Source: Candidatus Poribacteria bacterium (GTDB taxonomy: Bacteria; Poribacteria; WGA-4E; PCPOR2b). Taken from it: a stretch of DNA of 64,000 bases. Below, in pieces: positions 1-64,000 of this stretch (its first letter is position 1; each line of letters begins with the position of its first letter). The stretch lies in contig JAJECO010000081.1 in the NCBI GenBank assembly GCA_022822005.1, positions 1 to 64,000 of the forward strand. Reading direction: 5' to 3'. Both the position numbers and the translations under genes were made by a program. The notes beneath the pieces are model-generated. The model did not search any database and was not told the DNA's origin. It was given only the letters and a program-made list of their open reading frames with translations.

Positions 1-2898
1 CCGGAGCTCTCGGTTGTCGAATTCGATCTGGAAACCTCGACATGGTCCTCAGAAATTGCAGATGAGCTAAGCCAGCAAATACAAACTAAAGCGGGAGCCT
101 CCGTTGTTGAGTTGGCGTTGTACGCGGAGCAGCCGAAACTAGAAATCGTAGCTGTAGGACCCTCCGCTGCACTCCTCACCGCACGAGAGGATTTCGATCT
201 ACAGTGCACCGTTCGCAACAACGGGCTAGTGCCACTTGAGCCTATTCACGAAGCCTCTGTGGCGATCAATCGGATTAAGTTGCGACGCGGCCGAACAACA
301 CAGCCGTTAAAAAGGCTGAACCCCGGTGAAGAAACGACGTTTTCATGGAGTATCCGCAGTTTTTCGCGTGAGTCGACGGCACGCGCGTCGGTCGTACTGC
401 GATGCCAACTGGCGACAGGCGAAATTCGCCAAAGTGTTGAACAAAACGTCGTACTTCTACCAGCGATTCCGAGGATTTCCAATCAGACTGCCTCGGAATT
501 GTGCACGTATGATCAGAACGGACACGTCGTCACTGAAAATCAGCATTTACGCGCCCTCTTCACCAGAGGAACTGACGGATTTGAATACTGTCTGCTTTTC
601 GCAGCGAAGAATGGACGTTACCGTCAGGCTGCAACCTGCAAGGCGATTTCGGAAATCGGTTATCGTAATGCCTCGGGGAAACCGCAACACATCAGGATTA
701 CCCCGACCATCTACCAGCTCGCCGGTAATAACCGAGGTGAATCGATTGTTTTGTTGACCTCTGAAGAGCGAGACGAAGACGGTGTGCTTTGGTCTTATGA
801 AGCGCGTTTCTCCTTGTCTGAGGAGTCCAGACGGCTCAAGGTGGAATATAACCTCACTGCGGATAAAGAACGGGAGCTGACTGTTTTTAACGGTCCAATC
901 CTGTATGCAGGAGACGGGGCGTTCGGTGAGCGTAAGACCGCTGCCCTGTTTCCGGGCTTGGAATTCTTGGAAACTGGTGAAGCATCATCGAGTTCACGAG
1001 ATGTTGCTCCGCCGAATAACAACCGGCTTGTGCCTCATCCGTATAAAATCACGATTCCCCTGATGGCCGTGGAACACAAGAAGACGCTCATTGGTCTGGT
1101 ATGGGATGCGCTGGAAACTTGGGATGGTAAGCACAACATGCCGTCAGCAGTATTTGCTTCCCCGAACTGGCACAACCATCAAAGGAACCACCTGATGGGG
1201 TTGTTTTTGCCCAGCGTCCCTGAGTGGGTCAATGAGAATAATTTGACAGCTTCGACGCCGTATCGCCTGAAAGCGAACCAGCCACTAACAATTAAGGCGC
1301 AAATTATAATTGATGGCAATGCCTCGATTTTAGATGCGATGTCCCACTGGACAGATGCTTATGATGTGCCTGAACCGCTAAAAGCACCGCGCAGCGATAA
1401 GGAGGAAATCCTACTTTCTCGGTACGGATTCATGCAAACCGTATGGGACGAGGAGGTAGGGAAATCGCAACACTGTGTTGATTGGACACCGGGCAATGCC
1501 CCGGGCTTCGCGACGCTGCTCTGGTATGATTACCTTATCCAAACGCAAGACGATACTATAAAAGATGAATCAGTTAGGCGGCGAGCACTTGAGATCGTCA
1601 AGCGTACAATCCAAGAGGCGGGACCGGGAGGACTATGTTCCACAGATCTTTGCCACATACTGAAGTGGGAAGCTCCATTTTACTTTGGGGAGGTGGAAGC
1701 GGGATTCGACCGTCTCAAAGAGATTGCGACGCGGTGGATCGCGACGCAGGAGGAGGACGGGAGCTGGGGTTTCCACCCAACAACAGATCGAGCAAAAACT
1801 CTGGGGAATGAAGGAGACGTTGTCTTAGGAACTTGTGCTCCGACCGTTCGGATGCTCCTCAAACATGCTCGGGTGACCGGCGATGCAGAATCGCTAAAGG
1901 CCGGCGTGAAGGGACTAGAGTACATGGAGAGTTTTGAAGTACCACGCGGTGCGCAAACATGGGAATGCCCACTTTATGCACCAGATCTTCTCGCTGCCGC
2001 GCACGCCCTTGGTGCCTATGTTGAGGCCTATGAAATCACCGGAGAGAAAAATTACCTCAACAGAGCAGGACAGTGGGCAACGGCCGGACTTCCCTTCCTG
2101 TATCATTGGCATCTGCCAGACCGGCCCGGCATGCGTTTCGGTTCTATACCAGTTTTCGGTACATCCTTCCATACCCACCCATGGTTTGGGGTTCCCGTAC
2201 AGTGGAACGGTTTGGTTTATGCCTACGCACTTCAGCAGCTCGCTCGACACACATCTGAGAATCAAAGCCAATTCTGGTCCAAAGTTGCGGAGGGAATTAC
2301 TATCAGCGCGATGCACCAGCAATGGACAGATGGAGAACTGAAAGGCACATATCCCGACGGTCTCTATGGGTTCTGTACAGAAGGGCGTGGGCCACATATC
2401 AATCCGGAAGGTATTATGGTGAATCTCTATACCTTGCGTGGGCTTGATCCGGATATCTCTACCGGAATTTTACGTGATCAAGGCAATCGTATTCACGTAA
2501 GCAGCGGCGCAAGAGTGGACGCGCTAAATCGTGAGGAATCAGATCGGTTGACGTTTTCGCTCCGTTATGTTCAAAACGAGACAAGCTATTCGGTCATCAC
2601 CGGATACGGAAGTTGGTGCGCCAAAACAGGATCTTCAGCGAAACTGGGACCCTCTGCAATTCGTACCGGAAGTGGAGACCTTCCCCTTGTCGACAATCTC
2701 TCAACGACTGAGTCCGGTTGGCTCTACCGTGAGGACAAGGATCTTGTCTTTATCAGATACAAACACCGGATGGGGACAACCGAGTTTGAAGTGCTTCCCT
2801 CAGAAAAAGTGGAACCCGCCCAGGAGGCGATGGATACGGAGGCTCCGCCAGAAAATAGCACGGGTGACACAGATGAACCTGATCCGAAATCAGAATAG
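1..2898 (+). CDS. Large protein with Ig-like and alpha/alpha-toroid-like regions, 5' end outside window
   Basis: The frame is open from base 1, so the gene begins left of the window; 965 codons are visible and the stop is TAG at 2896. I do not recognise the family. Visible residues about 40-150 read like a CARDB/Ig-type beta module (an NNG turn, then an LNPGEE turn). The middle is beta-rich and aromatic. From about residue 460 to 830 the protein is a run of amphipathic helices with a QEEDGSW element, as in alpha/alpha toroids of glycosidases and terpenoid cyclases. The last 25 residues are acidic and rich in Pro, Thr and Glu. A carbohydrate-related role is only inference. A TTG at 112 could serve as a start, but the open upstream frame argues against it. 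tmk follows after 17 bp. Confidence 0.7.
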   Translation, partial: PELSVVEFDLETSTWSSEIADELSQQIQTKAGASVVELALYAEQPKLEIVAVGPSAALLTAREDFDLQCTVRNNGLVPLEPIHEASVAINRIKLRRGRTTQPLKRLNPGEETTFSWSIRSFSRESTARASVVLRCQLATGEIRQSVEQNVVLLPAIPRISNQTASELCTYDQNGHVVTENQHLRALFTRGTDGFEYCLLFAAKNGRYRQAATCKAISEIGYRNASGKPQHIRITPTIYQLAGNNRGESIVLLTSEERDEDGVLWSYEARFSLSEESRRLKVEYNLTADKERELTVFNGPILYAGDGAFGERKTAALFPGLEFLETGEASSSSRDVAPPNNNRLVPHPYKITIPLMAVEHKKTLIGLVWDALETWDGKHNMPSAVFASPNWHNHQRNHLMGLFLPSVPEWVNENNLTASTPYRLKANQPLTIKAQIIIDGNASILDAMSHWTDAYDVPEPLKAPRSDKEEILLSRYGFMQTVWDEEVGKSQHCVDWTPGNAPGFATLLWYDYLIQTQDDTIKDESVRRRALEIVKRTIQEAGPGGLCSTDLCHILKWEAPFYFGEVEAGFDRLKEIATRWIATQEEDGSWGFHPTTDRAKTLGNEGDVVLGTCAPTVRMLLKHARVTGDAESLKAGVKGLEYMESFEVPRGAQTWECPLYAPDLLAAAHALGAYVEAYEITGEKNYLNRAGQWATAGLPFLYHWHLPDRPGMRFGSIPVFGTSFHTHPWFGVPVQWNGLVYAYALQQLARHTSENQSQFWSKVAEGITISAMHQQWTDGELKGTYPDGLYGFCTEGRGPHINPEGIMVNLYTLRGLDPDISTGILRDQGNRIHVSSGARVDALNREESDRLTFSLRYVQNETSYSVITGYGSWCAKTGSSAKLGPSAIRTGSGDLPLVDNLSTTESGWLYREDKDLVFIRYKHRMGTTEFEVLPSEKVEPAQEAMDTEAPPENSTGDTDEPDPKSE

Positions 2899-2915
2899 GT
2901 TTACTGAGAGAAACT

Positions 2916-3548
2916 GTGGCAAATCGAGGACTTTTTATTACATTTGAAGGCACGGATGGGGCAGGGAAAACGACGCAAATTCAGCGTCTGTCCACAGAAC
3001 TGAGACAAACCGGTTATGATATATGCCTGACACGTGAACCGGGCGGTACCCCCATCTCCGAGCAGATCCGTGACATGCTGCTAAACCCAGATCACGGTGA
3101 GATGGCGGCGACAACGGAGCTTCTGTTATACGCTGCATCGCGGGCGCAGCACGTATCCGAAATTATCAAACCGGCACTGGAATCGGGAAAGATTGTCATC
3201 TCCTCGCGGTTTGCGGATGCCATGGTCGTCTATCAGGGCTATGGGCGTGGGTTAGACTTGGAGCGAATAAATCGCCTGAACCGAATTGCAACCGACGGTG
3301 TTACCCCAGACGTGACTTTTGTGCTGGATTTGCCGGTAGAGATCGGTTTGCAGCGAGTGCAAAAAAGTCGGGGCGGCTTGGACCGTCTGGAAAGAGAAAA
3401 AATCGATTTCCATCAACGGCTGCGAGATGGTTATCGGGCGTTAGCAGAACAAGAACCCCAGCGTCTCAAGCTCGTCGATGCGCAAGCGAGCCCTGAACAG
3501 GTGTATGTGCAGATAGAGGCAGCAATCCAACCCTTACTACAGAAGTGA
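2916..3548 (+). CDS. tmk: Thymidylate kinase
   Basis: Cytoplasmic kinase that converts dTMP to dTDP with ATP, essential for dTTP supply. The 210-aa length is normal for the family. Seen in the sequence: P-loop G-T-D-G-A-G-K-T at residues 12-19, the REPGGTP substrate motif at about 40-47, and an Arg-containing LID near RGGLDRLE. The usual DRY/DRH motif before the AYQG element reads SRF here, followed by VYQG, so the aspartate is replaced while the arginine is kept. The start is GTG at 2916. The stop overlaps the GTG start of holB by 4 bp, so the two are translationally coupled. Identity is secure; the altered motif could tune activity. Confidence 0.95.
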   Translation: MANRGLFITFEGTDGAGKTTQIQRLSTELRQTGYDICLTREPGGTPISEQIRDMLLNPDHGEMAATTELLLYAASRAQHVSEIIKPALESGKIVISSRFADAMVVYQGYGRGLDLERINRLNRIATDGVTPDVTFVLDLPVEIGLQRVQKSRGGLDRLEREKIDFHQRLRDGYRALAEQEPQRLKLVDAQASPEQVYVQIEAAIQPLLQK

Positions 3549-4510
3549 ATAACCTTATGCAAACCCCTATCATCGGACACCAGCAGATCCTCGAACAGCT
3601 ATACCATGCGATTGCATCGAACCGTGTGGCGGGTGCCTACCTGTTCGTTGGAGTTGCCAATGTCGGAAAAGAGACCGTGGCTCTCCATTTTGCAAAGTCG
3701 ATTAATTGTCTTTCATCAGATGAGGCAGCCTGCGGGACCTGTTTATCCTGCCGCAAAGCCGATGATGGGAACCATCCCGATCTTCAGATTATCCGACCAT
3801 CGGGAGCTTGGATCAAGATTGATCAGATCCGTGAATTGCAAAAACGGATTATTTACCGACCGCTTGAAGGGGTGCGAAAGGTCTACATCTTGACGGAAGT
3901 AGAACGGATGAACCTCGAAGCTGCGAACTGTCTGCTCAAAACGCTTGAAGAACCACCCGCCGATTCGGTTTTAATCCTCCTGACCACAAATCTTGATGCG
4001 ATGCTGCCCACGATCCGATCCCGGTGCCAAATCATCCCTTTCCACCCACTCCTTGTTTCCGACCTTGCTGGGCATCTGATGGAGCGATTCGACATCGATG
4101 AAACCCAAGCGTTCTCAATTTCGACAGCAGCCGGAGGGGCGGTCGGCAAGGCATTGGGGCTGCTTCAAGATGGAGCGGAGTTCGATGAAGATATTCCTGA
4201 GATTATGATGGCCGGTAACAGGCTGGACGCCTTCCGTATTGCAGAAAAATGGACGGCACAACCGGAGGCGCTTGACCACCTCGTGACTTGGTATCGTGAT
4301 TTAGTGATGCTGCATCAAGGGGCTCCCGCGAACTTGCTCACTCATGTTCATCATGCAGAAGAGCTCAGACAGCTGGCAACCCATTACTCGCGGTTACAGT
4401 TGCAGTCGGCAATCAAGGCAATTTTCGAGACGAAAGCTATGCTGCAACGCAATGTCAATGCGACATTGGCTCTGGAGGTTCTGGCTTTGAAGTTATTGCG
4501 TAAACCGTAA
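3545..4510 (+). CDS. holB: DNA polymerase III delta' subunit
   Basis: Clamp-loader subunit that helps load the sliding clamp at the replication fork. 321 aa in the GTG frame; an ATG at 3557 is an alternative start. Seen: a DnaX-like AAA+ fold with a zinc module (Cys55, Cys63, Cys66, Cys69), a degenerate P-loop ending GKE instead of GK[ST] (residues 36-43), the LLKTLEEPP segment and the SRC sensor motif near residue 162. Delta' subunits usually do not hydrolyse ATP, so the P-loop decay fits. The gene overlaps tmk by 4 bp, a common bacterial pairing. The last 20 codons, including the stop, are repeated in altered form at 5519-5578 (see the remnant entry). Confidence 0.93.
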   Translation: MNNLMQTPIIGHQQILEQLYHAIASNRVAGAYLFVGVANVGKETVALHFAKSINCLSSDEAACGTCLSCRKADDGNHPDLQIIRPSGAWIKIDQIRELQKRIIYRPLEGVRKVYILTEVERMNLEAANCLLKTLEEPPADSVLILLTTNLDAMLPTIRSRCQIIPFHPLLVSDLAGHLMERFDIDETQAFSISTAAGGAVGKALGLLQDGAEFDEDIPEIMMAGNRLDAFRIAEKWTAQPEALDHLVTWYRDLVMLHQGAPANLLTHVHHAEELRQLATHYSRLQLQSAIKAIFETKAMLQRNVNATLALEVLALKLLRKP

Positions 4511-4535
4511 AGTTCACGGATAGGAGGAATTAGTC

Positions 4536-5471
4536 GTGGCGTTAGGTAACTTACAAAGTGCTATTGAGAAACTACAGAAAACGATTGAGGCACATCGTGG
4601 ATATTTGACTGAAAATGAAACCCGTACTCGGCAGGTGCTGATCGATCCGTTGCTGCGGAAGTTGGGTTGGGATGTGTCAAATCCGAATATAGTTCAGCTT
4701 GAATATCGGGTGCAGGAGCAATGGGCAGATTATGTACTGATGTCAAAGGGTAAACCGGTTGCTGTGGTTGAAGCAAAAAGACTAAGGAGTGATTTAGGCG
4801 ACGATCAAATTATGCAGGCACTCAACTACGCAAATGCGGATGGTATTCCTTACATGATTATCGCTAATGGAGATACATGGGAGATGTATGACGTCTTCAA
4901 GCCTGCCACGTTGGAAGAGCGTCTGTTGATGAAGTTAGAATTGTCTCAACAGCCGGCTCGTAAGAATGCGGAGCAGGCATTAGCAATGAGGAAGCCAAAT
5001 CTCACCGCTAAAGAACCAGTCTTTAAGCGGCCAAAGCGTGCGTCTAAGCGCAATAAGTCACCGAAACCGTCTAAACCACTAGGACGCAAATGGTATTCCT
5101 TCGACTCGGACGAGTGGTATCCGCAACATACCAAGCCGAGCGAATTGAGGATAGGTAATCACCCCGGGAAAGGCGTTACTCATTGGCTGGATGTCGTTCA
5201 TGAAATTGTTACCTGGCTCATTGACGAGGGCATGTTGAGCGACAATGACTGTCCAATCGAGATAGGGAAGTGGCCCTTCATTAGTCGCAAAGCTGTGAAC
5301 CCTGATGGCACCCCTTTCGATAATCCGCAAGAACTACCGAACAGTCTCATTTTGCAACGCGGCGGCCTAACGACCGAACAACAATTCAGCAGATTAAGGA
5401 AGTTGCTAATTCAATTTGACGTACCTCTAAGCACGATTCGTTGTAGACTGACCGGGCAAGCCAGCCGCTAA
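4536..5471 (+). CDS. HSDR_N-type nuclease-like protein, copy 1
   Basis: 311-aa protein with an N-terminal domain like that of type I restriction R subunits (HSDR_N, a PD-(D/E)xK fold). Visible: TRTRQVLIDPLL near residues 28-39, an Asp in WADYVL, and the catalytic-type pattern VVEAK at about 76-80, so the nuclease-like site looks intact. There is no helicase motor. A Lys/Arg-rich linker (about 165-185) leads to a conserved C-terminal domain of unknown function (about 185-311) that contains HEIVTWLIDEG, CPIEIG and NPDGTPF. The start is GTG at 4536 with AGGAGG-like RBS at 4522-4527. It follows holB by 25 bp. A diverged tandem paralogue starts exactly 1068 bp downstream. Function unknown; a role in defence or DNA processing is inference. 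Confidence 0.8.
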   Translation: MALGNLQSAIEKLQKTIEAHRGYLTENETRTRQVLIDPLLRKLGWDVSNPNIVQLEYRVQEQWADYVLMSKGKPVAVVEAKRLRSDLGDDQIMQALNYANADGIPYMIIANGDTWEMYDVFKPATLEERLLMKLELSQQPARKNAEQALAMRKPNLTAKEPVFKRPKRASKRNKSPKPSKPLGRKWYSFDSDEWYPQHTKPSELRIGNHPGKGVTHWLDVVHEIVTWLIDEGMLSDNDCPIEIGKWPFISRKAVNPDGTPFDNPQELPNSLILQRGGLTTEQQFSRLRKLLIQFDVPLSTIRCRLTGQASR

Positions 5472-5518
5472 ATACACCAAAAATCAATCCCTCCAATTTG
5501 GGTTGAACTGATGTAGGA

Positions 5519-5578
5519 AACGTCAATGCGACTTTGGCTTTAGAGGTTTTGGTTTTGAAGTTGTTACGTAAACCGTAA
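5519..5578 (+). pseudogene. Remnant of the holB 3' end at the tandem-duplication junction
   Basis: This stretch aligns without gaps to holB 4451-4510, at an offset of 1068 bp, which is also the offset between the starts of the two HSDR_N genes. It still reads as the last 19 holB codons plus the TAA stop. Eight bases differ: seven are synonymous (Asn, Thr, Leu codons) and one changes Ala to Val. Similarity fades upstream of 5519. The segment has no start and cannot make a protein. It therefore marks the left boundary of a duplication or transferred block that carried the holB tail together with the HSDR_N gene. Confidence 0.85.
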
Positions 5579-5603
5579 AGGTTGCAGATAAGGGAAATTA
5601 GTC

Positions 5604-6641
5604 ATGGCGTTAGATGATTTGCAAGGCATTATTAAGAAGTTACAGGACGTGATTGAGACGCATCATAATTATCTGTCTAGACATGAGACTCGCACTCGGC
5701 AGGTGCTAATTGATCCGTTATTAAGGGAGTTGGGATGGGATGTATCAGATCCGGAGGCAGTTCAACTGGAATACGCAGTTAAACTTGAATATAGAGCAGG
5801 GAAGAAATGGGCGGATTATACACTGATGTTCAAGGATGAATCAATGTCCGACGATGAACCGAAGCCTGCTGCCGTGATTGAAGCGAAGCCGCTGGGAAGC
5901 GATTTAGAAGATGATAAGATGATGCAGGTTCTTAACTATGCGAATCGAGATGGCATTGATTACATGATTGTCACTGATGGTGACAAATGGGAGATGTACG
6001 AGGTCTTCAAGAAGGGCACATTGGAAGAACGTTTGTTAATGAAGTTTTGCTTGTCCCAGCAGCCTGCTCATCATAGTGCGTTGCAGGCGTTGGGGATGTG
6101 GAAACCAAATCTTGCCTCTGATGGTGGTCCATCTAAAGCAATAGAACCAGTATTCATATCACCAGAACCTATACTGGATCGCCCCAGCAGTCAATCCAAT
6201 GAACAGCCAGAACAGCAGCTGCCCGACGACTTACCGGAAGATTTTGACCAGTGGTATTCTCTCACATCGGAGCGAAGATATCCATCATACACCATACCAA
6301 TCCAGTTGAAGATAGGTACTGATATTGATAGGCGGGTTAATACTTGGAAGGATGTCATCCACGAAGTTATTACTTGGCTCGTTGACAAAGACATATTGAA
6401 GGACAACCATTGTCCAATCGAGATCGGGGAGAAAACTTTCATCAGTTCTGAAGCAGTGAACCGTGATGGTACACCGTTCAAAGACCCACGACAACTGCCG
6501 AAAGGTCTCATCTTGCAGCGTCGCACATCGACGCCCTTGGGTCAATGGGAGGGATTCAGAGCGTTATTAGATCAGCTTAAAGTGGATACAAGCACGGTTC
6601 GAGTGTCTCATAAGCCGGACGTTTCGGTTAAGCGGAAGTAG
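5604..6641 (+). CDS. HSDR_N-type nuclease-like protein, copy 2
   Basis: 345-aa paralogue of the gene at 4536, colinear over the whole length. The N-terminal HSDR_N part keeps TRTRQVLIDPLL, WADYTL and the ExK pattern in VIEAK, so the nuclease-like residues are intact here too. Differences: an extra tyrosine-containing segment (about residues 54-60), an acidic insertion just before VIEAK, and a Gln/Asp/Glu/Pro-rich linker where copy 1 has a basic one. The C-terminal domain keeps HEVITWLVDK, CPIEIG and NRDGTPF. The start is ATG at 5604 (GTG in copy 1) with AAGGGAA upstream. No methylase or specificity subunit lies nearby, so this is not an ordinary type I restriction operon. Function unknown. 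Confidence 0.8.
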   Translation: MALDDLQGIIKKLQDVIETHHNYLSRHETRTRQVLIDPLLRELGWDVSDPEAVQLEYAVKLEYRAGKKWADYTLMFKDESMSDDEPKPAAVIEAKPLGSDLEDDKMMQVLNYANRDGIDYMIVTDGDKWEMYEVFKKGTLEERLLMKFCLSQQPAHHSALQALGMWKPNLASDGGPSKAIEPVFISPEPILDRPSSQSNEQPEQQLPDDLPEDFDQWYSLTSERRYPSYTIPIQLKIGTDIDRRVNTWKDVIHEVITWLVDKDILKDNHCPIEIGEKTFISSEAVNRDGTPFKDPRQLPKGLILQRRTSTPLGQWEGFRALLDQLKVDTSTVRVSHKPDVSVKRK

Positions 6642-6692
6642 TGAATTCCACCAAGACATAATACGCAGTAAGTCAAAAAGGAACACAAAATC

Positions 6693-8603
6693 ATGAGTAC
6701 ATTCTACATTACAACACCGATATACTATACCAACGCCGAGCCGCACGCCGGACATGCGTACACAACCATCGCTGCTGACGTGATGGCGAGATACCATCGT
6801 CTCAAAGGGGACGACGTTCTTTTTCTAACCGGTGTGGATGAGCATGGAGAGAATATCCAAAAAATCGCTGACCAGAAAAACATCTCTCCACAGGCTTACT
6901 GCGATCAGATCGCCCCAACGTTCACGACGCTCTGGGAAAGGTTGAATGTATCTTATGACATCTTCCTGCGGACAACAAGCGAGCTGCACAAGAGCGGCGT
7001 AAGAAAACTCCTCAACACACTTTACGAAACAGGGGACATATACAAGGGGAAATATAACGGATACTACTGTCGTCCGTGCGAGCGCTTCTTCACCGAAAAG
7101 GAGCAGACCGAGGATAAGATCTGTCCAATTCACAATTTACCCTTAGAATGGGTCGAGGAAGATAACTATTTCTTCGCGCTTTCAAAGTATCAAGATCCGT
7201 TGATTAAACACATCCACGAAAACCCGGAATTCATTCAACCCGAAAGCCGTCGTAACGAGATGTTGAACGTACTCGAATCAGGGTTGGAAGACGTGAGCAT
7301 CTCACGGTCATCCGTATCGTGGGGTATCCCCTTGCCCTTCGACACAGAGCATATCTCTTACGTGTGGATCGAAGCGTTGAGCAACTATGTTACTGCCCTC
7401 GATTATGCCCAAGATGGGGAGCGGTTTAACAAATTTTGGCCCGCCAATGTTCACCTGATGGCGAAGGATATCGCACGCTTCCACGCGATTATATGGCCCG
7501 CGATGCTAATGGCAGTAGAATTGCCAGTCCCAAAAAAAGTTGTCGCCCACGGCTTCCTGACCAAAGATGGTGAAGCCTTGAGCAAGACGCTCGGTATCTT
7601 CATTGACATGGACACCGATATCGGGAAGTATGGATTGGACGCCTTCCGTTACTACCTGTTGCGCGAGTTCAGTTTCGGGAACGATGGCGATTACCGACCA
7701 AGCCGCCTTGATGCCCGCTATAATGCGGATCTCGCAAACGATCTCGGTAACCTACTCAACCGGACGCTCGGTCTCGTATCCAAAAACTTCGGCGGCATAC
7801 CTGAGCCGACGACCGCCGGAGAATTTGATGACGAGATTCAAGGGATGGCGCGGGAGACAATCGACAAGGTCGATGCCCTGATGGAGGAACTGGTCTTCGA
7901 TATGGCGTTGGAAACTATTTGGGAGTTTGTGCGCCGGATTAACCGCTATATCCAGCAAACACAGGTTTGGACGCTGGCAAAGTCGGAAGAAACAAAAGGA
8001 CGTATGGGAACCATCCTCTATAATAGCATGGAAGCCCTACGGGTTGTTGCTGTCCTCATCTCTCCCTTCATGCCCGACACCGCCAATCGCATCCGTCAAC
8101 AGCTTGGACTCGATGAGAGTTTCAACGACCAAGGATTGGATACGCTCACCGAGTGGGGAGGTTTAGCGTCGGGACTGTCGCTCGGCAAACCCGAACCCAT
8201 CTTTCCAAGGAAGGATACCAAGAAATCGAAGCAAGAGAGCAAACAGAAACCCGCCCAAGTGGAGCAGTCCGCCGATGACAACCTAATCTCCTTCGATCAG
8301 TTTCAGGAACTGGATCTGCGCGTTGCTGAAGTGATTGCTGCCGAGAAAGTCCCAAAAGCTGATCGTCTTCTGAAGTTACAGGTTGACTTGGGAAGTGAGA
8401 AACGTCAAGTTGTTGCCGGCATCGCGGAGCATTACGCGCCCGAAGACCTCATCGGAAAACAGATTATCTTGGTCGCCAATCTGCAACCTGCCAAGATAAG
8501 AGGTATTGAATCACAGGGGATGCTGCTTGCAGCTGAAGGTGGGAAAGAGTTGGCTATCGTCACGCTTGAGAAGCAGATGCCGCCGGGGGCACAAGTTCGA
8601 TAG
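6693..8603 (+). CDS. metG: Methionyl-tRNA synthetase with C-terminal tRNA-binding domain
   Basis: Charges tRNA-Met with methionine in the cytoplasm. 636 aa. Seen: class I signature HAGH (residues 18-21), a zinc knuckle CRPC then CPIH (about 126-150), a KMSKS-position motif that reads EALSKT (about 293-298), the anticodon-binding helical domain, and from about residue 535 an EMAP-II/Arc1-like tRNA-binding domain (LDLRVAEV, then ESQGMLLAA) that normally makes the enzyme dimeric. A charged Lys/Gln-rich linker joins the last two. The start ATG follows AAGGAA. The change from KMSK to ALSK keeps the second lysine but loses the first. Identity is secure. Confidence 0.96.
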   Translation: MSTFYITTPIYYTNAEPHAGHAYTTIAADVMARYHRLKGDDVLFLTGVDEHGENIQKIADQKNISPQAYCDQIAPTFTTLWERLNVSYDIFLRTTSELHKSGVRKLLNTLYETGDIYKGKYNGYYCRPCERFFTEKEQTEDKICPIHNLPLEWVEEDNYFFALSKYQDPLIKHIHENPEFIQPESRRNEMLNVLESGLEDVSISRSSVSWGIPLPFDTEHISYVWIEALSNYVTALDYAQDGERFNKFWPANVHLMAKDIARFHAIIWPAMLMAVELPVPKKVVAHGFLTKDGEALSKTLGIFIDMDTDIGKYGLDAFRYYLLREFSFGNDGDYRPSRLDARYNADLANDLGNLLNRTLGLVSKNFGGIPEPTTAGEFDDEIQGMARETIDKVDALMEELVFDMALETIWEFVRRINRYIQQTQVWTLAKSEETKGRMGTILYNSMEALRVVAVLISPFMPDTANRIRQQLGLDESFNDQGLDTLTEWGGLASGLSLGKPEPIFPRKDTKKSKQESKQKPAQVEQSADDNLISFDQFQELDLRVAEVIAAEKVPKADRLLKLQVDLGSEKRQVVAGIAEHYAPEDLIGKQIILVANLQPAKIRGIESQGMLLAAEGGKELAIVTLEKQMPPGAQVR

Positions 8604-8665
8604 CTAGTGAAACGTGAAAACCGCCTCGTTGTTCTTCGTAGGGATTGAGTTTCCCAGCACACGTT

Positions 8666-8688
8666 GGGCGAGGGAACCTCGCCCCTAC
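8666..8688. repeat. REP-like palindrome with CTAC foot, between convergent genes
   Basis: Perfect 8-bp stem (8666-8673 with 8677-8684) around a 3-base loop, followed directly by CTAC (8685-8688), which is GTAG on the minus strand. It lies between the convergent metG and PorV-like genes and could also act as a two-way terminator, although no U-tract follows. A copy of the GTGAAACGTGAAA-type repeat lies just upstream at 8607-8620. Confidence 0.65.
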
Positions 8689-8737
8689 GATTACAGGCAC
8701 GTCTCACGTAAATGTCAACATGACCCAGCAACTCGGG

Positions 8738-9796
8738 TTAAAACCAGCCAGAGATCGAAATTCGCTGCGAATTTCCGAGGTCATGTGCGTTGAAGGCGTA
8801 ATCTGTGAAAAGGGCAACTTCGCCAAAACGGAGGCGTATGCCAGCACCGGCCGCGAGTTTTCTCCCTTCTGCGCCCATCCGGAGCGCGACCACGTCAAAC
8901 AGCCAATACTCCCCGCCAACACGGACAACCCTTTCGTGGGATCCAGTTGTTTGGAGATCTTGCCGATCTGTTTCCAAATCTACACCAAACGTTGCCTTAC
9001 CAATCACGGGAAGTGAGATGCGATAAGACATACCGAGCCGAAATCGGGGATTACGGGTAAATACCGGTTCGTCCGTCGTGTTCCAGCGGATCTGTGTGCC
9101 GGTAGCATCCACCAATACCGCTCCGACATGAAGCGCATCGAGCGGTTTAAGCATTAGCCCAAGATCGATCCCAAAACCGTTTCCGCTGCTCTCAAAGAGT
9201 GATTGTCTGAGCAATTTCAGGTTTCCGCCGACCGAGAGACGGGAGTGGACCTGACGTGCATAGGAGATTAGCAGCGCGTTGTCTACGTTACTGAAGTATC
9301 CCGCCACTTCCGGACGATCAATGTACAGTTCCCCGGGGTCCTTAACCCCATCGCCATCTTTATCGAGAAAGTCCCCCAAGCGCCCATTGCCGTTGATATC
9401 CACGAACGTGGTATGTGGGATATCGTCCACACCGAGCCGAATCCAACTGACCCCTATGCTCCCGATGCCTTCGACCCCTTGGGCATAACTGGCAAAATTG
9501 TACGCTACCAATCCCTTACTGAGAAAGCCGCCCTGCCCTGCACCGAAGGAGTCGGAATACATCATGGCAAAAGCGCGCTGCTGGATCTGAACAAGTCCGG
9601 CGGGATTCCAGTACGCTGCTGTAGCATCGTCCGCAACGGATACGAAGCTACTTCCCATGCCCAAGGCGCGTGCGCCGACGCCGTGACTGAGAAATTCTGC
9701 TGCGTGGCTGCCCTCTTCCGCGATTGCTCGCATCGACACGGTGGCGAAACCTAGGGCGACAGCGAACAAGAAGACAACAGGACCTTTTTCACGCAT
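8738..9796 (-). CDS. PorV/PorQ-family outer-membrane beta-barrel protein
   Basis: 352 aa. An N-terminal signal peptide (hydrophobic run at about residues 8-25, then AIAEEG) is followed by the signature region GVGARALGMGSSFVSVADDA, A-YWNPAGL, typical of the PorV/PorQ (UPF0164-like) family related to FadL barrels. The rest alternates beta strands and ends with a C-terminal aromatic (GWF), as in many outer-membrane barrels. An internal Asp/Gly-rich loop (DINGNGRLGDFLDKDGDG, about 140-157) resembles calcium-binding loops. Family members serve outer-membrane transport or type IX secretion; the exact role here is unknown. A second family member lies at 47216. Convergent with metG. Confidence 0.8.
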   Translation of the reverse strand: MREKGPVVFLFAVALGFATVSMRAIAEEGSHAAEFLSHGVGARALGMGSSFVSVADDATAAYWNPAGLVQIQQRAFAMMYSDSFGAGQGGFLSKGLVAYNFASYAQGVEGIGSIGVSWIRLGVDDIPHTTFVDINGNGRLGDFLDKDGDGVKDPGELYIDRPEVAGYFSNVDNALLISYARQVHSRLSVGGNLKLLRQSLFESSGNGFGIDLGLMLKPLDALHVGAVLVDATGTQIRWNTTDEPVFTRNPRFRLGMSYRISLPVIGKATFGVDLETDRQDLQTTGSHERVVRVGGEYWLFDVVALRMGAEGRKLAAGAGIRLRFGEVALFTDYAFNAHDLGNSQRISISGWF

Positions 9797-9885
9797 AAAA
9801 GCCTATGATATTAGATATACCTAAAATCTAAACCGTGTCGTATTACGTCATCACAGATTTGTATGTGAAACTCAAGATGTGAAAA

Positions 9886-9920
9886 ATAGCGCACTTCACG
9901 TTTTACGTTTCACGCTTCAC
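9886..9920. repeat. TTTCACG-type degenerate repeat
   Basis: A run of TTCACG, TTTTACG and TTTCACG units between two minus-strand genes. The same repeat, in either orientation, appears at 8607-8620, 11095-11126, 20067-20085, 25258-25279, and inside the coding region at 44051-44092. Origin and role are unknown. Confidence 0.6.
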
Positions 9921-9939
9921 ACAATTAGACATACATAGA

Positions 9940-10992
9940 TTATTCCGCAGCACTGACAGCAATCTTGATTACCATATCCCCTTCGAGTCGGTAGGTGCCG
10001 TTGAGTGCGTCAAACCCATCGCGTACGCGGGAAAGCGGCAACTCATGGCTTACCATATCAGCAAATGGAAATTCCTCCTTCTCAAGGATCGGCAATCCGC
10101 GCACAAAGTGTTCGGGTCGGCTGCCCCAGATCGCTTCAAGGCGGATATTCTTGCGCATCAGCAGTTGATTGATATTGAAATCGATCGATCCCATATCCAC
10201 AAAATGCCCAACCTCAACGAAGGTGCCGCTCTGTTTCACATAGCCCAAACCTTCAGGGGTGGCAGGCAAAAATCCCGCGCATTCAAACACGACATCCGCT
10301 CCTTCGCCTCGCGGTGTTTCCGATTTAACCAGCTCTGTGCGTTCCTCGGCGGAGGACACCTCTTCAATATCTATGGTAACATCGGCGCCCATCCGCTTGG
10401 CGAGTTCTAAACGTCTCGCAGGACCACCGACGACAATTAGTTTCGCTGCGCCGCTGATCTTCGCACAGATTAATGTCACCAACCCGATTGCCCCGGCACC
10501 CTGAACGACAACGGTATCACCAATCTCCACCTTGCTGCGCATCACTGCGTGTACACCCACCGTAAACGGTTCCGTCATCACGGCAGCCTCGGGAGAGGCG
10601 CTGGTTTTGATGAAGCATGTGTTTGGATAGGAGAGGTAGATGTAATCGGCGAACCCACCACGGAAGTGGGGCGCATCATCTGGATTCCATTGGAAGCCGT
10701 AGGCGCCATAACTTGTCCCCGGTGCGAGGATAACGCGGTCTCCCTCCTGAATCGGATTTCCCACGTAGTCTGTTTTTACGCCTTCACCAATTGCATCAAT
10801 GACACCGACATTCTCATGACCGAGCAGTACCTCTCGATCGAATCCGTTCTGCCAGTTGTGCAGGTCCGTTCCGCAGATTCCTGCCAACTCCTGTCGCAAC
10901 AGCACCGTGTTCGGTGCTGGATCCGGCACAGGATATTCTCGAACATCAAAATCCTGTCCGTGTGCTACAACCGCTCTACCTGTTCTTGCCAT
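9940..10992 (-). CDS. Zinc-type alcohol dehydrogenase (MDR superfamily), structural-zinc loop absent
   Basis: 350-aa NAD(P)-dependent medium-chain dehydrogenase/reductase, cytoplasmic, probably oxidising a polyol or sugar alcohol. Seen: catalytic-zinc Cys in GICGTDLHNW, GHENVG, the GDRV strand, Rossmann motif VQGAGAIGLV (about 180), and SGTFVEVGHF. The four-cysteine structural zinc loop normally found after GDRV is missing; that stretch holds Gly, Tyr and Trp residues instead. The start chosen is ATG at 10992, preceded by AAGGGAAAAG, because the family begins just there; a longer frame to 11064 exists but its N-terminus is not family-like. The substrate cannot be read from the sequence. Confidence 0.85.
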   Translation of the reverse strand: MARTGRAVVAHGQDFDVREYPVPDPAPNTVLLRQELAGICGTDLHNWQNGFDREVLLGHENVGVIDAIGEGVKTDYVGNPIQEGDRVILAPGTSYGAYGFQWNPDDAPHFRGGFADYIYLSYPNTCFIKTSASPEAAVMTEPFTVGVHAVMRSKVEIGDTVVVQGAGAIGLVTLICAKISGAAKLIVVGGPARRLELAKRMGADVTIDIEEVSSAEERTELVKSETPRGEGADVVFECAGFLPATPEGLGYVKQSGTFVEVGHFVDMGSIDFNINQLLMRKNIRLEAIWGSRPEHFVRGLPILEKEEFPFADMVSHELPLSRVRDGFDALNGTYRLEGDMVIKIAVSAAE

Positions 10993-11424
10993 TTTTCTTT
11001 TCCCTTGTGTGATTTTGCGAAAAGGTTTATAATACGCTTTACCGATACAATTACGATTATACAAAAATCGACCTAAGAGAGCAACGGAAAAAACGTGCGT
11101 GAAACGTGATGCGTGAAACGTGAAAATAATTTTTTTATAGTTGATTGTTTCATGAATGAACTAATAACTATTGAACTTATAGTGAAGCCTAAAAATAAGT
11201 AGACGCTTCTGCAGTAGGTATTGTAGCAGAATCGCCTGCGCCATCAGAGGTGTTGGTATAATCGGGGCAAGGATGCCCCTCCCACAGGAGATCCCTCTCG
11301 CCTTGGTCTCGTCCCTGATCACGGGACGGACTGTCCCGATTTATCGGGGATTTATCTGCCGGTGTCCAAATAATTGTAACATTTGGTTTAGGTGGTAACG
11401 TGCCTCCCAGGAGAATTTGAGATA
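10993..11424. other. 432-bp divergent intergenic region with repeats
   Basis: No gene is supported. It separates the minus-strand dehydrogenase from the plus-strand sialidase-like gene and must hold both promoters, though I see no convincing -35/-10 pair. It contains a GTGAAACGTGA-type repeat (11095-11126), a degenerate GGGGCAAG...GCCCC palindrome (11263-11285) and two interleaved palindromes: 11322-11327 pairs with 11333-11338, and 11335-11340 pairs with 11343-11348. Confidence 0.7.
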
Positions 11425-12366
11425 ATGTACAGTGCTGGAAAAATCTTTGAACAGCAACCCAACTTCCCCTCCTGTCACGCCTCAACAATCACTGAACTTC
11501 CCAACGGCGATCTGCTTGCTGCGTGGTATGCTGGATCACGGGAGGGAGAGAAAGATGTCGCAATATTCACTTCGCGCCGTTTTTACGGAAGCGAAGGTTG
11601 GATCGATCCGGAGATGGTTGTCAACACCCCAGACTGTTCCGAAGGTAATCCTGTCCTGTTCGCTGATACGAATGATCAGATCTGGTTGTTCTACGTCACG
11701 ATGTACGGCAATCGCTGGACGCAGTGCAAGATGTATTACCAGAGATCAGATACGATGGGGTATAGCTGGGAGGAGAGTGTTGTTTTCCGCGAAGAATTGG
11801 GGTGGATGACGCGCAACAAACCGCTATATCTCTCGAATGGCGAAATTCTGCTGCCGGTCTATGATGAGCGCAATTGGCACTCGATGGTGATGGTCTCCGG
11901 TGACGGTGGCGAAACGTGGGATACGTATGGCGACGTATCGAGTCCTGAGGGGGTCATCCAACCAACAGTGGTGGAGCGGGCTGACGGTAGCTTGCTGATG
12001 CTGATGCGCAGTCGGGATGGGGAGATCTGGCGTTCAACCTCTGAAGATTTGGGACGGACCTGGGCGGTAGGGCAGCCAACGGATCTGCCGAACCCCAATT
12101 GTGGCACGGATATGGTCCGCTTACACAATGGAAATATCGTGCTTGTCTACAACGACACGCAGCGTGGTCGGACACCCCTGACGGTCGCGCTATCCACGGA
12201 CGAAGGGGAGACCTGGGAGTACAAACAACATCTCGAAACCGAGGAGGGAGAATACTCCTATCCCGCCATTATTCAAGCCCACGATGGCGGCATCCATATT
12301 ACTTATACCTATCGACGCACCAGCATCATGCACGTTGAAGTCGATGAAGCGTGGATTCAAGACTAA
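11425..12366 (+). CDS. Sialidase-like (BNR/Asp-box) beta-propeller protein
   Basis: 313 aa. At least three Asp-box motifs are visible (SGDGGETW, SEDLGRTW, STDEGETW), which build a six-bladed propeller as in GH33 sialidases and related hydrolases. The N-terminus runs FPSCHASTITELPNGDLLAAWYAG, cut here as a typical first blade. I do not see the FRIP arginine motif of true sialidases and there is no signal peptide, so the substrate is open. The start is ATG at 11425, with AGGAGA at 11409; an upstream GTG at 11392 is less likely. Family members commonly act on glycans. A second member lies at 60810. Confidence 0.75.
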   Translation: MYSAGKIFEQQPNFPSCHASTITELPNGDLLAAWYAGSREGEKDVAIFTSRRFYGSEGWIDPEMVVNTPDCSEGNPVLFADTNDQIWLFYVTMYGNRWTQCKMYYQRSDTMGYSWEESVVFREELGWMTRNKPLYLSNGEILLPVYDERNWHSMVMVSGDGGETWDTYGDVSSPEGVIQPTVVERADGSLLMLMRSRDGEIWRSTSEDLGRTWAVGQPTDLPNPNCGTDMVRLHNGNIVLVYNDTQRGRTPLTVALSTDEGETWEYKQHLETEEGEYSYPAIIQAHDGGIHITYTYRRTSIMHVEVDEAWIQD

Positions 12367-12419
12367 TCCGAACGCTTGAGCAGCTATTCAGAAAATCTAT
12401 CCCTAAAAAATTTTTATTG

Positions 12420-12448
12420 TTGCCTTATATTTTGAATTGTGATAAAAT
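12420..12448 (+). promoter_or_regulatory. Sigma70-type promoter candidate for the radical SAM gene
   Basis: TTGCCT at 12420 and TAAAAT at 12443, separated by 17 bp, in an AT-rich spacer about 55 bp before the ATG at 12504. Found by eye, so moderate confidence. Confidence 0.45.
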
Positions 12449-12503
12449 TCAGTGTCTTAATAGATTAAAATCTTAAATTCAACACAATTGGAGATGGATC
12501 CAC

Positions 12504-14495
12504 ATGCCAAATGCCCTTTTTGTTTATCCAGAGTTTCCGCCGTCATATTGGGGTTACAAATACGCCTTAGACTTTGCGGGCAAAAAATCAGCTATGCCGC
12601 CGCTTGGATTGTTGACTGTTGCGGGGATGTTCCCCAAGAATTATCAACTCAAAGTTGTCGATATGAATGTTAACACCTTGACGGATGCAGACATCGATTG
12701 GGCGGATGTCGTCCTAACCTCTACGATGGTTGTTCAAAAAGAATCGTTGTATCAGGTCATCCAACGATGTAACCGGGCTGGAGTTCCTATTGTCGCTGGT
12801 GGACCCCATCCCACCTCCTATCATGACAACATAAGAGAGGAAGCCGATGGGGAGGTCGATCATTTCTTCTTTGGTGAAGTGGAAGAAATATTTGAGGATT
12901 TTCTCACGGATTTCGAAGCGGGAGTCGCCAAAGATGTCTACCGCGAAAAAAGAAAACCGGATATAACACTTGCACCGCCGCCCCGTTATGATCTTATAAA
13001 TATCCACGATTACGGCTCGATGGCGCTCCAATTCTCCCGTGGATGCCCCTTTGACTGCGAATTCTGCGACATCACTAAACTGTTTGGTCGTGTGCCACGC
13101 ACCAAGAGCAACGAACAGATGATGACTGAGTTTGATATGCTTTACCGGCTCGGCTGGCAAGGCTCGCTTTTCGTGGTTGATGATAATTTTATCGGGAATA
13201 AACGTGATGCGATGCGGCTACTCCCTGAGGTAATCGACTACCAGAAGGAAAGAGAGTTCCCATTCAAGCTGTTCACCGAAGCAAGCGTAAATCTCGTCGA
13301 AATTCCAGATATGTTGGATGCCATGAGCGATGCCGGTTTTGACATGGTATTTCTGGGAATCGAAAGCCCGAATGAAGACGCGCTGTTGATGACGAAAAAG
13401 AAGCAGAATACCAACAAAGAAGAGGATGCTGGAAGTTACCTGCACCGCGCGATTCGCACTATCCAGGGTGCTGGTCTGGAAGTCACAGGCGGCTTCATTA
13501 TTGGAATGGATGGGGATAAAGAATTTGATTCACATATTCGGTTTATCCAAGAGGCTGGCGTTCCCATGGCGATGGCAGGCTTACTAACCGCTTTGAAAGA
13601 GACTAATCTTTATCATCGTCTCCAAAAGGAGGGACGTCTGCTTGACGAATCTACTGGGAATAACACCGAAATATCGCTGAATTTTGTACCCGAACTCCCG
13701 CGGGAACATCTGATTGCCGAATACAGACGAGTCGTTTCCACACTCTATGATCCAACCTTGACAAACTACTTTGAACGTTGTCTCACATTGATTAAGAATC
13801 TCAAGCCTGTCAATCATGGGAAGACCAGAGTCGGCAAGACGGAATTGATGGCGATTGCCCGATCGTTTAAGCGACAACTGTTCTCCAAGCAGGGACCGGC
13901 ATACCTCCGATTCTTGATGAACGTAATCAAAGATCATCCAAATATGTTGGACAAGGCAATACGCCTTGCCATCCATGGGTATCATTTTGAGAAAATGACT
14001 ACCCAAACAGTTGCTGTTGATAATTTCAAACAGTATCTGACAAAAGAGTTTGATGCGTTTGAGGAGATTGTGTCTGAATCTGAGGGGCCTGTTAAAGCCG
14101 GCGTGAGTCGTATTGGAGAGGTTCACTCGCACGCACAAGAACTCTTAGCACGTGTCTACGCACAGTATGAAGATCTCCACGAAGATTTTAGATACAATGT
14201 GCGTGATGCTCTCGATGCTTTCCAGAAATCTGTGTTCAAACACTATTTGGAAGCAGAGTTCGGTGCATTCAAAGAAACTGTGTCCCGGTTTGCCAGAGCG
14301 GGTGGCGATCGAATCAGTGAAGTGGGTAAGCATACACAAGAACTCTTGGCACGTGTCCATGGGCAATACGAACGGATCCATAAAGATTTTAGACATGGCA
14401 TCCGTGATTCGCTTATCTCTTTCCAAGAATCCGTGAAATCCCACCTGGATCAGCTTGTTGGTCCAGTCCCGATCGAAATCAAGAGTTTCGATTAG
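12504..14495 (+). CDS. B12-binding radical SAM protein with duplicated helical tail
   Basis: 663 aa. The N-terminal region (about 1-145) has a cobalamin-binding-like Rossmann pattern (PPLGLLTVAG, then AGGPHPT). The radical SAM cluster motif CxxxCxxC is at Cys181, Cys185 and Cys188, followed by DDNFIGNK and GIESPNE, then a DUF4070-like region. This layout resembles HpnP/HpnR-type hopanoid methylases and relatives, but the substrate is not known. The tail is odd: two helical repeats with a period of 67 residues (about 536-577 and 603-644), each with ELLARV and a similar DFR-containing segment, clearly alike at DNA level too. The start ATG follows GGAGATGGATCC. Probably transcribed from its own promoter. 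Confidence 0.85.
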   Translation: MPNALFVYPEFPPSYWGYKYALDFAGKKSAMPPLGLLTVAGMFPKNYQLKVVDMNVNTLTDADIDWADVVLTSTMVVQKESLYQVIQRCNRAGVPIVAGGPHPTSYHDNIREEADGEVDHFFFGEVEEIFEDFLTDFEAGVAKDVYREKRKPDITLAPPPRYDLINIHDYGSMALQFSRGCPFDCEFCDITKLFGRVPRTKSNEQMMTEFDMLYRLGWQGSLFVVDDNFIGNKRDAMRLLPEVIDYQKEREFPFKLFTEASVNLVEIPDMLDAMSDAGFDMVFLGIESPNEDALLMTKKKQNTNKEEDAGSYLHRAIRTIQGAGLEVTGGFIIGMDGDKEFDSHIRFIQEAGVPMAMAGLLTALKETNLYHRLQKEGRLLDESTGNNTEISLNFVPELPREHLIAEYRRVVSTLYDPTLTNYFERCLTLIKNLKPVNHGKTRVGKTELMAIARSFKRQLFSKQGPAYLRFLMNVIKDHPNMLDKAIRLAIHGYHFEKMTTQTVAVDNFKQYLTKEFDAFEEIVSESEGPVKAGVSRIGEVHSHAQELLARVYAQYEDLHEDFRYNVRDALDAFQKSVFKHYLEAEFGAFKETVSRFARAGGDRISEVGKHTQELLARVHGQYERIHKDFRHGIRDSLISFQESVKSHLDQLVGPVPIEIKSFD

Positions 14496-14522
14496 CCTGT
14501 CTGAGTTACATCTCTCGAAACC

Positions 14523-16277
14523 ATGGCCGGCATCGAAATTGAAGATCTCCATTTCACCTACCCCAGTCGCAATACGTCAACCTTATGCGGAATAGAGGCA
14601 GAGGTTAACCCCGCAGCGTTCATCCTCCTTACTGGTCCCACCGGCTGCGGTAAGTCAACACTGCTGCGCACGATAAACGGACTGATACCTCACGCTTCAG
14701 GCGGAAAATTGTCCGGTAGCGTCCGGGTCAACGGCACAACTGTTGCTGAACAGCCAATCGCGGTAACATGCCAACAGGTTGGACTGCTATTCCAGAATCC
14801 TGAGGAGCAGCTCTTCTGCATTATTGTAGAAGATGAGATCGCATTTGGATTAGAGAACCTCGGACTCCCCTCCCACGAAATCAGGCGCCGGATCGATTCT
14901 GCATTGATGCAGGTTGGACTCGCCGGATTTAGAAATCGTCAAATCGCCTCGCTCTCCAGTGGACAGAAACAACGGGTTGCCCTCGCGTGCGTATGCGCCA
15001 TGCAGCCACAGATCCTGTTGCTTGATGAGCCGACCAGCTATCTTGATCCCCAAGCCACGCATGACATCCTTGAGATTATCCGTGATCTGAATAGACAGCT
15101 GGGCATTACTGTAATTGTTGCTGGGCATCAGGTAAATGAAATAGCACCCTTAAGTGATCGAGTGTGGCTCATGGATAACGGTAAACTGGTTTCCGACCTG
15201 CCAATAGATCGAGCATTCGCGGATCTAAAACCGTACACACGCTTAGGTGTGCAGGTCCCAGAACTCGCGGAAGTTGCGGAACAGTTCGGTTATTCTGAAC
15301 GTCCACTGACTCTCGACCATGCTCTCCGAGTTTTTTCAAATCCAATCCAGGATTCAAATCAACTTCAATTACCCCAGCATGAAACATCTAACGGACTTAG
15401 TAGCTCTGATGCTTCATCAAGCGAAGACGAATCGCCGGATGTAACGTCTGCCCAAGCCAATCCGGTGAATCCTGATGATGTGTTGGCGGAGACGCAGCGG
15501 GTTGCTTTCCGCTATCCGCAGACTTCTGTTGATGTGCTGAAGGACATCTCCTTTCAGGTGAAACGCGGCGAGATCGTCGCAATTATGGGGGCAAACGGAT
15601 CAGGGAAGACGACGCTGCTCCTACATCTAATCGCGCTTCTGCGCCCGTCCGGGGGACAGGTCATCATTGACGGACAGGACACCCGGCGTTGTAAGCCACG
15701 CCATCTTGCAGGACAAGTGGGAATTGTATTTCAGAATCCCGATCTGCTGTTACAGGCGGCAACCGTCGCCGAAGAGATCGCTTTCGGTCCGAAGAACTTC
15801 AAGCTATCCCGTGCGGAGGTAGAGGAACGACTTGGCGAGATCTTGCCAATGTTTGACCTGCAAACCCTCAAAACAGAAGCGCCTTACGCACTCTCAAGAG
15901 GGCAACGTCAACGTACCGCAGTCGCTGCCAGTTTTTCTCTCTATCCCGACCTTCTTCTGCTTGATGAACCGACAACGGGTCAAGACTACTATCACTTGCA
16001 GCAACTTATGCAGATGCTTGACAGCACCGTGACGGCGCAAAATAAAACGGTTATCTTCTGTACCCACGATGTCCATCTCACCCTGAAATATGCAACTCGA
16101 GTGTTGCTGCTGCATCGTGGAGAACTCATATTCGATGGAAGTCCTGATGCCGCTTTTGCAGATCCGGAACGGTTGGAACACGCGTCGCTTGTCCCACCGC
16201 TGACGATGCAACTACGGAGGTCTCAAAATGATACATCTCCATCCTCACACGAAAATCGTCCTCCTCGCAATCGTTAG
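14523..16277 (+). CDS. ECF transporter fused A-A' ATPase
   Basis: 584 aa with two complete ABC ATPase domains in one chain, like EcfA and EcfA' (CbiO-type) joined. First half: Walker A GPTGCGKST (about 37-45), Q-loop NPEEQLF, signature LSSGQKQ, Walker B ILLLDEPT. Second half: Walker A GANGSGKTT (about 356), NPDLLLQ, signature LSRGQRQ, LLLLDEPT. The two halves are joined by a Ser/Asp/Glu-rich linker (about 290-320). It energises uptake of a vitamin or metal ion together with EcfT, encoded next with a 50-bp overlap. No substrate-binding S component is adjacent, so the cargo is unknown; a shared group II module is possible. Confidence 0.9.
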   Translation: MAGIEIEDLHFTYPSRNTSTLCGIEAEVNPAAFILLTGPTGCGKSTLLRTINGLIPHASGGKLSGSVRVNGTTVAEQPIAVTCQQVGLLFQNPEEQLFCIIVEDEIAFGLENLGLPSHEIRRRIDSALMQVGLAGFRNRQIASLSSGQKQRVALACVCAMQPQILLLDEPTSYLDPQATHDILEIIRDLNRQLGITVIVAGHQVNEIAPLSDRVWLMDNGKLVSDLPIDRAFADLKPYTRLGVQVPELAEVAEQFGYSERPLTLDHALRVFSNPIQDSNQLQLPQHETSNGLSSSDASSSEDESPDVTSAQANPVNPDDVLAETQRVAFRYPQTSVDVLKDISFQVKRGEIVAIMGANGSGKTTLLLHLIALLRPSGGQVIIDGQDTRRCKPRHLAGQVGIVFQNPDLLLQAATVAEEIAFGPKNFKLSRAEVEERLGEILPMFDLQTLKTEAPYALSRGQRQRTAVAASFSLYPDLLLLDEPTTGQDYYHLQQLMQMLDSTVTAQNKTVIFCTHDVHLTLKYATRVLLLHRGELIFDGSPDAAFADPERLEHASLVPPLTMQLRRSQNDTSPSSHENRPPRNR

Positions 16278-17082
16278 CTGTTTGGTCATTTTACTTGATA
16301 GCCCAATTGCGCTGCTTGTCTGTTTCCTGATAAGCCTCTGCTTCCAAGCATCAATTCCGCCATCGTGGCGTCAGCTACGCCTGCTCATCCTCTTTATCGG
16401 CTTGGGAACATGGGGATTGATCTACAGCCAAGGGATCTTTTATAATCAGCTCCCGCGCACCGTTATCTTTACGCTTATCCATAAAGATGTCCCTGTAATC
16501 GGGGCGATGACGGGCGGTGTTCACCTCTATCGCGAGGGTTTATTTCACGGTGCCGTTCAATCGTTGCGCTTTAATACGACTTTAACAATCAGCTGTTTCA
16601 TCATTTGGACAACCCAGTCTCGCGACCTCCTGCTTGCCTTGGTGAAATTGCGCGTTCCATACAGTCTCGCATTTATGGTGACAACAGGACTGCGGTATAT
16701 TCCGCTCATCGGTTCGGAGGCACAGACTGTAATTCGGTCACAACGGCTACGCGGTTTTCGCTATTTGCGTCTTAATTTTTTGCATACCATTAGCGGAATC
16801 TTGAACAGCCTGCGTCCAATCCTAACCAATAATATCCGGCGGGCAACGCATCTCAGTGAAGCGGTTGAGAGTCGCGCCTTTTCGGCTGATACTGCTACTA
16901 CGAGCCGTACTTCCCTGCGTGAGTTGAAGACACGCAGGGGCGATGTCATCCTGATTGCCACCCTCATAGTCTGTTTATTAAGTGTTATCGGTTTGAAAAG
17001 TATCTACTTTCTCTATGCCAACGGACTCTATTACGCCTCTTGGTTGAGAGGCGCGTACACCTTTGCGCGTGAAGTGCTATAG
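16228..17082 (+). CDS. ecfT: ECF transporter transmembrane component EcfT
   Basis: 284-aa polytopic membrane protein. Hydrophobic helices at about residues 8-28, 32-50, 50-70 and 120-150, plus a C-terminal helix near 230-255. The cytoplasmic coupling helices carry the two EcfT-type Ala-x-Arg-like motifs, seen as SQRLRG (about 171) and EAVESRAFS (about 211). The start ATG at 16228 has CGGAGG at 16214 and lies inside the end of the ATPase gene. The first membrane helix begins at residue 8, which supports this start and the overlap. Works with the fused ATPase upstream. Confidence 0.88.
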   Translation: MIHLHPHTKIVLLAIVSCLVILLDSPIALLVCFLISLCFQASIPPSWRQLRLLILFIGLGTWGLIYSQGIFYNQLPRTVIFTLIHKDVPVIGAMTGGVHLYREGLFHGAVQSLRFNTTLTISCFIIWTTQSRDLLLALVKLRVPYSLAFMVTTGLRYIPLIGSEAQTVIRSQRLRGFRYLRLNFLHTISGILNSLRPILTNNIRRATHLSEAVESRAFSADTATTSRTSLRELKTRRGDVILIATLIVCLLSVIGLKSIYFLYANGLYYASWLRGAYTFAREVL

Positions 17083-17113
17083 TCCCGATGAAACTGTACA
17101 GGAGTTACCAACA

Positions 17114-18496
17114 ATGCCAGAACGTATCTTAGTCGTGGACGACCAAACGGCAATGCAGGATCTACTAACAAATCTACTCGAACAGCGTGGTGCAGAACCT
17201 GTGGCTGTCGGCACTGTGGAGGCGGGGTTGGATATGGTATCCAAGAGTCCCGATGCCTTCGATTTGGTCATTCTGGACCTCGATTTTGGTGAGGGAGAAA
17301 CAAACGGACTCGCTGGATTGGAAGAAATCAAGAAAATCAACCCTTCCCTGCCAGTTGTTATCTTAACGGGCAAAGGTACGATCTCGACCGCTGTCGAAGC
17401 GATTAAACTGGGCGCTCAAGAATATGTCGAAAAGGATTTCTATATTGAGGAAAACATGGAACTCGCCCTCACTCGCCTCAACCACCTGATCCGCGCTACA
17501 ATCGATAACAAGCGACTGCGTCGAGAACGCGAGTTTTATCGAGAGGAACTGAAGGGGCGATACAACATTGTGGGCAATAGCCGTGCTATTCAACAGGTGC
17601 ATCAGCAGATAGCCGAAGTTGCTTCTATTCCACGACCCGTTCTGATTCGGGGTGAACGCGGTACTGGCAAAGAGTTGGTCGCGGCTGCGATCCATAATAA
17701 CAGTGATCGTCAAAAACGTCCGTTTATCACAATTAATTGTGCAGCACTGGCAGAGGGGCTGCTGGAATGTGAACTCTTCGGACAGGAGGATAACGCTTTT
17801 ACAAATTCGTCGTTCCGAGAAGGACGCTTTGTATTGGCAGATAGAGGCACGCTTTTCCTTGATGAAATTGGCAATATGTCGGTTGAATTTCAACAGAAGA
17901 TCCTGCGTGTGCTGGAGTATCAGCAGTTCGAGCGGGTCGGTGGCACGAAGACAATGAAGGTTGATGTGCGAGTTATTGCTGCAACCAACAGCGATATAGA
18001 GGCAGATATAGAAGCGGGCAAATTTCGAGCGGACCTGTACGACCGACTCGCATTTGAGACGATCTGGCTGCCCCCGTTACGTGATCGGAAAGAGGATATT
18101 GAACTGTTGTGCTACCATTTCATGGAGCGTCTCGCAGGTGAGGTGGCTAACATCAAACCCAAAAGATTGGCACCTGAAACTCTGGAGTGCATGGACGCAT
18201 ACGATTGGCCCGGTAATGTCCGGGAGCTCAAGTATGTTATTGAGCGTATCACGTATAAAGTTGATGGGGATACCATCTCTCCACACCATTTGCCTCAAGA
18301 GATTCTTACCGCCTATTCGCGCTCTGGCGATGGAGAAACCCTCTCGAATCGGTTGGCTCAAGTTGAGAAACAGATTCTGATGGATGTGTATGAACAGTGT
18401 CAAGGCGATTTAGAAGAAATTGCTCGGCAACTGAGTACCCCGCTTGAATCGCTGAAACAACTGATGCAGAAGCATCAGATTGACCATGCACAGTAG
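17114..18496 (+). CDS. NtrC-type response regulator with degenerate GAFTGA loop
   Basis: 460 aa. Receiver domain (about 1-125): acidic pair in VVDDQ, phosphoacceptor Asp in ILDLDFG, switch Thr in ILTGKG, Lys in YVEKDF. AAA+ domain (about 150-390): Walker A GERGTGKE, Walker B-like GTLFLDEIG, arginine residues in FRADLYDRL. The sigma54-contacting GAFTGA loop reads NAFTNS, so contact with sigma54 is doubtful. The C-terminal part (about 410-460) is helical and only weakly like a Fis-type helix-turn-helix. The start ATG at 17114 follows AGGAG; an upstream in-frame start at 17063 would overlap ecfT and precede the receiver domain needlessly. No histidine kinase is adjacent. Confidence 0.85.
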   Translation: MPERILVVDDQTAMQDLLTNLLEQRGAEPVAVGTVEAGLDMVSKSPDAFDLVILDLDFGEGETNGLAGLEEIKKINPSLPVVILTGKGTISTAVEAIKLGAQEYVEKDFYIEENMELALTRLNHLIRATIDNKRLRREREFYREELKGRYNIVGNSRAIQQVHQQIAEVASIPRPVLIRGERGTGKELVAAAIHNNSDRQKRPFITINCAALAEGLLECELFGQEDNAFTNSSFREGRFVLADRGTLFLDEIGNMSVEFQQKILRVLEYQQFERVGGTKTMKVDVRVIAATNSDIEADIEAGKFRADLYDRLAFETIWLPPLRDRKEDIELLCYHFMERLAGEVANIKPKRLAPETLECMDAYDWPGNVRELKYVIERITYKVDGDTISPHHLPQEILTAYSRSGDGETLSNRLAQVEKQILMDVYEQCQGDLEEIARQLSTPLESLKQLMQKHQIDHAQ

Positions 18497-18538
18497 GATC
18501 AACATAGCATTGAGCCAGAAATCAGATTGGAGGGAACC

Positions 18539-19936
18539 TTGTTGTTCACAATTACAACGACAGCACATCAGGCAGAGGACCTCAGTTTCCTGCTTCACAA
18601 GCATCCGGCACGGGTACAAGTCTTTGAATTGAAATTTGGAAAGGTCCATATTTTTTATCCGGAAGTAAACGAGACGCGTTGCACGGCAGCGATGCTGCTT
18701 GAAGTTGATCCCATCGCATTAGCCCGCAGGCACAGGGGTGGAGGCGGTGGTACGTTGGGAACCTATGTAAATGACCGTCCTTACGTGGCATCATCATTTT
18801 TGAGTGTAGCGATCTCACAAGTATTTGGAACAGCCTTGGCAGGACACTGCAAAGATCTGCCTGATCGGGTGGATGAAGCGATGCCTTTTGAAGTAAACAT
18901 CGCTGTCCTACCCTGTCGTGGAGGGGAGACGGTGCTTCGGCGGCTGTTTGAACCGCTCGGCTATCAGGTAGAGGCAACACCGTATGCGCTTGATAATCAA
19001 TTCCCGCAATGGGGTGCCTCACGCTACTTTACGGTGAACCTGAGAATAACATGCAGCCTGCAATTGCTTCTATCCCACCTCTACGTACTTGTACCTGTTT
19101 TGGATGATGAAAAGCATTATTACGTTGGCGAGGACGAAGTGCGGAAACTGCTACGTCGTGGAGAGAGGTGGCTACCTTCACACCCAGAACGGGACCTCAT
19201 CACTGAGCGATACCTCAAATATCAGCGTTCATTGGTACGCGAGGCATTGGCACGGTTGCAGGAGGACGCGGTAGCACCCGATGCAACGGCGGAGAGGTAC
19301 GCCGCTGCGGAAGAAGCTTTGGAAGCACCTGTGCGACTGAATGCGCTGCGATTAGAGGCGGTGTTGGAGGCATTGAAACAGTGTAGTGCAAGACGGGTGC
19401 TTGACCTCGGCTGCGGCGAGGGGAAACTGCTCGTTATGCTGATGAAAGACGCGTACTTTGAAAGGCTCGTTGGGATGGACGTTTCCGCGCAAGCATTAGA
19501 AAACGCTGCAAAACGGCTACGCCTCGACAGCCATCCGATACGCCGAGAGCGTGTGTCACTCCTTCATGGAGCCTTGACCTATCGTGATGACCGCCTGTAC
19601 GGCTATGATGCCGCCACGCTGGTTGAGGTCATTGAACACTTGGATGCGCCACGTCTGAGAGCTTTGGAGCGTGTTGTCTTCGAATATGCCCGTCCGGGAT
19701 GTGTCATCGTCACGACGCCCAATCGCGAATATAACGCTCGTTTTGAATCTTTGCCCGCGGGCAACTTTCGCCACCCTGACCATCGCTTTGAATGGGGACG
19801 TTCCGAGTTTCGTACATGGGCAGAATATGTCGCGACGCAGTTTGGCTACGCCGTGAGGTTCGTTCCAATCGGTGAAGCAGACGAAGCACTCGGTCCGCCG
19901 ACGCAAATGGCGGTGTTTGAACAACTGCATGATTGA
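18539..19936 (+). CDS. hen1: Bacterial Hen1, 3'-terminal RNA ribose 2'-O-methyltransferase
   Basis: 465 aa. Methylates the 2'-OH at the 3' end of cleaved RNA before it is resealed by Pnkp, which protects the repaired site from ribotoxins. The N-terminal half (start LFTITTT, HPARVQ, FYPEVNETRCTAALL-like) is the bacterial Hen1 domain that supports Pnkp ligase activity. The C-terminal half is a SAM methyltransferase: VLDLGCGEGK at about 287, then EVIEHLD with metal-binding Glu/His, and NREYN followed by HPDHRFEW with another His. The start is TTG at 18539 (or 18542) behind GGAGGG at 18529; family members begin at this point. Pnkp lies 436 bp downstream on the same strand. Confidence 0.93.
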   Translation: MLFTITTTAHQAEDLSFLLHKHPARVQVFELKFGKVHIFYPEVNETRCTAAMLLEVDPIALARRHRGGGGGTLGTYVNDRPYVASSFLSVAISQVFGTALAGHCKDLPDRVDEAMPFEVNIAVLPCRGGETVLRRLFEPLGYQVEATPYALDNQFPQWGASRYFTVNLRITCSLQLLLSHLYVLVPVLDDEKHYYVGEDEVRKLLRRGERWLPSHPERDLITERYLKYQRSLVREALARLQEDAVAPDATAERYAAAEEALEAPVRLNALRLEAVLEALKQCSARRVLDLGCGEGKLLVMLMKDAYFERLVGMDVSAQALENAAKRLRLDSHPIRRERVSLLHGALTYRDDRLYGYDAATLVEVIEHLDAPRLRALERVVFEYARPGCVIVTTPNREYNARFESLPAGNFRHPDHRFEWGRSEFRTWAEYVATQFGYAVRFVPIGEADEALGPPTQMAVFEQLHD

Positions 19937-20372
19937 TTTATGGTAGATTTTAGAATTACTTATATGCTCCCAATGCACAGTCAAGCCCCTAATCAAGTGG
20001 AAGCGAGGAAGCGGGTGTGTGAGGAAGCGAGTCCCAACAAAGCCGAGGATCCCGATAAATCGGGACGTGAGGCGTGAAACGTAAATCAGTTCATTGGGTA
20101 ATTATGGTGAAATCTACAATTACTCATACACCTTCGATGTACAACAAACCCCCTAAATCCCGCCCCCGATAAATCGGGATGTACCACTTGTCAGGGGGAC
20201 TTTGGAAACTTCTCGAAGGTCGGAGTTATTGGTAAATGTCCACTTATTTCTATAATTCGCTATAATGAGCTAATGAACAACTGTAGCTGCTTGTAAGTTT
20301 CCCCGAATGATGCGATACAATTATTCAGAAACGGTATTATAACAATTCCTTTTGGAAATCAAGAGCGCAACA
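19937..20372. other. 436-bp spacer between hen1 and pnkp filled with repeats
   Basis: No gene is supported. An imperfect direct repeat links 19938-19994 and 20104-20160 (both include TATGGT and AATTACT and run into CCCCTAA). A TGAAACGT-type repeat lies at 20067-20085, and CCCGAT-AA-ATCGGG palindromes at 20051 and 20165. The block 20149-20202 (CCCCCTAAATCC ... TCAGGGGGACTT) recurs at 25159-25233. Any pnkp promoter would be near its 3' end; a TACAAT lies at 20315-20320 without a clear -35. Confidence 0.7.
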
Positions 20373-23057
20373 ATGGGTGAAACCAAAACCATCACCATTC
20401 CAGAACTATCCCTTGTGCTGCTAATCGGTGCATCGAGTGCGGGTAAAAGTACCTTTGCCCGCAAGCATTTTAAGCCGACGGAGATCTTGTCCTCCGATTT
20501 CTGCCGTGGGTTGGTGTCGGACGATGAGAATGACATGGATGCAACGAAGGCGGCTTTTGATGTGTTGCATTATATCGCTGTCAAGCGGTTGGCGGCGAGA
20601 CGATTGGTGGTTGTGGATGCTACAAACCTCAAACCGGAAGATCGGAAGCCGTTTGTCGATTTAGCGCGAGAGTATCATGTTCTGCCGGTTGCCATTGTAT
20701 TAGACCCGCCGCAAAATGTCTGCACCGCACGTAATCAAGCTCGCCCTGATCGGCATCTACCGCGAAGCGTGATTCGTGGCCACATCCAGCAATTGCGCCG
20801 ATCTGTACGCAGATTGGGAAGGGAAGGTTTTCGCTACATTCATCACCTGTGTAGTGAGGAAGAAATCGATTCGGTGCGCATCGAGCGGCAACGCCTCTGG
20901 ACTGATCGTCGAGACGACTCTGGGCCGTTTGACATCATCGGCGATTTACACGGCTGCTGTGACGAATTGGAAGAATTGCTCGATGTACTCGGATACGTCC
21001 GAAACGAGGGAGGGATATTCGTCCACCCCCAAGGTCGACGCGCCTTCTTTCTGGGCGATCTGGTTGATAGGGGACCGCGTATTGTGGACACGCTGCAACT
21101 CATCATGGGAATGTGCGAGACAGGCAGCGCGTTATGCGTACCGGGAAATCATGACATGAAGCTATTACGGAAGTTGCGTGAGCGAAACCAGACTGAAAAA
21201 GTTTCGCATGGAAGGAACAATCGAAGAAAAAGTGTTGAAATTCAAATCACCCATGGACTTGCCGAGACGCTTGCTGAGCTGGACGCGCTCCCTACTGATG
21301 AACGGGAGCCATTTGAGGAGAGGGTCATCGCGTTTCTGGACAGCCTTGTGAGCCACTTCCTTCTCGATGACGGCAAACTGATTGTCGCACACGCGGGGAT
21401 GAAGGAGGAGATGCAAGGGCGGTCGTCAGGAGCGGTGCGCGAGTTTGCACTTTACGGCGAGACGACCGGCGAGACCGATGTGTTTGGTCTGCCCATCAGG
21501 TACGATTGGGCATCGGAGTACCGGGGCCGTGGAACTGTTGTTTACGGTCATACCCCCGTCCCTGAACCCGAATGGCTCAACCACACTATCAATATTGACA
21601 CCGGCTGCGTATTCGGAGGCAAGCTAACGGCTTTGCGCTACCCCGAAAAGGAATTAGTGTCCGTCCCGGCGCAGCGGGTCTATTCCGAACCTGTACGTCC
21701 GTTCCTTGAGTCTGAGTCGCAGGTGCCGCAGTTGACCGCACAACAGGCACACGATGACCTGCTCAACATCGCTGACTACTTGCAAAAATTAATGATTCAC
21801 ACGCAGCTGGTGGGGCAAGTGGTTGTCCGTGAAGAAAATGCCGCTGCCGCGCTCGAAGTGATGACGCGCTTTGCGGTTGCTCCACAGTGGCTTATCTATC
21901 TGCCTCCCACAATGTCGCCCAGTGCAACATCGGGACTTCCAAACATGCTGGAACACCCGGAGGAAGCGTTCTCCTACTTCCGCAACGAAGGTGTATCGCA
22001 AGTCATCTGTGAAGAGAAGCACATGGGTTCGCGTGTCGTTATCGTGCTATGCCGCGATGAAACGGTTGCCCTCAAACGATTCGGCATTATCGATGATGGT
22101 ACAGTCCAACCCCCGTTTGACGGCGACAAATCGCCGGAGGCCAACCGTGTTGAACCCAGTCTCGGTGTCTGTTATACACGGACAGGGCGCCCCTTCTTTA
22201 ACGACCCTGAAATGGAGAGCGCGTTGCTCCAACGACTCCACACCGCCTTTGATGCAATCAAGTTTTGGGAAACACACCAAACCGATTGGGTTTGTCTTGA
22301 CGCTGAACTAATGCCGTGGTCTGCAAAGGCACAGGAGTTGATCAAGGAACAGTACGCGCCGGTCGGTGTCGCTGGGGGGATTGCGCTCAAACATGCTGCT
22401 GAGGTTCTCACACAGTCAGGAGAACGAGGGTTGGCTGTAGAGGAACTACAGGAGCAAATCGCCCAACGGCAGGATAGCGTCGAACGGTATGGCAACGTTT
22501 ATCGACAGTACTGTTGGGAGGTGACATCGCTCGACGACCTGAAACTTGCACCTTTTCATCTGTTAGCGGTAGAGGGTAAAGTCTACACCGACAAAGACCA
22601 CGGCTGGCACCTCGAAACGCTGAAGACATTGTGCGATGCTAACCCTGACCTATTCCATGCCACCGCTTACCACGTTGTGGATGTGGGGGACGAAACATCG
22701 CAGAGTGGAGCGATTCAGTGGTGGGAGGCGCTGACAGAGCAGGGCGGTGAGGGAATGGTCGTCAAGCCGTACGACTTCCACGTGCGTGGTTCGCGCGGGT
22801 TGGTGCAACCGGCGGTCAAATGTCGTGGACGAGAGTATCTGAGAATCATCTATGGTCCCGAATATTTACTCCCCGAAAATTTAGACCGGTTGAAAGCGCG
22901 TAACTTGGGCGTCAAAAGGCAGTTGGCACTCCGCGAGTTTGCGCTTGGCATCGAGGCATTGGAACGCTTTGTACGCCGAGAGCCGCTGCAGCGTGTGCAC
23001 GAATGTGTCTTCGGCGTTCTGGCGTTAGAGAGCGAGCCTGTCGACCCACGGTTATAG
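20373..23057 (+). CDS. pnkp: Bacterial polynucleotide kinase-phosphatase-ligase Pnkp
   Basis: 894-aa three-domain RNA-repair enzyme, the normal size for the family. Kinase domain: P-loop GASSAGKST at residues 19-27, phosphorylating 5'-OH ends. Metallophosphatase domain: GDLHG near 190, GDLVDRGP, GNHD, removing 2',3'-cyclic phosphate. Ligase/adenylyltransferase domain: KHMGS with the adenylated Lys near residue 549, and EGMVVKP near 795. The ligase step needs Hen1, encoded upstream. The start ATG at 20373 gives the usual short lead before ITIPELSL; an in-frame TTG at 20352 is less likely. The gene ends 78 bp before the PrpE-like gene. Confidence 0.95.
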   Translation: MGETKTITIPELSLVLLIGASSAGKSTFARKHFKPTEILSSDFCRGLVSDDENDMDATKAAFDVLHYIAVKRLAARRLVVVDATNLKPEDRKPFVDLAREYHVLPVAIVLDPPQNVCTARNQARPDRHLPRSVIRGHIQQLRRSVRRLGREGFRYIHHLCSEEEIDSVRIERQRLWTDRRDDSGPFDIIGDLHGCCDELEELLDVLGYVRNEGGIFVHPQGRRAFFLGDLVDRGPRIVDTLQLIMGMCETGSALCVPGNHDMKLLRKLRERNQTEKVSHGRNNRRKSVEIQITHGLAETLAELDALPTDEREPFEERVIAFLDSLVSHFLLDDGKLIVAHAGMKEEMQGRSSGAVREFALYGETTGETDVFGLPIRYDWASEYRGRGTVVYGHTPVPEPEWLNHTINIDTGCVFGGKLTALRYPEKELVSVPAQRVYSEPVRPFLESESQVPQLTAQQAHDDLLNIADYLQKLMIHTQLVGQVVVREENAAAALEVMTRFAVAPQWLIYLPPTMSPSATSGLPNMLEHPEEAFSYFRNEGVSQVICEEKHMGSRVVIVLCRDETVALKRFGIIDDGTVQPPFDGDKSPEANRVEPSLGVCYTRTGRPFFNDPEMESALLQRLHTAFDAIKFWETHQTDWVCLDAELMPWSAKAQELIKEQYAPVGVAGGIALKHAAEVLTQSGERGLAVEELQEQIAQRQDSVERYGNVYRQYCWEVTSLDDLKLAPFHLLAVEGKVYTDKDHGWHLETLKTLCDANPDLFHATAYHVVDVGDETSQSGAIQWWEALTEQGGEGMVVKPYDFHVRGSRGLVQPAVKCRGREYLRIIYGPEYLLPENLDRLKARNLGVKRQLALREFALGIEALERFVRREPLQRVHECVFGVLALESEPVDPRL

Positions 23058-23134
23058 TTTTGAATGAATCGTGCTACTACAAACTGAAGCATGTACCGAA
23101 TTTTCTGAAGATTGGAGAGGAGGAGCCGGAGATT

Positions 23135-25039
23135 ATGTCTGACACCTACGAAAAAATCTACGCACAGTCATTGAACGAGCCGGAATCTTTCTGGGCGGAA
23201 GCCGCGGAAGATGTCCACTGGTACAAAAAGTGGGACACGGTGCTTGATGGCTCGCAGAAACCTTTCTACCGCTGGTTTACTGGGGGCATAACTAACACCT
23301 GCTACAACGCCCTCGATCTGCATGTGGAAAACGGACGCGCCGACCAGACCGCACTTATCTACGATAGTCCGGTCACGGGAACTATCCAGTCCTTCACTTA
23401 CCGTGAGTTCCGCGACGAGGTCGCACGTTTTGCTGGTGTTCTCGTCGATCAAGGCGTTCAGAAAGGCGATCGGGTGATTATCTACATGCCGATGGTGCCT
23501 GAATCGGTTATCGCCATGCTTGCTTGCGCTCGGATTGGCGCCGTTCATTCGGTTGTCTTCGGCGGGTTCGCCGCTAACGAATTGGCAACCCGCATTGATG
23601 ACGCAAAACCGAAACTCATCCTCTCCGCTTCGTGCGGTATCGAAGTGGACCGCATTATCGCATATAAGCCTCTGCTTGATAGTGCTATCGAACTTGCTGC
23701 AGAAAAGCCTTCGCGCTGTATCATCCTACAACGCCCTCAAGAAGAAGCATCCATGGTCGCCGGTCGTGATCTGGATTGGTCGGAAGTTGTGGAGGGAGCG
23801 ACCCCAGTCGATTGCGTGCCGGTTGCCGCAACAGATCCCCTTTATATTCTTTACACCTCTGGCACAACGGGTGTGCCGAAAGGCGTTGTACGCGACCACG
23901 GCGGTCATCTGGTTGCACTCAAATGGAGCCTCCAGAATGTCTATGGGGTAGATGCAGGCGAGGTGTACTGGGCGGCTTCGGACATCGGTTGGGCTGTGGG
24001 ACACTCCTACACGGTCTACGCTCCTCTGTTCAAAGGCTGCACGACGGTTTTGTACGAGGGAAAACCGGTTGGCACCCCCGACCCCGGCGCATTCTGGCGC
24101 GTCATTTCTCAACATGGGGTGAGCACCCTCTTCACCGCACCGACCGTCTTCCGAGCGATTAAACGCGAGGATCCCAACGGCGATTATATCCGAAAATATG
24201 ATCTGGGCGGTTTCAGGGCACTCTTCCTTGCCGGTGAGCGGTGCGATCCCGACACACTAATCTGGGCGCAGGAACAGCTCAACGTCCCGGTGATCGACCA
24301 CTGGTGGCAGACAGAAACCGGCTGGCCCGTTGGCGCGAACCCCATCGGCATCGAGGCATTTCCGGTAAAACCCGGCTCCTGTACCAAGCCTGTCCCGGGC
24401 TATGATGTGCGCGTCTTAGATGACGATGGCGCAGAGGTAGAAGCGAGCCAGATTGGGAATATCGTCATCAAGCTGCCGTTGCCCCCCGGCTGTCTTCCAA
24501 CGTTGTGGAATAACGACGGGGGTTATCAGTCCTCCTATCTCAGCACCTATTCGGGCTACTATTTGACAGCGGACGCCGGCTATAAGGATGAGGACGGCTA
24601 CCTCTGGATCATGAGCCGCACGGATGACATCATCAATGTGGCGGGACACCGTCTTTCGACCGGTGCGATGGAGGAGGTACTGGCAGCGCATCCCGACGTG
24701 GCTGAATGCGCCGTTGTGGGTATCGCAGACCAAATCAAGGGGGAAGTCCCGATGGGCTTTATTGTGTTGAAAGCCGGTGTTCAGCGCCCCGACGATCTCA
24801 TCATTCAGGAACTTATTCAGATGGTGCGTCAGGAGATTGGTCCTATCGCGTCCTTCCGAGTCGCGACGGTGGTGCAGCGGCTACCCAAGACGCGGTCGGG
24901 TAAGATCCTGCGCGGAACGATGAAGAGCATTGCTGATGGGGTGGAATACCGGATGCCGGCGACAATTGATGACCCGGTTATTTTGGATGAGATTACTGAA
25001 GCCTTGGCAATTCTAGGGTATCCACGCCAAAGTGTATAG
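23135..25039 (+). CDS. prpE: PrpE-like propionyl/acetyl-CoA synthetase
   Basis: 634 aa. AMP-forming acyl-CoA synthetase: activates a short-chain acid with ATP, then transfers it to CoA. Seen: the P-loop-like TSGTTGVPKGV (about 230), the RDHGGH stretch and ASDIGWAVGHSY typical of PrpE rather than Acs, WWQTETGW (core motif A5), YLWIMSRTDDIINVAGHRLS, and the catalytic Lys in PKTRSGKILRG near the C-terminus. The start is ATG at 23135 with GGAGAGGAGGAG upstream; a longer frame exists but is not family-like. A propionate substrate is suggested by the motifs and is not certain. Confidence 0.88.
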   Translation: MSDTYEKIYAQSLNEPESFWAEAAEDVHWYKKWDTVLDGSQKPFYRWFTGGITNTCYNALDLHVENGRADQTALIYDSPVTGTIQSFTYREFRDEVARFAGVLVDQGVQKGDRVIIYMPMVPESVIAMLACARIGAVHSVVFGGFAANELATRIDDAKPKLILSASCGIEVDRIIAYKPLLDSAIELAAEKPSRCIILQRPQEEASMVAGRDLDWSEVVEGATPVDCVPVAATDPLYILYTSGTTGVPKGVVRDHGGHLVALKWSLQNVYGVDAGEVYWAASDIGWAVGHSYTVYAPLFKGCTTVLYEGKPVGTPDPGAFWRVISQHGVSTLFTAPTVFRAIKREDPNGDYIRKYDLGGFRALFLAGERCDPDTLIWAQEQLNVPVIDHWWQTETGWPVGANPIGIEAFPVKPGSCTKPVPGYDVRVLDDDGAEVEASQIGNIVIKLPLPPGCLPTLWNNDGGYQSSYLSTYSGYYLTADAGYKDEDGYLWIMSRTDDIINVAGHRLSTGAMEEVLAAHPDVAECAVVGIADQIKGEVPMGFIVLKAGVQRPDDLIIQELIQMVRQEIGPIASFRVATVVQRLPKTRSGKILRGTMKSIADGVEYRMPATIDDPVILDEITEALAILGYPRQSV

Positions 25040-25573
25040 GAGCAAGATAGCCAAATTTGATACTATTAACCAATGATGCTAGTTTGCAACTGTTGATAAC
25101 TTGAAACATCAGGACTTACGCAAATTCAGCACGCGGCGCAAGATTTTTTTATTTTTAACCCCCTAAATCCCTCCCCCAATTTTATCCCCGATGAATCGGA
25201 ACGGACGGGATGTACCATTTATCAGGGGGACTTATGAACCCACTGCGTAAGTCCTAACATGAGGCATGAAACGTGAAAAGCATTGGTTCATCGGTTCATT
25301 TAGCCCCAGAGGGGCGATATGTCTATAGTACACGGATAAACAAATACCCTAAAGCCCCAGAGGGGCGACATGTGTATCCGAAGAGGGAAATGTAAAAAGA
25401 ATGAATGAACCAATGAACTCCCCGATAAATCGGGATCCAAAGCGACTTGAGCAATGTGGAGACCACTTTCTCACTAACTAGCACCAAAGGTTTATAGGCT
25501 ACACAGATTTCCGTGTTTTTATCAAGGTGGTAACTTGGTTCATCCTTACCAAACACACCCAAAGAAAGAATCT
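25040..25573. other. 534-bp intergenic region with several repeat families
   Basis: No gene is supported. It contains a 145-bp element with 12-bp inverted ends (25111-25255), the TGAAACGTG-type repeat at 25258-25279, and two GCCCC-AGA-GGGGC palindromes at 25303-25315 and 25354-25366. The flank of the first palindrome (ATATGTCTATAG) matches the flank of palindromes near 30478 in inverse orientation. CCCCGATAAATCGGG lies at about 25421. No clear promoter for the next gene was found. Confidence 0.7.
25111..25255. repeat. MITE-like element with 12-bp terminal inverted repeats
   Basis: AGGACTTACGCA at 25111-25122 and its exact inverse at 25244-25255 bound 145 bp without coding potential. Inside is the CCCCCTAAATCC ... 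TCAGGGGGACTT block also seen at 20149-20202. Ends of the same sequence bound a different filling at 46147-46256. Confidence 0.7.
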
Positions 25574-33927: not shown

Positions 33928-34896
33928 TCACCCATGCTTCAGGGTATCCTCTAACCCCATAAGTGTGGCGTACATTATCCGCACTCGTTGCATGGAGATT
34001 GAGCGTTCCTGTGCCTCTTCGAGTATAGGACCGACACACGCCTGAAATTCTGTGGGTATGCCTTTCTGTATATCTTGGAGGGCGGAATGCGTTGATTGGC
34101 TGCCAGCCAAGGGCGATGTCAAAACCTTTTCGATCGCTTCTTCTGCGGTACCTTCACACCATGTTTTGACATGGTAAGGTCCGAGATCTATCAGAGGAAT
34201 TTCTTTCGCTGCAGCCAGCGCCTGAAGTTCTCTGACCATACCAGTATACTCTGTGACCAACTGTCTGTTGGACATAACACCGGCATTGTTCCGTCTAGAG
34301 AGGGTAGCAAGCAGCCCGATGGGGATCCAACCCACCATCTTCGACCACGTGGCGGACAGAATAGCGTCAGAGGCTTGGGTGATAAGCCCTGCCCGTTCAA
34401 AAAGATTCACAATCTCGTCAACACGTCCTGATGCGCCCCCATCCAATTCCCCAAATTGCGTGCCTCCGTCGTATGTCCAGTTCACAACCCCCGGCGTTGG
34501 ACGCTCTCCCGCAACGACAGCAAGACCACCAATCACCTTCTCCCCTCCAAAGACATCGACCAATAGCTCGTCTTTCACTACGCCGTTCTGCAAAGAAGTT
34601 GCAAAATCCCGGACCTCTATATGCTCCGTGATCGCGAGTGCCGCTTGTGTGTCTTGGGCTTTCACAGTGTAGATCAGAATATCGCATTCTCGGATGTCTT
34701 TGGGGTCATCAGTTGCATCAATCTGGACGGTAAACTCCTGAAGTCCAGTCAGATGGAGAGCATGTTGCCTCTGGATTGCATCAATATGCGCCCCCGGACG
34801 CCCCACGATGGTTACATCGCACTCCCCTTTTCGAGCCAAGAGGGCGGCAATGGTGCCACCAAGTCCGCCCGGTCCAACAATCACTACCTTTTTCAT
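33928..34896 (-). CDS. Ketopantoate reductase-like protein (PanE/ApbA family)
   Basis: 322 aa. NADPH-dependent reductase; PanE reduces 2-dehydropantoate for pantothenate synthesis, but this family has many members of other role. Seen: GPGGLGGTIAALLA dinucleotide motif (8-21), DILIYTVKAQDT, LQNGV (about 112), KMVGWIPIGLLATL with the catalytic-type Lys, and the C-terminal helical domain with HSALQDIQKG. The start ATG has GGAGG upstream. It lies 18 bp after the nucleosidase-like gene on the same strand, so the two are probably cotranscribed. Confidence 0.82.
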   Translation of the reverse strand: MKKVVIVGPGGLGGTIAALLARKGECDVTIVGRPGAHIDAIQRQHALHLTGLQEFTVQIDATDDPKDIRECDILIYTVKAQDTQAALAITEHIEVRDFATSLQNGVVKDELLVDVFGGEKVIGGLAVVAGERPTPGVVNWTYDGGTQFGELDGGASGRVDEIVNLFERAGLITQASDAILSATWSKMVGWIPIGLLATLSRRNNAGVMSNRQLVTEYTGMVRELQALAAAKEIPLIDLGPYHVKTWCEGTAEEAIEKVLTSPLAGSQSTHSALQDIQKGIPTEFQACVGPILEEAQERSISMQRVRIMYATLMGLEDTLKHG

Positions 34897-34914
34897 AGTT
34901 TCCTCCGGTCCTTT

Positions 34915-35601
34915 CTACTCTGTGTTTGTGTGATCTATCCAAGATGTGATGAGCGTCGCGAGATTATTCATCGCAAGTTCCAAATTCTCGGCGAAATCGG
35001 CTGCGGCGGTGTGATTTGCTGTATCGGTTACACCTCGGATTTCAACAAACGGAACGCCGCTGAACGCACACGCCCTTGCGCCGCCAGCTCCCTCCCATGC
35101 TACAGCCAGTGCCCCCGTGGATTCATGCAGTTCCTTTCCTCTTTCAGTCTCTACCACATCTTCATCCCCGCTCGCTATAGGACCAAAATGGACCCTGAAC
35201 GAGTGGAGTGACTCTGATACAGATCTGAGATCTGCTATTGTAGTCCCCGCGCCGTCGAATTTCGGTAGGGGGCGTGTATTAAACTTGTTATTATAATCGT
35301 GTTCTACGGTTGTGGTTGCGACGACAACATCTCCAACACATACCCCGTCTGTCAACGCGCCAGCCGCCCCGGCACAAATAATCACATCCCAGTCGCTACA
35401 GGTGTCTAACAAGTGCTGCGTTTGGAGGGCAAACTGAGCTTTTCCTAACCCACCCGGTGCAAGGGTCACGCGCAAATCAGAAAGCTGCACAACTGAAAGC
35501 TTACCTGTCGTAGAACTTTTGGCGCGGAAGCCTCGCTTGGCGAAGGCCTGTAAGAGTAGATCTAACTCTTCTTTCATTGGGGCAATGATCAGTCTTTTCA
35601 T
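34915..35601 (-). CDS. MTA/SAH nucleosidase-like phosphorylase-superfamily protein
   Basis: 228 aa, the normal size for 5'-methylthioadenosine/S-adenosylhomocysteine nucleosidases and futalosine hydrolases. Seen: N-terminal IIAPMKEEL, the GGLGKAQFA segment, CAGAAGALTDGVCVGDVV (about 77-94), AWEGAGGARAC, where MTA nucleosidases have a methionine before the Glu, and the catalytic-type Asp in RGVTDTANH (about 198-206). Cleaves a purine nucleoside-type glycosidic bond by inference. First gene of a two-gene minus-strand unit; the divergent plus-strand gene starts 200 bp away. Confidence 0.8.
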   Translation of the reverse strand: MKRLIIAPMKEELDLLLQAFAKRGFRAKSSTTGKLSVVQLSDLRVTLAPGGLGKAQFALQTQHLLDTCSDWDVIICAGAAGALTDGVCVGDVVVATTTVEHDYNNKFNTRPLPKFDGAGTTIADLRSVSESLHSFRVHFGPIASGDEDVVETERGKELHESTGALAVAWEGAGGARACAFSGVPFVEIRGVTDTANHTAAADFAENLELAMNNLATLITSWIDHTNTE

Positions 35602-35737
35602 ACAGGATATTATAGCATCAGAGGAGAGAACGTAGAATTAAAAAGATTGCTCGCCCAACTTTTCCACGTTTTTGCCATGTCACCGGATTCAACGAGAGAT
35701 CTGAGGGTCGAGAAAATTGCAACTGTGGATTTAGCAG

Positions 35738-35766
35738 TTGTTGAAAATGTCCAAAATTGGTATAAT
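35738..35766 (+). promoter_or_regulatory. Sigma70-type promoter candidate before the M14-like gene
   Basis: TTGTTG at 35738 and a consensus TATAAT at 35761, separated by 17 bp. A start site near 35773 would leave a leader of about 28 nt before ATG 35801. It lies in a 199-bp divergent spacer. Confidence 0.55.
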
Positions 35767-35800
35767 ACCGTCATATATTCACTGACCACGGAGCGGATCA

Positions 35801-36787
35801 ATGGTTGATAATCGTAAAGCGCAGAACGTTACAAGCGATTGGTGGCTTGGGATGCCCCGTACCGTCGAGCCGAAGATCTTGGAATGGCTGGAAAAATATC
35901 CGGACCGATTGGAAGCACGTCACACCACACAGTACACCGGTCATAAGATCTACGCACTGACTGTAACCAACGGAGCAGTTCCGGGTTGCGAAAAGAAAAA
36001 GCTGTTGACTACTGTTTCCCACGGGCATGAGCCAGCGGGCACTGCAGCAATCATGAACTTCATTAATCAGTTGCTCACAGGCAAACACCTCAACGGGAAT
36101 AAGACAGATCTACCCGTGGGTACGCTCCTTGATGAAACGCTGCTGACCTTCATCCCGATTGCGAATCCCGATGGACGTTCCCGCGCACCCGTTGATTGCT
36201 GGGACGGTTCCATCTACAACGCTAAGGAGTTTTTCGACTACATGAAAGGCTGGCGCGCAGATGGCAGCCGATTCGATTGGCCCGAACCCCGCGTGTGGAA
36301 GCAGAGCGAGGAAAATGTTGAGCGTGTTGGAATCACTTATGCACAGATCGATGAAGATACCTACGCCGAAAATTTCTGGGCACCGGAGGGGACGCATTAT
36401 AACGCATTGATGGAACAACTTGGAGAAACCTATTACTACGATGCACTTTTAGACCTACACCAGACCTACGAGCAGGAAGAACACTACGATACCTTTGTAC
36501 AATACGCGGACGCTGAATGGATGCCGAAAGCACAGCAAGAGTATGGGCTTGCTTGGGGCGAAGCGATGCAGGCTGTCTTTGAAGATATCGGCGCCCACTT
36601 CAGCGGGGTTCATACCGGCGGTGATGAACGCTGGATTATCCACCAATTTTCTGTCAAATATGGAACCCCCAATCTGCTCTTTGAAGTTCAAAACAACCAT
36701 CCCAATACACCGATGGACGAGCAACTCCTTTACGCCGAAACTATCATCCGTGGCAGCGTTGAATGGTTGCTGCACGGCACAAACTGA
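35801..36787 (+). CDS. M14-family zinc carboxypeptidase-like protein
   Basis: 328 aa. The zinc-binding pair HxxE is seen in SHGHEPAG (about residues 68-75), followed by IPIANPDGRSR (about 120-130), a typical M14 substrate-binding NPDG/R element. A further His that can bind zinc lies in DLHQTYEQE (about 217), and a glutamate in LLFEVQNN may be catalytic. No signal peptide is seen, so it is probably cytoplasmic, acting on peptides or acylated amino acids. RBS GGAG at 35790. Followed by the enolase-superfamily gene after 28 bp, likely one operon. Confidence 0.82.
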   Translation: MVDNRKAQNVTSDWWLGMPRTVEPKILEWLEKYPDRLEARHTTQYTGHKIYALTVTNGAVPGCEKKKLLTTVSHGHEPAGTAAIMNFINQLLTGKHLNGNKTDLPVGTLLDETLLTFIPIANPDGRSRAPVDCWDGSIYNAKEFFDYMKGWRADGSRFDWPEPRVWKQSEENVERVGITYAQIDEDTYAENFWAPEGTHYNALMEQLGETYYYDALLDLHQTYEQEEHYDTFVQYADAEWMPKAQQEYGLAWGEAMQAVFEDIGAHFSGVHTGGDERWIIHQFSVKYGTPNLLFEVQNNHPNTPMDEQLLYAETIIRGSVEWLLHGTN

Positions 36788-36815
36788 ATCATAACTAACC
36801 CACAGGAGCGTTCCT

Positions 36816-38045
36816 ATGAAAATTACGCATGTCGAAACAATGACCTTGGACATTCCCTTTTACGCTGACCATGTCACCCGCGCTATGCAGCGGGCTCAGA
36901 CCCACAACGAGCGCGTCCAGTTGTGTCGCATCGAGACTGATAACGGTCTCGTCGGGTATGGTGATAACAGTGTTCATAATCCGGACAGCTTGATAGGTCA
37001 GAATCCTTTCGTCATCATGAACGATGACTCCATCGGTTTTGGTGCACAATTGGCTGCACTGGATATAGCGGGAAAAGCCGCCGGTGCCCCGGTACACGCA
37101 CTGTTGGGCGACAAAGTGCGAGATCGTTGCCCCATCTCTTGGTGGGATATTGACATGCCGCCAGAGGATTGGGTCGCGGAAGCAAAGGAATCTCTCAAAC
37201 GCGGCTACACCACCTTCAAGATGAAAGCCCGTCCGTGGCGCGACATCATCGAACAGATAGAGACGGTTGAAAAGGTTGTGCCGCTTGATTATAAGTTCGA
37301 CATAGACTTCAACGGCTTCCTGCTGACTCAGGCGAAAGCCGAAATCATCCTCCAGCAGCTTGACCCGCATCCCAATGTGGGGATGTACGAGAGCCCTTTC
37401 TATCTCCAGGAAGACCTGACAGGCGCCCGCATCCTCCGGGAACGTGTGTGCAAACCTATTGTTGAACACTTCCGCGAAGAGGTACTCCATGCCCATTGCA
37501 GCGACGGCTTCGTAATCGGCGGCGGTGCCACGGTAACTCGGTACCATGCCACGCTCGCTGCCGCTTTCAACAAGCCTTTCTGGCTACAATTGGTCGGCAC
37601 CGGTATCACTACCGCCTTCGCCGTACATCTCGGTTCGGTCCTCTCACACGCCCAACTGCCCTATATCACCTGCTTCGAGCTGTGGGAACACAATCTACTT
37701 AAAGGAGGACTTGAGGTGGTAGATGGGTTCATCGACGTGCCGGACGCGCCGGGACTGGGTGTTGAGGTTGATGAGAAAGCGATTAAGAAGTATCAGGTAG
37801 AGCCTACCACGCCAACTCCGACAGATTTATATCGACAGAAGAAGCGTATTCTCCGCATCAGTTGGCCCGGCGTTGGAAGGAAACAGCGAGTGTGGGAGTT
37901 CACCGAGGAGGGCAATTATCAACAGGCTTTCTACCAGGGTAACATCCCCGGCTTCGAGCGTGGCGTGAACTTGGAGGTCATTGAGGATGATAATAGCTCC
38001 GGTTTTCGGAAACAGCATGAGAAACTGGTTGCCCGTGGTCTATGA
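36816..38045 (+). CDS. Enolase-superfamily enzyme (mandelate racemase/muconate lactonizing type)
   Basis: 409 aa. Capping domain at the N-terminus (ITHVETMTLDIPF), then a TIM barrel. The basic motif is seen as FKMKARP (about residue 135). Metal ligands: the Asp in DIDFN (about 168), the Glu in YESPF (about 190), and probably the Glu in IVEHF (about 217). Later barrel strands: FVIGGGAT and FWLQLVGTGI. Such enzymes abstract a proton next to a carboxylate, usually dehydrating or racemising sugar acids or amino-acid derivatives. RBS AGGAG at 36804. It lies 28 bp after the M14-like gene and 64 bp before the molybdenum hydroxylase gene. Confidence 0.87.
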   Translation: MKITHVETMTLDIPFYADHVTRAMQRAQTHNERVQLCRIETDNGLVGYGDNSVHNPDSLIGQNPFVIMNDDSIGFGAQLAALDIAGKAAGAPVHALLGDKVRDRCPISWWDIDMPPEDWVAEAKESLKRGYTTFKMKARPWRDIIEQIETVEKVVPLDYKFDIDFNGFLLTQAKAEIILQQLDPHPNVGMYESPFYLQEDLTGARILRERVCKPIVEHFREEVLHAHCSDGFVIGGGATVTRYHATLAAAFNKPFWLQLVGTGITTAFAVHLGSVLSHAQLPYITCFELWEHNLLKGGLEVVDGFIDVPDAPGLGVEVDEKAIKKYQVEPTTPTPTDLYRQKKRILRISWPGVGRKQRVWEFTEEGNYQQAFYQGNIPGFERGVNLEVIEDDNSSGFRKQHEKLVARGL

Positions 38046-38109
38046 TCGCCCAATCCTAAAGTATCAGATGCAACGATAGATCAATGAGCCAAAAGAAAGG
38101 AGTGTTGTC

Positions 38110-40422
38110 ATGTCAGAATATACAGTTCTTGGCAAAAGACTACCCAGAGTCGATGCCCTTGAAAAAGTGACAGGTGTAGCCCAATATGGGGCCGATGTTC
38201 ATCTGCCCGGTATGCTGCACGGGAAGTTCGTTCGCAGCAAACACGCGCACGCAAAGATTGTTAGTATTGATACCAGTGAAGCAGAGAAGCTGCCTGGCGT
38301 AAGAGCAATTATCACCCAAGACGATGTCGAAAGCGGACGACGGGTGTTTGCTTCTGACAAGGTCCTGTATCTTGGCGAGCCAATTGCAGCTGTTGCAGCA
38401 ACAGATCCGGATATTGCAGAGGAAGCTGCGGACCTAATCCAAGTCAACTACGAACCGCTCCCTGTTGTTCAAGACGTAACTGAGGCTATCGAGCCAGATG
38501 CACCTCGTTTGCACAACGATGATACGAAAGATAGTCCCGCCCGCCGGGCGATTAGAGCGGACTTGAGAAAGCTTGAACGGGATGACTCGCAAGACCACAG
38601 CGCAGAAATTGCCAAGCTAAATGCACAGTTGGAAGAGCTTAGGGACGAGGTCTACTATAACATTTCCGCCGAGACCCATACAGCGGTTGGCGATGTAGAG
38701 CAAGGCTTCGCTGAATCGGCCCTTGTTGTAGAAAATACCTATGTCATTCCACGAGTGCATCAAACCTACATGGAGCCACACGTTTCGGTCGCCGATGTTG
38801 ATTCCACCGGCAAAGTCACGGTGTGGGCAAGCACACAAGGTCCCTTCGCCATCCGATCTGGCATCGCGGGAACGCTTGGGGTTCCGCTCAATCAGATTAA
38901 CGTCATTCCAACGATAATGGGTGGTGGGTTTGGCGGACGTTTTGGCGTCGCGCTGACGCATGTTCCTGCTGTGCTGCTTTCCCAAAAGACTGGCCGTCCA
39001 GTGAAGATCCAGATGAGTCGTGAAGAGGAGTTCACCGATGGTCGTCCCGCGCCGGGATGTGTGATTAAGTTGAAGACCGGCGTAAAAAGCGACGGTACAA
39101 TCCATGCCCGTCAAGCACTTGCTTTTTGGGATTCGGGTTCTGTTTCGGGTGCTTCGATTGGTAGTACGCTTCGTGTTCGGGGTGTCTATAAAATCCCGCA
39201 CCTAAAGGTCGATGCGTATGGCGTCTATACAAACAAGTCAGGTACAGCCGCCTATCGTGCACCGGGTACGCCCCAAGCCGCGTTCGCCGGTGAATCTCAA
39301 CTGGATGACATTGCGCGCAAACTTGGCATGGATCCGGTTGAATTTCGCATGAAAAATATGCGTGAAGAAGGCGATCCTATCCCTGGCGGCGGTCAACGCG
39401 GTGGAGCCAGCGAGCCCAAGGTCGGTTATAAGGAGACCCTGCAAGCCGTTGCCGATGCCGTTGACTGGAATAACCGAACTACAGGACCCAATCAAGGGTG
39501 GGGTGTAGCAATCGGTGATTGGACAAACGGTTGTGGGCCCGGCGGGATGTTCGTTTCTATTCACGAAGATGGAAGCGCGCGCATCTTCCACGGTTCAATG
39601 GATATCAGCGGCACTGATACCGCGATCACCCAGATCGTTGCTGAGGTGTTGACCCTTCCTTACGACGAGGTTGCAATTACCCGCGGCGATACCGATTCGG
39701 CGCCTTACGCAACAGGCTCTGGTGGTAGCGTTGTTACCTTCACGATGGGAAATACCGCCAAAATCGCAGCTGAGGATACCCGGAAACGTATCCTTGAACT
39801 TGCTGCTGAACGGTTGAATACGGAGATTGATAATCTCAAGTTAGATGGGGGACAGGTGACGACAGTTGACGGTGATCCGCCGAAGTCGATTGGATTTGGT
39901 GAGTTGGCTGCCTACAGTCTCTCAACGACGGGTGGTCCCATCGTTGGTAAAGGTTCATTTGCACGGCAACCGACGACACCTGCCCTCGCCGCACAGATTG
40001 CTAAAGTCGAAGTCGATACGGAGACTGGCAGGATCAAGGTGCTGAAAATGGCAGCCTCACAGGACGTCGGTTTTGCTATTAACCCGATGTCGGTTGAGGG
40101 TCAAATCGAGGGTGGCACAGTACAAGGCTACGCTTGGGCGACCATGGAGGAGATGCAATATGACGAGAACGGCAGCGTAAATCCGGGTTTCGTCGATTAC
40201 CGTGTGCCAACTACAGCAGATTTGCCCACCGTGGAATCGATTATCGTTGAAGTGGCAGCGCCCCAAGGACCGTTCGGTGCGAAGGGTGTCGGTGAGCCGC
40301 CAATCACGCCTACCTTGGCAACGATGGCGAACGCCGTTGCTGATGCAGTTGGTGTACGGATTACGGAACTCCCGATGACACCAGAGCGCGTTGTTGATGC
40401 GATTAGCGGCAACGGTAAGTGA
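38110..40422 (+). CDS. Molybdenum hydroxylase large subunit (xanthine dehydrogenase/CoxL family)
   Basis: 770 aa with the aldehyde-oxidase/xanthine-dehydrogenase layout: the first a/b hammerhead domain (GKRLPRVDALEKVTGVAQYGAD), then the molybdopterin-binding domain with GGGFGGRFG (about 275-283), AYRAPGTPQA (about 380), GSGGSVVTF and the C-terminal EPPITPTLATMANA containing a Glu that can be catalytic. The usual FeS (small) and FAD (medium) partner genes are not adjacent. A charged, Asp/Glu/Lys-rich segment at about 135-175 is inserted between domains and is not typical. It should hydroxylate a carbon or oxidise an aldehyde; the substrate is unknown. RBS AAAGGAG at 38096. Confidence 0.85.
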   Translation: MSEYTVLGKRLPRVDALEKVTGVAQYGADVHLPGMLHGKFVRSKHAHAKIVSIDTSEAEKLPGVRAIITQDDVESGRRVFASDKVLYLGEPIAAVAATDPDIAEEAADLIQVNYEPLPVVQDVTEAIEPDAPRLHNDDTKDSPARRAIRADLRKLERDDSQDHSAEIAKLNAQLEELRDEVYYNISAETHTAVGDVEQGFAESALVVENTYVIPRVHQTYMEPHVSVADVDSTGKVTVWASTQGPFAIRSGIAGTLGVPLNQINVIPTIMGGGFGGRFGVALTHVPAVLLSQKTGRPVKIQMSREEEFTDGRPAPGCVIKLKTGVKSDGTIHARQALAFWDSGSVSGASIGSTLRVRGVYKIPHLKVDAYGVYTNKSGTAAYRAPGTPQAAFAGESQLDDIARKLGMDPVEFRMKNMREEGDPIPGGGQRGGASEPKVGYKETLQAVADAVDWNNRTTGPNQGWGVAIGDWTNGCGPGGMFVSIHEDGSARIFHGSMDISGTDTAITQIVAEVLTLPYDEVAITRGDTDSAPYATGSGGSVVTFTMGNTAKIAAEDTRKRILELAAERLNTEIDNLKLDGGQVTTVDGDPPKSIGFGELAAYSLSTTGGPIVGKGSFARQPTTPALAAQIAKVEVDTETGRIKVLKMAASQDVGFAINPMSVEGQIEGGTVQGYAWATMEEMQYDENGSVNPGFVDYRVPTTADLPTVESIIVEVAAPQGPFGAKGVGEPPITPTLATMANAVADAVGVRITELPMTPERVVDAISGNGK

Positions 40423-40450
40423 ACCGATATGCTGTAACTGCACATAGCAC

Positions 40451-40682
40451 GTAGGTTGGGTTGAACGGAACCGATGAAAAGTACAAAGCCTTACCCTTGG
40501 ATTTCGAGTTCGATTTTGATTGAAATCTCACAAATTAAGTGAAACCCAACGCTTGATAATCAACGCATCAATTGGATTGAGTTGGGTTTCACTGTATCTA
40601 TGTATTAAGAGGGCATTGTTGAAAGTCAGTACCTCTATTGTCCTTGATAGGGATTCGCTTTTAACCGTTCAACCCAACCTAC
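40451..40682. repeat. MITE-like element with 18-bp perfect terminal inverted repeats
   Basis: GTAGGTTGGGTTGAACGG at 40451-40468 is exactly inverted at 40665-40682, bounding 232 bp. Nested inside, 40538-40550 (AGTGAAACCCAAC) is inverted at 40581-40593. No protein longer than about 60 residues can be read. The element lies between the molybdenum hydroxylase gene and egtB and ends 29 bp before the egtB start. Confidence 0.8.
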
Positions 40683-40710
40683 ACCACTATCTTGATAAGC
40701 TGAGAAAACT

Positions 40711-42006
40711 ATGACTGCTAACGAACTTGCTGAATGGGTGATTGACGCCCGTCAGCGTACCTTCGATATTGTTGCAGATCTCACCGACGAACAGATAATG
40801 AGTCCATACCTCGCGATCGTCAACCCACTGCTGTGGGAAATCGGTCATGTGGCATGGTTCCAAGAAAAATGGGTGCTGCGAGATACATGCAAACAGAAAC
40901 CCATTCGTGATGATGCGGACGCCCTTTGGGATTCAATCGCAATCCCTCACGAAACACGGTGGGACCTACCTTTGCCTACTCGTGAAGGAACATTAGGGTA
41001 TATGCGAGACGTGCGAGATCAGATTGTAGATAGACTTCAACGCGGAGAAGTGAGCGATGAATTGGCATATTTTGTGCGCTATACTACCTATCACGAAGAT
41101 ATGCACAATGAAGCGTTTACCTACACACGGCAGACTCTTGAATACACCCCACCCCGCTTTTCTGCTGTTCCTGAACGTCATCCTGATATCGGTGGCGGTC
41201 CCTTGCCGGGCGATGTCGAAATTCCCGGCGGCACGTTGATGCTGGGTGCTTCGTCCGATGAACCTTTTATATTTGACAATGAGAAGTGGGCGCACCCTAT
41301 CGAAATCCAACCGTTCGCCATCGCGCGTGCTCCGGTAACTCAATCTGAGTTTGCCGCGTTCACTGACGATAACGGATACCTACGGAAAGAGTTATGGACT
41401 GAAGAAGGATGGGAATGGAGAAAGTCCGTAGATGCAACGCACCCCGTTTACTGGGGTACCTCAAATAACGGTTGGCTGCGTAGACATTTTGATAAATGGG
41501 TCTCACTCGAACCACACCTTCCGATTATCCATGTCAGTTACTACGAAGCGGACGCCTACTGTCGGTGGGCGGGACGTAGACTTCCAACGGAAGCGGAATG
41601 GGAAACCGCCGCTGCGGTCGAACCAAATCCAACGGGAAAGGGACTCTCTTCGCAGAAACGGCGCTTCCCTTGGGGAGATGGGCCCCCAACGCCGGAACAT
41701 GCCAATCTTGACTGGAATGCAATGGGTTGCATTGACGTGGGAGCGTGTCCAAAAAGCGACAGTGCCTACGGCTGCCGGCAGATGATCGGTAATGTCTGGG
41801 AGTGGACCAGTACCCCCTTCCGCCCCTATCCCGGCTTTGAGATTGACCCTTACGAGGAGTATTCCGAGCCGTGGTTTGAAACTCGCAACGTACTTCGTGG
41901 CGGTTGCTGGACAACCCGTTCGCGCCTCATCCGTAATACATGGCGCAACTTCTATACTCCAGATCGGCGGGATGTCTTAGCAGGATTTCGGACCTGTGCA
42001 ATTTGA
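40711..42006 (+). CDS. egtB: Hercynine oxygenase, ergothioneine synthesis
   Basis: 431 aa. Non-heme iron sulfoxide synthase that links hercynine to cysteine or gamma-glutamyl-cysteine. N-terminal DinB-like domain with the iron-binding His pattern: His in EIGHVAWFQEKW (about 48) and HEDMHNE (about 125-131). C-terminal FGE-sulfatase domain (about 165-431) with MLGASSDEPF, CRWAGRRLPTEAEWE, GNVWEWTSTPF and VLRGGCW, as expected for EgtB. The start ATG at 40711 has only a weak RBS. egtD lies 225 bp downstream and a transporter follows, which supports the assignment. No egtA, egtC or egtE is in the window. Confidence 0.9.
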   Translation: MTANELAEWVIDARQRTFDIVADLTDEQIMSPYLAIVNPLLWEIGHVAWFQEKWVLRDTCKQKPIRDDADALWDSIAIPHETRWDLPLPTREGTLGYMRDVRDQIVDRLQRGEVSDELAYFVRYTTYHEDMHNEAFTYTRQTLEYTPPRFSAVPERHPDIGGGPLPGDVEIPGGTLMLGASSDEPFIFDNEKWAHPIEIQPFAIARAPVTQSEFAAFTDDNGYLRKELWTEEGWEWRKSVDATHPVYWGTSNNGWLRRHFDKWVSLEPHLPIIHVSYYEADAYCRWAGRRLPTEAEWETAAAVEPNPTGKGLSSQKRRFPWGDGPPTPEHANLDWNAMGCIDVGACPKSDSAYGCRQMIGNVWEWTSTPFRPYPGFEIDPYEEYSEPWFETRNVLRGGCWTTRSRLIRNTWRNFYTPDRRDVLAGFRTCAI

Positions 42007-42099
42007 TCGGTTCATGATGGTTCTTGTCTGAATCGTGGATTAAACAGATGACACGGATAACATTGAACCTTTGGGGAAGTCTGTCTCATTCGATAAACA

Positions 42100-42172
42100 C
42101 GCAATGAATTGCGCTACTACGAGCAGGGGTATTTATAGGAATCGACCTGTCGATTTTGGAAAATCGACCTAC
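42100..42172. repeat. Two different REP-like palindromes with CTAC foot
   Basis: CGCAAT-GA-ATTGCG at 42100-42113 followed by CTACTAC, and a perfect 9-bp stem (42149-42157 with 42160-42168, loop GG) followed by CTAC (42169-42172). Both lie between egtB and egtD; the rest of that 225-bp spacer shows nothing else. Confidence 0.75.
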
Positions 42173-42231
42173 GGGAAGCCGACATTCATGTATGGCTCAG
42201 TATTCATTACCTCTATCCTTTTGGAAAATTG

Positions 42232-43236
42232 ATGACAAAACAAGCGATACCGAACGGTGTCAGCCTGATTCAGGCACCCAAGCACAATCGACAGCAATCG
42301 CTGAAGGATGCGGTTGCAGAAGGATTCAAACGAACCCCCAAAAGTACCCCCGCTCTCTTCTTCTACGATACCGCCGGTTCACAACTCTTTGAGCAGATTT
42401 GCAAGCTTCCCGAATACTATCCAACGCGAACTGAGCATAAAATCTTAACGGACAAGGCATCGGACATCGTCTCAATAGCCACCGGCGAAGTGGAACTCGT
42501 GGAGCTTGGCAGTGGAAATTCCGCCAAAACACGAATTCTAATTGATGCAATCCTCGCCAATCAACCCCATCTCCACTACATACCGACCGACATTTCTACC
42601 GACTTTCTGCTCGAATCGTCCATTGCCCTCAAAAACGAATACGCGCCGCTGTCGGTCACGGCAATTGCAGCCGAGCACAACGATGCACTTCAGTTATTGC
42701 CTGAGGGCGGTAGCCAATCCCGTCTCTTCCTTTTTCTCGGCAGCAACATCGGTAATTCTGAGCCGGAAGAGGCAGTCAGTTTCATCGGACAAATTCGCCG
42801 CCGAATGCGCTCGGAGGACTGCCTGCTGATAGGTTTTGACTTGGTGAAAGACCGTCAGGTGCTTTTTGACGCTTATAACGATAAGGCGGGAATAACGGCG
42901 GAGTTCAACAAAAACCTGCTGGTTCGGATTAACCGCGAGTTGGGCGGAGACTTTGAGGTCAACCGATTCGACCATCACGCACCGTTTGTCGAGGCGCATT
43001 CCCGCATCGAAATGCGCCTGATTAGCCGGTGTGATCAGACTGTTTATCTGGAACGTCTTGGACAGAGCTTCGGTTTTGAAGACGGTGAGTATCTTCACAC
43101 GGAAAACAGTTACAAGTACACGCTTGCGGGCTTTGAGTCGCTCTGTGAGGCGGCAGGCATGAAGATGCAAAAATACTGGCTCGATGAACACGGGTGGTTC
43201 GCCGTGGGGCTGTTCCACAGAGCTAGTGGAGGATAG
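42232..43236 (+). CDS. egtD: L-histidine N-alpha-methyltransferase, ergothioneine synthesis
   Basis: 334 aa. Uses three SAM to convert histidine to hercynine, the first step of ergothioneine synthesis. Seen: ALFFYDTAGSQLFEQICKLPEYYPTRTE, typical of the EgtD/DUF2260 family, split here as YDTAGSQLFE (about 45-54) and YYPTRTE (about 63-69); the SAM site VELGSGNSAKT (about 86-96); FLGSNIGNSEP (about 165-175); and DLVKD (about 202). The start ATG at 42232 follows TTGGAAAATTG, a weak RBS. The stop is only 4 bp before the ABC ATPase start, so these are cotranscribed. Confidence 0.93.
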   Translation: MTKQAIPNGVSLIQAPKHNRQQSLKDAVAEGFKRTPKSTPALFFYDTAGSQLFEQICKLPEYYPTRTEHKILTDKASDIVSIATGEVELVELGSGNSAKTRILIDAILANQPHLHYIPTDISTDFLLESSIALKNEYAPLSVTAIAAEHNDALQLLPEGGSQSRLFLFLGSNIGNSEPEEAVSFIGQIRRRMRSEDCLLIGFDLVKDRQVLFDAYNDKAGITAEFNKNLLVRINRELGGDFEVNRFDHHAPFVEAHSRIEMRLISRCDQTVYLERLGQSFGFEDGEYLHTENSYKYTLAGFESLCEAAGMKMQKYWLDEHGWFAVGLFHRASGG

Positions 43237-43240
43237 GAGT

Positions 43241-43993
43241 ATGAACGAGAGCAAAATCGCGCTGAAGGATGTCGAAATGCGTTTTGGCGATGTGATCGCA
43301 CTCCATTCGACCAACTTGCAGATCGCACCGGGGCAAACAACGGTGCTAATCGGCCCGAGCGGTTGCGGCAAATCCACAATCCTGCGACTGATCATTGGCT
43401 TATTAACCCCGACAGCCGGGACAGTCGAGTTCGAGGGTGAGTCCGTTTCGCAAGCCAACATCCTCGCGCTACGCCGCCGGATGGGTTACGTGATTCAAGA
43501 TGGCGGACTATTTCCGCATTTGACCGCCGCCCAAAATGTGACCCTCATGGCACGGCACCTCCAACCCGCGCTCCAAGAGACCGAAATTCAGTCGAAGTTA
43601 GATGAACTCTGTGAACTGACGCGCTTTCCGAAAGATGGTCTTGCGCGTTATGCCGTCGAACTCTCCGGCGGACAACGTCAGCGCGTCAGTCTGATGCGCG
43701 CACTTGCACTGGATCCCGATGTTCTGCTGCTTGACGAACCGCTTGGGGCGTTAGATCCGATGGTTCGTGCGTCCCTCCAAACGGAATTGAAAGAAATTTT
43801 CAACCGTCTCGGTAAAACCGTCCTTCTCGTTACGCACGACATGGCAGAAGCAGGCTACATAGGAGACAGTATCGTGCTCATGCGAGAAGGGCATGTTCTG
43901 CAACAGGGAACGCTCGACGACCTCCGTGAGCGGCCATCTGACGATTTCGTCTCGGAATTCATTACCGCTCAGCGTAGTTTAGTCCAGTTGTGA
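43241..43993 (+). CDS. ABC transporter ATPase, OpuCA/EgtV type
   Basis: 250 aa. ATPase of a glycine-betaine/osmoprotectant-type importer. Seen: Walker A GPSGCGKST (about 38-46), Q-loop IQDGGLFPHLT, signature LSGGQRQRV, Walker B VLLLDEPLGALDP, His switch VTHD. It ends at about 250 aa without the CBS domains of OpuCA, as in EgtV-like proteins. RBS GGATAGGAG directly before ATG 43241. The gene begins 4 bp after egtD and is followed by its permease. Its place in the egt cluster suggests ergothioneine or a precursor as cargo. Confidence 0.88.
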   Translation: MNESKIALKDVEMRFGDVIALHSTNLQIAPGQTTVLIGPSGCGKSTILRLIIGLLTPTAGTVEFEGESVSQANILALRRRMGYVIQDGGLFPHLTAAQNVTLMARHLQPALQETEIQSKLDELCELTRFPKDGLARYAVELSGGQRQRVSLMRALALDPDVLLLDEPLGALDPMVRASLQTELKEIFNRLGKTVLLVTHDMAEAGYIGDSIVLMREGHVLQQGTLDDLRERPSDDFVSEFITAQRSLVQL

Positions 43994-44010
43994 AATGGGG
44001 TGTAAAAAAG

Positions 44011-45570
44011 ATGAAAAAACAACAAGAATCAACTGGGAAACGGGAAAATATTTCACGTCTTACGTTTCACGTTTCACGCATCACGTTTTACGCGCTATCT
44101 GTCCTTTTGTTGATCTGTGCGCTTCCTTCTGCCGATGCCCAGAGAATCAGTGTTGGGTCCAAACGATTCACAGAATCTTACGTCTTGGGCGAAATAGCAA
44201 AGAAACTGCTGGAAGACGCGGGATACCGTGTGGAACACAAACAGGGAATGGGCGGCACCATTATCGTGTGGGACGCGCTGAAAAATGGCGACATCGCCAT
44301 GTATCCCGACTACACTGGCACCATCCAAGAGACAATCCTGAAATCAGCATCTCCAATGACCGCTGGGGAAATGCGGAGTGCGCTTGCCGAACACGGCATC
44401 GGTATGGCAGGAGAGCTGGGTTTCAACAACACCTACGCGCTCGCCATGCGCCGAACGGATGCAGATTCTCGGAAGATTCATAAAATTTCTGATTTGCGAA
44501 ACCACTCGGATATCAAGGTTGGATTTACACACGAGTTTCTGGATCGAAAGGATGGTTGGGAACCACTGAGTCACCATTACGGCTTACAGTTCAAACCGCG
44601 CGGGATGGAACACGCTCTAGCGTACGTTGCTCTGAACAACAGTGAAATCGATCTCATGGACGCCTACTCCACTGATGCCAAACTCGTTGAGTACGATCTA
44701 ACCGTGTTGGAAGATGATCTGCAATTTTTTCCCAAGTATCACGCCGTCTTCCTGTACCGGCTGGATACCGATCAAGCCGCGATCGACGCGATTCGCAGAC
44801 TAGAGGGTAAAATCGATGAAGGGCGGATGACACTATTGAACGCGGAGGCCGAACGTACAAAAGACTTTGCTGCTGGTGCCTCACTCTATTTCAGCGAGGT
44901 AGGACACAGCGCGGTAGAGGTCGCTTCTGAGTCCTTTCTGTCCAAACTCGCACGGTGGACGGGACGACATCTAATGCTCGTGGGTATCTCAATGGTGATT
45001 GCAATTCTGGTCAGCATTCCGCTCGGTATACGCGCCAGCCGCCCCGGACTGCTCAGCCAAATCATCATTGGCGTACCGGGGATCATGCAAACCGTTCCGT
45101 CACTGGCTCTGCTCGCGCTGCTTGTTCCGGTACCGATGCTCGGTATAAGTCCGACAACAGCGATTGTAGCACTTTTCCTCTACAGCCTTTTGCCGATTGT
45201 TCGGAACACCGCTACCGGGCTTCAGAACATCCCGACGCCGTTGAGGGAATCTGCAGCGGCACTTGGTCTGGAACCGTCTGCTCAGCTTACCAAAGTGTAC
45301 CTGCCGATGGCGTCGCGGACGATTCTTGCGGGTATCAAGACAAGTGCTATCATCAACGTTGGAACAGCTACCCTTGCTGCACTCATCGGAGCGGGTGGAC
45401 TTGGCGAACCGATTATCAGTGGGCTCGCCCTCAATGATGCAGAGGTCATCCTGCAAGGTGCTATTCCGGCAGCGCTGTTGGCAATATTAGTTCAGGTATG
45501 CTTTGACGCTCTGGACCGCCTGCTTATTCCGAGAGGCTTGCGTTTGGAGGAGGCTTCAGCAGGTGAGTGA
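44011..45570 (+). CDS. ABC transporter substrate-binding domain fused to permease, OpuC/EgtU type
   Basis: 519 aa. A hydrophobic N-terminal segment (about 22-42, ending PSADAQ) leads to an OpuAC-type substrate-binding domain (about 43-305; VGSKRFTESYVLGE, QGMGGT, YPDYTGTI) and then a membrane permease domain (about 318-510) with an EAA-like loop (ESAAALGLEPSAQ) and TLAALIGAGGLGEPI. In EgtU the permease precedes the binding domain, as I recall; here the order is reversed. The segment SRLTFHVSRITF before the hydrophobic stretch is encoded by a TTTCACG-type repeat (44051-44092) found elsewhere in spacers. Start at ATG 44011 preferred; GTG at 43990 would overlap the ATPase stop. Confidence 0.86.
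   Translation: MKKQQESTGKRENISRLTFHVSRITFYALSVLLLICALPSADAQRISVGSKRFTESYVLGEIAKKLLEDAGYRVEHKQGMGGTIIVWDALKNGDIAMYPDYTGTIQETILKSASPMTAGEMRSALAEHGIGMAGELGFNNTYALAMRRTDADSRKIHKISDLRNHSDIKVGFTHEFLDRKDGWEPLSHHYGLQFKPRGMEHALAYVALNNSEIDLMDAYSTDAKLVEYDLTVLEDDLQFFPKYHAVFLYRLDTDQAAIDAIRRLEGKIDEGRMTLLNAEAERTKDFAAGASLYFSEVGHSAVEVASESFLSKLARWTGRHLMLVGISMVIAILVSIPLGIRASRPGLLSQIIIGVPGIMQTVPSLALLALLVPVPMLGISPTTAIVALFLYSLLPIVRNTATGLQNIPTPLRESAAALGLEPSAQLTKVYLPMASRTILAGIKTSAIINVGTATLAALIGAGGLGEPIISGLALNDAEVILQGAIPAALLAILVQVCFDALDRLLIPRGLRLEEASAGE
44051..44092 (+). repeat. TTTCACG-type repeat inside a coding region
   Basis: Several TTTCACG, TCTTACG and TTTTACG units in a row, like the intergenic copies at 9886-9920 and (inverted) 11095-11126. 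Here they are translated in frame, just before the hydrophobic signal or anchor segment of the transporter protein. Confidence 0.7.
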
Positions 45571-45620
45571 GTTGAGTTTTATTCTTGTATAAACATAAAA
45601 AAAGCACATCGGAGACAAAA

Positions 45621-46139
45621 ATGGATTGGGAAATCAAGAAGAGGGGTCGAGTAACCTATTACCGGAAGAAAACAAACGAGGTTTTTTCGGATCTGGTTGT
45701 TGAAACGCTTGACAACGGCGATCTCAAAATCCGCTTCGTCGGTATGACCGGCGCAATAGCGGCAACCAACGAATTAGGGTTGGACGGGATAGCACGTATG
45801 GATCCAGCAAAGGAGATACCACGTATCTTCGATACATGGGAGATGTACGTCCGTGAAGCAGGGATCTGCAATTCTTTGACAGAACTCGATTTCTTGGAGG
45901 TCCATTCCTTTGGTGCTGCACCCAAAGAACCACATCCATTGGTAGAACCGGAGGGTTACGCGGCGGAGAAGGAACGTATCCGCCAAGCCTATGCACAGGC
46001 TTACGCTACTTACTGGAAGGAGAAAATGCCGGAGAACGGGCTGCCTGTACGGTTCACAGTCTATCTGGACGAACTACCGGATTCAGACGCCAGTTACGAG
46101 TTTGGGGCTGTGGCGCTCTATCAAAAATCAGCAAAGTAA
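45621..46139 (+). CDS. Conserved-looking protein of unknown function, 172 aa
   Basis: I do not recognise this family. 172 aa, mixed alpha/beta, no signal or membrane segment. Visible: a basic start (WEIKKRGRVTYYRKK), a beta-rich part up to residue 75, FDTWEMYVREAG (about 70-83), and a charged helix with KERIRQAYAQAYATYWKEKMP (about 120-140), cut here into its parts KERIRQAY and ATYWKEK. The start ATG at 45621 is preceded by GGAGACAAAA. It follows the transporter by 50 bp and may be the last gene of the egt unit. Confidence 0.65.
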   Translation: MDWEIKKRGRVTYYRKKTNEVFSDLVVETLDNGDLKIRFVGMTGAIAATNELGLDGIARMDPAKEIPRIFDTWEMYVREAGICNSLTELDFLEVHSFGAAPKEPHPLVEPEGYAAEKERIRQAYAQAYATYWKEKMPENGLPVRFTVYLDELPDSDASYEFGAVALYQKSAK

Positions 46140-46146
46140 CTTGTAT

Positions 46147-46256
46147 AGGACTTACGCATTTCAGGGCGGGCAAGATACTCTGCCTACAGACTAACCCATT
46201 TTAACATAGGTAGTGCGGGGCAAGATGCCCCGCCTACGGTTAGTTGCGTAAATCCT
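46147..46256. repeat. MITE-like element, same 12-bp ends as at 25.1 kb, carrying two REP-like palindromes
   Basis: AGGACTTACGCA at 46147-46158 and its inverse with one mismatch at 46245-46256 bound 110 bp. Inside are two GGGGCAAGATGCCCC-type palindromes with CTAC feet: a decayed one at 46164-46187 and an intact one at 46215-46237. The inside is unrelated to that of the element at 25111. Confidence 0.72.
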
Positions 46257-46303
46257 GTTGTACCAACCTACTCGCCGGAAGTTACATCTTGGAAAGCAGT
46301 GTC

Positions 46304-47146
46304 TCAAAACCGTCTCTGCAACACCAATCGGCTCTCAACGTTATGGGGAGAAACGCTTGTTTGCAGGTCCAATCCCAAAGAGTTCTGTTTTCTGTTATAG
46401 CTTTTCGCAGCGATGCGGGCATCGATTGCACTGACAACATGGTTCAGAATTGCTATACCCAGAAAGGTCTTCGCCGCTTGGAACTTGTCGTTGGCATCCA
46501 TCCGTAGTTGATAGGCAACTTCACGTTGGGGTGAATCATGAATCTTTCGGTTCTCGTCTTTGAAGGCTTTTCGATCTTCCCAATACCACTTGCCAACCCT
46601 TTCAAGCGGCTCACCATTGTTATCCGTATAGACATTGTGCCAGTTATCATACAGCGTCGCGTGTTCAAAATCTTCGATGGGATCCCAATCATCGAACTTT
46701 GTAGGTCCCTCGAAAATAACGTGGTTTCTCACATGCTCGCGATAGTCTTCTCGAAGGTCCTGTGCGCTGCTGCGTGTAATGAAATAGGCGGCAAGCAACC
46801 CCGCCTCCGCCGCAATCTGGAGATAACCGCGCTTGGCACCGATATAGAGTTGACCCGAACCGGGAACAAGTGCCGAGTACAGAAACGCTTTTGTCGGTGA
46901 TTTCATCGGTTCTATATTCAGAGCGCCTTGGTGCTCTTCGATAGAGAGGCTTCCGCCCGGTTTGGTCAGCAATGTCTGCGCGCCCAGCGCAGAAGTGAGT
47001 CGAAATGATGGACCTCGATAATTTTCGGAGGGTGGTAAGGCTTGGGAGGTGGTTTTGACCGTGGACTCCTTTGACGCCATTCCCATCTGCGTAAAAATCT
47101 CAATACTGAAAAGTGATACAAGCAAAATCCAGCAAATATGTTTCAT
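46304..47146 (-). CDS. DUF5683-like membrane-associated protein
   Basis: 280 aa. N-terminal signal peptide (about residues 1-24). The core SPTKAFLYSALVPGSGQLYIG (about 80-100), cut as TKAFLYSAL and VPGSGQLYIG, followed by a second hydrophobic helix (LQIAAEAGLLAAYF), is typical of DUF5683-like proteins found near outer-membrane genes. A charged, Asp/Trp/Tyr-rich helical region (about 125-230) follows, then a hydrophobic helix near 235-255. The C-terminal RRF is aromatic. Function unknown. It lies 69 bp after the PorV-like gene on the same strand. Confidence 0.7.
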   Translation of the reverse strand: MKHICWILLVSLFSIEIFTQMGMASKESTVKTTSQALPPSENYRGPSFRLTSALGAQTLLTKPGGSLSIEEHQGALNIEPMKSPTKAFLYSALVPGSGQLYIGAKRGYLQIAAEAGLLAAYFITRSSAQDLREDYREHVRNHVIFEGPTKFDDWDPIEDFEHATLYDNWHNVYTDNNGEPLERVGKWYWEDRKAFKDENRKIHDSPQREVAYQLRMDANDKFQAAKTFLGIAILNHVVSAIDARIAAKSYNRKQNSLGLDLQTSVSPHNVESRLVLQRRF

Positions 47147-47215
47147 TCTTTTTCTTTCTCAAGTTGGTTACAGATTCTATCTACCCCCGGGCTAAAGGGA
47201 TAATTTCGGACATGC

Positions 47216-48358
47216 TTAGAACTGTAGGATAAGCGCAAAGACATTTAGACGCTGCTGTTCCGGACCACCGCCGGGAAGCTGCGCGAAGTCTATCTGATAG
47301 TTAAGCAATCGAACCCCCAACCCGTAAGTCAGGTGATCAGTAAAGTTAAGAAGATCAATGCCGGGCTCTTCCTTGTAACCAACACGGAGCGCCAAGAAAC
47401 TTCCCAACCAATATTCGAGGCCAACACTCTTTTGTAAATGCCTCCATTCAAAAGCGTTTACACCAACCCCCCGATCCGAGAGCAATCCGTTACGCGTAAA
47501 CTCAGGCTTCAATTCCTGACCTTCTGCTTCTCTCTGTTCATTTTCCTCTTTAATAGTTTCATTGAGTCGGATTAGATCCGCTTCTAATTGGTCTTCATCC
47601 TCTCGCAATTTATGGATAGATGCAGTCAAATCACCAATGAATCTCAACTGATGGTTTCCTTGATTGTAGAGAGTGACCGCTGTTCCAAATCGGAACATCC
47701 GTGGGAGAGGGTCGCTTTGGTTTTCATCTATAAAATGTATCCGCGTTCCCCAGTTCTGGATAGCCGCGCCGACCTGAATCGGCATCGGTGTCGAGGGTAT
47801 GTCGTATTGCATTCCCAAATCTATGGCGTACGCGCGCGCGCCTTCCTCCCCTAATTTCAGAGAGATCACTTTGCCGCTAATCCCGCCCAACAGTCCTTGC
47901 GCCAATTTATCCGCATAAGAGGCCGTCCACACCCAGTTCGTTCCGAGATTCTCCGTCCGTATCGGTTCCGGAGAATCAATTGTCACATCAATTTCTCCCT
48001 GTCCTTCGAGTTGAAGCATAGTACCGAGCGTCCCAGCATCACCTAACGGCATAGCACCGGCGAAAAAAGCGTAATACAATCCCTCTCCTGCCTCTCCGAA
48101 AAGCTGGGTCCGGTCTACATACGAAAGCGCAGCTTGCCGCCTTTCCATAATCCCCAGCCCACTTGGATTCCATAAAGCCGCTGTAACATCGTTATTAATC
48201 GCTGAGAACGCATCGCCGAGTGCGGCAGCCCGTGTGCCACCCCCGAGATCGAGGATTTTTGCAGCCGTTGTCCCCGGTCCCGCGGAGACGGGGAGCACGA
48301 CAAAAAGTGTCACGAATAATAGCAAAATAGTTGTAGATAAAATATCTACCTGTTTCAT
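47216..48358 (-). CDS. PorV/PorQ-family outer-membrane protein, second copy
   Basis: 380 aa. Signal peptide (about 1-28), then GGGTRAAALGDAFSAINNDVTAALWNPSGLG, split as GTRAAALGDAF and ALWNPSGLG, matching the PorV/PorQ signature also found in the protein at 8738. Beta-barrel-like strand pattern to the end, which finishes LQF. A charged, coiled-coil-like insertion (about 238-272, rich in Glu, Asp, Arg and Gln) lies in one loop and is absent from the first copy. RBS AGGAG precedes ATG 48358. A role in outer-membrane transport or secretion is likely but not defined. Confidence 0.8.
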   Translation of the reverse strand: MKQVDILSTTILLLFVTLFVVLPVSAGPGTTAAKILDLGGGTRAAALGDAFSAINNDVTAALWNPSGLGIMERRQAALSYVDRTQLFGEAGEGLYYAFFAGAMPLGDAGTLGTMLQLEGQGEIDVTIDSPEPIRTENLGTNWVWTASYADKLAQGLLGGISGKVISLKLGEEGARAYAIDLGMQYDIPSTPMPIQVGAAIQNWGTRIHFIDENQSDPLPRMFRFGTAVTLYNQGNHQLRFIGDLTASIHKLREDEDQLEADLIRLNETIKEENEQREAEGQELKPEFTRNGLLSDRGVGVNAFEWRHLQKSVGLEYWLGSFLALRVGYKEEPGIDLLNFTDHLTYGLGVRLLNYQIDFAQLPGGGPEQQRLNVFALILQF

Positions 48359-48473
48359 TCTTAGAATCTCCTGAATATCGTTATCTCAAAAAATGTGTGT
48401 TCAAGCTACCACCTACAACCACTCCAAACGGAAAACGGGTTGAATAGGTTTACGGCGAGGAGGATTTCTGTTC

Positions 48474-48878
48474 CTATTCTTCCTCTTCCTCAACGAAGTC
48501 GAGTGCGGCTGAATTCATGCAATAGCGAAGACCCGTTGGCGCAGGACCGTCGTTAAAGACATGGCCAAGGTGTGCATCGCATCTTTCACACATAGCCTCT
48601 GTCCGAATCATGCCGTAACTGGTATCGGTCTCTGTTTCAACGTTAGCTTCCGAAATCGGTGCCCAAAAACTGGGCCAACCGGTGCCAGAATCAAACTTCG
48701 TTTCTGAACTGAACAAATCCGTGCCACAGCAGACACATCGATATATTCCCTTTCCTTTGGCATTGTTGTATTTTCCGGTGAAGGCGCGTTCTGTGCCTTT
48801 TTGCCGGGTCACATAATACTGCTCTGGGTTCAGTTGTTCCTGCCATTCCGCATCTGTCTTTCTTATTTTATCAGACAT
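48474..48878 (-). CDS. msrB: Peptide methionine-R-sulfoxide reductase
   Basis: 134 aa. Repairs oxidised methionine in proteins. Seen: two zinc CxxC pairs (CVCC near 47 and CERC near 96), [11 protein letters not shown], and the catalytic Cys in RYCMNSAAL (about 119). Acidic C-terminus. The start is ATG at 48878 with AAAGGA upstream; a longer frame from 48908 is not family-like. It lies 56 bp after the Rieske gene on the same strand. Confidence 0.95.
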
Positions 48879-48934
48879 GTATATTCCTTTCTGATGCACC
48901 CACCTCATTTGAAGCAGGTCAATCCGCTACAAAC

Positions 48935-49291
48935 CTAATCCAGATGTAAAATTATCTCATCACCGTCCACTGTAACCGGGTAGGTTTTGACACGCATGCG
49001 CGAATCGTAGAGCCCCGTTCCTGTCTTGATGTCAAATTCCCATTGATGCCAAGAACACTTGATAATCTCGCCCTCACGTTCAAAATCGACATGATAGGTT
49101 TTGTCGGAAATGACATGAGGTCGGAGCCGTCCTTGGCAGAGGGGACCGCCTTTGTGGGGACACATATTCCTGAGCGCGTAAAACGTTCCAGCAACGTTAA
49201 ACACACCAATCCCGCCCTTGCCACCCACCTCTACAATTTTCCGTTCGCCGGGTGGCAACTCATCAACTTTTCCAACTACATGACGCTGCAT
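48935..49291 (-). CDS. Rieske [2Fe-2S] ferredoxin-type protein
   Basis: 118 aa, a free-standing Rieske domain. Cluster ligands: Cys and His in CPHKGGPLC (about 44-52) and CSWHQWEF (about 79-86), the two motifs typical of the family. No oxygenase subunit is beside it. It could donate electrons to an oxygenase or to a reductase elsewhere. Start ATG with AAGGGG upstream. It lies between the amidohydrolase and msrB genes, all on the minus strand. Confidence 0.92.
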   Translation of the reverse strand: MQRHVVGKVDELPPGERKIVEVGGKGGIGVFNVAGTFYALRNMCPHKGGPLCQGRLRPHVISDKTYHVDFEREGEIIKCSWHQWEFDIKTGTGLYDSRMRVKTYPVTVDGDEIILHLD

Positions 49292-49423
49292 TGTGGCTCT
49301 ACCCCTTCATTGGATCATATCAGAAAGTTGCTTCATACTTCAAAGCATGGACATAACTCGTTGGAGACGTATAATAACCGTTCTGCTAATATGCCATTAA
49401 CAAAACCTTACGTCTATCATATG

Positions 49424-50557
49424 TCACGCTGCCTGCTCCACGACAGCATCCCCCATCTGCAACCGGTGTGCATAGAGTTCACATGCATTCTCAACAAAGA
49501 CGCGTCGCTTGAGTTCTTGAGAAATTCCGGGTAACACAGTCGTTGGGTTATCCCAATCCCAATGGGGATAATCGCTCGCATAGACGAGGATTTCATCCGC
49601 GTGTAGCCATTCGAGGAACTTGTTCCGGTCTGCACGGGTTGGTGGTTGTTCCATCGGTTGAGAGCCGTAACGGATGTGCTCGCGAATATATTCGCTCGGC
49701 AGCTTCTTGACCCACGGGGTATAATCTCGCGTTGATTTCCAATCGGCATCCATGTGCCACATCAATCCCGGCAGCCAAAAGGTATCGTGTTCGATGAAAA
49801 GGAACCTGAAATTCGGAAACTTCTCAAAGACACCCTCACAGATCAGGCTGACTGTGTGAGCCATCGCGATCTGTGGACGTGCCATACGCATTTCTAAGTA
49901 GTATGACGGGTATCCGGCCGCAGTTGGGGCGTTGGCGATACCCGATCCCTCTGCGCCGAAGTGCACGCACACCGGTAAGCCATATTCCTGTGCTGCTTCA
50001 TAGATTGGGTGATAAAAGCGGTTTCCGAAAGGCATCCGTGCACCGGCTGGCATGATCACCTGAAAAACTGATGGATGCTCGCCAAGCCGATGAATCTCCT
50101 CCGCTGCCTGTTGTGGATCCGTCGGAGCAATGGCGATCGATGCTTTGAAACGAGAGTCTGCTTTAACCCAACTTTCAAGCGTCCAATCGTTGAACGCGCG
50201 ACACATCGCTGCGCCGTAGTCGGAATTTGGGTGGACGGCTGCACCGTAGACCGAAGAGCCCGTCAGAATAGCGACATCAATCCCATGGAGATCCAGGTGC
50301 TTCTCTATAGCGAGTTCAACGTTACTGCTGGGATGTTCCTCTTGACCCTCCCACAATTCAGCGCGAACTCCTCCGCGCGGCATGTTCGTGTAACCAACTC
50401 CCGGCATCATTGTTCCAAAGTCTTTGATGTGTTCTACATAATGCCGAGGCAGGTAAGGGAACAGATCTTCCTGCTTCTTGGTCGAATGGTGTAAATCACA
50501 GTCAATAATGTTAATTTTTTCTGTGTCGATAGCAGATTGTTCGCGTACGGTTTCCAT
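49424..50557 (-). CDS. Amidohydrolase family 2 protein
   Basis: 377-aa TIM-barrel metal hydrolase or decarboxylase. Seen: metal-binding-type NIIDCDLHH (about residues 14-22), PYLPRHYVEHIKD, VHFGAEGSGIA with a His (about 185), LFIEHDTFWLPGLMWHMD (about 255-272) cut here as IEHDTFWLP, and YASDYPHWDWDNP with the catalytic-type Asp (about 335-347). These patterns match the group of ACMSD-like amidohydrolases. The substrate is unknown, possibly an aromatic or ring carboxylic acid. RBS AGGAG precedes ATG 50557; an in-frame ATG at 50572 has no such site. Confidence 0.85.
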   Translation of the reverse strand: METVREQSAIDTEKINIIDCDLHHSTKKQEDLFPYLPRHYVEHIKDFGTMMPGVGYTNMPRGGVRAELWEGQEEHPSSNVELAIEKHLDLHGIDVAILTGSSVYGAAVHPNSDYGAAMCRAFNDWTLESWVKADSRFKASIAIAPTDPQQAAEEIHRLGEHPSVFQVIMPAGARMPFGNRFYHPIYEAAQEYGLPVCVHFGAEGSGIANAPTAAGYPSYYLEMRMARPQIAMAHTVSLICEGVFEKFPNFRFLFIEHDTFWLPGLMWHMDADWKSTRDYTPWVKKLPSEYIREHIRYGSQPMEQPPTRADRNKFLEWLHADEILVYASDYPHWDWDNPTTVLPGISQELKRRVFVENACELYAHRLQMGDAVVEQAA

Positions 50558-50917
50558 AAAATCTCCTGTCACTATCAGAAATTGAACCTTGTGGCGTAAA
50601 TCTTATTCTTGGACGTGCCGTTCTATAATCTGGTATAATCCACCGTTAAGATTGAACTTCGTACACAGGAACGCTTGTGCATTCCCTGCTGGTTTGCAGT
50701 TGTCACATCCAAAACACGAATTATCCGTGAGCCGAGCCCGCCTCCTGGATTTTGGCAAGATGGGAATTGCTAAGATTCTGTCTATATAATAATACCCTAC
50801 ATAAGATATAGATTCAAGTCCTGTAAACAATTACTTATGAACGAAAAATCAAAAAAGTCTGAAATCAATGCGTGAGAGATCAGATACTAATCGAACAACG
50901 AAAATAGGAGGCAGCCG
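50558..50917. other. 360-bp divergent intergenic region
   Basis: No gene or repeat family is supported. It separates the minus-strand amidohydrolase from the plus-strand ThDP enzyme. A TATAAT lies at 50785-50790 without a good -35. The RBS of the downstream gene (AGGAGG at 50905-50910) ends the region. Confidence 0.6.
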
Positions 50918-52564
50918 ATGAATGTTGCGGAGCTGTTTGTAAAATGCTTAGAAGCTGAAGATGTGGAGTATGTCTTTGGGGTGCCGGGCGAGGAAAACGC
51001 CCATTTTATGATGGCGTTAGAAGAGTCTTCAATACCGTTTGTCCTTACTCGCCATGAACAGGGGGCCGCTTTCATGGCGGATGTCTATGGCAGATTGACC
51101 GGCAGGGCGAGCGTCTGTCTTGGAACACTCGGACCAGGGGCAACCAATCTCATGACCGGCGTTGCTGACGCCAATATGGATCGTGCGCCGATGGTTGTAG
51201 TCACAGGGCAGGCTGACAGCCGACGACAGCACAAGGAAAGCCACCAAAATATGGATGTGGTAGGGATGTTCCAACCTGTTACTAAGTGGGCAAGCCCGAT
51301 CATCAATTCGGAAAATATCCCTGAAGTGGTTCGCAAAGCATTCAAATTGGCTGAGACGGAAAAACCGGGGGCTTGTCACATTGAGCTTGCCGAGGACATC
51401 GCCTCTGAATCAACGGACAATATCCCTATTCCGAGACAACGCCTGCGTCGCGCCGTGCCGGACGATAAAATTGTCGATCAGGCCATGGATCTAATCCGTC
51501 AAGCGAAGCGTCCGGTAATCTTGGCTGGCAACGGTGCTATCCGCAAGCGGGCAAGCAAGCAGTTGCGGGAGTTTGCCGAAATCACGAACATCGGTGTTAT
51601 CAACACTTTCATGGGGAAAGGTGCAGTTTCCCGCCATGCACCCTACAGCCTGTTTACCATCGGGTTACAGGCGAAAGACCTTGTCGCTTGTGCAGTTGAC
51701 GCCGCCGATCTGGTGATAACCCTCGGCTACGATCTCGTGGAGTATCATCCGCGTCTATGGAATCACGGCGGTCACAAGAAAATTGTGCACATCGACTTTC
51801 TGCCAGCTGAGGTCGATGAAGATTACCGCGTTGATGTCGAAGTCATCGGTGATCTCGCACACGCGCTCTGGATGCTCAATGAGCGGGTTAAAGAAAAACC
51901 CCTTCAGTTCAACGGTCATCAGCACCAAACTATCCGAGAGGATATGCTGGCTGAATTTGCTCGACACAAAGATGATGAAACGGTGGGCATCATCCGTCCC
52001 CAAAAGGTGCTCTGGGATGTGCGCGAAGCGTTAGGTCCCGACGACATTCTATTGAGCGATGTCGGAGCGCACAAAATGTGGATCGCACGTTATTACCAAT
52101 GCGATGAACCGAATACCTGTTTCATTTCAAACGGCTTCTGTTCCATGGGATTTGCCCTGCCGGGTGCTATCGCCGCTAAAATGGTATCCCCAGAACGCCG
52201 CGTGCTCGCCATCTGTGGTGATGGCGGATTCCTGATGAACGTCCAAGAGATGGAGACCGCCAAACGGTTAGGAACCAATATTGTGGTCATGGTCTGGGAA
52301 GACGGCGGCTACGGGCTTATCTCTTGGAAACAGGACAACCAGTTCAACCGTCACACCAATCTTTCGTTCAGCAATCCTGACTTTGTTCAGTTAGCCGAAT
52401 CCTTCGGGTGGACAGGGATCAGAGTTGGGAATGCTGTGGACCTCGCACCTGCCTTGGACCAAGCTTTTCAAGCGGACAACCCTGCGCTTATTGTTATTCC
52501 GATCGATTATCGAGAGAATGCCCTGCTGACAGAGCGTTTGGGCAATATTGCGTGTCCGATATAA
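50918..52564 (+). CDS. Acetolactate synthase-like ThDP-dependent enzyme
   Basis: 548 aa. Large-subunit-type ThDP enzyme (acetolactate synthase/AlsS group): joins or decarboxylates 2-oxo acids. Seen: FGVPGEENAHFM (about 20-31), catalytic Glu in TRHEQGAAFMADVYGR (about 46-61), GPGATNLMTG, and the ThDP/Mg motif GDGGFLMNVQEMETA (about 434-448) followed by VVMVWEDGGYGL. No regulatory small subunit (ilvN) follows, which argues for a catabolic AlsS-like or other 2-oxo-acid role. RBS AGGAGG at 50905. A second, clearly different ThDP enzyme lies at 62119. Confidence 0.87.
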   Translation: MNVAELFVKCLEAEDVEYVFGVPGEENAHFMMALEESSIPFVLTRHEQGAAFMADVYGRLTGRASVCLGTLGPGATNLMTGVADANMDRAPMVVVTGQADSRRQHKESHQNMDVVGMFQPVTKWASPIINSENIPEVVRKAFKLAETEKPGACHIELAEDIASESTDNIPIPRQRLRRAVPDDKIVDQAMDLIRQAKRPVILAGNGAIRKRASKQLREFAEITNIGVINTFMGKGAVSRHAPYSLFTIGLQAKDLVACAVDAADLVITLGYDLVEYHPRLWNHGGHKKIVHIDFLPAEVDEDYRVDVEVIGDLAHALWMLNERVKEKPLQFNGHQHQTIREDMLAEFARHKDDETVGIIRPQKVLWDVREALGPDDILLSDVGAHKMWIARYYQCDEPNTCFISNGFCSMGFALPGAIAAKMVSPERRVLAICGDGGFLMNVQEMETAKRLGTNIVVMVWEDGGYGLISWKQDNQFNRHTNLSFSNPDFVQLAESFGWTGIRVGNAVDLAPALDQAFQADNPALIVIPIDYRENALLTERLGNIACPI

Positions 52565-52692
52565 TGTTTTGGGCTTGACTTGGTTTGTCTGGCGTGCTAC
52601 ATTAAGCCTTGGATTTCTCGCGCAGATTGTTAGCTTATCATCGTACAATTTTATGTGCGGAGTCAATAGTTAGAAAGATAAAAGATAACAAA

Positions 52693-52721
52693 TTGACTTG
52701 ACGCTGGGTATTGGCTATATG
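52693..52721 (+). promoter_or_regulatory. Sigma70-type promoter candidate
   Basis: TTGACT at 52693 and TATATG at 52716 with a 17-bp spacer. It precedes the small gene at 52792 and nothing else. Confidence 0.4.
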
Positions 52722-52791
52722 ACCCCGCGCTTTGAAGGTGCAATTCGCATTATCAATGCTTGAAGAACGACAAGGAGAGAACATCAAGATT

Positions 52792-53028
52792 GTGAAGAAC
52801 ACCGAACTCGTTGAACATGCGTCTAACGAATCTGATAAGATGCAAGACGAATACCAGTTTGACTACAGCAAAGCCAAACCGAACCGCTTTGCTTCGCGGA
52901 TTGGACAGGACCAGTTGATGATCGTTCTCGATCCGGATGTCGCGGCGGTGTTTAAAACTCCTGAATCCGTAAATCAGGTATTGCGGGCGATTATCACCTC
53001 AATGCCAAGCGCAGAAAAAGGGGATTGA
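52792..53028 (+). CDS. Small protein, antitoxin-like
   Basis: 78 aa from GTG 52792, which has AAGGAGAG at 52772 to 52779 (rather far upstream); in-frame starts also exist at 52732 (TTG) and 52756 (ATG). Visible: YQFDYSKAKPNRFASRI (about residues 20-36 from this start), then VVLDPDVA-like LMIVLDPDVAAVFKTPESVNQVLRAII, cut as VLDPDVAAVF and SVNQVLRAII. The SKAKPNRFA element followed by a VLDPDVA helix-turn resembles small antitoxin-type proteins, but I see no toxin gene next to it. Function is inference. Confidence 0.5.
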   Translation: MKNTELVEHASNESDKMQDEYQFDYSKAKPNRFASRIGQDQLMIVLDPDVAAVFKTPESVNQVLRAIITSMPSAEKGD

Positions 53029-53130
53029 TGGGTTTTGTATTCTATTTTATGATTTTCAAAGTTGTTATCTGAGAGTCGGCACGAATCACACAATCATTTT
53101 TTGCCATGTGTAAAATAAGAGGAGAAGCAA

Positions 53131-54117
53131 ATGCACGTAGGTACACAGCAATTTAACACATCCGATGTAGATCTGGAATACTTGGCAAGGCACGGCGTTT
53201 TCAACAAGAATGAGAATTTTATTACATTCCACCGAGCGTACGGCTGGGATGTGAAGGAGTTGAAAGAGAAAAAGGAGAAGTGTGCCAGATTCGGTATTGA
53301 TATGGAGATGGTTGCGATCCCCCTCGCTCACCTGAACGTCAACGGTGGCGGCATCCCCAACTTCATGCTTGGCAACTATGAAGAAGGTGATAAGGAGATC
53401 GAGTTGGTCTGCAATATGATTAAGCAGGCAGCCGAAGCCGAGATACCGTCGATCAAGTATTTCCTTTGTGCACTGGAGAATCAACGTACCGAAAGCAAAC
53501 CGTCCGGACGGGGAGGTTCTCAATACAGCACATGGAATCTGGAGGAAGCGGATTCCACCACACCAAGATTCGATGAGCCGGTCACCGCCGAAATGAACTG
53601 GGCACGGATTACCTACTTCCTTGAGCGCGTTATCCCGGTGGCAACCGAGTACAAAATCCGAATGGCTTGCCACCCCTGTGATCCGTGGCTGCCACCCGGT
53701 TATAAAGGTGTTGATCGGGTCATGGGAGGATTCGATGGCTTCAAGCGTTTTATCGAGATTTGTCCCAGCCCCTATCACGGTGTCAACCTCTGTCTCGGTT
53801 GTATGGCAGAGAGTGTAACAGATCCCAAGAACGAGGTTCCCGACATTATCCGCTACTTCGGCTCTCGGAAGAAGATATTCCTCTGTCACTTCCGCAACAT
53901 CGTCGGTGCTCGCAACAAGTTCCAAGAGGTTTGGCCTGATGAAGGCGTGATGAATATGCGCTGGAATATGAAAGCTCTCAAAGAGGTCGAATATCCACAC
54001 ATGGTTGTCCCCGATCACGCACCGGGACATAAAGACCCGGAGAGTGGTCGTCAGGCATTCGCTTACGAGTTCGGCTACATCAAAGCGATGATGCAGGCGG
54101 TCATGGACGAGGATTAA
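53131..54117 (+). CDS. Mannonate dehydratase-like TIM-barrel enzyme 1 (UxuA family)
   Basis: 328 aa. UxuA-type enzymes dehydrate D-mannonate to 2-keto-3-deoxygluconate with a divalent metal. Seen: the conserved HxDDP-like element here reads ACHPCDPWLPPG (about 185-196), GVNLCLGCMAES (Cys in the metal site, about 219-230), the HFRNI motif (about 253-257) and PDHAPGH (about 298-304). The metal site therefore looks present, although HPCDP replaces the HPDDP of classic UxuA. RBS GAGGAGAAG at 53118. A paralogue lies at 56519, and similarity between the two is clear in the C-terminal half. Confidence 0.8.
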   Translation: MHVGTQQFNTSDVDLEYLARHGVFNKNENFITFHRAYGWDVKELKEKKEKCARFGIDMEMVAIPLAHLNVNGGGIPNFMLGNYEEGDKEIELVCNMIKQAAEAEIPSIKYFLCALENQRTESKPSGRGGSQYSTWNLEEADSTTPRFDEPVTAEMNWARITYFLERVIPVATEYKIRMACHPCDPWLPPGYKGVDRVMGGFDGFKRFIEICPSPYHGVNLCLGCMAESVTDPKNEVPDIIRYFGSRKKIFLCHFRNIVGARNKFQEVWPDEGVMNMRWNMKALKEVEYPHMVVPDHAPGHKDPESGRQAFAYEFGYIKAMMQAVMDED

Positions 54118-54193
54118 ATTTCGTATTTGGTCCGTGAGCATCAACTTAACGGGACACCAAGTGAAAAGGTGCGAGGATTTAGCAGATCAAAAT

Positions 54194-55450
54194 ATGTCCA
54201 ATAGTCAATTACCTCCTCACGGACGCAATTGGAAAAAAGTTAAAGCCGAGATAAAGTCGGTACAAAAGGACGACGCTCCTTGGTACAGTGAACGCATGTT
54301 CATCGGGGGAAGCTACTTCGGCGGCGAGGAGGTTGTCAAGGTGGCAAATGAAGCCTATCAGATGTACATCAACTATAATGGGCTTTACGCCACGAAGGTA
54401 TTTCCCAGCCTTGTCCGTTACGAGCGTGATATTGTTGGCACGCTGCTTGGGATGATGAACGCTCCGAATTGCGCTAGTGGCAGTATCACCACCGGCGGCA
54501 CCGAAAGCTTGATTATGGCGGTGAAAACCGCCCACGCATGGGCACACGACCACCGTTCGGGTGCAACAGAGCCCGAGATATTGATACCCCACGCAGCGCA
54601 TCCTGCCTTCGATAAGACGGCACATCTAATGGGAATCAAGGCAGTGCGAATGCCCCAAAGCGACGGTTTCCGCGCAGATGTTGAGGCAATGGGGCGCGCC
54701 ATCAATGCCAATACCATCATGCTTGCGGCTTCTGCCCCCTCCTATCCCTTCGGTGTTACCGACCCTATCCCCGAAATCGCTGCTCTATCGGAAAAACACG
54801 GTCTGTGGTTGCATGTGGATGCCTGTCACGGTGGCTTCATCTTCCCGTTTGCCCGCAAATTGGGCTACTCCATTCCTGACTACGACTTCGCAGTCCCCGG
54901 TGTCACATCAATCTCTGTGGATGTACACAAGCTGGGCTATGCCAATAAGGGGGTGTCTACCCTGCTATTGCGCGATGCCAACTTGGAAACCTACCAGCGA
55001 TATACCTTCGATGCTTGGCCCTCCGGGACGTATTCTACGCAGAACCTGATGGGGTCTCGTTCGGGTGGCGGACTTGCATCCGCTTGGGCGGTGCTGAACT
55101 ACCTCGGCGAAGAGGGCTATCTTGAGCGCGTGGGCGAAATTCTCGATACCAGAGAGCGATTCCTTGCCGGCATTCGGAGGATCGACGGATTAGAGATATG
55201 GGGCGAACCACAGGCATACCTCATCGCCTTTGGTTCCAACGTTTTTGACATCTTTGCGGTTGATGAAGGCATGGCCGAGCGCGGTTGGATGGGGAGCCGC
55301 TTGCAAGATCCGCCCGCCATCCACCTGTTTTTGGATCTGTCTCACAGTGCTATCGTCGATGAGTATCTCCACGATCTTGCTGAGGTTGTTAGAGTGGTGA
55401 AATCCGGTGAGATACAGAGTCGGGAAAAAGGTGCTTCGTACTCAAGATGA
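54194..55450 (+). CDS. Sphingosine-1-phosphate-lyase-like PLP enzyme
   Basis: 418 aa. Group II PLP decarboxylase fold, closest in motifs to S1P lyases, which cleave a phosphorylated amino alcohol by retro-aldol. Seen: LPPHGRNW near the start, ASGSITTGGTES (about 94-105), HVDACHGGF (about 205-213), and the PLP Lys in SVDVHKLGYANKG (about 240-252). An upstream in-frame GTG at 54134 would add 20 residues not matching the family; ATG 54194 fits better, though its RBS is poor (AGGA at 54174). The gene follows the UxuA-like gene by 76 bp. True substrate unknown; it may be an amino acid or phosphorylated amino sugar alcohol. Confidence 0.8.
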   Translation: MSNSQLPPHGRNWKKVKAEIKSVQKDDAPWYSERMFIGGSYFGGEEVVKVANEAYQMYINYNGLYATKVFPSLVRYERDIVGTLLGMMNAPNCASGSITTGGTESLIMAVKTAHAWAHDHRSGATEPEILIPHAAHPAFDKTAHLMGIKAVRMPQSDGFRADVEAMGRAINANTIMLAASAPSYPFGVTDPIPEIAALSEKHGLWLHVDACHGGFIFPFARKLGYSIPDYDFAVPGVTSISVDVHKLGYANKGVSTLLLRDANLETYQRYTFDAWPSGTYSTQNLMGSRSGGGLASAWAVLNYLGEEGYLERVGEILDTRERFLAGIRRIDGLEIWGEPQAYLIAFGSNVFDIFAVDEGMAERGWMGSRLQDPPAIHLFLDLSHSAIVDEYLHDLAEVVRVVKSGEIQSREKGASYSR

Positions 55451-55470
55451 TACACGCACCAATCTCTTAC

Positions 55471-55640
55471 GTTAACCTAAGTTGCTAGTTATGGAAGATG
55501 TTGTAAAACGAGAGAATGGGAACTGAATAAAGCCCCTTACCTGCTCGCAGTGGATTGACAAATCCACTGCACTCCTGCAAAGATGGCTTGGATATGTCTA
55601 TCCAAGCCGAGCGGGTTTGACAACTAGCTACTTGCGTTAC
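55471..55640. repeat. Repeat-bounded island sharing a 20-mer with 30.4 kb
   Basis: GTTAACCTAAGTTGCTAGTT at 55471-55490 is identical to 30397-30416, and an imperfect inverse of it (AACTAGCTACTTGCGTTAC) lies at 55622-55640. Inside are two perfect palindromes with 10-bp stems and 4-base loops at 55547-55570 and 55585-55608. The first is followed one base later by CTCC (GGAG on the other strand), a REP-type foot variant. Confidence 0.7.
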
Positions 55641-55680
55641 GTTTGCAATATAGGATTACGAATAGGAGGCAGCAAACAGC

Positions 55681-56466
55681 ATGACACCCGATGTAGCACT
55701 GGAGAAACGGAATCAGTTGACTAAAGAGGGGTATTGTGTCGTTGACGACATCTTGACCGAAGCCTTTCTCGAAGAGCTCCGAGAAACGTCTGACCGGATG
55801 CTGGACGCCGTGGAGCATCCGCCCCATTGGAAATATCAGGGATCGGACCTTCATGTCAGAGGGATTGATGAGCCAGTCATTGACCGGCTAATTCACTGGG
55901 AGCCGACACGCAACGCCTTGGGGGATATGGGCTTGGGCGACTTCAAATCGGCGGGTGGATTCATCATCCTCAGCAAACCACCGGGCGGACCACCCCTCTA
56001 CTGGCACCAAGATTGGATGGGGTGGAACGACCCAATCAGCACCGCGCCTTGGCCACAGTATCTTTTCCTGTCCTACTACCTGATCGACACCACCCTTGAA
56101 AACGGTTGCTTTCGTATTATCCCCGGCACACACCTGAAGCGGATCCCACTGCACAACCGGTTGGTGCAAGCGCATGCACAGGGCGGCTACGATGTAGAGG
56201 AGGACGACCCCTATATGTTCTGTGACCATCCCGATGCTATTGACCTGCCGGTGAAAGCGGGATCACTCGTGGTTGCAGAGGGACGGGTACTCCATGCTGC
56301 ACACGGAAACCAGAGCGATAAACGGCGAACGCTGCTCCTCGGATGGCACACCCGTCCACCGACGCCGCCCGATTATTGGACGGGCGATGTGCCTAAAGTT
56401 ATCAAGAACCGCAATCCGGAGGCCGTATACGAAGCGACGCGTGAACCGGGTGAATACCTCGTCTGA
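55681..56466 (+). CDS. Phytanoyl-CoA dioxygenase family protein (PhyH-like) 3
   Basis: 261-aa Fe(II)/2-oxoglutarate oxygenase. Seen: TKEGYCVVDDILT near the start, HxD in YWHQDWMGWN (about 115-124), FRIIPGTHLKR, and the distal His in HAAHGNQSDKRR with an Arg that can bind 2-oxoglutarate. RBS AGGAGG at 55666. It is the first gene of a closely spaced series up to 61877 (52, 49, 75, 27 and 12 bp gaps), which suggests it oxidises a compound of the same pathway. Third PhyH-like gene of the window. Confidence 0.85.
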   Translation: MTPDVALEKRNQLTKEGYCVVDDILTEAFLEELRETSDRMLDAVEHPPHWKYQGSDLHVRGIDEPVIDRLIHWEPTRNALGDMGLGDFKSAGGFIILSKPPGGPPLYWHQDWMGWNDPISTAPWPQYLFLSYYLIDTTLENGCFRIIPGTHLKRIPLHNRLVQAHAQGGYDVEEDDPYMFCDHPDAIDLPVKAGSLVVAEGRVLHAAHGNQSDKRRTLLLGWHTRPPTPPDYWTGDVPKVIKNRNPEAVYEATREPGEYLV

Positions 56467-56518
56467 ATCGTAATCGTAACCTTGTTCCCTTTCAACCTAA
56501 AATGAGGAGAATTGGACC

Positions 56519-57490
56519 ATGAAACTCGGAATTGGTTTCAGTCAAGCTGCCTTGACGGAGGAGAATCTTCAGTACGCCAAGCAGCTCGGCGTAAGCCACG
56601 TTATCATACACGGTCCCCGCTTTGGGGAACGGGGTGTGCTGGAGTTCATCGAACTACTCAGAGCCCGAACATTCATCGAATCGCACGGACTCGAGGTCGC
56701 AGGCATCGAGAATCTGCCAGCAGATCACTGGGATAAGGTCCTCCACGGCGCACCCGGACGCGATGAACAGATCGAAAAGGTCTGTGAGACAATTGAGAAC
56801 ATGGGTAAGGCAGGCATCCCAATCCTCGGCTACTATTTCAGCATTGCTGGCGTGTGGGGACATTGGCGCGCCTACGACAGTGGCGGCGGACGCGGCGATG
56901 CAGGGCTCAAGAGTTTCGATTACGAACTCGTGAAAGATGCACCGGTCGTTGAGACAGGACGGGTGAGCGTTGAGGAGATGTGGGAACGGTTGGCTTATTT
57001 TCTGGAACGTGTGGTGCCAGTTGCTGAACGCGCTGGTGTTAAGTTGGCAGCGCATCAGGATGATCCGCCGGCGGAAGAATTGCGTGGGACGGGACGCCTC
57101 CTAACAAGTCACGAGGGAATGAAGCGATTAATTGAAACAGTGCCAAGTCCAAACAACGGGTTGGAATTCTGCCAAGGAACCGTCGGGGAGATGGGACCCG
57201 ACCGGGCAGTAGACGCCATTCGCTACTTCGGTGGGCAGGGCAAAATCTTCTACGTTCACTTTCGCAACGTTCGGGGTCAGTTTCCAAAGTTCGATGAGGT
57301 GTTCATCGACGAAGGGGATGTCGATATGTTTGAAGCCATGCGTGCCTACAAAGAGGTGGGCTTCGATGGCGTCATCATCCCCGACCACGCCCCTCGTGTG
57401 GCAGGCGACAGCGACCATCGGCGTCAAGGCGTAACATTTGCGCTGGGATACATGAGGGCGCTGATGCAGATGGTTGAGAAATTGTCGTAG
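56519..57490 (+). CDS. Mannonate dehydratase-like TIM-barrel enzyme 2 (UxuA family)
   Basis: 323 aa. Paralogue of the protein at 53131, closer to classic UxuA in its metal site: AAHQDDPP (about 183-190; HPDDP in classic UxuA), LEFCQGTVGEM (about 218-228, metal Cys), HFRNV (about 248-252) and PDHAPR (about 295-300). The N-terminal region KLGIGFSQAAL is shorter than in the first copy. Likely acts on a hexonate or related sugar acid. RBS GAGGAGAA at 56502. Sits in the 55.7-61.9 kb operon-like series. Confidence 0.82.
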   Translation: MKLGIGFSQAALTEENLQYAKQLGVSHVIIHGPRFGERGVLEFIELLRARTFIESHGLEVAGIENLPADHWDKVLHGAPGRDEQIEKVCETIENMGKAGIPILGYYFSIAGVWGHWRAYDSGGGRGDAGLKSFDYELVKDAPVVETGRVSVEEMWERLAYFLERVVPVAERAGVKLAAHQDDPPAEELRGTGRLLTSHEGMKRLIETVPSPNNGLEFCQGTVGEMGPDRAVDAIRYFGGQGKIFYVHFRNVRGQFPKFDEVFIDEGDVDMFEAMRAYKEVGFDGVIIPDHAPRVAGDSDHRRQGVTFALGYMRALMQMVEKLS

Positions 57491-57539
57491 TCGAAGACCA
57501 ATAACCCCAATTTGGTTCTATCTCTATCAGGAGAATTGT

Positions 57540-58502
57540 ATGGACAAAATCAAGATTGCCCTCATCGGTGCCGGTGGCATGGCAAATGGCGTTCACTACC
57601 CCTCCCTCGCGGCATTCGACGATGTGAAACTGGTAGGCTTGTGCGATTTAGTTCCATCGAAGCTGCAAGAAACCGCAGAGCGGTTCCAGATCGCAAAGAC
57701 CTTTGCAGATTACAAACAGATGCTCGAAACGACAAGTCCAGACGCTGTGTATGTCTTGATGCCCCCGCAGCATCTATTTGCCCCCGTCATTCACTCTCTA
57801 TCACAAGGTCACCACGTCTTCATCGAAAAACCCCCCGGCGTAACGCTCCATCAAGCAAAAGAGATGGCGCTGGCTGCCGAGAAACACAATTGCAAAACGA
57901 TGGTCGGGTTTAATCGACGGTTCATTCCGCTCATGCGTCAAGTCAAGGGGATCGTCGAAGAAAAAGGACCCATCATCCAGTGTATGTCCACATTCCACAA
58001 AAACACCCCAGGCGCCCTATACTACGACGGTATCATCGACGTGTTGACCTGCGATGCCATCCATGCCGTTGACGCGCTCCGTTGGATGGGCGGCGGAGCA
58101 GTCAAAGCTGTGGCGAGTGATATTAACAGTTTCGGTTCGGATCGGGAAAATAGTTTCAACGCCATCGTCAAGTTTGACAGTGGTGCATCAGGCTATCTCT
58201 GCACCAATTGGGCGGTTGGGGGACGAATCCATATCTTTGAGATGCATGCGCCCGGTATCTCCGCATATATCAATCCGGACGTGGGGGGCAGCGCCGTTAT
58301 CCATAGCAGCGAGGGAGTCAAAGAGATTTCAACCGTTGAGGCGGCTGGAACGGATGCGAATCACAAGGCTTACGGGTTCTACAGCGAAAATCGTCATTTC
58401 GTGGATTGCATTCAGGAAGACCGCCAGCCAGACACCTGTTTTGCGGATGCGGTCAAGAGTATGGAACTGGTTCAGGAAATCTACCGGAATCGGATCGATT
58501 GA
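57540..58502 (+). CDS. Gfo/Idh/MocA-family oxidoreductase
   Basis: 320 aa. NAD(P)-dependent sugar or cyclitol oxidoreductase. Seen: Rossmann GAGGMANGVHYPSL (about 10-23), VLMPPQH, HHVFIEKPPGVTL with the conserved EKP (about 95-97), GFNRRF, and a C-terminal beta-sheet domain with CDAIHAVDALRWM, where the His in AIHAVDALRW may be catalytic. The start ATG at 57540 follows AGGAGAATTGT; a longer frame from 57474 overlaps the upstream gene and is not family-like. 49 bp after the UxuA-like gene. Confidence 0.9.
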   Translation: MDKIKIALIGAGGMANGVHYPSLAAFDDVKLVGLCDLVPSKLQETAERFQIAKTFADYKQMLETTSPDAVYVLMPPQHLFAPVIHSLSQGHHVFIEKPPGVTLHQAKEMALAAEKHNCKTMVGFNRRFIPLMRQVKGIVEEKGPIIQCMSTFHKNTPGALYYDGIIDVLTCDAIHAVDALRWMGGGAVKAVASDINSFGSDRENSFNAIVKFDSGASGYLCTNWAVGGRIHIFEMHAPGISAYINPDVGGSAVIHSSEGVKEISTVEAAGTDANHKAYGFYSENRHFVDCIQEDRQPDTCFADAVKSMELVQEIYRNRID

Positions 58503-58577
58503 CAAACGTCCAAATCTCATTCAGTCAGGCTCATATACTTTCAATTAACAAACCATAACACAGGAGAACTACAAAAA

Positions 58578-59639
58578 ATGCTCGTTTATATCGGAACCTA
58601 CACGCAGGGAGACAGCGAAGGAATTTACGTCTATCGTCTGGACACCGCTTCTGGTGCACTCGAATATGTCAGCGTAGCAACAGGGATAGATAATCCTTCC
58701 TTTTTAGATCTTCACCCCCATAAACCGTATCTCTACGCAATAAATGAAATTTCGGAGTCCGATGGAGAATCTGGAGGGGCTATCACCGCATTTTCCATTG
58801 ATGAAGAGGCTGGGGAGCTAACCCTCTTAAATCAGCAGTCGACGGTTGGTCCGGGACCGTGCCATCTGAGCGTTGACGCGACCGGAAAATTTGTCCTTGT
58901 AGCAAACTACGGCGGTGGGAGCGTTTGTATGCTTCCCATACATGACGACGGAACGTTGGGCGAAGCGACCGATTTCATTCAACACGAAGGTTCAAGTGTC
59001 GATCCGTCGCGCCAACAGGGACCGCACGCGCATTCAATCATGATTGATCCAGCGAATCGATATGCCTTCACGCCGGATCTGGGGCTCGATAAGATCTTAA
59101 TTTACAAGATAGACCTGACAAACGGGAAACTCGTCCCGAACGATCCGCCATCGGCGGACGTCGCACCGGGCGGAGGACCACGTCATTTCGATTTCCATCC
59201 CAGCCGAAAATACGCCTATGTTATCAACGAGATGGGCAATACTGTGACCGCTTTTTCCTACGATGAATCGAACGGTGCACTCTCGGAGATCCAGAGTATT
59301 CCAACGTTACCTGACGATTTTGATGGCACAAGCCACACAGCCGATGTCCATGTCTCGCCGTCCGGGCAGTTCCTCTACGGCTCCAACCGAGGTCATGATA
59401 GCATTGTGATTTTCGCCATTGATCAAGACACCGGCGAGCTTACCTATGTCGATCATGAATCAACCCAGGGCGAAACGCCCCGAAATTTCGCTATTGACCC
59501 GACGGGAACCTTCCTATTTGCCGAGAACCAAGGCACGGATACCATCGTCACGTTCCGGATCGATTCGGACACAGGAAAGCTGACGGCAACGGGGCATGTA
59601 GCCAACGTGCCGATGCCTGTGTGTATAAAGATGAGGTAG
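58578..59639 (+). CDS. Lactonase-family beta-propeller (6-phosphogluconolactonase type)
   Basis: 353 aa. Seven-bladed propeller hydrolase of sugar lactones (Pgl/YbhE-like). Seen: YIGTYTQGDSEGIYVY at the start, LDLHPHKPYLYAINE, GPGPCHLSVDATGKFVLVANYGGGSV, PHAHSIMIDPANRYAFTPDLG, GGGPRHFDFHPS, and repeated SPSGQFLYGSNRG blades; I cut each below twenty residues. No signal peptide, so cytoplasmic. In this series it could open a sugar-acid lactone made by the oxidoreductase next door; that is inference. RBS AGGAGAAC at 58563. Confidence 0.88.
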   Translation: MLVYIGTYTQGDSEGIYVYRLDTASGALEYVSVATGIDNPSFLDLHPHKPYLYAINEISESDGESGGAITAFSIDEEAGELTLLNQQSTVGPGPCHLSVDATGKFVLVANYGGGSVCMLPIHDDGTLGEATDFIQHEGSSVDPSRQQGPHAHSIMIDPANRYAFTPDLGLDKILIYKIDLTNGKLVPNDPPSADVAPGGGPRHFDFHPSRKYAYVINEMGNTVTAFSYDESNGALSEIQSIPTLPDDFDGTSHTADVHVSPSGQFLYGSNRGHDSIVIFAIDQDTGELTYVDHESTQGETPRNFAIDPTGTFLFAENQGTDTIVTFRIDSDTGKLTATGHVANVPMPVCIKMR

Positions 59640-59666
59640 TCTTTGAGTATAAAGAGGTGAAATTCT

Positions 59667-60797
59667 ATGCGCACGATTCCTACAGATACATCTCAACCAA
59701 CAACTCGCATTCCTGTTGAGGATTCCCTTCCGGACCAGCTTGTAAGTTTCGGCGGCGACGGTGAACCCAAATCGGCTCGCACCATGCTTCAGACCTTAGT
59801 TGAGTTCGAGGAGGAGGTCGGGCTTGACGCAGACAGCTATTCACTGGGAGGCAATGTCCAACAGATCGAGGAAAAAATGGCAGAACTATTGGGCAAGGAA
59901 GCCGCCGTTTTTATGCCGACGGGCACCCTCGCAAACCATCTTGCGGTTCGAATGCTCTGTGGAGATAAGCCACGTGCAGTTGTGCAAGAGCAGAGCCATC
60001 TGTATCAAGACAGCGGCGACTGCGTTTCCCGTCTCAGCAATATCAACCTCCTACCGTTGGCGAAAGACCGACCTCATTTCACGATTGAAGAACTGAAACG
60101 GGCTGTTGAGGATTCCGAGCAGGGACGGGTCCTGACTCCGGTCGGTGCCCTCATGATCGAGAGCCCTGTCCGCCGTCAGGAGGGCAAGGTCGTTCCCTTT
60201 GACGAAATGCAGGCGATAACCGACTACTGCCGGGAACGAGGAATTGGCACCCATCTCGATGGGGCACGCCTCTACATGATGTCGGGCGCGACCGGGGTTT
60301 CGGTGAAGAGGTACGCCTCTCTGTTCGACACGGTATATGTATCCCTGTACAAATATTTCGGCGCGCCGTTCGGATCGGTGTTGGCGAGTACCTCCCAATT
60401 CTGCGATGGGCTCTACCACGACCGTCGTATGTTCGGCGGAGGTCTGGCGTCTGCCAATTTTGCGGCAGCATTGGCGCTGAAAGGTGTGGAAGGATTTGAA
60501 GAACGCTACAATACCGCCATGAAACGTGCGACAGCGCTCTTCGACAAACTTAACACGTTGGGGGGTATCCACGTCGGACGCATTGTGAACGGTTCCAACA
60601 TCTTCCCAATCGAGTTGTCACAAGATCTCGATTCAGATAAGTTTGTCAAAATACTTCAAGAGCAATCCGTATCCATTTCTTTGGGCGATCCGGATTCGCG
60701 GCGAGGCACACTTAGGGTGAATACCAGCATACTGAAGCAGGATGTTGACACACTTTTCTCTGCTTTTCGTTCTGCCCTTGAAAATAGTCGGTTGTAA
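59667..60797 (+). CDS. Threonine aldolase / beta-eliminating lyase family
   Basis: 376 aa. PLP enzyme that splits beta-hydroxy amino acids, for example threonine to glycine and acetaldehyde. Seen: SYSLGGNVQQIEEKMAELLGKE (typical early helix), FMPTGTLANHLA (about 91-102), HLDGARLYMMSGA (about 196-208), and the PLP Lys in SLYKYFGAPFGS (about 229-240). RBS GAGGTG at 59653. It follows the lactonase by 27 bp and precedes the sialidase-like gene by 12 bp. Substrate may be an unusual hydroxy amino acid. Confidence 0.88.
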   Translation: MRTIPTDTSQPTTRIPVEDSLPDQLVSFGGDGEPKSARTMLQTLVEFEEEVGLDADSYSLGGNVQQIEEKMAELLGKEAAVFMPTGTLANHLAVRMLCGDKPRAVVQEQSHLYQDSGDCVSRLSNINLLPLAKDRPHFTIEELKRAVEDSEQGRVLTPVGALMIESPVRRQEGKVVPFDEMQAITDYCRERGIGTHLDGARLYMMSGATGVSVKRYASLFDTVYVSLYKYFGAPFGSVLASTSQFCDGLYHDRRMFGGGLASANFAAALALKGVEGFEERYNTAMKRATALFDKLNTLGGIHVGRIVNGSNIFPIELSQDLDSDKFVKILQEQSVSISLGDPDSRRGTLRVNTSILKQDVDTLFSAFRSALENSRL

Positions 60798-60809
60798 CCC
60801 ATTAAAGGC

Positions 60810-61877
60810 ATGAACATGAACGGAATCTACGAACTGACTGTCTGTCCATGGACAGCCTCATATCCGCGGAATGATCACCAACTTATCTTTCCGATGAAAG
60901 ATGGTCGACTGATGCTCGTATGGTGTGAGTATTATGCGGATAGCCCCTCACTTGTGACGGATATAGCAGACGCCCATCACCGGGTTGGTGACAACATGCC
61001 GTGTCGTATTTCCGCTAAAATATCTGCGGATGTTGGACGGAGTTGGAGCGATACATTTACGCTGCAAGATAATATCGGCAAAATGAACGTGAAACATCCC
61101 AACCTGCTCCGACTCCCGTCAGGCGAGATTCTATTCACCTATACAGTGCGCAATTCCGTTAGCGATTTAAGGATCTACATGAAGCGCTCTAACGATGAGT
61201 GCGAAACGTGGAGCGATTCCCATCAAATTTCCTCGCTGGCGGGGATGAATTTCACCAACTGCGATCACATTCTTCAACTCAGTTCTGGGAGAATCCTGCT
61301 CCCCGCACATCACGGCGCATTCCACGGTAGGGGAGATCACTATCAGGCGCTCTGCTACTATTCCGATGACGACGGTAACACATGGAAACCGAGCGAAGTA
61401 CCGATGGACCTACCGAAGCGGGGTGCTGAAGAACCTTCGGTTGTGGAGTTGCAAGACGGTTCTCTCCTCGCAGTCATGCGGACGAGTCTTGGGGCGGTCT
61501 ATAAATCCTACTCTAACGATAGCGGGGAGAGTTGGACGCCGCCCGAATCAACGGGACTCGCGGCACCGGCATCCCCGCCGCTGGTAAAGCAGATTCCCAG
61601 CACGGGCGATCTGCTGTTGGTATGGAATCACAACGTTGACCTCGATCATCACCACCAAGGCGACCGAAACCCGCTCACTGCGGCTATTTCCAAAGACAAA
61701 GGGCAGACGTGGGAAAATATCAAGGATATCGAAAACCATGGGGGATACGACAGCGCCTATGCCGCGGTAACCTTCGTTGATGATGAAGCCCTCGTAACCT
61801 ACTACACCGGCTCTACCTCAACCTACGGCGAATCGGTCATGCTGAAGATCTTCTCGATAGATTGGTTTTATCAGTAA
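60810..61877 (+). CDS. Sialidase-like (BNR/Asp-box) protein, second copy
   Basis: 355 aa. At least five Asp-box motifs are visible (SADVGRSW, NDECETW, SDDDGNTW, SNDSGESW, SKDKGQTW), building a propeller like that of GH33 sialidases. I do not see a FRIP arginine motif or a signal peptide. It resembles the protein at 11425 in motif layout but has a different N-terminus. Last gene of the closely spaced series starting at 55681. The start ATG at 60810, or 60816, has AAAGG upstream. Confidence 0.75.
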   Translation: MNMNGIYELTVCPWTASYPRNDHQLIFPMKDGRLMLVWCEYYADSPSLVTDIADAHHRVGDNMPCRISAKISADVGRSWSDTFTLQDNIGKMNVKHPNLLRLPSGEILFTYTVRNSVSDLRIYMKRSNDECETWSDSHQISSLAGMNFTNCDHILQLSSGRILLPAHHGAFHGRGDHYQALCYYSDDDGNTWKPSEVPMDLPKRGAEEPSVVELQDGSLLAVMRTSLGAVYKSYSNDSGESWTPPESTGLAAPASPPLVKQIPSTGDLLLVWNHNVDLDHHHQGDRNPLTAAISKDKGQTWENIKDIENHGGYDSAYAAVTFVDDEALVTYYTGSTSTYGESVMLKIFSIDWFYQ

Positions 61878-61953
61878 AGAGATCACGGAATATCTTTCAA
61901 ACGATTGAGTCGTCCGACGGTTCTCACCCCCCATCATTCTCACTATTTTAGTA

Positions 61954-61983
61954 TTGACGCGTGAACCCCGTTTCGCATACAAT
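61954..61983 (+). promoter_or_regulatory. Sigma70-type promoter candidate before the second ThDP gene
   Basis: TTGACG at 61954 and TACAAT at 61978 with an 18-bp spacer. A start near 61990 would give a leader of about 130 nt before ATG 62119. A 7-bp stem (61994-62000 with 62010-62016, 9-base loop) lies at the leader start. Confidence 0.5.
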
Positions 61984-62118
61984 GCGTTCTCGAAAACCCG
62001 CCGTCGGTTCGGGTTTGCCCGCCCCTTCTGAAGGAAATTGACTATGGAAAATTGCGAAACAATGTTGTTTTAATCAGAGAAAATCACAATAGATTATAGG
62101 TAAACAAGGAGATCATAT

Positions 62119-63750
62119 ATGCAAGCTATTGATGCAGTCGCACAAATTTTGAAAACTGAAGGTGTTGAGAACCTGTTCTGTTTTCCCGCGAACAGCCTCA
62201 TCGACGCCTGTGCAAAGGTCGGCATCCGGCCAATTATGGCGCGAACAGAACGGACGCTAATCAATATGGCTGATGGATTCAGCCGAATTTCCAACGGTGA
62301 CCGGTTAGGCGTTGCGTGTGTCCAGTCCGGTCCCGGTAGCGAAAATGCGTTCGGAGGGGTCGCCCAAGCGTTCTCGGACTCTGTCCCAATTCTGATGCTA
62401 CCCGGTGGGGTTGCTCGCCGCAGCCACGGTATCCCCACCCACTTCGAGGCGGTGCCAAACTACGGCGGTATCACCAAATGGGTCGCTCAAGTCAACTTTC
62501 CGGATCGAGTGCCAGCCATGATGCGCCGCGCATTTAGCCTGCTCCGGACAGGGCACCCCGCGCCGGTGATGCTCGAAATTCCGACCGATGTTGCCAGCGA
62601 AGATATCGACGACAGTTTCGACTACAGGCCACCTGAGAAGATTAAGCCCGCCGGTAATCCCCGCGATATTGAGGCATCGGTGAAAGCCCTACTCACTGCG
62701 GAATCCCCGATCCTTCATGTAGGGCAGGGCGTCCTCTACGCTGACGGGACGGACGAATTGATCGAGTTTGCAGAATTGGTCGGTGTTCCAGTCATGACAA
62801 CGATGGCGGGCAAAAGTGCGTTCCCCGAAAACCATCCACTCGCGCTCGGCGCCAGCGGACATACCGGCACCGGTATGGTCAAGCACTTTCTGGGGAAAGC
62901 GGATCTTGTCTTTGGGCTTGGGTGTAGCCTCTCTCAATCGGTTATGTCCACCCCAATCCCCGATGGGAAGGTGTTGGTCCACAACTCGATCGATGAGTTA
63001 GACATCAACAAGGATTATGCCGCCGACTACGCAATTATCGGCGATGCGAAAATTGTCTTGAGCCAACTAATTGATGAGGCAAAAAAACAGTTGGGTGGTG
63101 GACGCAGTAACGACGCAGTTGTCGCAGAAATAAAAACGGTGAAGGAACAGTGGTTAGCGGAGTGGATGCCGAAACTGACCTCGGAGGAAGCGCCCATCAA
63201 CCCATACCGTGTCGTTTGGGATCTGAACCAGGCGGTAGATCGTACCCAAGCAATTGTTACCCACGATTCCGGGAATCCACGCGATCAGACCCTCCCCTTC
63301 TATGAAGCGATTACCCCTCACGGCTACATCGGTTGGGGCAAGTCCACACAGTTAGGATATGGGCTTGGGTTAATCATGGGCGCAAAAATGGCTGCACCGG
63401 AAAAACTCGCCATCAACATCATGGGCGACGCTGCATTCGGTATGGCGGGGATGGACTTTGAAACCGCTGCGCGGGAGCGCATCCCTATCCTAACCATCAT
63501 GTTCAACAACTCGGCACTCGGCGGCTACGAGAAACACATGCCCGTCGCAACCGAACGTTTCAAAACAAAGTTCCTAACCGGTGATTACGTCAAAGTTGCA
63601 GAAGGGTTGGGAGGATACGGCGAAAAGGTCGAGGATCCAGCGGACATCATCCCCGCTATTCAGCGCGCACAGAAAGAGACCGAGGCGGGCAAGCCTGCTT
63701 TGTTGGAAATCATCACGCGTGAGGAAACCGACTTTTCACTCGGAATTTAG
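62119..63750 (+). CDS. ThDP-dependent 2-oxo-acid enzyme, acetolactate synthase family
   Basis: 543 aa. Like the protein at 50918 in fold, but diverged. Seen: FCFPANSLIDACAK (about 20-33), catalytic Glu in ARTERTLINMADGFSR (about 41-56), QSGPGSENAFGG, and the ThDP/Mg motif GDAAFGMAGMDFETA (about 434-448) then IMFNNSALGG. No regulatory subunit gene follows. Such members include sulfoacetaldehyde, glyoxylate and oxalyl-CoA enzymes as well as acetolactate synthases; I cannot choose. RBS AAGGAG at 62107. The next gene starts 89 bp downstream. Confidence 0.85.
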   Translation: MQAIDAVAQILKTEGVENLFCFPANSLIDACAKVGIRPIMARTERTLINMADGFSRISNGDRLGVACVQSGPGSENAFGGVAQAFSDSVPILMLPGGVARRSHGIPTHFEAVPNYGGITKWVAQVNFPDRVPAMMRRAFSLLRTGHPAPVMLEIPTDVASEDIDDSFDYRPPEKIKPAGNPRDIEASVKALLTAESPILHVGQGVLYADGTDELIEFAELVGVPVMTTMAGKSAFPENHPLALGASGHTGTGMVKHFLGKADLVFGLGCSLSQSVMSTPIPDGKVLVHNSIDELDINKDYAADYAIIGDAKIVLSQLIDEAKKQLGGGRSNDAVVAEIKTVKEQWLAEWMPKLTSEEAPINPYRVVWDLNQAVDRTQAIVTHDSGNPRDQTLPFYEAITPHGYIGWGKSTQLGYGLGLIMGAKMAAPEKLAINIMGDAAFGMAGMDFETAARERIPILTIMFNNSALGGYEKHMPVATERFKTKFLTGDYVKVAEGLGGYGEKVEDPADIIPAIQRAQKETEAGKPALLEIITREETDFSLGI

Positions 63751-63839
63751 CTGTAAAATGTGGGGTGCGGTCTGCCAACAATTGCGCCGTACCCTCACCG
63801 CCCATCACCAAAGTTCGCAATAGAAAGGAGCCGTCTCTC

Positions 63840-64000
63840 ATGGCAGACTATCAACCGCTCGATTTGTCAACGTTATGTAATGCAGGATTTGAAGTTTTAG
63901 GAACCAACGTGAGTGCCCCTATAGGCAACCAAGCCTTCCGTGGTCTTCCGTTTTTGGTCAACGCGGACGACTCAAAATGTTTCATTGCACTCAATGACGA
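63840..64000 (+). CDS. Start of a gene of unknown function, cut by the right edge
   Basis: 53 codons are visible from ATG 63840 to the window end without a stop. RBS AAAGGAG at 63824-63830 supports the start. Visible residues include LDLSTLCNAGFEVLG, then FRGLPFLV and FIALND. I do not recognise the family. It follows the ThDP enzyme gene on the same strand. Confidence 0.6.
   Translation, partial: MADYQPLDLSTLCNAGFEVLGTNVSAPIGNQAFRGLPFLVNADDSKCFIALND

Follow-up and report, generated by a model that had tools for sequence, protein, structure and literature searches.

The gap between holB and metG, both essential genes, in this Candidatus Poribacteria bacterium holds two HSDR_N genes of different origins, separated by a scrap of the 3' end of holB, and the whole is best read – with a probability of roughly two in three – as an allele-exchange site at which one gene was stacked in front of another by one-sided homologous plus illegitimate recombination, with allele swaps to follow. 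Events of this kind are already known; the setting is new, and here the event can be dated and partly traced. It is the holB scrap that makes the order of stacking readable: the stacking itself would precede a species split, and the allele replacement would come after it.

The window analysed (64,000 nucleotides of one contig) carries tmk, holB, the two HSDR_N genes and metG in this order, and the features from holB to metG all lie on the + strand. The first of these, holB (DNA polymerase III delta prime; 3560..4510; Pfam DNA_pol3_delta2, 4e-57), encodes a protein 95% identical in amino acids to its counterpart in the sister species. It is followed by a leader (4511..4535), by the first HSDR_N gene (copy 1, occupying slot 1; 4536..5471; 311 aa, start codon GTG; Pfam HSDR_N, 2e-13) and by a tail (CCAATTTGGGTTGAACTGATGTAGG; 5472..5518) that, in the alignment, ends at a recombination junction and resembles both the sequence downstream of the lone HSDR_N gene in another congener (G003) and the tail behind slot 1 of the sister species. 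At this junction starts the remnant of the holB 3' end (5519..5578), with 20 codons including the stop, recognised as a repeat and by a homologous remnant in the sister species; a second leader (5579..5603), the second HSDR_N gene (copy 2, in slot 2; 5604..6641; 345 aa; Pfam HSDR_N_2, 7e-8) and metG (6693..8603, identified by Pfam), which in the congeners bounds the exchange site on the right, complete the region. The reading frames of both copies are intact.

The first-pass annotation had drawn attention to the recurrence of the holB end and leader between the HSDR_N genes, and this holds: positions 5519-5603 repeat 4451-4535 (60 nt of holB plus the 25-nt leader) without a gap, at an offset of 1068 and with 82% identity over 85 nt, and the E value of 5.5e-18 from a search against the whole genome excludes a chance match. 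The 6.0 Mb assembly contains no third copy, and the gap-free homology extends into both genes (255 nt, 76%). Positions 4451-4510 comprise the final 20 codons of holB (stop included), encoding NVNATLALEVLALKLLRKP; the remnant differs from them at eight nucleotides and, just as had been counted, seven of the eight changes are synonymous, the sole exception being GCT>GTT (A>V). Under random change, seven or more synonymous changes out of eight would be expected with a probability of 0.0005-0.004 (transition bias 1 to 4).

The site was compared across six species of the genus, with one genome per species: this one (G000), the sister species (G004) and four others (G001, G002, G003 and G005). An HSDR_N gene lies behind holB in all six, with metG next or, in G001, after one further gene. 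That additional gene (L062 5043-6656) encodes a 537-aa AAA ATPase with AriA/PtuA-like matches; it adjoins an HSDR_N gene of the type called b below, and such an ATPase is found at the site in G001 only among the congeners. Scanning contigs with a holB alignment yielded 14 loci. No HSDR_N relative was detected behind holB in three other genera of the family, nor did tblastn find relatives of either copy around holB in more distant Poribacteria (seven loci, two of them short); a contig scan like that with holB, made with copy 2, found no relative, and matches to HSDR_N in the wider order were weak and distant only.

Within the genus, the N and C modules of these genes have been shuffled independently of each other. 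N-type a is found in slot 1 of both G000 and G004, N-type b in slot 2 of G000 and in G001, and N-type c in slot 2 of G004, in G002 and in G005, with a c-like form in G003; C-type X is shared by G000 (both copies), G004 and G003, and C-type Y by G001, G002 and G005. A tree of the C parts of type X, five in number, does not resolve. Another case of module exchange is provided by a second tandem HSDR_N pair elsewhere in the G005 genome (L068 2033-3124 and 3677-4660), whose leaders are identical and whose first ~50 residues are near-identical, the remainder being different.

The same order and orientation and the constant offset of 1068 are what one would expect from a recent, simple duplication within this genome, after which copy 2 and the remnant diverged by decay. 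This explanation is, however, extremely improbable. In the N-domain tree, copy 1 is sister to the slot 1 gene of G004 (support 100/98) and copy 2 to the holB-metG gene of G001 (96/96), so that each groups with the locus of another species, in line with the suggestion of the first-pass annotation that a diverged allele had come from a relative. A tree in which the two copies are kept together is worse by 50 log-likelihood units (AU p 8.6e-6), and duplication inside this genome alone – the null hypothesis that had been named – is therefore rejected; the same remnant is, moreover, present in G004. In neither of the two-slot genomes, G000 and G004, are the N parts of the two slots sisters. Between copies 1 and 2, dS in the N domain reaches 1.32, compared with 0.44 between the sister species for a core reference of tmk, holB and metG, and to label the pair an HSDR_N gene duplication, as had been done, is thus misleading: the genes are old, different alleles.

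The same core reference separates inheritance from transfer. The dS of 0.36 between copy 1 and slot 1 of G004, set against 0.44 for the core, argues for vertical descent of type a. For copy 2 and the G001 gene, dS is 0.55 against a core value of 0.84, which 2.5% of bootstraps reach; for slot 2 of G004 and the G005 gene, it is 0.48 against 0.92, reached by 0.03% of bootstraps. As both values lie below the core, transfer of types b and c between lineages that had already split is probable, the evidence from these sequences being moderate for type b.

What dates the stacking is the sister species, whose assembly also gives independent support to the two-slot arrangement. Between its type-a and type-c genes, G004 carries a decayed holB 3' end of its own (AATGTCAACACGACTTTGGCTTTG, then 15 missing nt, then AAGTTGCTACGTAAACTGTAG), preceded by the same tail and beginning at the same left junction as in G000 (CCAATTTGGATTGAATGAATGTAGAG joined to AATGTCAAC). 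Both remnants have ACT in codon 5 (ACA>ACT), a state absent from every working holB of the genus, and both have xTA in codon 16. As the remnant, the junction and the ACT change are common to the two species, the stacking appears to be older than their split, and a single event most likely made both remnants. The first-pass annotation had the remnant arrive in G000 together with copy 2, a view that does not survive the comparison, given that in G004 the same remnant and junction precede a type-c gene. Since the leader behind the G004 remnant (TAGCAATTTTGTGAGAGGATAGCC) matches the leader of the one-gene, type-c-like loci in G003 and G005, the alignment suggests instead a remnant that was once the holB end of a resident gene of type c (or similar), with type a placed in front of it. 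Slot 2 holds type b in G000 and type c in G004, so a later exchange is needed; copy 2 probably replaced type c there. At its far end, the slot 2 gene of G004 (L066 3658-3672) stops 14 nt upstream of metG, and its last codons seem to derive from the former metG leader (CGCAGTAAGTCA), that is, from a deletion of the tail.

From these comparisons we infer how the rearrangement came about, in what order, and where the alleles came from. The holB-metG gap would serve as an allele-exchange site for solitary HSDR_N genes in this genus. In the common ancestor of G000 and G004, an incoming segment – holB 3' end, leader, type-a HSDR_N gene and tail – would have been placed ahead of the final 60 nt of the resident holB and of the resident HSDR_N gene in a single step, by homologous pairing within holB on the left and by a non-homologous join on the right. 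By this step holB would have regained a new 3' end, while the old one was displaced downstream as a dead scrap before the old gene; the gene in slot 2 would have been exchanged later, to be of type c in G004 and of type b, with a G001-like N part, in G000. Its extension to a dedicated site, at which recombination in conserved flanks swaps and stacks the N and C modules of these solitary genes to give species-specific combinations of nucleases – a small defence hot spot without a recombinase of its own – is more tentative, and we would put it at somewhat under even odds.

The join itself has the form GTARRR / AAYGTCAAY, which cannot be read to the base: an unrearranged version of the tail would be needed for this, and the only locus with this tail and one gene, that of G003, carries a palindrome at this point. 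This palindrome (GGAACGCAGAT...ATCTGCGTTCC; L065 about 4733-4784, in the tail before metG) lies where the remnant begins in G000 and G004 and was not found in the G000 genome. The motif AACG is also present in the G003 tail, within the palindrome, and was considered as a microhomology at the join; it was dropped, as the palindrome starts at that very place.

The remnant has too few sites (60 nt) for a tree, and shared states were counted instead. It differs by six changes from the holB of G001 and by eight each from its own holB and that of G005. Of the eight positions at which it departs from the resident holB, six have states seen in the working holB of congeners (P of such sharing under random change, 4e-5 to 1.4e-3), and at one of these six the change is on the side of the resident gene. 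This bears out the earlier proposal that the divergence arose mostly in a working holB. The synonymous bias from which that proposal had been argued is accordingly to be explained in two ways, by divergence between working alleles, as had been supposed, and by changes that the holB branch acquired once the event had taken place, a component that had been left out of account.

That the fragment still shows protein-level constraint, as had also been claimed, is a different matter: there is no sign of present constraint. Only two states of the G000 remnant are absent from all compared working holB genes, one of them synonymous and one non-synonymous, and the G004 remnant has lost five codons (15 nt) and is altered, by A>T and P>L, at two of the 14 remaining amino acids. 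These losses also weigh against a remnant selected for serving copy 2 as a promoter, a translational leader or a small peptide, which the seven synonymous changes out of eight, and the stop codon and reading frame kept in G000, might seem to favour. In addition, the remnant frame offers no common start codon other than internal TTG, and no sigma-70-like promoter match was seen on the + strand there (a weak test), the promoter and terminator scan giving nothing above chance; we consider such a function highly unlikely. More generally, a scrap of pseudogene can owe an excess of synonymous changes to divergence inherited from working alleles, and such a bias is no proof of a function today.

One set of features fits the simplest stacking model less well. 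Both leaders of G000 contain a TAA stop and a ~16-nt deletion in the leader alignment, and both features are absent from G004 and G001. They are left unexplained by that model and suggest that within the G000 lineage the two leaders have a shared ancestry, whether by copying between slots, from a donor of the same species, or by duplication followed by replacement of the gene body; they favour some copying within this lineage. They would also fit an initial copy of the kind required by the main rival explanation, a tandem duplication in the G000/G004 ancestor of the stretch running from the last 60 nt of holB through the HSDR_N gene to its tail, with foreign alleles later taking the place of one gene or of both through ordinary homologous recombination, which predicts exactly the observed join of an HSDR_N tail to a holB 3' end. 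It requires extra allele replacements, however, the N parts of the slots being non-sister in both two-slot genomes, and a new copy undergoing decay would be expected to share fewer than six of eight states with the working holB of relatives, except where replacement had also taken in the holB end. We thus hold tandem duplication to be unlikely, if the most serious competitor, and prefer stacking by an incoming type-a segment.

The geometry of the locus – a gene end restored on one side and the old end left on the other – is also that produced by integrases using the 3' ends of genes, with the 60-nt repeat as the attachment site of a mobile element. Yet the 1068-bp insert holds an HSDR_N gene only, with no integrase or transposase, the repeats are 82% rather than fully identical, and the genes of the other congeners sit directly behind holB without a second repeat, so that site-specific integration is barely credible.

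Stacking at one homologous end has a precedent in homology-facilitated illegitimate recombination (HFIR), known from laboratory transformation or conjugation (PMC3240628), in which, as proposed here with holB, one end is joined via homology and the other non-homologously, so that part of the anchor gene ends up repeated; the difference is that here the process is read from a fossil in two species, with a join placed less finely than to the base. HFIR has been proposed by the authors of a study of Vibrio cholerae T6SS immunity-gene arrays, whose members cluster with the genes of other strains (PMC5361080); that paper also cites displaced Rhs 3' ends, which look to be a comparable case. Of the marks of an HFIR array, which include a non-homologous join with short microhomology, two are seen in our locus: its members come from different lineages and not from each other, as the tree and the AU test indicate, and a truncated copy of the anchor gene lies at the far side, in G000 as in G004. 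As in the Vibrio arrays, a new module stands behind a conserved upstream anchor, the older gene is pushed downstream and the members are closest to those of others; unlike there, the cargo is a solitary nuclease-like gene behind the replication gene holB rather than an effector or immunity gene, and there are two slots only. The locus thus suggests that in an uncultured phylum the route proposed for these arrays has carried what is probably a restriction-type nuclease.

As for this cargo, both copies score above the curated Pfam cut-offs for HSDR_N and HSDR_N_2 (25.1 and 25 bits), with 50.9 and 31.6 bits for copy 1 and 30.5 and 33 bits for copy 2. Like the HsdR N-terminal domain proteins (PF04313/PF13588; 3h1t), they have E28, D65, E79 and K81 (the last two as E79-x-K81), which are invariant across 13 relatives. 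The HsdR fragment 3h1t was the top match in both fold and sequence searches, other restriction endonucleases including DrdV also being matched; the fold matches have low TM values (about 0.3 by query length), from models of moderate confidence (mean pLDDT 71). The N domains evolve fast yet are under purifying selection (dN 0.10, dS 0.36-0.55).

Unlike full HsdR proteins, the copies are short (311-345 aa) and lack type I restriction–modification partners: a domain search found no translocase or helicase domain in either, NCBIfam HsdR models match the N part only and far below cut-off, and there is no hsdM or hsdS between holB and metG in this genome or in congeners with readable flanks (tmk-holB, metG). 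A complete type I HsdR subunit, or a type I system, was thus rejected for want of a translocase part and of adjoining hsdM/hsdS. Judging from the domain and the invariant D65 and E79-x-K81, the copies probably act as stand-alone, restriction-type (PD-(D/E)xK nuclease-like) nucleases in anti-phage defence; restriction systems have been reported to abound in sponge metagenomes (PMC5099237). The C-terminal module of neither copy has a Pfam match. Proteins combining HSDR_N with DUF4268, represented in G005 by a dispersed paralogue that carries DUF4268, have a related N part but differ from both copies in the window, which have the C-type X module. The G000 genome encodes a third HSDR_N relative on contig 51 (L069 2415-4109; 564 aa), with an extra N-terminal part of ~220 aa and a C part resembling that of the DUF4268-bearing paralogue of G005.
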